Notes under the pieces: generated by a model
What the model saw: only the letters and a program-made list of their open reading frames with translations
Databases searched by the model: none
Told to the model about the DNA's origin: nothing
Program-made: the position numbers and the translations under genes
Shown: piece after piece, positions 1 to 28,998 of the stretch
Position numbering within the stretch: position 1 is the first letter of the stretch
Layout of the letters: each line of letters begins with the position of its first letter
Virus record (IMG/VR): IMGVR_UViG_3300043099_000574
Location: 1 to 28,998 of that record
DNA from: a virus
Strand: one strand, 5' to 3'
DNA: 28,998 nucleotides

Positions 1-2
1 GG

Positions 3-80
3 TCTCCAATTATTATTGCTGGACCAAGCTTAAATAGTCTTATCAAACAAAGAATGTTGTTGGAGCTTGCTTATACCTAA
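3..80 (+). CDS. C-terminal end of upstream gene (partial)
   Basis: An open frame runs from the window edge to the TAA at 78-80 and encodes the last 25 residues of a protein ending in ...LLELAYT. The stop overlaps the next start (TAATG), the same coupling used by the genes downstream, so this is probably the preceding baseplate gene of the same operon. Too little is present to name the family. Confidence 0.7.
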   Translation, partial: SPIIIAGPSLNSLIKQRMLLELAYT

Positions 81-1378
81 TGTCAACTAAAAGATCTCTA
101 TACGAAAAACTCATACTAGAATCTACGGATCAGTCAAAGACGGTTGACATTAGACTTGGAACATATTCTATTGACTATTATGAAGATGTATTCTCACCAA
201 CTGTGACTGCAAAAATAGTTGTAATGGACACCGGTGGAAGTATCAGAGGTAAAAGTGGGGAACTTCAGTCAATTTATAATGGTCTTCCCTTGCGTGGTGG
301 CGAAAGACTTGCGTTAAAAATAGGTGGAAACTCGCCAACAAATCCAGATCTAGATTTTTCTAAACCAGACGATCTACTTCATGTTTCTAGTATTTCAAAC
401 GTTATCAGTCAAAGTCAACGAGAAGTATTCCAACTACACTTAGTTTCAAGAGAAGCAATTACAAATGAAACTTCAAGAGTCGGTGGAAAGTTTTCTCCAG
501 GAACTTCTATTGATAGTGCAGTAACTCAAATATTAAATGATAAACTTAAGGCAACAAAAGTAGGAACAATTGATAAAACCTCAAACAAATATGCCTTTAT
601 TGGAAATTTAAGAAAACCATTTACTGTATTGGTTTGGTTAGCGTCTAAGGCAGTTCCAGATTCATCGGGTAGTGCAACTGCTGGTTTTTTCTTTTACCAA
701 ACACAAGATGGATTTCAGTTTCGTGCCATTGATAATTTAATTCAGGCAGAGTCAAAAGCAACTTATACTTACTATGGACCAAATGAGTCTGACTTCTTTA
801 GAAATAATGACTTTGCAATTATTGATTATACAACTGAAAGAAACCAAAACCTAATAGAAAAACTTAGACTGGGAACATATTCAAGTTATAGAATGTTTTT
901 CAATCCTCTAGATGGAACATTTACTCCTCAAAGTCAGGCAATATTTAAACTAGAAAATTATGTTGGTAAAACTAAAAATCTTGGTCAAGCAAACCTCAAT
1001 CTACCAGGAAACTTAGGAAATCTTCCTACTCGAATTATTACTCAAGTTCTTGATATTGGGACAATGGATCAGGGTATATCTACGGAACCAAATGCAAATC
1101 CATTTGAATATCAGTCTCAAGCAATTATGAGATATAATATTATGTTTACTCAAACTGTAAGTATGACTGTTCCGTTAAATACAAACTTAAGAGCGGGAGA
1201 TTTAATTAACTGTCAGATTCCAAAAATTACAGACTCTGATAAAAATGTTTTTGACGAAGAGCAAAGCGGTCTATATATGATAAAAGAACTCTGTCATCAC
1301 TTTGACCTAGATGGATCATTCACATCTATGAAACTGATTAGAGATACATTTGGAAAATACGGAAAAAATAACAACTAA
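80..1378 (+). CDS. Baseplate hub protein, probable gp27-position component
   Basis: A 432-residue protein with no signal peptide or membrane segment, rich in beta-strand-like sequence. It lies directly before the gp5-like gene and overlaps it by one base (TAATG). In T4, gp27 (391 aa) forms the trimeric hub ring that carries gp5, and the size and position here suit that role. The C-terminal part (about residues 355-425) has the pattern seen in tail hub proteins: a run of hydrophobic strands, then 'LRAGDLINCQIPKI', then a strand near 'GLYMIKELCHHFDLDGSF'. This pattern of 'low-order prefactor, then search for a ligand-bound strand' is typical of hub domains of contractile tails. The start at 80 is supported by TAATG overlap with the upstream stop. 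Assignment rests mostly on gene order. A generic cyanophage virion structural protein is the alternative. Confidence 0.7.
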   Translation: MSTKRSLYEKLILESTDQSKTVDIRLGTYSIDYYEDVFSPTVTAKIVVMDTGGSIRGKSGELQSIYNGLPLRGGERLALKIGGNSPTNPDLDFSKPDDLLHVSSISNVISQSQREVFQLHLVSREAITNETSRVGGKFSPGTSIDSAVTQILNDKLKATKVGTIDKTSNKYAFIGNLRKPFTVLVWLASKAVPDSSGSATAGFFFYQTQDGFQFRAIDNLIQAESKATYTYYGPNESDFFRNNDFAIIDYTTERNQNLIEKLRLGTYSSYRMFFNPLDGTFTPQSQAIFKLENYVGKTKNLGQANLNLPGNLGNLPTRIITQVLDIGTMDQGISTEPNANPFEYQSQAIMRYNIMFTQTVSMTVPLNTNLRAGDLINCQIPKITDSDKNVFDEEQSGLYMIKELCHHFDLDGSFTSMKLIRDTFGKYGKNNN

Positions 1379-3402
1379 TGGAAGAGTCCTTATTAAAATC
1401 TAATTTTATTGGTAGAGATGGATTCCGTTGGTGGATTGGTCAAGTAGCACTTAAAGAGGTATGGGCTGACCAAAAAGATGGTAAAGGGTGGGGAAATAGG
1501 GCTAAGGTCCGTATTATGGGATATCATCCCGCAAATACGGTTGAACTAAAAGATGAAGATCTTCCTTGGGCACAAATAGTATTACCAATGACCGCAGGAA
1601 CTGGTGGTCAAGGTTCGGCACAAAAAGTTCGTGTCGCACCTGGAGATGTGGTATTTGGATTTTTTATGGATGGGGACAATGCTCAAGTTCCTGTAATTGT
1701 CGGTGCATTTGGTCATACTGCATATAAACCAGAAAAAGCATATTCGGGACCTTTTATTCCATTTACTGGGTTTACAAATGATATCAAACCACCTGATGGA
1801 GCAACATCTCAGATACTAGGTGGAAACACAAACGAACAGTCTTCAACATCTCAACCATCACCAGTTGCTCTACAGAAAAGTCAAGTAGAATCTGCTGGTG
1901 GAAAGGGTGCCGTTGGTCTTTCTGATGCAATTGGTGATAAAGTATTAAATGCAACTAAAAAACCTTCTACTCTTGATAAGATTGAAAATGCTCTTGGCAA
2001 TTTTTTAAAAGACTATGCAGAGTTTGAAGATAAGATTGCTAATGGTATTGAGGAAGCAAGAGAATGGTTAAAACAAGAAATTGATTTTCGTGTAAAGCAG
2101 TTAGAGGATATTGTTAGTCAGCAAGTTGGTGGTGCAGTTAATGCAGTATTCAAAGCACTTATCCCCCTCATTAAAGCAGGTCTTAAAATTCTTTATTCTA
2201 CAGTTTATGGTCTAGTATTTGCTGCAACACTAAACCCAACAACTGCAAACAAAGCAGGTGAACTTGCAGAGAAAGCAATGATTCCTGTAATATGTGAACT
2301 TGAAAAAAGAATTCCTTGTTTGATAGAAAGTATCATTAAGTCTATTGGTAATATCATTAGACAAATGTTGTATGCAATCGTTGATAATATTGCTAACTTT
2401 GTGTCTTGTGTTGCGGAGCAATTTATGGGATCAATAATGAACAGCATTATTGGTCAGATTGCAACTGGTCTTCAGTCTGCTATTGGTGGATTACAATCTA
2501 TTCTTAAATATGTTGGTGGATTTAATACGGAAGACTTTTTACGCAACACTGGAGAGTCATTCTTGGGAATGCTTGGTATTCCTAAATGTGAAGAAGATGA
2601 AGATGATAATGATACGAAAGAATGGATTGTTGGATATGGAACAAAGATGCCAAAAGTAACTGATATCAATTCAATTCTTGAACTTGCAAATACTGCATTT
2701 TCAATTGCAGATGCACAGACTGGAGCAGGTAATCCAATCGAAGGTGTATCGCAAATCGTCGGTGCATTTGATATTTTCAATGCAGGTATTTCATCACCAG
2801 ACTTTAGTGGTATCAGCGATTGTTTTGCTGGTATTCCTCAGTTCTGTGGTCCTCCAACAATCAATATCTTTGGTGGCGGTGGAAGCGGTGCTTCTGGAAT
2901 TCCTTTACTTGGTAATATTGTTGATGCCGCAAATGGTGGTGTAACAGGAGGAATCATAGGAGTTAAAATGACCAATCCTGGTTCTGGTTATGTTTATCCC
3001 CCATTCGTAGAAATTACCGACAGTTGCAACCAAGGATATGGTGCTGTTGCTAGAGCGACAATTAAGGATGGTCAAGTAAACTCTATCTACATTGTTTCAG
3101 AGGGTGAGAACTACCCTGCTGTAGAACAACCATATATCGTGTCCGATGTATCTGTAATTAATACCGGAAGTGGATACTCACCAGGAGATAAAGTCATTGA
3201 TGATCTAGGAAATGAATATGAAACTCAAATTGCAAGTGGATACATCGTTAAGGTCACACCAATAAATAGGGTTAATGTTACTTCTTTACCAGTTTTAAGC
3301 GTTGTCACAGAAACTGGTGTTGGTGCTATTTTAAAACCAAAACTAGATGTACCAGATTTACAAGGTGAAGTTAAACAAGTTGTAGATTGTGTAACAACAT
3401 AA
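1378..3402 (+). CDS. gp5: gp5-like baseplate hub / central spike protein without lysozyme domain
   Basis: This 674-residue protein begins with a gp5-type OB-fold (about residues 10-115). It has 'WWIGQV', 'RAKVRIMGYHP', 'DLPWAQIVLPMT' and 'VIVGAFG', which match the order of conserved segments in T4 gp5 (WFVGVVED, VRVRVVGLHP, LPWMSVIQPIT, IVLGTYG). In T4, gp5 attaches the needle to the gp27 ring and carries a lysozyme. Here the middle (about residues 185-400) is a long, largely helical and hydrophobic region, and no lysozyme catalytic pattern is visible. After an acidic stretch (about 402-412) and a Gly-rich linker (about 498-507) come two 'GSGY' beta modules at about 531 and 594. The C-terminus ends without the VxGxxxxx repeat of the T4 needle; that part may be supplied by the next gene. 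It is coupled upstream by TAATG and is followed after one base by the spike-like gene. Confidence 0.85.
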   Translation: MEESLLKSNFIGRDGFRWWIGQVALKEVWADQKDGKGWGNRAKVRIMGYHPANTVELKDEDLPWAQIVLPMTAGTGGQGSAQKVRVAPGDVVFGFFMDGDNAQVPVIVGAFGHTAYKPEKAYSGPFIPFTGFTNDIKPPDGATSQILGGNTNEQSSTSQPSPVALQKSQVESAGGKGAVGLSDAIGDKVLNATKKPSTLDKIENALGNFLKDYAEFEDKIANGIEEAREWLKQEIDFRVKQLEDIVSQQVGGAVNAVFKALIPLIKAGLKILYSTVYGLVFAATLNPTTANKAGELAEKAMIPVICELEKRIPCLIESIIKSIGNIIRQMLYAIVDNIANFVSCVAEQFMGSIMNSIIGQIATGLQSAIGGLQSILKYVGGFNTEDFLRNTGESFLGMLGIPKCEEDEDDNDTKEWIVGYGTKMPKVTDINSILELANTAFSIADAQTGAGNPIEGVSQIVGAFDIFNAGISSPDFSGISDCFAGIPQFCGPPTINIFGGGGSGASGIPLLGNIVDAANGGVTGGIIGVKMTNPGSGYVYPPFVEITDSCNQGYGAVARATIKDGQVNSIYIVSEGENYPAVEQPYIVSDVSVINTGSGYSPGDKVIDDLGNEYETQIASGYIVKVTPINRVNVTSLPVLSVVTETGVGAILKPKLDVPDLQGEVKQVVDCVTT

Positions 3403-3403
3403 A

Positions 3404-3955
3404 ATGGCAGAAAGAAAAAAGAACTGGGATAAAAGAGATTTTGTTAATTTCTCAACCGATGTTAAACTAACATTGCATAGCCCAATAATGGGTGGAACTG
3501 GAACTGGTGTATATCAGTTTTATGCGGTAACAGCAGATAAACTGCAGAGTTCTGTAAGTTTGTCTGAAGGTGGTTTAATGAGCATTTATAATGATGGTAA
3601 AATTGAAATACATGCTGGAAAGAAAAGTGGTGGAGGCATAGATATTGAGATTATGACTGCTGGTGGTGATATTTGCTTAACAGCAGATAAAACAGGACAA
3701 GTTAGAATACGTGGTAGTCGTATTAAAATTGATTGCGACGGAACATTAGATATGAATGTAGGAAAAGATTTGAACATAAAAGTAGGCGGCGGTCTAGGTA
3801 TTAGCGCAAACGTTGCAAATCTTCAAGCACAGACTGGTAATATGCTTCCAGAAGGTGAATCATTTAAAGAGAAATGTTTCGAAGAGTCTCATGTAGGTTC
3901 AAGTGCAGCTCGCAGTCGCAACTGTAGTATTACGGAACAATTTTTAGGAGGATAA
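3404..3955 (+). CDS. Beta-helical spike-like virion protein
   Basis: A 183-residue protein made largely of short alternating strands such as 'GGIDIEIMTAGGDICLTAD', 'GQVRIRGSRIKIDCDG' and 'LDMNVGKDLNIKVGG' (about residues 60-135). This periodic x-I-x-I-x-G pattern is what the gp5/VgrG needle beta-helix looks like. It starts two bases after the hub gene stop, which suggests it supplies the needle or tip that the upstream hub lacks. The C-terminal 45 residues are Cys-, Ser- and Arg-containing (Cys near residues 157 and 173) and could bind metal or cap the spike. No enzyme motif is seen. The name is from fold pattern and context, not from recognised identity. Confidence 0.65.
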   Translation: MAERKKNWDKRDFVNFSTDVKLTLHSPIMGGTGTGVYQFYAVTADKLQSSVSLSEGGLMSIYNDGKIEIHAGKKSGGGIDIEIMTAGGDICLTADKTGQVRIRGSRIKIDCDGTLDMNVGKDLNIKVGGGLGISANVANLQAQTGNMLPEGESFKEKCFEESHVGSSAARSRNCSITEQFLGG

Positions 3956-3956
3956 T

Positions 3957-4649
3957 ATGTCTTTTTCTGCTTTAACAAGTCTGTTTAAAATTTTTGACAT
4001 TCTAAAGGGTGGTAACATTCCTGGAAAACAGAAGACTTATTCTGAGGAGTCAATCTTTCAGGATAATGTAATTGCAAATGAGAATCATTTAACTGGTGGT
4101 AATAGTGTTACTCTAGGTCAAACTATTAAAACTGGAAGTGTTTTTCTAATTAAAAATCCATTTGACATTATTCCAGTCATTCCAAGTCTGTTTGCAAGTG
4201 GTGGTATTCTTGCTGGATTTTCAACATTATTGCATACAGGACTTTCTATGTCTGTAGGGTCAATGACTTATATCGGTGATGTTAATTTATTTGGAAGTGT
4301 TAAAATTAATGGAAAAGATCTTGAAGCAGAACTTGCTTTAGGTAAGTCATTACCTTCGGATGAAAACCTAAAAGAAAATATTGAGACTATTCAAGAACCT
4401 CTGAAAAAAGTATCTGCGCTTCGTGGAGTCACGTTTGACTTTAAAGAAAATAAGCAAAAACAAATAGGAGTTATTGCCCAAGAAGTTGAAGAAATTATTC
4501 CAGAAGTTGTTGTGAATAGACCAGATGGGTATAAAGGTGTTCAATATGGAAATCTAGTTGGTCTTCTCATCGAAGCAATTAAGGAGCAACAAGAGCAGAT
4601 AAATCAATTAAAAGCAACCGTTGAAGAACTTAAAAATGGAGTAGGGTAA
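3957..4649 (+). CDS. Virion protein with C-terminal S74 intramolecular chaperone domain
   Basis: Residues 134-230 form a peptidase S74 (endosialidase-type) chaperone domain. It starts at the self-cleavage motif S134-D135 in 'SDENLKENI', continues with 'GVIAQEVEEIIPEVV' and 'VQYGNLVGLLIEAIKEQQ', and ends in a coiled coil. Such domains trimerise beta-helical fibres or spikes and then cut themselves off before the Ser, so the mature N-terminal product would be about 133 residues. That part is hydrophobic and glycine-containing (about 63-110) and then short beta strands. An excellent Shine-Dalgarno (GGAGGA) precedes ATG 3957. The next gene overlaps by TAATG. Its place in the hub/spike block, away from the fibre genes, suggests it helps fold or is a part of the spike tip. 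Confidence 0.8.
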   Translation: MSFSALTSLFKIFDILKGGNIPGKQKTYSEESIFQDNVIANENHLTGGNSVTLGQTIKTGSVFLIKNPFDIIPVIPSLFASGGILAGFSTLLHTGLSMSVGSMTYIGDVNLFGSVKINGKDLEAELALGKSLPSDENLKENIETIQEPLKKVSALRGVTFDFKENKQKQIGVIAQEVEEIIPEVVVNRPDGYKGVQYGNLVGLLIEAIKEQQEQINQLKATVEELKNGVG

Positions 4650-5335
4650 TGAGTCAGTTAATTGATAACCTTCAAAATAAAATTAAAAATAATGAAAATG
4701 CTCTTGGTTATGTGGCACAAGAAACGCCGAAGACTCAGGCAGATATTGAGATGTTCAGTCCCACTTGTGTAAAGTTGGATAGTGATATTGTGTCTTTGGT
4801 TTCACAAATTAATAGTCTAAAGTCACAAATTGTTGTCTTATCAACAAATGCATTTGCAGTTGGATGTGGAACTACGGTAGGAGTAACAAATATTTTCCCA
4901 GATAGTATCGTTGCAAAAACTCCAAACTATTCCACTTCAACCTATGATGGCAATGATCCTTATGGAAATACAAACAATACTTTAACAGCATCAAATGTTG
5001 GTATAGGTTCTTTTGTCGTTTATACACAGTCTGATACATCTCAAACTGGCATTGGAAGCCTATTTGGTACTATAGGAAGTTGTTTTAGAACACCTTGTAC
5101 ATCTTCTGTCTGTGTTTCACACGCTTCTTCTATAACAACATTACAAAGTCAAATATCAGCATTGCAATCTCAAGTAACAAATCTAGTTACAAAAACAAAT
5201 GCTGTAAAAGGTGAACGATCTGAATATGAAATTGCAAGATACGGACAAAATAAAACCACTAGACTTTTGACCGATAAGAATACTCAAATCAGCATAGCAA
5301 TACAGGCTATTAAAGATACTTCACCAACCGCTTGA
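4649..5335 (+). CDS. Coiled-coil virion-associated protein of unknown function
   Basis: A 228-residue protein with heptad-like helices at both ends: about residues 1-70 ('LVSQINSLKSQIVVL') and about 155-185 ('ITTLQSQISALQSQVTNLV'). Between them lies a Gly/Thr/Asn-rich beta-type insert that contains several cysteines (about 75-150, including 'CFRTPCTSSVC'). It is joined to the S74 gene by TAATG. The Cys cluster could make disulfides or bind metal. The plan of coiled coil, globular insert, coiled coil fits a small trimeric baseplate or fibre part. I do not recognise the family. Its stop codon TGA lies inside the -35 box of the next promoter. Confidence 0.65.
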   Translation: MSQLIDNLQNKIKNNENALGYVAQETPKTQADIEMFSPTCVKLDSDIVSLVSQINSLKSQIVVLSTNAFAVGCGTTVGVTNIFPDSIVAKTPNYSTSTYDGNDPYGNTNNTLTASNVGIGSFVVYTQSDTSQTGIGSLFGTIGSCFRTPCTSSVCVSHASSITTLQSQISALQSQVTNLVTKTNAVKGERSEYEIARYGQNKTTRLLTDKNTQISIAIQAIKDTSPTA

Positions 5336-5360
5336 CACCCGCCCCCATCTGCCCTATAAT
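5332..5360 (+). promoter_or_regulatory. Sigma70-type promoter (TTGACA-17-TATAAT)
   Basis: TTGACA at 5332-5337 and TATAAT at 5355-5360 with a 17-bp spacer, both perfect consensus. The -35 box contains the TGA stop of the upstream structural gene. Expected start is near 5367, about 19 nt before ATG 5386. It marks the switch from the late structural operon to the small-gene and tRNA block. Confidence 0.85.
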
Positions 5361-5385
5361 ACTCAGGTAATCAACAAAACCACCC

Positions 5386-5595
5386 ATGAGCACCGCACAA
5401 GAAACTGTTCTCGGTATTGTCATCGACGTTTGCACTCGCACCTTCCTTCTGATTAGTGATCAGGGAAGCGAGCGTCTGGTTGAGTGTGAGACTGTAGAAG
5501 AGTTTATGAACGTGCTGGAAGTTGTCACCGACCAACTTGACCCAGATCAGATTGAGTATGCTGACCTCGCTATCAAAGGTCAGGAGAACAACTAA
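5386..5595 (+). CDS. Small acidic hypothetical protein
   Basis: A 69-residue acidic protein, likely one compact alpha/beta domain ('VLGIVIDVCTRTFLLIS' then 'TVEEFMNVLEVVTDQL'). It has more G and C at third positions than the structural genes before it, and it is driven by the perfect sigma70-type promoter just upstream, so it is probably expressed early. The stop TAA is part of a CTAAATA late-type motif. I do not recognise its family. Confidence 0.65.
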   Translation: MSTAQETVLGIVIDVCTRTFLLISDQGSERLVECETVEEFMNVLEVVTDQLDPDQIEYADLAIKGQENN

Positions 5596-5598
5596 ATA
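5592..5598 (+). promoter_or_regulatory. Late promoter-like motif CTAAATA
   Basis: CTAAATA, close to the T4-type late consensus TATAAATA, contains the stop TAA (5593-5595) and lies 11 nt before ATG 5610. The short distance to the start weakens it as a promoter for that gene, but it could serve the tRNA. Confidence 0.4.
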
Positions 5599-5609
5599 AA
5601 AACACAAAA

Positions 5610-5783
5610 ATGGAAGTTTTCACTGTGGCAGAGTTTCAAGAACGTTTTGACGAACTGATTGAAAGGGTAGAAAACGGAGAGCATTTAGGAATAGTGGGCG
5701 AAGACGGTAGAGTAGCAGTTATGATACCTGCGGATGATGACCTCATACGAATACACACCGAGTTAAACAACGAGGCATCATAA
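5610..5783 (+). CDS. Phd/YefM antitoxin-like small protein
   Basis: This 57-residue ORF starts with ATG 5610 and stops with TAA 5781-5783. Its sequence has the Phd/YefM N-terminal pattern: 'TVAEFQERFDELIERVENGE' followed by a short strand, 'GIVGEDGRVAVMIP', and an acidic tail. Those antitoxins bind DNA as dimers through this half and neutralise a toxin through a C-terminal tail. Here the tail is only about 15 residues and no RelE/Doc-like toxin gene follows; the next feature is a tRNA. It may be a stand-alone regulator or an anti-toxin that acts against a host toxin. The family call rests on motif spacing seen by eye. Confidence 0.6.
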   Translation: MEVFTVAEFQERFDELIERVENGEHLGIVGEDGRVAVMIPADDDLIRIHTELNNEAS

Positions 5784-5790
5784 ACCGTAA

Positions 5791-5862
5791 GGGAGCATAG
5801 CTTAATGGTTAGAGCGGCCTGCTTATAACGGGTTAGTCTGGGTTCAACTCCCAGTGTTCCTA
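5791..5862 (+). tRNA. trnI: tRNA-Ile (anticodon UAU)
   Basis: The 72-nt sequence folds as a full cloverleaf. The acceptor 5791-5797 pairs with 5855-5861 (with G-U at the first and fifth pairs) and A5862 is the discriminator. D stem 5800-5803/5812-5815, anticodon stem 5817-5821/5829-5833, loop CTTATAA with anticodon TAT at 5824-5826, and T arm CTGGG-TTCAACT-CCCAG. CCA is not encoded. It reads AUA, a codon frequent in AT-rich phage genes and rarer in many marine Synechococcus hosts. Confidence 0.85.
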
Positions 5863-5866
5863 TCGG

Positions 5867-5887
5867 GTACAACAAGGAACGTTGTAT
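5867..5887 (+). other. Hairpin after tRNA-Ile
   Basis: GTACAAC (5867-5873) pairs with GTTGTAT (5881-5887) around a 7-nt loop. No U-run follows, so it is more likely an RNA processing or stability hairpin than a terminator. The rest of the 130-nt gap to the HNH gene holds only the late-type motif at 5960. Confidence 0.4.
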
Positions 5888-5959
5888 TAAACGAAGGGTC
5901 CCCTCTGCTGAATCGTAGATTATCGTGGTCAGACACCCTCGCCCAAAATACGCCTTTAT

Positions 5960-5966
5960 CTAAATA
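5960..5966 (+). promoter_or_regulatory. Late promoter-like motif CTAAATA
   Basis: CTAAATA 27 nt before the HNH ATG (5993), in a non-coding gap, where a T4-type late promoter for the endonuclease would be expected. No -35-like element is needed for gp55-type late promoters. Confidence 0.45.
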
Positions 5967-5992
5967 GGTGTATGTATAAGTTCATAACATAA

Positions 5993-6412
5993 ATGATTAA
6001 TTGTAAAGCGTGTGGGAAAGAAGTTCTACAACACACAAGAAAAGGTGGAAGAGCAAAACTTTATTGTAATGAAACCTGCCGTCAAAAGTGGCGTTATAAA
6101 AATGATCCTTTTGTTATGAACAGAAACACTTATACTGAACAAAAAGAACGTGCATATTCCAATAAATGGGAGGCACTTCAATATAAAGGTGGTAAGTGTC
6201 AAAAATGTGGTGAAGATAATCCAGCAACTTTATGTTTTCACCATAGAGATCCTTCCCAAAAAAAACTAAAACTTGACGGGAGAAGTTTCGCAAATAGAAA
6301 ATGGGAACTTATCAAAGAAGAAGTTGATAAATGCGATCTTCTTTGCCACAACTGCCATCATATGATACACTATGGTGATAGTTGGAAAGAATTTCTGCAA
6401 ACGCTGGTTTAG
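5993..6412 (+). CDS. HNH endonuclease, zinc-ribbon type, probable homing enzyme
   Basis: A 139-residue protein. The N-terminal zinc knuckle has CKAC (residues 4-7) and CNETC (about 26-30). The HNH core has CQKCGEDNPATLCFHH (about 68-83), then CDLLCHNCHHMIH at about 115-127, giving two metal-binding CxxC pairs and the catalytic His/Asn/His set. Such free-standing enzymes cut intergenic or tRNA sites in phages and copy themselves into related genomes. It sits between tRNA-Ile and tRNA-CAU. Its last two codons and its TAG stop (6410-6412) are the first ten bases of the tRNA-CAU gene, so the end of this ORF is set by the tRNA. Confidence 0.88.
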   Translation: MINCKACGKEVLQHTRKGGRAKLYCNETCRQKWRYKNDPFVMNRNTYTEQKERAYSNKWEALQYKGGKCQKCGEDNPATLCFHHRDPSQKKLKLDGRSFANRKWELIKEEVDKCDLLCHNCHHMIHYGDSWKEFLQTLV

Positions 6413-6475
6413 CTCTCTGGAGAAAGCACTGCCCTCATAAGGCAAGACAGGTCGGTTCGATCCCGACAACCAGCA
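6403..6475 (+). tRNA. trnM: tRNA-Met (anticodon CAU), possibly tRNA-Ile2
   Basis: Acceptor GCTGGTT (6403-6409) pairs perfectly with AACCAGC (6468-6474) and A6475 is the discriminator. The D arm is weak (three pairs). The anticodon stem has one end mismatch. The loop CTCATAA gives CAT. The T arm is GTCGG-TTCGATC-CCGAC. No CCA is encoded. CAU tRNAs can be elongator Met, or Ile when C34 is changed to lysidine, and the sequence alone does not settle this. It is not an initiator-like tRNA, because position 1-72 is a G-C pair. The 5' end overlaps the HNH gene by ten bases. Confidence 0.82.
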
Positions 6476-6476
6476 C

Positions 6477-6505
6477 TTGCCGTGGTTCAAAACTTATGAT
6501 AGAAT
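6477..6505 (+). promoter_or_regulatory. Possible sigma70-type promoter (TTGCCG-17-TAGAAT)
   Basis: TTGCCG at 6477-6482 and TAGAAT at 6500-6505 with 17-bp spacing, right after tRNA-CAU. Four of six and five of six bases match consensus. It would transcribe the structured spacer towards tRNA-Leu. Confidence 0.4.
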
Positions 6506-6557
6506 CCAGTGGGGCATCTATCAAACGGTTTTGATTTAGTCTCACAAACACACGGCA
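6478..6557 (+). other. Structured spacer with nested inverted repeats
   Basis: TGCCGTG (6478-6484) is an exact inverted partner of CACGGCA (6551-6557). Between them, ATCAAA-CGGT-TTTGAT is a perfect 6-bp hairpin near 6519-6534. No ORF with a start is evident in this gap. It may be a small RNA, a processing signal between tRNAs, or a decayed tRNA. Confidence 0.35.
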
Positions 6558-6560
6558 TTC

Positions 6561-6589
6561 TTGACCATAAAGACTTTCTGAGTTATAAT
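6561..6589 (+). promoter_or_regulatory. Sigma70-type promoter (TTGACC-17-TATAAT) for tRNA-Leu
   Basis: TTGACC 6561-6566 and TATAAT 6584-6589 with 17-bp spacing. The start would be near 6596, just before tRNA-Leu at 6602. GACCAT (6563-6568) and ATGGTC (6588-6593) form an inverted repeat that covers both boxes and could be a regulatory site. Confidence 0.75.
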
Positions 6590-6601
6590 GGTCTCATAAA
6601 T

Positions 6602-6685
6602 GGGGCGGTGACGTAACTGGTAGCCGTATCAGACTTAAAATCTGCTGGGAGTATTCCCGTGCGGGTTCGATTCCCGCTCGCCCTA
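6602..6685 (+). tRNA. trnL: tRNA-Leu (anticodon UAA)
   Basis: An 84-nt class II tRNA. The acceptor 6602-6608 pairs with 6678-6684 (G-U at both ends), A6685 is the discriminator, and the anticodon stem-loop contains CTTAAAA with anticodon TAA. A long variable arm folds as GGGA-GTAT-TCCC, and the T arm is GCGGG-TTCGATT-CCCGC. It reads UUA, a codon favoured by AT-rich phages. Confidence 0.88.
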
Positions 6686-6690
6686 TAAAA

Positions 6691-6697
6691 ATAAATA
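6691..6697 (+). promoter_or_regulatory. Late promoter-like motif ATAAATA
   Basis: ATAAATA directly after tRNA-Leu and 21 nt before ATG 6718. It matches the core of the T4-type late consensus and is well placed for the acidic protein gene. Confidence 0.5.
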
Positions 6698-6717
6698 TAA
6701 GATATGGGAAGTTTCCT

Positions 6718-7020
6718 ATGTCTTATCGTATCGATCACGCATACTGCTGGTACAATAATGGCAGTATGATCGTGAAGATGTACTTTATCAATCACATTCC
6801 ATTTACATTTGACGAACTTCCTGACGGTCATTTATACGACCAAGATCTTTGTAGAGCAGCAGACAAAGAAAGATCTTTTGAACCAGAAGACCTATACAGA
6901 AATTCATTCTACCTAATAGATGAAGAGGTGCATCCTTGCTTCTTTCCAGTTGAGTTAGAGAACCCTGAAGATATGCCAGATGATGTTATTGAATATGATG
7001 AGGAGGATTTAATGGGATAA
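6718..7020 (+). CDS. Acidic hypothetical protein
   Basis: A 100-residue protein, Tyr- and Phe-rich in the first half ('YRIDHAYCWYNNGSMIVKMYF') and strongly acidic in the second ('PEDMPDDVIEYDEEDLMG'). No known motif is seen. It is bordered by late-type motifs on both sides, and the stop TAA is within the second one. The acid tail could be a DNA mimic or a protein-contact segment, but this is only a guess. Confidence 0.6.
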   Translation: MSYRIDHAYCWYNNGSMIVKMYFINHIPFTFDELPDGHLYDQDLCRAADKERSFEPEDLYRNSFYLIDEEVHPCFFPVELENPEDMPDDVIEYDEEDLMG

Positions 7021-7023
7021 ATA
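7017..7023 (+). promoter_or_regulatory. Late promoter-like motif GATAAATA core
   Basis: ATAAATA contains the stop TAA (7018-7020) of the upstream gene and lies 33 nt before the giant fibre ATG at 7057. It is the best candidate promoter for the fibre gene, which has no sigma70-type promoter in front. Confidence 0.55.
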
Positions 7024-7056
7024 AAGGCATATAAACCTCAAAAGAAATATCATAAA

Positions 7057-10000
7057 ATGCCACTGAATAAGCTAGAAAATTTTATTAGGAATACTGAAGG
7101 TCGCATTCTTTATGTAAACCCTAATGACCTTGATGCAACGGATAGTATTGAAAATCAGGGTAACTCTTTAACAAAACCTTTTAAAACGATTCAGAGAGCA
7201 CTGCTTGAATCTGCTAGATTTTCGTATTTAAGAGGGGATAATAACGATATTGTTGAGAAAACCACAATTTTGCTCTTTCCAGGTGAGCACCTTATTGATA
7301 ACAGACCTGGTTATGCAATTAAGAGTGTTGGTGGAGTTGCAACTGCAGTATCTCCTTCTGGTGCAGAATCAGTCGCTCAAAATGAGTTAAGTTTAACCTT
7401 AACCAGTAATTTTGATTTAACTCAGTCGGAAAATATTCTTTATAAGTTTAATAGTGTCTACGGTGGTGTTGTTGTACCTCGTGGAACTTCGATCGTTGGT
7501 CTAGACTTAAGAAAGACCAAGATTCGTCCAAGATATGTTCCTAACCCAACAGACGATCTTCTAGCAAACTCTGCCATCTTTAGAATTACTGGCGCTTGCT
7601 ATTTCTGGCAGTTTTCTATCTTTGATGGTGATGAAAACACACTAGTCTATACTGATGCTGCCGATTTTTCTTCAAATAATCAGGCAAAACCAACATTCTC
7701 TCACCATAAACTAACCTGTTTTGAATATTGTGATGGTGTCAATCTTCCTACTGGATATGGATTGACCGATCTTGATATGTATTATAGTAAACTATCGAAT
7801 GCCTTTAATCTGGCATCTGGTAGAGATATTGATCAAAAATATCCAGATCAAACTTTAGGTTTCGCCAAGCAACGTCCTGAGTGGGAAATCGTTGGTGCTT
7901 TTGCATCAGACCCAATTAATATGAGCTCCATCATTTCTGGTGATGGTGCAACTCCTGGTTCAATTGTAACAGTCACAACAACAGTCGCTCATGGACTGAC
8001 TGCTGGAACTCCAATTAAAATTCGTGGAGTCAACGTAGATGACTATAATATCTCTACAAAAGTTCAGGTAGTTACAAGTGCAACTCAGTTTACTTATGTT
8101 CTTCCTTTCGTAAGAGATAATCTACCTGCAGGTCCTGCTGCTGGACTGAGTGGTTCTTCAGCAACAGTAACCATTGAAACAGATACGGTTTCAGGTGCAT
8201 CTCCATATATCTTCAATATCTCGCTACGCTCCGTGTGGGGTATGCAAGGTATGCACGCTGATGGTAGCAAAGCATCAGGTTTCCGTTCGATGGTTGTTGC
8301 ACAGTTCACCGCTGTGTCTCTGCAAAAAGACGACCGTGCATTCGTAAAATATAATGAGTCAAATAGAGTATATGACTCAATTTCTTATACTAAAGTAACT
8401 GGAGCAGCACTTTCTGCTGGTTCATCTTCAACAAATATTGCAACAGTTTATCACCTTGATTCTGGTGCAATTTACAGACACGGTTGGCAACCAGTTCACA
8501 TCAAAACAACAAATGATTCATTTATTCAGGTTGTTTCTGTATTCGCAATCGGTTTCAACAAGCACTTTGCTGTAGAGTCTGGTGGTGATGCCTCTATCAC
8601 CAACTCAAACTCTAACTTTGGTCAGTTCTCACTATCTGCAGACGGTTTCAAAAAAGAAGCCTTTGATAAAGACAATAAAGCATTCATTACATCGATTGTT
8701 ACGCCAAGAGCAGTTGTTAATGAAGAACAAAATATTGACTGGATTTCTTTTGACGTAAACAAAGTTAAGCAAGTTGGTATCTCAAGTCATCTTTATCTGT
8801 ATGGTTTCAATAACCCAGACATTGAACCACCAGTTATCACACAAGGATATCGTGTTGGTGCAAGAGTTAATGATACTCTCTACTTAGAAACTCCATCAGG
8901 AACAAAGAGTGCAAGCATTTTAATGCTTGATAATATCATTGGTTCGGGAACAACTATTGCTCTTGGAACTTGGTCATCTGAAAAAGTATACAGTGCAACA
9001 TCATCTGGTTCTAATATTCTAACTCTAGGAAGTCATACTATTCAAACTGGTGAAAAAATTAGAGTCATTAGTGATGCTGGTGATCTTCCAGAAAACTTGG
9101 AAGAAAACGTTATCTATTATGCAATTCGTCATTCGTCAACTCAAATTAAAATTGCTTCTTCCAAAACAAATGCAGAAGCAGCAACTCCACAACCAATTAC
9201 CATTTATGGTGGTGTGCAACTCAAAGTTGTAAGTAGAGTATCTGATAAGTCTGCTAGTGAAATTGGTTCACCAATTCAATGGGACTCGGTAAACTCTGGT
9301 TGGTATGTTCATGCAAATACGAATAATGATATTTACACTACTATCAATACACTTGGCATAGCGGGACTGACAGAAAGAACAGCAGTTTCTTACTTCAAAC
9401 GCTTTGAAGATAATAGAAGTCTGGATGAAAAACTTTACAAAGTTCGTATTGTTGTTCCAAAAGAACTTGTAAATGGTAGAGATCCTAATGAAGGATTCAT
9501 CATTCAAGAATCAAGCACAACAGGTGCAAGAAGTGATGCAGACTTCTCACTCTCAAGTATTACCGCAGCTGACTATCTGTTTGAGCGTAATCCAAGATTC
9601 ATTAGCACTTGTACGTTCAATGCTGTAACAAGTATTGTAACTGTTACTTCTGATCTCCCACACAATCTTAAAGCGGGTGATCAAGTTATCATTAAGAATG
9701 TTACCAGCACTACGAATACTTCTGGAACCATTAACATTGGATACAATGGTACATTCCTAATTACTGAAATTGTTAATGATAAGTCATTCAGATACAGTGC
9801 AACAGACATCTTCGGAACCGTTCATACTCCAGGTGCATTTACTAATAATACAAATAACAGAACGGTTTCACTTCCTCGCTTTGAAAGAAACGACCTGAAA
9901 GGAAACTTCTTTGTTTACAGAAGTGAGGTTATCACACCATACATCTACAATACACAAGATGGTGTATATCACGTTTATCTGTTAAACTCTTCTAATGCAA

Positions 10001-12672
10001 TTCAAACTGAGTTTACCAACCTTAAGTATTCTCAGAGTGTTGTCGATCTTTATCCTCAGTTGGATAAGGATAATGTAAATGAGAACCCTGCGGCATCGGT
10101 CACTTTTGCCTACAGAGATCCTCTTGGTAAGACCGTAACTAACGATCTGAGAAAGAGTATCACTAGAGAAACAGTTGATAAGTTCTTCCATTACTTTGGT
10201 TTAAGTCCAATTGTAACTGGCATCACAACCTCCTCTTCTGGTATTACCACTGTTACCTTTAACAGAGAGCATCAACTGAATGGTGTTGTAACTTACAATG
10301 CATTGACTGCTGGAACTGGTCATAATCCAGGAACCTACTATAACGTCAAACTTTATAATGAAAATACTCTTACAAACTGGGATGGTGCAACTGCAAAGGT
10401 AGTTGTATCTGCTGGTGGTTCAGTTACTTCCTTAGATATTATTACTGGTGGTTCCGGATACACCACTGGTGAAACACTATATCTTGATAGCAACCAAATT
10501 GGTGGTTCTCCAAGTGCTGCTATTACCATTGCAACTTCTGGTATTTCAACATCTATTGGAAACTCAGTTCAGTTTACTGGACTTGGTACAGTCACAGATG
10601 GATACTATAGAGTTCTTGATATTCCTGCTAAGAATCAAATTGCCGTTGGTCAAACTTCTGGAGATCCAAGTATTGTTGTAGGTCAGTACTTCGTTAACAT
10701 TGCCCCTTCAATCAATGTTAGCTCTGCTCCATCTTACGATTCAGCAACGGGTATTTCGACTTTTGTTTGTGGAACTCCTCACGGTCTTGTAGCAGGTAAT
10801 AAGTTTAGAGTTCTTGACTCTTCTCATAATAATCTTGGAGACTTTGTTGTTAATGAACTTATTTCACCAACATCATTCACATCCAAAACGAGAAAGAGTA
10901 TTCCTGCTTCAGTAAAACTCTTAAAGCACGCACTTTCTGCAAACGAAGCAACATCAGATTCACTTGGTGAAAATCTTGGAACTAGAGGTGTTTCTCTCTA
11001 TCAGAATGAAGTTCTGACTCTTGGACAAACTATTACAAATGATACTCAGTTCAAGGTAAGCGTACCAAATGCTGGTATTGGAACCACAAGAAGATTCCCA
11101 CTTGGTTCTTATATTCAAATCAATAATGAGATTATGAGAATCACCAGCAGCACGCTGTCTGGTTCTGGAAACGATGAAATCCAGGTCATTCGTGGAGCGA
11201 TGGGTACTCTGAAAGAGAACCATACTTCAGGGTCTATGATTCGCAAGATCAAACCCGTACCTATTGAACTTCGTAGACCATCGATTGTTCGTGCATCTGG
11301 TCATACTTTTGAATATATGGGATATGGACCAGGTAACTACTCAACTGGTCTACCACAGGTTCAGAACAGAACTCTGACTGAAAGAGAAGACTTCCTTGCT
11401 CAGTCTCAAGAAAGTTCTTGCGGTTCTGTTATTTACACTGGTATGAACAGCGATGGCGACTTCTTTATTGGAAATACCAAGTATTCTGCACAGTCTGGTG
11501 AGCAAATTACTTTTGATATTCCAGTTCCAACCATAACTGGACAAGATCCTTCACGTCTTTCTGTTGTATTTGATGAAGTTATTGTCAAGGAAAGAATTCT
11601 TGTTGAAGGTGGAAACTCTGGTCAGATTCTTTCACAGTTTGATGGTCCTGTCACCTTCAACCAAGAGTTGAAGATGAATGATGATGTTCAAATCAATGGT
11701 GCTCTGAAAGTTAACAATACTGTAGAAATTACAAATACAACTCAATCAACAAACAAAGACACTGGAGCTCTGATTGTTGATGGTGGTGTTGGTATTGAAA
11801 AGAACCTGAATGTTGGTGGTGATGTCACAGTAAATGGAACAACACAATCAACAAGCAAGGATACTGGTTCTCTGGTTCTTGAAGGTGGTCTAGGTGTTGA
11901 GAAGAACCTGAACATTGGTGGCGTTCAAACTATTGCTGGAACCACCGAGTCTACCAGTTGCACGACTGGTGCCTTAGTTGTTGCTGGTGGTGCAGGTATT
12001 GCTAAGAATCTGAATATCTGTGGAAACCTCAACGTTGCTGGAGTTGCAACGATTACTGGAAATATTACTGCTAATGGAACCATAAGATTTGGTGATAACG
12101 ATCACCTGTATCTTGGTGATAGTGATGACCTTGATCTATTCCATGATGGTTCGAACAGTTATATTGATGATAGAGGAACTGGTTCACTATTCATTCGTGG
12201 AAATGGTGGAGTATACATTCAGAAGTATACTGGCGAAAGCATGATTGATGCCGTCGCTGATGGTGCAATCAACCTCTATCATGACAACACAGTTAGAATC
12301 AATACCCGTTCTGATGGTGCTAGAGTCACTGGTGAGTTCAGTGCAACTGGTGATGTCATTGCTTTCGTTTCTGACGAAAGACTCAAGACAAACATTCAAC
12401 CTCTTGAGAATGCACTCGATAAAGTTCTTCAGTTAAGTGGTTTCACTTATACATTCAATGAAACCGCTGGTTCACTTGGTTTTAATACTGAAGAAACTCA
12501 CGTTGGTGTTTCTGCACAACAAGTTCAGGCAGTTCTTCCTGAGGCAGTCAAACCAGCACCTGTAAGTGGAGACTACATCACTGTTCAGTATGAGAAGATT
12601 GTTCCTCTGCTTATCGAAGCTATCAAGGAACTCTCTGCTAAGGTAGATGCTCTGGAAAAGAAAATAGGTTGA
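7057..12672 (+). CDS. Giant tail-fibre / virion structural protein with C-terminal S74 chaperone
   Basis: This 1871-residue protein is by far the largest in the window. The N-terminus ('MPLNKLENFIRNTEGRILYV', 'LTKPFKTIQRALLESARFSY') is the pectate-lyase-like opening typical of long cyanomyovirus structural proteins. Several Ig-like/E1-FCCH-like modules with an 'HGLxxG' turn follow at about residues 309, 866 and 1239, with looser copies near 657 and 1069. A 'GGSGY' module lies near 1129. Three exact 34-residue repeats occupy 1561-1662. The protein ends in an S74 domain that begins at S1772-D1773 ('SDERLKTNI') and finishes in 'LLIEAIKELSAKVDALEKK'. Self-cleavage before S1772 would release the last 100 residues after trimerisation. 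It is a likely fibre that touches the host cell. A late-type motif lies upstream and a hairpin/promoter lies at its end. Confidence 0.85.
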   Translation: MPLNKLENFIRNTEGRILYVNPNDLDATDSIENQGNSLTKPFKTIQRALLESARFSYLRGDNNDIVEKTTILLFPGEHLIDNRPGYAIKSVGGVATAVSPSGAESVAQNELSLTLTSNFDLTQSENILYKFNSVYGGVVVPRGTSIVGLDLRKTKIRPRYVPNPTDDLLANSAIFRITGACYFWQFSIFDGDENTLVYTDAADFSSNNQAKPTFSHHKLTCFEYCDGVNLPTGYGLTDLDMYYSKLSNAFNLASGRDIDQKYPDQTLGFAKQRPEWEIVGAFASDPINMSSIISGDGATPGSIVTVTTTVAHGLTAGTPIKIRGVNVDDYNISTKVQVVTSATQFTYVLPFVRDNLPAGPAAGLSGSSATVTIETDTVSGASPYIFNISLRSVWGMQGMHADGSKASGFRSMVVAQFTAVSLQKDDRAFVKYNESNRVYDSISYTKVTGAALSAGSSSTNIATVYHLDSGAIYRHGWQPVHIKTTNDSFIQVVSVFAIGFNKHFAVESGGDASITNSNSNFGQFSLSADGFKKEAFDKDNKAFITSIVTPRAVVNEEQNIDWISFDVNKVKQVGISSHLYLYGFNNPDIEPPVITQGYRVGARVNDTLYLETPSGTKSASILMLDNIIGSGTTIALGTWSSEKVYSATSSGSNILTLGSHTIQTGEKIRVISDAGDLPENLEENVIYYAIRHSSTQIKIASSKTNAEAATPQPITIYGGVQLKVVSRVSDKSASEIGSPIQWDSVNSGWYVHANTNNDIYTTINTLGIAGLTERTAVSYFKRFEDNRSLDEKLYKVRIVVPKELVNGRDPNEGFIIQESSTTGARSDADFSLSSITAADYLFERNPRFISTCTFNAVTSIVTVTSDLPHNLKAGDQVIIKNVTSTTNTSGTINIGYNGTFLITEIVNDKSFRYSATDIFGTVHTPGAFTNNTNNRTVSLPRFERNDLKGNFFVYRSEVITPYIYNTQDGVYHVYLLNSSNAIQTEFTNLKYSQSVVDLYPQLDKDNVNENPAASVTFAYRDPLGKTVTNDLRKSITRETVDKFFHYFGLSPIVTGITTSSSGITTVTFNREHQLNGVVTYNALTAGTGHNPGTYYNVKLYNENTLTNWDGATAKVVVSAGGSVTSLDIITGGSGYTTGETLYLDSNQIGGSPSAAITIATSGISTSIGNSVQFTGLGTVTDGYYRVLDIPAKNQIAVGQTSGDPSIVVGQYFVNIAPSINVSSAPSYDSATGISTFVCGTPHGLVAGNKFRVLDSSHNNLGDFVVNELISPTSFTSKTRKSIPASVKLLKHALSANEATSDSLGENLGTRGVSLYQNEVLTLGQTITNDTQFKVSVPNAGIGTTRRFPLGSYIQINNEIMRITSSTLSGSGNDEIQVIRGAMGTLKENHTSGSMIRKIKPVPIELRRPSIVRASGHTFEYMGYGPGNYSTGLPQVQNRTLTEREDFLAQSQESSCGSVIYTGMNSDGDFFIGNTKYSAQSGEQITFDIPVPTITGQDPSRLSVVFDEVIVKERILVEGGNSGQILSQFDGPVTFNQELKMNDDVQINGALKVNNTVEITNTTQSTNKDTGALIVDGGVGIEKNLNVGGDVTVNGTTQSTSKDTGSLVLEGGLGVEKNLNIGGVQTIAGTTESTSCTTGALVVAGGAGIAKNLNICGNLNVAGVATITGNITANGTIRFGDNDHLYLGDSDDLDLFHDGSNSYIDDRGTGSLFIRGNGGVYIQKYTGESMIDAVADGAINLYHDNTVRINTRSDGARVTGEFSATGDVIAFVSDERLKTNIQPLENALDKVLQLSGFTYTFNETAGSLGFNTEETHVGVSAQQVQAVLPEAVKPAPVSGDYITVQYEKIVPLLIEAIKELSAKVDALEKKIG
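11737..12042 (+). repeat. Three tandem 34-codon repeats in the giant fibre gene
   Basis: Units at 11737-11838, 11839-11940 and 11941-12042 each encode 34 residues of the form TT(Q/E)STxxxTG(A/S)L(V/I)VxGGxG(I/V)xKNLNxxG. The same length in all three and no gap between them point to in-frame duplication within a beta-helical shaft. Confidence 0.85.
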
Positions 12673-12697
12673 CAAAATACCAGTGCTAGTTTATAGT
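12669..12697 (+). promoter_or_regulatory. Sigma70-type promoter (TTGACA-17-TATAGT)
   Basis: TTGACA 12669-12674 overlaps the TGA stop of the fibre gene, and TATAGT 12692-12697 follows with 17-bp spacing. The start would be near 12704, about 16 nt before ATG 12720. It would let the enzyme cassette be expressed apart from the fibre gene. Confidence 0.7.
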
Positions 12698-12714
12698 ACT
12701 GGTATTATCTTTTT
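12676..12714 (+). terminator. Rho-independent terminator overlapping a promoter
   Basis: A 13-bp stem, AATACCAGTGCTA (12676-12688) with TAGTACTGGTATT (12694-12706), has one G-U pair and a 5-nt loop, and a T-rich run (12708-12714) follows. It lies just after the fibre stop. It shares its bases with the TTGACA-17-TATAGT promoter. Confidence 0.65.
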
Positions 12715-12719
12715 AAAGT

Positions 12720-13373
12720 ATGCTAGGCGTATATCCTTTATTTCCAGTTCCTATTGCAAAGGTACAATATCCAAAGCGTAATGAGTTTAAAGATAAAATT
12801 CTAGACTTTATTAAAGAAAATAAAGAACTAGAAGTTGATGGTATTACTTCTCCAGAACTTAAACATTTCTTTAATTCTTCCGAACTAGAAAAAGGTTTCT
12901 TTGATTATATCAATGATGAAGACTTTAAAGAGTTTTTGCTTGAGTCTTCATATGGATTTGTGAGGGGGGTGATGGGATATGACCTTGAGGATGATTTGAT
13001 TATTACTGACTGCTGGATAAACACTTGCTATAAAAATGGGTTTCAAAGATTTCATAGTCACGGAAACTCATTTGTATCTGCAACTTATTATGTAAACTAT
13101 ATTCCATCTATTCATTCTACACTTATATTCTTGAATCCATTTCTTAATCTTCACGTAGAACCATTTTTTGATTTGAACATCGCGGAAACAACAGCATTCA
13201 ATCAAAAAGAAATAGTTTGTGACTTTATTGAAGAAGGTGATTTGGTTCTTTGGTCATCTCATTTAGATCATGGGTATGATATAAATATCGGTAATGGAAG
13301 AGTCTCTATCTCTATGAATTTTGTTCCATCAAAATTCAAATCAGGACCATATACATTTTCAATACAAAAATGA
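12720..13373 (+). CDS. 2OG-Fe(II) oxygenase-like protein (oxygenase 1)
   Basis: A 217-residue protein with the plan of the phage 2OG-Fe(II) oxygenase family related to TIGR02466/PF13759. It has 'DCWINTCYKNGFQRFHSHGN' (His 112 and 114) before a strand 'SFVSATYYVNYI', then 'EGDLVLWSSHLDHGYD' (His 181 and 184), and 'GRVSISMNF' with Arg194 as the likely 2-oxoglutarate contact. Such enzymes hydroxylate or otherwise oxidise a substrate with Fe(II), O2 and 2-oxoglutarate. The usual Asp of the HxD ligand pair is replaced by His (H112-S-H114), so the iron site may differ. It overlaps the adhesin gene by ATGA, which makes the two translationally coupled. Confidence 0.75.
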   Translation: MLGVYPLFPVPIAKVQYPKRNEFKDKILDFIKENKELEVDGITSPELKHFFNSSELEKGFFDYINDEDFKEFLLESSYGFVRGVMGYDLEDDLIITDCWINTCYKNGFQRFHSHGNSFVSATYYVNYIPSIHSTLIFLNPFLNLHVEPFFDLNIAETTAFNQKEIVCDFIEEGDLVLWSSHLDHGYDINIGNGRVSISMNFVPSKFKSGPYTFSIQK

Positions 13374-14374
13374 CCTTACAATCAAGCGGACAAATTGCTT
13401 TATCGGATCTAAGAACAGAGTATACAAACTTAGGTCCACAGGGTCAGGTTGCAATGAATGAGTTTTATTATGGTTCTACATATTTGAAGAAAAATAAATG
13501 CACTGATCAAGCAAGAACTGATTCAAGTCATCCAACAAAAGCATCTCATTTTGATAATGTTCCTGTTGCTGGAGCTGGGACAACTATTGCTCTTACTAAT
13601 TTTTACAATAAAGTATACTATTATGCTAGACAAGCGGTAGTCCAGTTAAGTGGAAATAATGCTTCAATTGATGTTAATATGATTGAAAATGAAGCATTAA
13701 AATCTAATAGCAACAATACGGTATTTTTTGATGCAGAAACAACTGGTAATTGTAGAGCAACTCTAACATCAAACTATGGTTTGACAATTCCACAAGGTTC
13801 TAGATCAAATACAACTTGCTATTTGACTAATGACTATGCAATTTATGGAAAAGGTGGAAAGGGTGGAGATGGTGGAGGATCTGGATCTCCAGGTGGAACG
13901 GCTTTTTCTGTTGCTTCAAATATCTATCTTAAAAATAATAACCGTATTCTTGGTGGTGGAGGTGGTGGAGGCGGTAGTGGCGGCAAAACACAATCATTTA
14001 ATGAATGTTATTGCTGTAACGTAAGTAATACTTCTATTGGTGGATCTGGTGGAGGTGGTGGAAAAGGTGGTGGTGCAGGCGGCGGGGGCAGCGGCGCACC
14101 ACCATCAAACTTCCCGGCAGGTGGTGGTGGATCTGGTGGAGATGGTGATGAGGACACAAGCACCGTTCCTGGTTCTGGCGGCGGCGGTGGTGGACGTTGT
14201 GGAGGATATCCTCAAGGAACTATTTGCTCTAATTCTGGATCACCAGGTGGAGGATGGGGCGCGAGTGGTGGAGGTAGTGGAGGTTCTGGTGGAGATGCAA
14301 TTCGTCGTAGAAGTAGTGCTTATTATGTGGTATTGACAAGTGGAACAACAGCAGGTAGTACAGTTACATTCTGA
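13370..14374 (+). CDS. Glycine-rich tail-fibre tip adhesin
   Basis: A 334-residue protein. The N-terminus 'MTLQSSGQIALSDLRTEY' is the short attachment segment common to phage fibre proteins. Residues about 150-320 carry repeated polyglycine tracts (for example near 195-205, 225-245 and 275-285), separated by variable loops with Cys, Asn and Asp. This is the plan of S16 gp38-type adhesins, in which Gly-rich runs form a polyglycine II sandwich and the loops contact the receptor. The protein ends in 'AGSTVTF'. The gene lies between oxygenase 1 (ATGA overlap) and X1, so the cassette's substrate may be here. The GGTGG repeats at DNA level could vary by slippage. Confidence 0.75.
   Translation: MTLQSSGQIALSDLRTEYTNLGPQGQVAMNEFYYGSTYLKKNKCTDQARTDSSHPTKASHFDNVPVAGAGTTIALTNFYNKVYYYARQAVVQLSGNNASIDVNMIENEALKSNSNNTVFFDAETTGNCRATLTSNYGLTIPQGSRSNTTCYLTNDYAIYGKGGKGGDGGGSGSPGGTAFSVASNIYLKNNNRILGGGGGGGGSGGKTQSFNECYCCNVSNTSIGGSGGGGGKGGGAGGGGSGAPPSNFPAGGGGSGGDGDEDTSTVPGSGGGGGGRCGGYPQGTICSNSGSPGGGWGASGGGSGGSGGDAIRRRSSAYYVVLTSGTTAGSTVTF
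13849..14310 (+). repeat. GGTGG-rich simple repeat tract
   Basis: Imperfect (GGTGGA/GGTGGC) runs encode the polyglycine segments of the adhesin. They are separated by unlike loops. Repeats of this kind recombine or slip readily and may drive adhesin variation. Confidence 0.7.
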
Positions 14375-15059
14375 TTTTGGTATTGGAATAGAACGGGAGA
14401 TTTACTCTCAACCATATTTTTCATATCATTATGGTTATAAGAGTTTATCTCAAATACCAGAACGTGAAAATAGTTCAAAATTATTTAAAATAGAGGCAAC
14501 TATCAAAGAAAAGTTTGAGAATATAAATTTTCATATTCTATTTTTGAATATTTCTCGCAGGGGAACTTTTGTAAACTTTACTCTGAAGGACCAGAGTAAA
14601 TACGATGAGGTGAATAAACTAGGAATTATCCCTATTAGAAATCAAAACTCTTTTACTTTTAATCTAGATGATATTGGAGATGATATTCCTCATCGAGAAA
14701 TATTTCCCAAAGCAAATTTAGATGAATTTGATATGGGAACTAATACTCTAGATATGACCAGAGAAATTATATCTAAGTTCAATCCAATTTTTTATTGTTT
14801 GGGTTTTGATGGATGTGGAGGAAAACTCAATTACGACACAGTTCATTTAGAGTTATATCCACAAAATACTATTGATGGTTCAAAGGGCTTTATAAATATT
14901 TTGAAGATTTATGGTATCAATACAGATCCATTTGAAAGATATTTTTTAAACTTCAAAAAGTTTTCCCACGTTAAGTTTAAAATTGAAAACGGGGAAATTA
15001 AAAACATAAAGTATTACAGATCAATCAACGTAAACATTCCAGAATTTTACTATGGATGA
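14340..15059 (+). CDS. X1: cassette protein of unknown function, paralogue of X2
   Basis: A frame of up to 239 residues, opened by GTG 14340, which overlaps the adhesin gene by 35 bases. No ATG exists near the true N-terminus; the in-frame ATT at 14382 would give a start that aligns better with X2. Shared with X2 (17977) are 'SYHY' near the N-terminus, 'YDxxNK' in the middle, 'FD..G' before a strand '(H/N)(L/V)EL(Y/L)P', and a C-terminal 'K.Y..(K/P)x(I)K(F/Y)YR' strand pair. The beta-rich layout recalls ABBA prenyltransferases (cyanobactin PatF/LynF type), which is a low-confidence idea. It overlaps methyltransferase 1 by eight bases. No signal peptide or membrane segment is present. Confidence 0.65.
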   Translation: MEQQQVVQLHSDFGIGIEREIYSQPYFSYHYGYKSLSQIPERENSSKLFKIEATIKEKFENINFHILFLNISRRGTFVNFTLKDQSKYDEVNKLGIIPIRNQNSFTFNLDDIGDDIPHREIFPKANLDEFDMGTNTLDMTREIISKFNPIFYCLGFDGCGGKLNYDTVHLELYPQNTIDGSKGFINILKIYGINTDPFERYFLNFKKFSHVKFKIENGEIKNIKYYRSINVNIPEFYYG

Positions 15060-16209
15060 AACAACCGTATCTTATTATGATTCTCTTGCTGATGTAATCA
15101 ACGAAAAGTATCCTCAGGGATATCAAGTTGCTTTGATTAAAAGTGAAAAGTATGGATCTTTAGGTCTTAGGGAACAAAACTATCAGTACTTAGCAGACTT
15201 GGGGGAACTTAATCACGATTCATTCATTGCCGATGTTGGTTGCGGTAATGGTCAGTTTCATAAGTTCTTAAAAACTCATCCAAACTACAAAAATTGTAGA
15301 TATCTTGGTGTAGATTGCTGTGAAAAGCAAATTGATAACGCATCAAAATCTGCAGAAAGTTATGCATCATCTTTTTTCTGTAAAGATATGAATGAACTTG
15401 TAATGGCTGAACCGTATTTTGATGCGGTTTACTTTATTGAAAGTATTGGTTACACAACAAATCTTGATACTCTTATTAAGACTATATCAACAGGACTTAA
15501 AATTGGTGGTAGAGTAATTATTAAAAACCCAATTAAAGTAGTTCATGATGAAGAACTTGATTCAAAATATCAAGAAAAGTTTGCTGACATAGAAAAAGAA
15601 TATGGATATAGTGAGGCATCTCTTGGTATGCTTCCAAACAAAAGTCTCATAGAAGAAAGTTTTCTTGAGAATGGTTTTGAAGTTGAAAAAATTGAAGTCC
15701 CAGAATATGATGTAATGACTTATAATGAAACTTTCTGTTCATCTGATGAATTTTGTGAAGCACATCCATCTTATATTGAACATATTAGAAAGAATGAGAC
15801 TCAAAATTATGCCCCAAACAGATATCATGAGTGTATGATATTTGTGTTCAAAAAAGTTGCCGATGCTATCAATCATATTTCCGAACTTCCTCATATCAAT
15901 AAGACATATAACGAAGGTATTGAAAAGTCTCAAATTGATCCTACGCATCCAAATGCTCCATACATGCAGAGATATTCTGAGTATAGAGAAAACTATATTT
16001 CACAACACCCAGAACAAGCTGAATTTGTTCAAGTTCCTTGTGAAGAAAAAATATCTTATGATGGTGTTGGTGTGACATCAACTACAGATTCTTCTACTAC
16101 ACTTTCATACTCAACATCATTCTCAAGTGATGCTGTAGCAGAAGATACTTCAGAATCACGTGTTGTTAATCTAGATGTAAGTTATGAAATCGACGACTCC
16201 CCAGAATAA
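15052..16209 (+). CDS. Class I SAM-dependent methyltransferase 1 (MT1)
   Basis: A 385-residue protein with a Rossmann-fold methyltransferase in about residues 55-270. Motif I is 'ADVGCGNGQF' (D61-V62-G63-C64-G65), motif II is 'YLGVDCCEKQI', and then come 'DAVYFIESIGYT' and 'GLKIGGRVIIKNP'. The element 'EYGYSEASLGML' (about 183-194) recurs in MT2. The last 85 residues leave the fold and become Pro-, Ser- and Thr-rich ('VTSTTDSSTTLSYSTSFSSD'), a flexible tail that MT2 lacks. Methyl acceptor unknown. The gene overlaps X1 by eight bases and the next oxygenase by 26, so translation is probably coupled. Confidence 0.85.
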   Translation: MDETTVSYYDSLADVINEKYPQGYQVALIKSEKYGSLGLREQNYQYLADLGELNHDSFIADVGCGNGQFHKFLKTHPNYKNCRYLGVDCCEKQIDNASKSAESYASSFFCKDMNELVMAEPYFDAVYFIESIGYTTNLDTLIKTISTGLKIGGRVIIKNPIKVVHDEELDSKYQEKFADIEKEYGYSEASLGMLPNKSLIEESFLENGFEVEKIEVPEYDVMTYNETFCSSDEFCEAHPSYIEHIRKNETQNYAPNRYHECMIFVFKKVADAINHISELPHINKTYNEGIEKSQIDPTHPNAPYMQRYSEYRENYISQHPEQAEFVQVPCEEKISYDGVGVTSTTDSSTTLSYSTSFSSDAVAEDTSESRVVNLDVSYEIDDSPE

Positions 16210-16795
16210 GCCCTTTTTAGATCTAGAGTCTAAGTATGTAAAGAGTTACTTTCAAAAAATTCTTGATGTAACTCCAGATGTTTTAAAACAAGACTTCACA
16301 GAAGTTCCTGAATATAAAGTTCCATCAAAATATGAATATGGAGACTGGAGATTTAGAGTTATCAAGTCTCCAACGGATGGACTTCAACTTAAAAACTTTT
16401 ATAGTGATAAACTTAAGGATATTATTCTAGATGAGAATATTCCAACTGTGAGTTTGAATACTTTTGCAGCAAGTTCTGACATTAAGGAGCATGTAGACCC
16501 TCCTTATTATGGCAAAAACCTTTGGAGAATTTTAGTTCCTATTACCGCTGATGAAAGTTATATTACTGCTGAAAGTTTTGGAACTATTAAAGTTGAAGTA
16601 GGAAAACCCTTTATACTTGATTTTGTTTACGACTCTCATAGTGGAACGAACAAGTCAAAAGACGTAGATCTTTGTTTCCTTTGTTTTGACATTCTTTATG
16701 AGAATGATAGAGAATATCTAGGTTCACACTTTACAAATGACCCCCTTTACTTGAAGGTTCTAAATATTGATATGGGAGCTTATGAGAAATTATGA
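16184..16795 (+). CDS. Aspartyl/asparaginyl-hydroxylase-like 2OG-Fe(II) oxygenase (oxygenase 2)
   Basis: A 203-residue protein with the PF05118-like pattern. It has H103-x-D105 in 'IKEHVDPPYYGKNLWRILVPI', in which R115 may hold 2-oxoglutarate, then a strand with 'VEVGKPFILDFVYDSHSGTN' giving the distal iron ligand H152, and 'CFLCFDI' at the end of the fold. Enzymes of this family hydroxylate Asp, Asn or related side chains. The substrate is unknown. It overlaps MT1 by 26 bases and oxygenase 3 by ATGA. It differs strongly from the other three oxygenases, so they are not recent copies of each other. Confidence 0.78.
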   Translation: MKSTTPQNKPFLDLESKYVKSYFQKILDVTPDVLKQDFTEVPEYKVPSKYEYGDWRFRVIKSPTDGLQLKNFYSDKLKDIILDENIPTVSLNTFAASSDIKEHVDPPYYGKNLWRILVPITADESYITAESFGTIKVEVGKPFILDFVYDSHSGTNKSKDVDLCFLCFDILYENDREYLGSHFTNDPLYLKVLNIDMGAYEKL

Positions 16796-17298
16796 CTATT
16801 GATTTTTCTAGACCTTATTATGTTGACTTTTATAATAAAATTAATGAGTTAAAACCGTTGATTTTGGATGAATACTTTAGTCCAAAAACAAATATGAAAA
16901 TTTCTTGGAATATTGATGATGACAGTGGATGCGTTCTTTATGCATTCAAGAAGATTCCAAGAGAAGAAGCAACCATTCCAAAAGATAAGTATTCTACAGA
17001 AACAATTGAAAAGTTTGCTAATGATGATCGTATCCTGGCATTCTCAAAAATAACAGTTCCATCAGGTCAGCATGTTGGAGAGCATGTTGATACTTGCTAT
17101 TGGCATAAAGAATTCTTTAGAGCACACATTCCTTTAATGGATACTGAGGCAATGTTTTACTATGGCGATGAAGAAATTAATTGGAAAAAAGGAGAACTAT
17201 ACTTCTTTGATGTAAGACATATAAAACATTCTGCAAAAAATAACTCAGATAAAGATTTCGAATTTATTAGTATTGATATTTGTGTAGAAGATGCATAA
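16792..17298 (+). CDS. Small aspartyl/asparaginyl-hydroxylase-like oxygenase (oxygenase 3)
   Basis: A 168-residue, almost single-domain enzyme. H98-x-D100 lies in 'GQHVGEHVDTCYWHKEFFR', R110 lies before strand 'AHIPLMD', and the distal ligand is H143 or H146 in 'YFFDVRHIKHSAKNNSDKDF', followed by 'ISIDIC'. The 'W..GE..FFD...H...NNS' phrase is characteristic of the aspartyl/asparaginyl-hydroxylase-like branch. It overlaps its neighbours on both sides by 4 and 8 bases. Confidence 0.78.
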   Translation: MTIDFSRPYYVDFYNKINELKPLILDEYFSPKTNMKISWNIDDDSGCVLYAFKKIPREEATIPKDKYSTETIEKFANDDRILAFSKITVPSGQHVGEHVDTCYWHKEFFRAHIPLMDTEAMFYYGDEEINWKKGELYFFDVRHIKHSAKNNSDKDFEFISIDICVEDA

Positions 17299-17980
17299 TA
17301 CTTTTACAAATTTATATTCTAGATTTAATAATCAAGAGTATAGGAATGGATTTAATAAGGAATACCTTGAAATGTTATCCGAAGTTAAAGATAACAAATT
17401 TAATTTAAACATGGATGATTATGTGAAAGTTTATACAAATTTGGTAAAAAAAGAAATTTGTGAGGAATTTTCTCAAAAAATTCATAATGAGAAGCACAAG
17501 AATGAGTTTGATAGTCCAATGACAGACCTGTTAAGGACAGGTGAATATGTCAATCTTTTTGCTGTTGATGATGAGTTCAAAACATTTTCAAATAAAATTA
17601 TTCGTGACATATCTGCAGAAGTTGGTAGAAGATATGTAAGAGATGTTAGACCATTTTATTATGCCTATGGTGATAGATTAAATATCAGCGATTCCCACAT
17701 TTTAGACTATTCTAAAGATGACTTTTTTAGAATACATCATGATCATTATGCAGAGTCACTAAACTTCTCTAGGTTACTGACAGTATGTGTTTACTTAAAT
17801 GAGAACTATGAGGGGGGATATTTAGATTTTCCATCAATAGGAAAAACATTTGGTTTTAAAACTGGTGATGTTATTGTTTTCCCCAGTAACTGGATGTACT
17901 ATCATGGAGTAACTCCTATTACTTCTGGAAATAGATATACAATTGTATTCTGGCTTGGTATTCATAACAATCAATTATGA
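17291..17980 (+). CDS. Prolyl-4-hydroxylase-like 2OG-Fe(II) oxygenase (oxygenase 4)
   Basis: A 229-residue protein with a helical N-terminal half and the P4H-type catalytic half: H149-H-D151 in 'FFRIHHDHYAES', 'RLLTVCVYLNENYEGGYLDF', 'TGDVIVFPSNWMYYHGVTPI' with distal ligand H205, and 'GNRYTIVFW' with R215 in the 2-oxoglutarate position (often Lys in animal P4H, Arg in many bacterial and phage forms). Prolyl hydroxylase-like proteins are known from cyanophages; here the protein sits in an oxygenase array. It overlaps X2 by ATGA. Confidence 0.85.
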   Translation: MHNTFTNLYSRFNNQEYRNGFNKEYLEMLSEVKDNKFNLNMDDYVKVYTNLVKKEICEEFSQKIHNEKHKNEFDSPMTDLLRTGEYVNLFAVDDEFKTFSNKIIRDISAEVGRRYVRDVRPFYYAYGDRLNISDSHILDYSKDDFFRIHHDHYAESLNFSRLLTVCVYLNENYEGGYLDFPSIGKTFGFKTGDVIVFPSNWMYYHGVTPITSGNRYTIVFWLGIHNNQL

Positions 17981-18717
17981 CTTATTATCTTTTTGAGAGG
18001 GACTTGACCTCTGACCATGTTTCATATCATTATTGTTTTTTAGACTATAGTGAAGTTTCTTTTAAAGAAAAGTCGAAAATAAAAAATGACTACAACTATA
18101 TCTACAATATTCTGACAAATGAACTAAATGAAGTTCAAGGTCTGAGAACATTTCACAAAGCAATAACACCACAGAATAAGTTTATTGAGTCTCCATATTT
18201 TCATTTATCTGTAAATGGTGTCACCGAAAAAGAATATGATTTAATTAATAAGTCATTTGGACTTAATACAAAATATAGATACAGTTATTTTACCAAATTA
18301 ATTGATAATATTGGTAAAGACACAGATTTTAAATGTGGGTTTTTGCTTGGTGAGTTTAATAATATAGATCATAAGATGAAAAGTGATGCTGTAGACCTAG
18401 CAAGAGTTCTTGGTGGTGGCACATATAATGTTTTATATGCTTTTGACTTTGATAAAAATGGAAATGTAATTCATGATAATATCAATGTAGAACTACTACC
18501 AAACTATTCAGTTGATACTTTTTTAAATACAAAAAATATATTGCTTGAGTGTTTTCCAAATATCAATAAAACTATTTTTAATAAGTATGAACGTATTTTT
18601 GATGGATACACTCCAAATAAGTTCCATTTTCATTTCAAAGTAAAGCTCTATAAAGATCAAAAACCAACTATCAAATTCTATAGAACATATAACTCCACCA
18701 ATCCATATATTCAATAA
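17977..18717 (+). CDS. X2: cassette protein of unknown function, paralogue of X1
   Basis: A 246-residue protein with a normal ATG start, coupled to oxygenase 4. It aligns along its length with X1: 'SYHYCF' at about residues 16-21, 'EKEYDLINKSFGL' in the middle, 'LYAFDFDKNG' followed by 'INVELLPN', and 'IKFYRTYNSTNP' at the C-terminus. The order GFDF/AFDF, NG, strand with Glu, FP, F.G, basic strand resembles my memory of cyanobactin prenyltransferases (PatF, PagF, LynF), which use a ten-stranded ABBA barrel. This is unproved. Like X1 it is followed by a methyltransferase. No transmembrane segment. Confidence 0.7.
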   Translation: MTYYLFERDLTSDHVSYHYCFLDYSEVSFKEKSKIKNDYNYIYNILTNELNEVQGLRTFHKAITPQNKFIESPYFHLSVNGVTEKEYDLINKSFGLNTKYRYSYFTKLIDNIGKDTDFKCGFLLGEFNNIDHKMKSDAVDLARVLGGGTYNVLYAFDFDKNGNVIHDNINVELLPNYSVDTFLNTKNILLECFPNINKTIFNKYERIFDGYTPNKFHFHFKVKLYKDQKPTIKFYRTYNSTNPYIQ

Positions 18718-18720
18718 ATA
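18714..18720 (+). promoter_or_regulatory. Late promoter-like motif ATAAATA
   Basis: ATAAATA overlaps the X2 stop (TAA 18715-18717) and lies 12 nt before ATG 18732, followed by an A-rich run. Motif is exact but the distance to the start is short. Confidence 0.45.
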
Positions 18721-18731
18721 AAAATAAAAAA

Positions 18732-19907
18732 ATGGACAATACTCTTGAATACTATAATGCTATTGCACCTTTATTGAGTAATGATGAAGGTAACTATTAC
18801 AATGGAGCACTTTTAGTTGATCTAGACTCTGATCCTAGTACATTTATTGATCAAGATGTAGATAATATTATTAAAATGTCCAAAATGGGACAATATGTAC
18901 TGGAGTGTGGATGTGGTGGAGGATATTTTTTTAAAAGACTTATTAAAAAGAAAAAATCTGTCAAATATTATGGTATTGACATTTCTGAAGAGCAAATAAA
19001 ATGTGCTAAAGAAAGAAATCCAGGATATGAATCAAGATTTAAAATAGCAAGTTGGGACAAACTTCCATTTGAAGACAACTATTTTGACACGTTATTGTTT
19101 TTAGAAACAATAGGTTATGCTGAAGATGTTGAGCAAATGATAAAAGAATGCTATAGGGTATTAAAACCAGGTGGAACTTTGTTTAGCAAGCATCCAGGTT
19201 CTGCAATGCCTGGCGTAATATCTGAATTTGATTTAACAGTTGATTTTGAAAAGGTAATGACCATATCTCAGGAAAGTAAAATTATGTCCGATGTTGATAG
19301 ATATACCGAGTATATGATTGAATCTACAGCAGAAAAAACTTACGATTTACGAACTGGTGAGAAAAAATATACTGTGAACTATTGGACTGAAGAGGAGCAA
19401 AGGCATTGGGATAGGTTTAAAAACCAACGTAACCCATTTAATGTGATGTCACCAATATCCAGGGAATATGGATACTCTGATCAAAGTCTAGGAATGTTAA
19501 TGAACGTCCCAGCATTTATTCGTAGACTTGAACAGTATAATTTTTCAGTTCCTGATGGTCATATTATTCCACAAACGGATTCTACAATTCACTTAAAAAC
19601 ATTTTTTATTAATGAAGTGCATGAATTTTTTGTCAATAAAAAGGGTAACAATGGAAACCTGACTTTGAGATTTAAAGATGGGACCTCCATTAATTTCTGG
19701 GAAAAAGTTATTGAAAAAATGGGAAATAATGTGCAAATGTATGATATTTTGACACCACTTGGTAGAAGACATCGTGATTTAATTGATTTCTTGTTTTACA
19801 ATGTTTTTCCAATGAAAGAAGACGTAAACGATGAATATGTTAGTGGTGCATCTACTAGACAAGATGCAGCGTCGCCCTGCATTATTTTTAAAGCAATTAA
19901 GAAATAG
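18732..19907 (+). CDS. Class I SAM-dependent methyltransferase 2 (MT2)
   Basis: A 391-residue protein paralogous to MT1. Both open with 'xYY(D/N)(S/A)(L/I)A'. Motif I is 'VLECGCGGGYF' (E58-C59-G60-C61-G62), motif II 'YYGIDISEEQI', then 'LPFEDNYFDTLLFLETIGYAED' and 'YRVLKPGGTLFSKHP'. The shared 'EYGYSDQSLGML' block is at about residues 243-254, and before it is an insert of about 60 residues that MT1 lacks. The C-terminal 130 residues are folded-looking, not low complexity as in MT1. Methyl acceptor is unknown. It is the second X-MT pair member and ends the cassette. Confidence 0.85.
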   Translation: MDNTLEYYNAIAPLLSNDEGNYYNGALLVDLDSDPSTFIDQDVDNIIKMSKMGQYVLECGCGGGYFFKRLIKKKKSVKYYGIDISEEQIKCAKERNPGYESRFKIASWDKLPFEDNYFDTLLFLETIGYAEDVEQMIKECYRVLKPGGTLFSKHPGSAMPGVISEFDLTVDFEKVMTISQESKIMSDVDRYTEYMIESTAEKTYDLRTGEKKYTVNYWTEEEQRHWDRFKNQRNPFNVMSPISREYGYSDQSLGMLMNVPAFIRRLEQYNFSVPDGHIIPQTDSTIHLKTFFINEVHEFFVNKKGNNGNLTLRFKDGTSINFWEKVIEKMGNNVQMYDILTPLGRRHRDLIDFLFYNVFPMKEDVNDEYVSGASTRQDAASPCIIFKAIKK

Positions 19908-19908
19908 G

Positions 19909-19915
19909 ATAAATA
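19909..19915 (+). promoter_or_regulatory. Late promoter-like motif GATAAATA core
   Basis: ATAAATA lies 20 nt before ATG 19935 and is followed by ACTAAAAA. The same 15-bp string ATAAATAACTAAAAA recurs exactly at 25844. A good candidate late promoter for the second fibre. Confidence 0.6.
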
Positions 19916-19934
19916 ACTAAAAATACCATACACG

Positions 19935-22409
19935 ATGGCTAATATTAGAAAAACTTTTAACTTTCGTAATGGTGTACAGGTAGATGATGACAATTTAATC
20001 GTAAACCCTAATGGTTTGGTTGGAATCGGTACATCAGTTCCAACCGAACTTCTTGATGTAAGAGGAACTGCAAAGGTAGTCGGGCTAGTCACTGCTACGG
20101 AAGTTTTTGCTGCAAATATTAGAGCATCGGGTGTTTCTACGTTTAGTGGTGGTATCAGAGCAGGTATAGTTTCAGTTAGTCAGTCTGGAATTGTTACTGG
20201 TGTCGCTGGAATCGTAACTTATTATGGTGATGGTGGAAGACTTCTTAACCTACCAACATCTCAATGGTTAGATGTAGATATTGGTCTAGGTTTTACGAGC
20301 ATTTATGCACAAGGATTTGTTGGAGTCAGCACAGTATCTCCATTCTATCCTTTCCAAGTTGGTGGTTCTGACCAAAGCAGAATCTTTGCAAATGTTGGTG
20401 CAACAGGTGTTGGAATTGACTCGACTGGTAATATCTACTCGACAGGTATTGTTACTGCTCAAAGTTATGTTGGTTCTGGAGCTGGAGTTACAGCATTAAA
20501 TGCATCTAATATTTCTGCAGGAACATTAGACAATGCTCGCCTTGCATCAAATATTAATATTAGTGGCATTTTAACTTCCCCATTTGTAAGAACTAATAAT
20601 CTTGTTGTAACTGGAGTCACGACATCTAGTGGTGGTTTTGTAGGAAACTTAATTGGTAATGTAACTGGTGATGTAACTGGAAACGTAACTGGAATAGCAT
20701 CTACTGCTCGTTCATTAACAGGAACCCCTGATATTATTGTGGGTTTTGTAACAGCATCAAACATAACTGTATCAAATAACTCAACAACAGGAATTGCTTC
20801 TGTTTCAAATAGACTCTATGTTGAAAATAACATTGGTCTGAATACTCATTCTCCAACTGCAGAAATACATGTTGTAAAGAATGGTGTTGGTGGAGTTCAG
20901 TTAACCAGCACTCAAGAATCTTATGTTGGTGTTGCTAGAACTTTAACTAGAGGTCAACAGGGTGGTGAGATTCGTTTTGGTAACTTAGCAGATACCTTTA
21001 GTGGGCAAACATCGTTAGATCTTGTCAATTACGATAGAGGAAGCGTAAACTATTATATTCATCGTGGTGCTGCTGGTCTTGGAACCGGTAACTTCAACTG
21101 GGTTTATGGTCAAGATCAGAGTGCAAAAATGACTCTGACTTATGGTGGTAGACTGGGTATTGCAAAAACAAATCCAGACCATGAGTTGCACGTTGTTGGA
21201 ACTTCAACAATTACTCAAGATCTTTACATTGGTGATGACTTATTTGTTGTTGGAGACTCAACTTTATATGGAGACTTAGGTGTTAGTGGAAACTTTACCA
21301 CAAATAATTTAAATGTTCTTGGTGGCATTAGTGCAAATCTCAATAATACTATTGGGGTATCAACATTTTATGATATTGATGTAACTAATCTTGCAAGTTT
21401 GTCAAATGTAGCTATCGGAACTGATACTACCAACTATTCTCTTCAACTGGGTACTAATCAAGATCTAGTTGGTGGTTTAGGTTTAGTTGCTTCTTCATCA
21501 TTTATTGGTGTTGGTAGTACAGCATCATATCCACAAATTGATATTAATGCTATTGGCAAGAGAGTTCTTATAAGATCTGTTGGTGTTGGAACCACACGAC
21601 CAAAGGCTGCTGTCGATTTCTCTGAAGCAGGAGTTGGATATTTCAGCGATGCGTATCGCTTTATGATACTTCCTCGTCTGAATACAACTCAGAGAAATAA
21701 CTTAGATACTTCGACTGATAATATCAGAGGAGCAGTCGTATTTAATACCACCACTGCAGTTCCTGAGTATTATACTGGTTCCGCTTGGGTTCAAATGGCG
21801 GCAAGCGGAACAATTTCTTATGCTGAAAGATCTGGTATTGCAACTTATGCTAACTTTACTGGTTTCGCAACTGATGCTTCCAATGTAATTGGTGGTATTG
21901 TAACTTGCACCTCATTGAATGTTTTCCCTGGCGCAGGCGGAGGTATTTCTACTTTCAGTGGCATTACAACAGTTACTGGTCCTACATTCTTTACTAAACA
22001 ATTGAATGTATCTGGTGTTTCTACATTTGGAAACCTTACTATTAATGGTAATTCTGAATTTAATGGTACGGTCGATGTTGATGACGACTTTGCTGTTAGA
22101 AATCCCTCAGGTGGTGATAAATTCTTTGTTGTCGCCAATACCGGTGACACCATAATTGAAGGATTTATTGATGCAAATGGTGGACTTGATGTATTGGGAC
22201 ACACTGAGTTGGATCAACTTAATGTATCTGGTGTTACAACAACATCATCTCTTAGAGTTGGAACTGGTGTTACGGTAAGTGCTGGTATAGTAACAGCAAC
22301 CAATGGTTTCTTAAGTGGTATTGGAACTGCTGTTCAAATTACAACGGTGGGCAATCAGTTAGTGTTCACTGTTCCTGGTGTAGGTTCTACAAGTTTCACA
22401 TTGTTCTAA
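19935..22409 (+). CDS. Tail-fibre-like virion structural protein
   Basis: An 824-residue protein with the features of cyanomyovirus fibre shafts. It has repeated head-like motifs 'VGIGTSVPTELLDVRGT' (about 29-46) and 'LGIAKTNPDHELHVVGTS' (about 410-430), many 'GVSTF' and 'GIVT(A/G)' turns, and 'NVTGDVTGNVTG' near 241-252, which form trimeric beta-roll or beta-helix segments. It ends in 'VGSTSFTLF' with no S74 chaperone domain, so folding help must come from elsewhere. It starts after a late-type motif and ends before a strong terminator. Its likely role is a long or short tail fibre, or an internal shaft part. Confidence 0.8.
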   Translation: MANIRKTFNFRNGVQVDDDNLIVNPNGLVGIGTSVPTELLDVRGTAKVVGLVTATEVFAANIRASGVSTFSGGIRAGIVSVSQSGIVTGVAGIVTYYGDGGRLLNLPTSQWLDVDIGLGFTSIYAQGFVGVSTVSPFYPFQVGGSDQSRIFANVGATGVGIDSTGNIYSTGIVTAQSYVGSGAGVTALNASNISAGTLDNARLASNINISGILTSPFVRTNNLVVTGVTTSSGGFVGNLIGNVTGDVTGNVTGIASTARSLTGTPDIIVGFVTASNITVSNNSTTGIASVSNRLYVENNIGLNTHSPTAEIHVVKNGVGGVQLTSTQESYVGVARTLTRGQQGGEIRFGNLADTFSGQTSLDLVNYDRGSVNYYIHRGAAGLGTGNFNWVYGQDQSAKMTLTYGGRLGIAKTNPDHELHVVGTSTITQDLYIGDDLFVVGDSTLYGDLGVSGNFTTNNLNVLGGISANLNNTIGVSTFYDIDVTNLASLSNVAIGTDTTNYSLQLGTNQDLVGGLGLVASSSFIGVGSTASYPQIDINAIGKRVLIRSVGVGTTRPKAAVDFSEAGVGYFSDAYRFMILPRLNTTQRNNLDTSTDNIRGAVVFNTTTAVPEYYTGSAWVQMAASGTISYAERSGIATYANFTGFATDASNVIGGIVTCTSLNVFPGAGGGISTFSGITTVTGPTFFTKQLNVSGVSTFGNLTINGNSEFNGTVDVDDDFAVRNPSGGDKFFVVANTGDTIIEGFIDANGGLDVLGHTELDQLNVSGVTTTSSLRVGTGVTVSAGIVTATNGFLSGIGTAVQITTVGNQLVFTVPGVGSTSFTLF

Positions 22410-22431
22410 TAGACAGTTTTACAACTGGCAC

Positions 22432-22455
22432 AAGGGGGTTCCGACCCCCTTTTTT
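22432..22455 (+). terminator. Strong rho-independent terminator with UCCG tetraloop
   Basis: AAGGGGGT (22432-22439) pairs with ACCCCCTT (22444-22451) around a UNCG-type loop TCCG, with Ts at 22450-22455. It ends the fibre transcript. The 10-mer AACTGGCACA (22423-22432) leads directly into the stem, as it does at the terminator near 28784. Confidence 0.9.
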
Positions 22456-22460
22456 AGTGC

Positions 22461-22466
22461 TATAAT
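22461..22466 (+). promoter_or_regulatory. TATAAT -10 box directly after the terminator
   Basis: A perfect TATAAT lies 6 nt after the T-run. A 16-bp spaced TTCCGA (22439-22444), inside the terminator loop, is a weak -35. The predicted start (about 22473) leaves only some 7 nt before ATG 22480, so the mRNA would be nearly leaderless. Confidence 0.6.
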
Positions 22467-22479
22467 AGTCCTATACGCA

Positions 22480-23715
22480 ATGAGGTCAGTGATTCAACTC
22501 CGTCCCCACCAGCAACGTGCTCTGGATGCCCTGCTGCAACACCGCAAGGGTCAGGTGATTATCCCGACTGGCGGCGGCAAGACCAACATCGCTATCTTTG
22601 ATGCTATTCGTGAGTTTCTGAAAAATACTCCTCAGACTATTGTAGTCTGTGCTCCGCGCATCCTCCTGGCAGAGCAGTTGTCCAGCGAGTTCCTTGAGTT
22701 TATCACAAATGCTCAGGTTCTGCACGTCCATTCTGGTGAGACGCACCACTTCAGCAGCACTCGCCCCAATGTGATTCGTGCCTGGTATGAGCAAGCGAAG
22801 GGTCACAAACTCATTTTTACCACCTATAACTCCCTGCAGCGTCTTCAGCAGGCAGATATTCACGTTGATACCATTTACTTTGATGAGGCACACAACAGCG
22901 TTCAGCGTCACTTTTTCCCTGCTACGGAGCACTTCTCTGCTAATGCTGACCGCTGCTATTTCTTCACTGCTACTCCTAAGCATTCTGCTACTATTTCCAA
23001 ACCTGGTATGAATGACGCTGCCGTTTATGGCAACGTGATCTGCAATGTTCCTGCTCCTGAACTGGTGGACGGTGGTTTCATCGTTCCTCCTAAGGTTGTG
23101 GTGCAGCAGTTTGAGATGCTCAGCAAGGGTCAGATCGTCGCTGACGTTGACTGTGAGAACCTCATTCAGACTATTGATGCTCAAGAGGTTGGCAAGGTTC
23201 TGATCTGCTCTAAAGCAACCAAGCAGATCGTTTCTCTGGTTTCTCAGACTGACTTCTGCACTCAACTGGAGGAGCGTGGTTTCTCTTGGATGTATATCAC
23301 GTCCAAGACTGGTGCTATCATCGACGGTCAGAAGGTCAACCGTGAGGTGTTCTTCGACACTCTGAGTGCCTGGGGCAAGGATGACTCTAAGAAGTTTGTG
23401 GTTCTGCACCACAGCATTCTGAGCGAGGGCATCAACGTGTCTGGTCTGGAGGCAGTGCTGTTTATGCGGTCCATGGACTACATCGGCATCTCCCAGACCA
23501 TCGGACGGGTGATCCGCCTGCACAAGGACGATGCAGAGGGTCTCAGCAGCGGCAGGATCGCCCCTGGTGCCCTTCAGGACTACACCAAGTCCTTTGGGTT
23601 GGTCTGTATCCCTGTCTACTCTTCTGTGGGCATCAGCACCGCTAAGAAGGTCCAAGCGGTGGTGGACACCGTGTTTCAGCAGGGTCTTCCTGCCATCAGC
23701 GTTGTCAAACGCTGA
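22480..23715 (+). CDS. SF2 DEAD/DEAH-type helicase
   Basis: A 411-residue superfamily 2 helicase. It has 'LRPHQQRALDALL' at the N-terminus (Q-like motif), Walker A 'PTGGGKT' (29-35), motif Ia 'VCAPRILLAEQL', motif II DEAH (135-138), motif III 'FFTATP' (161-166) and motif VI 'QTIGRVIR' (339-346). It is shorter than T4 UvsW-type helicases, and no separate DNA-binding domain is visible. Its G+C, particularly at third positions, is well above that of the fibre genes, so it may be a recent arrival or be adapted to host codon use. A predicted promoter lies just upstream with almost no leader. It may act in replication or recombination, or as an anti-defence factor. Confidence 0.85.
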   Translation: MRSVIQLRPHQQRALDALLQHRKGQVIIPTGGGKTNIAIFDAIREFLKNTPQTIVVCAPRILLAEQLSSEFLEFITNAQVLHVHSGETHHFSSTRPNVIRAWYEQAKGHKLIFTTYNSLQRLQQADIHVDTIYFDEAHNSVQRHFFPATEHFSANADRCYFFTATPKHSATISKPGMNDAAVYGNVICNVPAPELVDGGFIVPPKVVVQQFEMLSKGQIVADVDCENLIQTIDAQEVGKVLICSKATKQIVSLVSQTDFCTQLEERGFSWMYITSKTGAIIDGQKVNREVFFDTLSAWGKDDSKKFVVLHHSILSEGINVSGLEAVLFMRSMDYIGISQTIGRVIRLHKDDAEGLSSGRIAPGALQDYTKSFGLVCIPVYSSVGISTAKKVQAVVDTVFQQGLPAISVVKR

Positions 23716-23730
23716 TTTTTCTGCTATACT
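23702..23730 (+). promoter_or_regulatory. Sigma70-type promoter (TTGTCA-17-TATACT)
   Basis: TTGTCA 23702-23707 lies in the last codons of the helicase gene and TATACT 23725-23730 follows with 17-bp spacing. The start would be near 23737, with a good CAGGAG ribosome site before ATG 23755. Confidence 0.7.
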
Positions 23731-23754
23731 ATCCACACATCAGGAGAAACTCCA

Positions 23755-23898
23755 ATGCGCTGCAAAGTCCAACTCTACATTGCTGGTAAGGTCTTTGATG
23801 AGATCGTTGAAGCAAAAGACTACAATGATGCAAAGCGAACTGCACTTGCTCGTAACCCAAGTGCTAAAGTCATTGGCGTCACTGCAGTATTCGGATGA
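23755..23898 (+). CDS. Very small basic hypothetical protein
   Basis: A 47-residue ORF beginning 'MRCKVQLYIAGKVFDEIVEA'. It looks like one strand-helix-strand unit. A CAGGAG ribosome-binding site lies about 8 nt upstream. Its stop overlaps the next ATG (ATGA), which supports translation. Unknown family. Confidence 0.6.
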   Translation: MRCKVQLYIAGKVFDEIVEAKDYNDAKRTALARNPSAKVIGVTAVFG

Positions 23899-24140
23899 CG
23901 GAACATTTTCAAAAACCTTTCATCAACCGTCCTGGTATTCTTGATGCAAAACCAGGAGATCCTCAAGGTTATGTGACCAAAGATGGTATGTGGGCAGCAG
24001 TTCCATTTGGTAAAAAGTTTATGATTATTCACAATGGGCAACAGGTTCACGTTGCCAACAACTACAAGTCCGCAAAAACCTACATTCAAAAGTCCGCAAA
24101 AGGCGCATCGGTCTCCAGTCTGGATCAATTTCTTGGTTAA
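23895..24140 (+). CDS. Small hypothetical protein
   Basis: An 81-residue protein with 'PGDPQGYVTKDGMWAAVPFGKKFMIIHNGQQVHV', a beta-type layout, and a basic helix 'YKSAKTYIQKSAKG' near the C-terminus. It is coupled to the previous gene by ATGA, and its stop TAA is inside a TTAAATA late-type motif. The family is not recognised. Confidence 0.65.
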   Translation: MTEHFQKPFINRPGILDAKPGDPQGYVTKDGMWAAVPFGKKFMIIHNGQQVHVANNYKSAKTYIQKSAKGASVSSLDQFLG

Positions 24141-24143
24141 ATA
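24137..24143 (+). promoter_or_regulatory. Late promoter-like motif TTAAATA
   Basis: TTAAATA contains the TAA stop (24138-24140) and lies 20 nt before ATG 24164. One base differs from ATAAATA. Confidence 0.4.
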
Positions 24144-24163
24144 GTGTAACTATAAGGCACATT

Positions 24164-24334
24164 ATGGAAGAAACTCCTGAAGTCAAATGGAACCGTGGTC
24201 TTGATCTGTTCATTGAAAGTGTTCATAAACCAGACCACGAACTTCGTCAATGTGCTCATAATCAGAAATGCTATCATGAATTGATGGCAGTGCGTGAGCA
24301 CGTGTTAGACTATCTAAAAACTATCAGACGATGA
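24164..24334 (+). CDS. Very small hypothetical protein
   Basis: A 56-residue ORF, 'MEETPEVKWNRGLDLFIESV' onward, His-rich with Cys30 and Cys37, mostly helical. It overlaps the next start by ATGA. No clear Shine-Dalgarno, but 'AAGG' lies upstream at 24154-24157. Family unknown. Confidence 0.6.
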   Translation: MEETPEVKWNRGLDLFIESVHKPDHELRQCAHNQKCYHELMAVREHVLDYLKTIRR

Positions 24335-24561
24335 CTTATTACGCTTGGTTTATCGTATTCACAGTAGTGGCATACTTCATCGTAACTGATGATAGTGTCG
24401 CTGCTGCTTTTTATTATGTGCTTAAGTTAGCAAAAGCTAACTATGAGAAGCAAAAGTGGTGGTTGTTACACAATCCAAGAAATCCTGTGGTAAAATATAT
24501 GATGCATCGTCGTTCTATGAAACTTGCAAAAGAGTTGATGGACGAATATGAAAATAAATAG
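24331..24561 (+). CDS. Small inner-membrane protein
   Basis: A 76-residue protein with one N-terminal transmembrane segment ('AWFIVFTVVAYFIVTDDSVA', about residues 5-24) and possible second weak segment (about 23-33), followed by a basic C-terminal part ('LAKANYEKQKWWLLHNP'). The basic part is likely cytoplasmic by the positive-inside rule. The stop TAA forms part of an ATAAATA motif. Function unknown. Confidence 0.65.
   Translation: MTYYAWFIVFTVVAYFIVTDDSVAAAFYYVLKLAKANYEKQKWWLLHNPRNPVVKYMMHRRSMKLAKELMDEYENK
24554..24560 (+). promoter_or_regulatory. Late promoter-like motif ATAAATA
   Basis: ATAAATA within the last codons of the upstream gene and 22 nt before ATG 24582. Confidence 0.45.
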
Positions 24562-24581
24562 ACCTATATCTGGTAATTCTT

Positions 24582-24899
24582 ATGCTCTCTACGCAGTATC
24601 GGTTGAGACTTGAAGCAATCTGTGAAAAGATTGTTCTTCACGAAGAGGTGAGTTTAGAAGATATGATTTGGGCAGAGAAACTTGCAAAAGCAAATCGTTC
24701 TGCTGGAACAATGCTCCGTCAGGCAAGACGTAAAGCAGAAAATCCCAATATGGATGAAATGGATGACTTCCTAAACTCAATGGACATTGGTGGTTTAGGG
24801 CACGAAAGATTTGGTAGAAGAGGTTTTGACAGTCCTGATGAACTTCTTGATTGGTTTAAACGTGATGAAGACGAAACCGATTGGAGGACTAGGGATTGA
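24582..24899 (+). CDS. Hypothetical helical protein
   Basis: A 105-residue helical, charged protein ('LRLEAICEKIVLHEEVSLEDMIWAEKLAKANRSA') with a Gly/Phe patch 'GLGHERFGRRGFDSPDELLDWF'. Its stop overlaps the TTG start of the next gene. No motif I recognise. Confidence 0.65.
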   Translation: MLSTQYRLRLEAICEKIVLHEEVSLEDMIWAEKLAKANRSAGTMLRQARRKAENPNMDEMDDFLNSMDIGGLGHERFGRRGFDSPDELLDWFKRDEDETDWRTRD

Positions 24900-25093
24900 C
24901 CTACGAAGAGTTTATTCATAAAGGCACTGAGTTCTATATGGAAATGGTGCGTCTTGTTGATACTAAACTCAAATATCGCATGAACTTTACTGAAGAGGAG
25001 AAAGAAATAAAAGATCATATTATGGAGTTTCAACATCAAGTTAAACTGAATGAGTTGAGAGATAAGTTTGAAAAGTGCTTGGAGAAAGAATAA
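24896..25093 (+). CDS. Small helical protein with TTG start
   Basis: A 65-residue helical protein ('YEEFIHKGTEFYMEMVRLVD'). The start is TTG 24896, which overlaps the previous TGA and has a strong GGAGG at 24883-24887 eight bases upstream. No in-frame ATG exists before residue 15. The last codon TAA overlaps the next ATG. Family unknown. Confidence 0.6.
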   Translation: MTYEEFIHKGTEFYMEMVRLVDTKLKYRMNFTEEEKEIKDHIMEFQHQVKLNELRDKFEKCLEKE

Positions 25094-25293
25094 TGAAATC
25101 ATTTCAAGAGTTTCTATCGGAAGAAGAAAAGGCATCAAAAGCAACTGCAAAGTATCAGAACGAACCAAAAGGTAACCAAAAGTGTACTAATTGCAATATG
25201 TGGAGAGAACCTAATGCCTGTACTGCTGTGAAAGGCAAGATTTCACCTGATGGTTGGTGTAAATGGCATCAATATGATCGAAAAAATCGATGA
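25093..25293 (+). CDS. HiPIP-like iron-sulfur protein with capsid-targeting-like N-terminus
   Basis: A 66-residue protein, with start chosen at ATG 25093 (TAATG overlap, GGAGAAAG upstream), not the in-frame GTG at 25075. Residues 31-58 have the HiPIP pattern C31-x2-C34-x8-C43-x12-C56 with 'GWC' and a following Trp. Compare the Allochromatium HiPIP 'CADC ... C ... GWCASW'; the gap between Cys 34 and 43 is shorter here. HiPIPs carry one [4Fe-4S] cluster for single-electron transfer. The first 10 residues, MKSFQEFLSE, nearly match the T4 internal-protein capsid-targeting sequence MKTYQEFIAE and end in L-S-E, which fits the gp21 cleavage rule (L/I)xE. Both readings are pattern-based. Confidence 0.75.
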   Translation: MKSFQEFLSEEEKASKATAKYQNEPKGNQKCTNCNMWREPNACTAVKGKISPDGWCKWHQYDRKNR

Positions 25294-25481
25294 AACACGC
25301 CGTCATACTTTCACTTTGTTTTCTTCCACTGGCGGTTATATATCTTATAATGAAAGTATCTGTCTGGTTGTCCTCTAGCGTATCCGAAGTCAATTATGTC
25401 CGAGAAGATGCAAAACGAGAACACGGACCCTATGTGGAAAATGCATATGGAGACGTTGATGAAGAGGCAGAGAAGGATTGA
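25290..25481 (+). CDS. Small single-span membrane protein
   Basis: A 63-residue protein with an N-terminal transmembrane helix or signal anchor ('AVILSLCFLPLAVIYLIMKVSVWLSSSV', about 4-30) and an acidic C-terminal tail ('GDVDEEAEKD'). It overlaps the HiPIP-like gene by ATGA. The neighbour suggests, but does not prove, a shared redox or membrane role. Confidence 0.6.
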   Translation: MKHAVILSLCFLPLAVIYLIMKVSVWLSSSVSEVNYVREDAKREHGPYVENAYGDVDEEAEKD

Positions 25482-25614
25482 GATTGCTGAAGTAATAGAT
25501 GAAGCAATATGGAGATGGTATTTTGAACACGGTAAAGAAGTTCCCAACTGGAAAATGAAAAAAGATCCACAATGGTGGACAGATTACCTAGCAGAACTTG
25601 ACAACCAAGAGTAA
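25459..25614 (+). CDS. Small Trp-rich hypothetical protein (start uncertain)
   Basis: The frame is open from ATG 25396 (72 residues), which would overlap the membrane protein gene by 86 bases. I prefer ATG 25459 (51 residues), with GGAG at 25449-25452 and only 23 bases overlap. The product is helical with 'DEAIWRWYFEHGKEVPNW' and 'DPQWWTDYLAEL'. The end of the gene holds the -35 box of the next promoter. Function unknown. Confidence 0.55.
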   Translation: MKRQRRIEIAEVIDEAIWRWYFEHGKEVPNWKMKKDPQWWTDYLAELDNQE

Positions 25615-25626
25615 ATACTTTATAAT
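25598..25626 (+). promoter_or_regulatory. Consensus sigma70 promoter (TTGACA-17-TATAAT)
   Basis: TTGACA 25598-25603 within the coding end of the upstream gene and TATAAT 25621-25626 with 17-bp spacing, both perfect. The start would be about 25633, close to ATG 25642 (or ATG 25648). A TAAATA lies in the spacer. Confidence 0.85.
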
Positions 25627-25641
25627 ACCCGCATATACACT

Positions 25642-25851
25642 ATGATTATGGACTACAAACCCTATAGTATGGAATGGAGTCGGCGGCGGTATCTTGCCGA
25701 AGCAATCCAACAATACTTTGATACTGATGCGTCTCTGGATGTTGTCCTGGACGATATTGTGAGTGTGCTTGAGGAGAATGTAGAGCACCACAAGAGTCGT
25801 GCCGAACGCTTTCAGGAAGTTCTGAATGGTGTTAAGTCTTTACATAAATAA
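25642..25851 (+). CDS. Small hypothetical protein
   Basis: A 69-residue helical protein ('RRRYLAEAIQQYFDTDASLD', 'DIVSVLEENVEHHKSRAERF'). Starts at ATG 25642, with ATG 25648 as alternative. The leader would be only about 9-15 nt. The stop TAA is part of the ATAAATA motif at 25844. Unknown family. Confidence 0.6.
   Translation: MIMDYKPYSMEWSRRRYLAEAIQQYFDTDASLDVVLDDIVSVLEENVEHHKSRAERFQEVLNGVKSLHK
25844..25850 (+). promoter_or_regulatory. Late promoter-like motif ATAAATA
   Basis: ATAAATA 17 nt before ATG 25867. The 15-bp string ATAAATAACTAAAAA is identical to the one before the 824-residue fibre. Confidence 0.6.
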
Positions 25852-25866
25852 CTAAAAAGTTTAAGA

Positions 25867-26070
25867 ATGAAAACCTTTCAGGAATTTCAGGAGCAAATGT
25901 TATCTGCTGCTGATAGGAAAGAAATTAAAATAGCAACTCTTACTTCTGCAGCAAGGCAAAATATTCGTAATGCTGCTTGGCAGAGAAGACACGCCTATCA
26001 TGAAATAGAAGCAAAAAATAGAAGGGAAGATCAAGATAGAATGCGAAGAGAACAGGAAACACAAATATAA
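25867..26070 (+). CDS. Charged small protein with capsid-targeting-like N-terminus
   Basis: A 67-residue protein that starts MKTFQEFQEQ, which matches T4 internal-protein MKTYQEFIAE at M, K, T, Q, E and F. There is no LxE protease site here. The rest is basic and helical ('RQNIRNAAWQRRHAYHEI' then 'NRREDQDRMRREQE'), which would suit a head-core or DNA-associated protein. A late-type motif lies just upstream, in keeping with late expression. Confidence 0.6.
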   Translation: MKTFQEFQEQMLSAADRKEIKIATLTSAARQNIRNAAWQRRHAYHEIEAKNRREDQDRMRREQETQI

Positions 26071-26077
26071 TCCTTAT

Positions 26078-26104
26078 GACCCTTGACTTTTTGAGTCAGG
26101 GGTC
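26078..26104 (+). terminator. Hairpin overlapping the 26083 promoter
   Basis: GACCCTTGACT (26078-26088) and AGTCAGGGGTC (26094-26104) form an 11-bp stem with one G-U and a TTTTG loop. No long T-run follows, so terminator strength is uncertain. It covers the TTGACT box. Confidence 0.45.
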
Positions 26105-26111
26105 TTATAGT
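26083..26111 (+). promoter_or_regulatory. Sigma70-type promoter (TTGACT-17-TATAGT)
   Basis: TTGACT 26083-26088, TATAGT 26106-26111, 17-bp spacing; start near 26118 and ATG at 26134. The same two-box form and hairpin overlap are seen at 12669. Confidence 0.7.
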
Positions 26112-26133
26112 ATGTTTACTTACTACCAGACTG

Positions 26134-26319
26134 ATGAAACCCAACTTTCGTAAGGTATTGGAGATGGCACTGGAAGAAGGTGTTCGTTATGGATACAATC
26201 GTGCCCATAAACACGTAGAGAACCCACACGAAGATGCTGTGGTTGATTGTGTGGTTGATGGTGCGATGAACTCTCTGTATGAATGGTTTGACTTTGAGGA
26301 AAACAATAATGAGCAGTAA
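26134..26319 (+). CDS. Small hypothetical protein
   Basis: A 61-residue helical, acidic protein ('MALEEGVRYGYNRAHKHVEN', 'DAVVDCVVDGAMNSLYEWFDF'). Driven by the promoter just upstream. Its end overlaps the next gene by 11 bases. Unknown family, common type of small phage gene. Confidence 0.6.
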   Translation: MKPNFRKVLEMALEEGVRYGYNRAHKHVENPHEDAVVDCVVDGAMNSLYEWFDFEENNNEQ

Positions 26320-26482
26320 AACTTATCTACAATATGTCGCAATCCCTGCACTTGCGTTTTTTGTATCCGCTATTGTATCATATAATTTGACACCAGAAAA
26401 AACACCACACCATACATCTACGGTCTCTGGATCTTCTGGTGACCTTAAATGCACTACATCTTGTGTTATTAAAGAGCAATGA
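26309..26482 (+). CDS. Small membrane-anchored or exported protein
   Basis: A 57-residue protein from ATG 26309 with GAGGA at 26296-26300; the earlier in-frame ATG at 26279 is less likely. It has an N-terminal hydrophobic segment ('YVAIPALAFFVSAIVSY', about 9-25) and a Ser/Thr/His-rich tail with Cys near the C-terminus ('CTTSC'). The tail is probably periplasmic or disulfide-linked. Overlaps the next start by ATGA. Confidence 0.6.
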   Translation: MSSKTYLQYVAIPALAFFVSAIVSYNLTPEKTPHHTSTVSGSSGDLKCTTSCVIKEQ

Positions 26483-26766
26483 ACCTAATTAAATTCAAAC
26501 ATCGTGAAGACTTCGGGCACGAATGGTATGTTCAAATTTTAAATGTTAAGCGTAGAAGTTTGCTTCAAGCGTCTGTAAGTTGGAATGACTATCCTTCTTG
26601 GCCCTATATTCAAATAAGTTCTGGTAATGGTTGTGGACTAAGTGTTCTCTTCTGGGCATATAAGTTTGGGTTTGATATTGATTTGCTTTCCCGCACTTGG
26701 AGATGGGACCATTTAGAGGAAGTAGATGAAAAAGAGACTGATTATCTTGGAATGGATGAGTGTTGA
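26479..26766 (+). CDS. Hypothetical phage protein
   Basis: A 95-residue protein with 'EWYVQILNVKRRSLLQASVSW', 'YIQISSGNGCGLSVLFWAYKF' and an acidic C-terminus. It looks like a compact alpha/beta domain. Coupled to the next gene by TGATG overlap. No family recognised. Confidence 0.6.
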   Translation: MNLIKFKHREDFGHEWYVQILNVKRRSLLQASVSWNDYPSWPYIQISSGNGCGLSVLFWAYKFGFDIDLLSRTWRWDHLEEVDEKETDYLGMDEC

Positions 26767-27131
26767 TGAAGACAAAATTAAACTGGTTTGAGTATTATTT
26801 TGGACATTGTTTCCAGACTGGTTGGAGAGAAATGTGGAACAACTTCAAAATGTGGAGAGACCTTATCAGTGGAAACTATGCTGATTATGCTCTGCTGAAA
26901 AACGACGATCCATATGAAGAATGTTATCAGTGGTTCTGGTGCAGCATCAATATGGATGAAACATATCCCAAAGAGTTTCTAGAATATCTGATGGAAATGT
27001 GTGATAGAATTGATAGAGGTGAAGAGAAACTTATTCCTTTTGATGAAAACTTTAAGAAAAGGTTGGAAGACCTGGTAGAAGATGTAGACACTTTAGAAAC
27101 TGGCACACCAGAAGACACTGAAGAGTCTTGA
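26766..27131 (+). CDS. Hypothetical acidic protein
   Basis: A 121-residue protein from ATG 26766 (TGATG overlap with the previous stop; the GTG at 26760 would add two residues). The N-terminal half is aromatic ('WFEYYFGHCFQTGWREMWNN'), the C-terminal 45 residues are acidic. Function unknown. A TATAAT-like box at 27137-27142 follows but has no credible -35. Confidence 0.65.
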   Translation: MKTKLNWFEYYFGHCFQTGWREMWNNFKMWRDLISGNYADYALLKNDDPYEECYQWFWCSINMDETYPKEFLEYLMEMCDRIDRGEEKLIPFDENFKKRLEDLVEDVDTLETGTPEDTEES

Positions 27132-27163
27132 TGACCTATAATATTCATATCTGAAACGCCCCT

Positions 27164-27421
27164 ATGACTCTCAAAGAGAAGAAGGCACTCCTCAAACGAC
27201 TTGAACAGACAGGCACAACCTGTATGGATTGTGGACAAAAGTATGGAGTATATTCTGTAGGTTGTTCATCTGTCTGGAATGGTAAGTGTGGTGTGTGTGG
27301 TGAAGAGAAACGGGTGACTGAATCCCGTGACTTTGCTTACTTTATTACTGGTATTCGCAAACTAAAACTGGAGATTCAAAATGAGAAGAGTAACAGTCAG
27401 ACCCAAAAGCAAGAAGGCTAA
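27164..27421 (+). CDS. Small zinc-ribbon protein
   Basis: An 85-residue protein with C20-x2-C23 ('CMDCGQKYG') and a later C-x2-C ('CGVCGEEKR', about 42-45), which is a four-cysteine zinc ribbon of about 25 residues, followed by a basic helix. It may bind nucleic acid or a partner protein. Overlaps the next gene by 41 bases in another frame. Confidence 0.65.
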   Translation: MTLKEKKALLKRLEQTGTTCMDCGQKYGVYSVGCSSVWNGKCGVCGEEKRVTESRDFAYFITGIRKLKLEIQNEKSNSQTQKQEG

Positions 27422-27575
27422 GAACCGCCTTGTGAATATGATGGACAACAACCCTATCTGTATTGTTGAGCAGGACAAGGGTGATGGTATGCTGTTTCTC
27501 GCATCAGAGAACCAGAAATACTTCTTCTGGGTGAATATCAACGATTTCTGGGAATGTGATTGGGAGGTGCTCTAA
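27381..27575 (+). CDS. Small basic hypothetical protein
   Basis: A 64-residue protein with a strongly basic N-terminus ('MRRVTVRPKSKKAKNRLVNM') and a Trp-rich beta end ('YFFWVNINDFWECDWEVL'). The basic patch could contact nucleic acid. It overlaps the zinc-ribbon gene by 41 bases and the next by TAATG. Confidence 0.6.
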   Translation: MRRVTVRPKSKKAKNRLVNMMDNNPICIVEQDKGDGMLFLASENQKYFFWVNINDFWECDWEVL

Positions 27576-27766
27576 TGTCTATGATTGATACTTTAGAATA
27601 CTTTATAAAAGACCAAGAAGGGCACCTACAATGTCTTGAATGGGACATTAGGGAGCAAACCAATCACGAAGTAAATGATCTTGACTGGTATTGTGAAGAG
27701 TATGACATTGCCAAACAAAGAGTAGAAGACCTCAAACAAATCAAGACTATCTTGGAACAACAATGA
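27575..27766 (+). CDS. Small acidic coiled-coil-like protein
   Basis: A 63-residue protein from ATG 27575 (TAATG overlap, GGGAGG at 27562-27567). It is helical and acidic ('TLEYFIKDQEGHLQCLEWDI', 'QRVEDLKQIKTILEQQ') and could form a coiled coil. Overlaps the next gene by ATGA. Confidence 0.6.
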   Translation: MSMIDTLEYFIKDQEGHLQCLEWDIREQTNHEVNDLDWYCEEYDIAKQRVEDLKQIKTILEQQ

Positions 27767-27975
27767 CCTACGACCAACTCTACGAGAACATTACTCATTA
27801 CGTTGCTCACCCTCATACTACAATTGTAGAGCACGATAAGAAACGTGCTTGTCTGATTCTTGGTGCTTTTATGGAGTTTATTCTTGACTGCCAGGATGAA
27901 GGCGTGGATGTGAATAAGATTGATATTACTGATTTTGTGAATGAGAAACTTGATGAGTTGGAGGAAACCAAATGA
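27763..27975 (+). CDS. Small hypothetical protein
   Basis: A 70-residue helical acidic protein ('ACLILGAFMEFILDCQDEGV', 'NKIDITDFVNEKLDELEETK'). Coupled on both sides by ATGA. No recognised family. Confidence 0.6.
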   Translation: MTYDQLYENITHYVAHPHTTIVEHDKKRACLILGAFMEFILDCQDEGVDVNKIDITDFVNEKLDELEETK

Positions 27976-28148
27976 ACTACCTGTGCCTTGTTGATGGACT
28001 TATAGAGTATGCCAGCACTTCTGAAAGTGACTTTGCTCACTATCAGTTGGTGTATGCTGAAGAGCACAAAGATGCTGATGTTCAGTATCTGACTCTGACT
28101 GATGAAGAGTATGATGCTATGTTTCCCTATGAAGAGGAAGAAGAATGA
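27972..28148 (+). CDS. Very small acidic hypothetical protein
   Basis: A 58-residue ORF (ATG 27972, ATGA coupling at both ends) beginning 'MNYLCLVDGLIEYASTSESD' and ending in an acidic run EEEEE. The consistent ATGA overlaps argue that it is a real gene. Confidence 0.6.
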   Translation: MNYLCLVDGLIEYASTSESDFAHYQLVYAEEHKDADVQYLTLTDEEYDAMFPYEEEEE

Positions 28149-28405
28149 GGTTCAGAAACATAGAGTTTCGTTGGTGTAAATTCAACAACAAATATGAACT
28201 CGTCAGGTGGTATGAATGTCCAAGAGAAAAGAAAGAGTATTGTTATGTGATTGCTTTCTTTGATAAAGGCAAAGAGTCTTATGATATGAGAACCATAGGT
28301 GATAGGTTCTTTGAGGATAAAGACGCTTGGGTTGTGGGTAAGTATGGTCTGGAGTTTCTAAATGAAATCTTTGAGATTGAAAAAGTAGAAGAGGAACTGA
28401 AATGA
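28145..28405 (+). CDS. Small hypothetical protein
   Basis: An 86-residue protein with a beta-type first half ('FRNIEFRWCKFNNKYELVRW') and a helix at the end. ATGA coupled to its neighbours. Unknown family. Confidence 0.6.
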   Translation: MRFRNIEFRWCKFNNKYELVRWYECPREKKEYCYVIAFFDKGKESYDMRTIGDRFFEDKDAWVVGKYGLEFLNEIFEIEKVEEELK

Positions 28406-28590
28406 CTGAATTCTATGTGATTATGTTGAAGAGGCAGGATGGTAAGGTCTATGCTGATTTACACAAGACCAATCAAGTCATTTACCTTACAATAGAAGAT
28501 GCCTATGAGGAATTGAATAACACAGAGCATTTCAAAGAAAACTATCACATCGTAAAACTTATTGCTTGTTTGGATGACTTAAAAAAATGA
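28402..28590 (+). CDS. Small hypothetical protein
   Basis: A 62-residue protein, 'MTEFYVIMLKRQDGKVYADL' onward, alpha/beta in pattern. ATGA coupled to its neighbours. Unknown family. Confidence 0.6.
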   Translation: MTEFYVIMLKRQDGKVYADLHKTNQVIYLTIEDAYEELNNTEHFKENYHIVKLIACLDDLKK

Positions 28591-28772
28591 GATATAATAG
28601 AACCTATGAACACCAGTGCGACTTTGATGAAAAGAACAAAGCACAAAAGTATCTCACAGAATACCGAGACAAGTATCTTCATCTTCGTAAAGAAGTTCGT
28701 AATCTTGTAAAAGAACAAAACCTTACTATCACTCCTGATTTTGCTAAACTGATTGGACTGAAGGACACTTGA
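28587..28772 (+). CDS. Small basic helical protein
   Basis: A 61-residue protein, helical and basic ('KAQKYLTEYRDKYLHLRKEV'), last gene of the coupled series before a terminator. Unknown family. Confidence 0.6.
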   Translation: MRYNRTYEHQCDFDEKNKAQKYLTEYRDKYLHLRKEVRNLVKEQNLTITPDFAKLIGLKDT

Positions 28773-28783
28773 GAAACTGGCAC

Positions 28784-28809
28784 AGGGCATCTCCACAGGT
28801 GCTCTTTTT
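28784..28809 (+). terminator. Rho-independent terminator
   Basis: AGGGCATCT (28784-28792) pairs with AGGTGCTCT (28797-28805) with two G-U pairs and a 4-nt loop, then TTTTT. The 10-mer AACTGGCACA (28775-28784) runs into the stem, as at 22423. Confidence 0.75.
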
Positions 28810-28820
28810 CGTTGTATAAT
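28792..28820 (+). promoter_or_regulatory. Promoter embedded after terminator (TCCACA-17-TATAAT)
   Basis: TATAAT 28815-28820 with TCCACA (28792-28797, four of six) at 17 bp, inside the terminator loop. The start would be near 28827, 15 nt before ATG 28842. Confidence 0.6.
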
Positions 28821-28841
28821 GACTTCATACACAACAAACCG

Positions 28842-28998
28842 ATGAACTACCAAGACCAGTTGCTTCTTGAAATCAACCAAATCTGGCAGCAACTTACTGA
28901 TGCTGGATGGAAAAATGCTGCTGATAGTGTAGATGCTTCTGCGTCTTCTGCTGGTAATGATGTAACTAAACTTATGGCAGCACACGATTATGCTTGCT
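28842..28998 (+). CDS. N-terminal part of a downstream gene (partial)
   Basis: ATG 28842 opens a frame that runs off the window after 52 codons. The N-terminus is Gln-rich helical ('MNYQDQLLLEINQIWQQLTD'), then Ser/Ala-rich. It follows a terminator and promoter, so it starts a new transcript. Too short to name. Confidence 0.6.
   Translation, partial: MNYQDQLLLEINQIWQQLTDAGWKNAADSVDASASSAGNDVTKLMAAHDYAC

Follow-up and report, generated by a model that had tools for sequence, protein, structure and literature searches.

A PioC-type HiPIP of a freshwater cyanobacterial virus with a T4-type capsid-targeting-like N-terminus: a candidate internal head protein

Cellular HiPIPs act in the periplasm following Tat export, and they conserve a tryptophan before the fourth cysteine together with an aromatic residue 2–3 positions past it, according to passages of PMC7462912. 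The Tat leader is usual in cellular HiPIPs and lies outside the PF01355 domain definition. In bacteriophage T4, small internal proteins enter the head by another signal. Passages of PMC9026906 state that incorporation of IPIII requires only its first 10 residues, that residues 4 and 7 mainly serve targeting whereas residues 8 and 10 serve processing, and that the gp21 protease cleaves after L/I-x-E. The IPI fold is thought to cross the portal (about 30 Å) folded, and the T4 tag delivers foreign proteins, for example GFP, into heads and hosts (portions of PMC9026906 and PMC3012670). Meanwhile, phage ferredoxin (petF) and other cyanophage redox auxiliary metabolic genes encode small phage-borne electron carriers. 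Ferredoxin is a low-potential [2Fe-2S] carrier.

Here we describe a gene in a 28,998-nt stretch of DNA (the window, meaning the whole stretch analyzed) whose source is a freshwater cyanobacterial virus. Our preferred reading, with a probability of about 0.68, is that the gene encodes a PioC-type HiPIP in which the Tat leader has been swapped for a T4-type tag, and that the protein is carried in the head and injected as redox cargo. We infer its packaging, trimming, injection, cluster and redox task from the sequence. The protein resembles PioC of Rhodopseudomonas palustris TIE-1 (PDB 6xyv, 7a4l, 7a58) in domain length, cysteine spacing (3/9/13), the tyrosine, the GWC motif and the C-terminal aromatic residue. 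In contrast to PioC-type bacterial HiPIPs, which are Tat-exported and periplasmic (passages of PMC7462912), it has a capsid-targeting-like N-terminus. It shares with T4 IPI, IPII and IPIII the N-terminal 10 residues (more loosely for IPI) and a small size, and S-SRM01, a relative described below, has gp21 and gp22. Unlike the T4 proteins, this phage cargo would be an Fe-S protein and not an anti-restriction protein or another fold, and its residue 11 is E or D, not A. The features are as follows.

24554..24560 (+): ATAAATA, T4-type late-promoter-like, 22 nt 5' of the gene at 24582
24582..24899 (+): phrog_507 gene, 105 aa, syntenic upstream neighbor of the HiPIP gene
24896..25093 (+): 65-aa ORF with a TTG start, overlapping the phrog_507 gene and the HiPIP gene; in 23 of 81 loci
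25093..25293 (+): HiPIP-family protein, whole CDS, 66 aa (ORF, PF01355, PioC match, GGAG at 25081–25084)
25093..25122 (+): residues 1–10, MKSFQEFLSE, putative T4-type capsid-targeting sequence (F4, F7, L8, E10), from conservation and pattern counts
25126..25269 (+): residues 12–59, HiPIP domain as delimited by the PioC alignment
25183..25185 (+): Cys31 codon, predicted [4Fe-4S] ligand 1, from alignment
25192..25194 (+): Cys34 codon, predicted [4Fe-4S] ligand 2, from alignment
25219..25221 (+): Cys43 codon, predicted [4Fe-4S] ligand 3, from alignment
25258..25260 (+): Cys56 codon, predicted [4Fe-4S] ligand 4, preceded by W55, from alignment and passages of PMC7462912
25867..26070 (+): 67-aa protein MKTFQEFQEQM..., tag-like N-terminus; an ATAAATA ends 17 nt upstream

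The 66-aa ORF translates as MKSFQEFLSEEEKASKATAKYQNEPKGNQKCTNCNMWREPNACTAVKGKISPDGWCKWHQYDRKNR. Translation most likely begins at the ATG of 25093, because GGAG stands upstream at 25081–25084 and, in three related loci (L039, L043, L047), an in-frame stop codon abuts the 5' side of the corresponding ATG; the adjoining stop rules out a misread start. The minus-strand reading of the ORF is broken by stops. The gene is the last in an overlapping cluster of three (24582–24899, 24896–25093 and 25093–25293), and the phrog_507 gene lies within 900 nt upstream of the HiPIP gene in 72 of the 75 loci having at least 700 nt of upstream sequence. The product is basic (pI 9.2), with a size of 6.5–7.8 kDa. 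Further downstream, the protein at 25867–26070 is possibly a second internal protein; it has Q at residue 8 and so fails the strict tag pattern defined below, and it is present in 5 of the 81 HiPIP loci.

The cysteine frame of the product consists of C31, C34, C43 and C56, with GWCKW at residues 54–58. The Pfam model PF01355 (HIPIP) matches residues 12–57 at E 2.3e-5; its 25 bits exceed the cut-off of 22, and a six-frame search gave 23.9 bits. In a sequence search of the PDB, the best match is PioC (E 1.3e-9, residues 12–59), with identical cysteine spacing in the alignment, followed by the Rhodothermus-type HiPIP 3h31 (E 0.009); mucin matches in the same database (E 0.25–0.7) were put down to chance. 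Among 34 aligned phage and bacterial sequences, Y21, the four cysteines, G48 and G54-W55-C56 are all invariant. The family follows the rule of a tryptophan before the fourth cysteine and an aromatic residue downstream: W55 is present in all 46 distinct proteins, and W58 in 44 (Y in one, L in one).

AlphaFold was given the 34 aligned sequences, and one of five models was confident (mean pLDDT 81, pTM 0.61), the remaining four reaching 40–48. A helix is modeled at residues 4–10 with low confidence (mean 57 for residues 1–10). Foldseek against the PDB listed 20 matches, 18 of which are HiPIP entries, none with E below 0.001; 1isu ranks first (E 2.9e-3), then PioC (E 4.3e-3). VIA-align gave Z 6.8 for 1isu (rmsd 3.0, 53 aligned) and Z 6.4 for PioC (rmsd 2.2, 54 aligned), against Z 2.6 for two non-HiPIP rows. 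PioC is thus the best match by sequence and the second best by fold. The earlier note had assigned residues 31–58 to the HiPIP cysteine frame, and the Pfam score over the cut-off, the PioC match and the fold comparisons bear this out. Judged from its sequence and predicted fold, the product is almost certainly a real HiPIP. A purely structural four-cysteine domain, zinc-binding or degenerate and no longer holding a [4Fe-4S] cluster, would be very improbable, since the four cysteines, Y21 and W55 are kept in 46 of 46 proteins and W58 in 44, and the cysteine core has the lowest dN/dS.

A tblastn search of annotated phages found a homologue with 86% identity in S-SRM01, annotated as a hypothetical protein (two records). 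This phage (Kyanoviridae, Serangoonvirus) is an isolate on freshwater Synechococcus. The distant second match, at 36%, is in the 484-kb phage LR756508. A match in Actinomycetia phage DSL-LC01 (E 0.3) was too weak for use. In IMG/VR, 84 relatives were found and 80 kept. Residue counts cover 46 distinct proteins from 81 loci, including the window's own copy (L083); L078 (a contig-end fragment) and L002 (a megaphage) were left out, and the N-terminal filter removed no other frame among L001 and L003–L082. Pooled over 55 distinct coding sequences with a counting method, dN/dS comes to 0.098 for residues 2–11, 0.071 for residues 12–30 and 0.036 for the cysteine core, the lowest among the stretches where it is computable. 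Since the values are about 0.10 and 0.04, both the N-terminal and the HiPIP halves are under purifying selection.

Among cells, a scan of genome contigs with one genome per species (84,980 species) returned 114 pattern matches, 8 of which are relatives. They show 46–53% identity over the best segment and 38–47% in the alignment, and we take them, by record titles and taxonomy, to be all Pseudomonadota. All 8 carry a twin-arginine leader at the position that MKSFQEFLSE occupies in the phage proteins; the phage residues 1–11 (MKSFQEFLSEE) hold no RR, that is, the Tat leader is absent. Recent capture of a host gene was set aside, as none of the 8 is cyanobacterial in a scan that reaches close relatives only. 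Plasmid matches comprised 14 records, from Rhizobium and haloarchaea only.

In the 46 distinct proteins, K2, F7 and E10 are invariant. Residue 3 is S in 37, T in 7 and N in 2; residue 4 is F in 41, L in 3 and Y in 2; residue 8 is L in 44 and I in 2; residue 9 varies (S, F, A, L); and residue 11 is E in 45 and D in one. Mapped onto T4, the targeting positions therefore read F/Y4 in 43 of 46 and F7 in all, and the processing positions L/I8 and E10 in all. Five loci (L044, L062, L063, L065 and L066) have MKSYQEFIAE, one residue off T4 IPII and IPIII. We defined a strict pattern, MK.[FYL]..F[ILV].[ED]; it is met in T4 by IPII and IPIII (MKTYQEFIAE) and by gp61.1 (MKTFKEFIKE). IPI starts with MKTFKEFTST and fails it by the T at residue 8. 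The gp61.1 protein (54 aa, T4 NC_000866 18966–19130, complement) is possibly an unrecognized internal protein.

S-SRM01 has 4 frames that fit the strict pattern and T4 has 3, whereas shuffling residues 2–31 leads one to expect 0.03 and 0.04. The resemblance to the T4 targeting sequence pointed out in the earlier note is thus upheld by the T4 targeting residues and by the excess in S-SRM01. S-SRM01 also encodes gp21-, gp22-, gp23- and gp20-like proteins, its gp21 protease and gp22 core matching phrog_207 (E 8.5e-82) and phrog_237 (E 1.1e-109); the window itself is a 29-kb fragment. On the other hand, the internal-head-protein match of the HiPIP protein in a PHROG search was weak (E 0.26). Residues 1–10 are likely a real T4-type targeting N-terminus.

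Because the motif spans only about 10 residues, a chance resemblance to the T4 tag was weighed. Against it stand the count in S-SRM01, the retention in 46 distinct family members and a search of longer records with a DNA pattern for starts of the form MK-(S/T-like)-(F/Y)-QEF-(hydrophobic)-x-E. For this search, 18 records were chosen from the loci in hand, mainly longer contigs, 14 of them with a cyanophage-type HiPIP (1.62 Mb). The pattern matched at 31 places in these 14 records, with matches in every record (several records share genes): 13 HiPIP genes, 17 other proteins and one spurious 10-aa frame. In record G002, the HiPIP has L4 and so falls outside the 13. The reversed pattern had 0 matches in the same 18 records, and the pattern itself had 0 in the four records with distant HiPIP types. 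Eight bacterial genomes (38.3 Mb), with a base composition unlike that of the phage records, gave one match. Chance is in our judgment the least probable of the explanations considered.

The earlier note proposed a search for MK(S/T)(F/Y)QEF starts on other proteins, and run in IMG/VR this search was productive. The DNA pattern found at least 119 stretches, of which 80 loci were listed, giving 86 matches; one match with a frame shorter than 30 aa was discarded. Among the matches listed there are 78 distinct tagged proteins, namely 7 HiPIPs and 71 others. A wide set of unrelated proteins with the same N-terminus, which by the earlier note would count against the idea if they were cytoplasmic and unpackaged, does exist; those members with virion evidence, the T4 internal proteins and GC190, are packaged. 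GC190 is a cytidylyltransferase, an unrelated enzyme domain behind an N-terminus of this type (MKKFSAFLNEA for S-SM1, MKNFHQFITEA for S-SRM01), and it is the sole frame in S-SM1 meeting the strict pattern. Proteomics detected it in the virions of S-SM1 (passages of PMC3037559). A looser pattern adds in S-SM1 a 55-aa frame and a start inside the PTOX gene, without a known head role. The motif is therefore not fully sensitive, as IPI fails it, and once loosened it is not specific, as the looser S-SM1 matches indicate.

Pfam covered 18 of the 71 other tagged proteins. Three match SAM lyases, with 64.9, 38.0 and 28.9 bits where the cut-off is 28, and three match ADP-ribosyltransferases, all under the Pfam cut-off (15.8–20.4 bits); of the rest, one is a DUF5661 and the others have no match or weak ones. 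Phage SAM lyases have an anti-restriction role. The tagged SAM-lyase-like proteins (L208:5738–6253, L161:5266–5838 and L205:3994–4548) are possibly packaged anti-restriction enzymes. The ADP-ribosyltransferase-like ones (L204:962–1507, L210:5389–5838, L232:3965–4420 and, by eye only, L293:1813–2460) are reminiscent of T4 Alt. Searched against PHROGs, 4 of 7 tagged proteins weakly match internal head or virion families through the N-terminus only (phrog_8111, E 0.0029; phrog_2667, E 0.0063–0.052).

The claim that L-S-E at residues 8–10 fits the gp21 site stood in part. L or I at residue 8 and E at residue 10 are universal in the family; residue 11, however, is E or D in 46 of 46 HiPIP proteins, against A, C or S in 61 of the 71 other tagged proteins among the matches listed (A 26, C 20, S 15, V 3, E 2 and five single others). 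A small residue 11 is an empirical pattern of these proteins, and the passages of PMC9026906 state no such rule. Given this difference at residue 11, trimming after LSE may not occur.

ATAAATA is the core of T4-type late promoters. The window contains 9 copies on the plus strand and none on the minus strand, a number not above chance (shuffle mean 9.8). Their positions are biased: 6 of the 9 end 5–45 nt before a gene start, compared with 6% of positions (p 4e-6), the gene list for this test being a selection from ORF tables. Among the relatives, 27 of 52 distinct upstream regions have ATAAATA in the 600 nt before the gene; counting only the 47 regions of 600 nt or longer, the figure is again 27. 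Sigma-70-like promoters numbered 13 against 10.2 expected. As a separate observation, a sigma-70-type promoter at 25598–25626 has 12/12 consensus positions and a 17-nt spacer; it stands before the gene at 25642, near ATAAATA motifs, and lies downstream of the HiPIP gene. From these signals, late expression of the HiPIP gene is likely, with ambiguous timing.

The protein might instead be an unpackaged, cytoplasmic auxiliary metabolic electron carrier, with its tag likeness due to descent from a tagged gene or to another cause. Cyanophages do have redox genes, and S-SRM01 encodes a glutaredoxin, a ferredoxin and a peroxiredoxin; the deviating residue 11 and the sigma-70-like promoters in the region point the same way. 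However, purifying selection maintains the four T4 targeting and processing residues, the gene is located downstream of tail-fiber genes and far from the S-SRM01 photosynthesis cluster, and the missing export leader places the usual HiPIP partners out of reach. Unlike the HiPIP, the S-SRM01 ferredoxin gene sits beside hli and psbA and is not among the four tagged frames. We regard an unpackaged carrier as unlikely, and the sequence evidence suggests that the HiPIP protein is probably T4-type internal head cargo.

For the preferred reading of an injected redox cargo, we propose the following course. Like cellular HiPIPs ahead of Tat export, the protein would fold in the cytoplasm, here that of the infected cell, and acquire its [4Fe-4S] cluster there. 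Residues 1–10 would bind the scaffold core, leading to enclosure in the prohead, where the gp21 protease possibly trims it after LSE. Packed with the DNA, it would be ejected via the tail into the next host and serve there, or already in the capsid beside the DNA, as a one-electron redox cargo. A small, basic HiPIP fits the T4 portal route.

Within packaging, there is a variant in which the protein stays with the virion as a redox or iron reservoir or a hole scavenger near the packaged DNA, with no role after injection. This variant is a sub-case of packaging and shares its probability with the preferred reading. The same targeting evidence and the basic pI agree with it, as does the presence, in another virus, of a HiPIP-like domain within an 866-aa protein encoded next to the portal gene. 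Yet T4 IPI, which serves as a model for the tag, enters the host along with the injected DNA (passages of PMC3012670), and we consider the purely virion-resident role rather unlikely, if less so than an unpackaged carrier.

Cyanobacterial high-potential carriers are lumenal. With its leader absent, a packaged HiPIP would reach the wrong compartment for photosynthesis, which argues against the role in host photosynthesis that the earlier note had suggested; the absent leader likewise tells against work between cytochrome complexes and photosystems. Of the possible redox tasks, we consider donation to a photosystem less likely than protecting packaged or incoming DNA from oxidation or exerting early redox control in the host cytoplasm.

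Distant HiPIP-like domains were found in seven IMG/VR loci and in LR756508. In L131–L134, the domain ends a protein of 127–135 aa, whose N-terminus is, for example, MYLSKKKLRSVVEEEVKKLLSE; the L130 protein starts with MSEKKLRNIIRQE. The start of the LR756508 HiPIP has neither the T4-type tag nor the other recurrent motif. A search with the L133 N-terminus (E up to 10) found 16 further frames, 8 in LR756508, 5 in G014, 2 in G015 and one in G025. All 16 (L318–L333; 102–242 aa) have an in-frame Met at the match or a few residues before it, and L329 and L333 are mutually related. This recurrent large-phage N-terminus on 16 ORFs (LR756508, W02 in our set, with G014, G015 and G025) reads M-LSxxKLRxIVxEEIxxxLxE, and it may be another virion-targeting tag.

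In a different arrangement, L136:3564–6164 (the same protein is in L135) encodes 866 aa straight after the terminase and portal genes. It matches DUF192 with 76 bits, its C-terminus is portal-like (phrog_2662, E 4.7e-7), and the HiPIP-like domain is internal (HIPIP 17.4 bits, under the cut-off of 22). Taking the cyanophage tag, the other large-phage motif and the portal-adjacent protein together, we tentatively suggest, at somewhat less than even odds, that HiPIPs have been repeatedly recruited as virion cargo. If so, viruses deliver a ready-made high-potential electron carrier with the genome.

Among the papers listed by searches of titles and abstracts, with most subscription journals and bioRxiv outside their scope, none reported a phage HiPIP or cyanophage capsid-targeting sequences, and a further search found no paper printing five such N-terminal strings. 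The S-SRM01 paper (PMC8557907) contains neither 'iron' nor 'HiPIP' in its main text. Fold and delivery route are each known, and we found no precedent for their combination in these title and abstract searches. If the preferred reading is true, an electron-transfer metalloprotein serves as phage head cargo, and a periplasmic protein was converted by swapping an export signal for a packaging signal. The tag also offers a simple sequence handle for cyanophage internal proteins. Because it occurs on SAM lyases, ADP-ribosyltransferase-like proteins and a known virion enzyme, proteomics of S-SRM01 and similar isolates could test for a hidden set of delivered effectors.

Two minor observations concern annotation. 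In MW015081.1, the gene at 135233–135883 (L148:35233–35883), labeled as a primosomal protein, matches the head maturation protease family phrog_207 (E 8.5e-82). In the same record, psbA at 207378–209040 is annotated as two pieces flanking an endonuclease gene.
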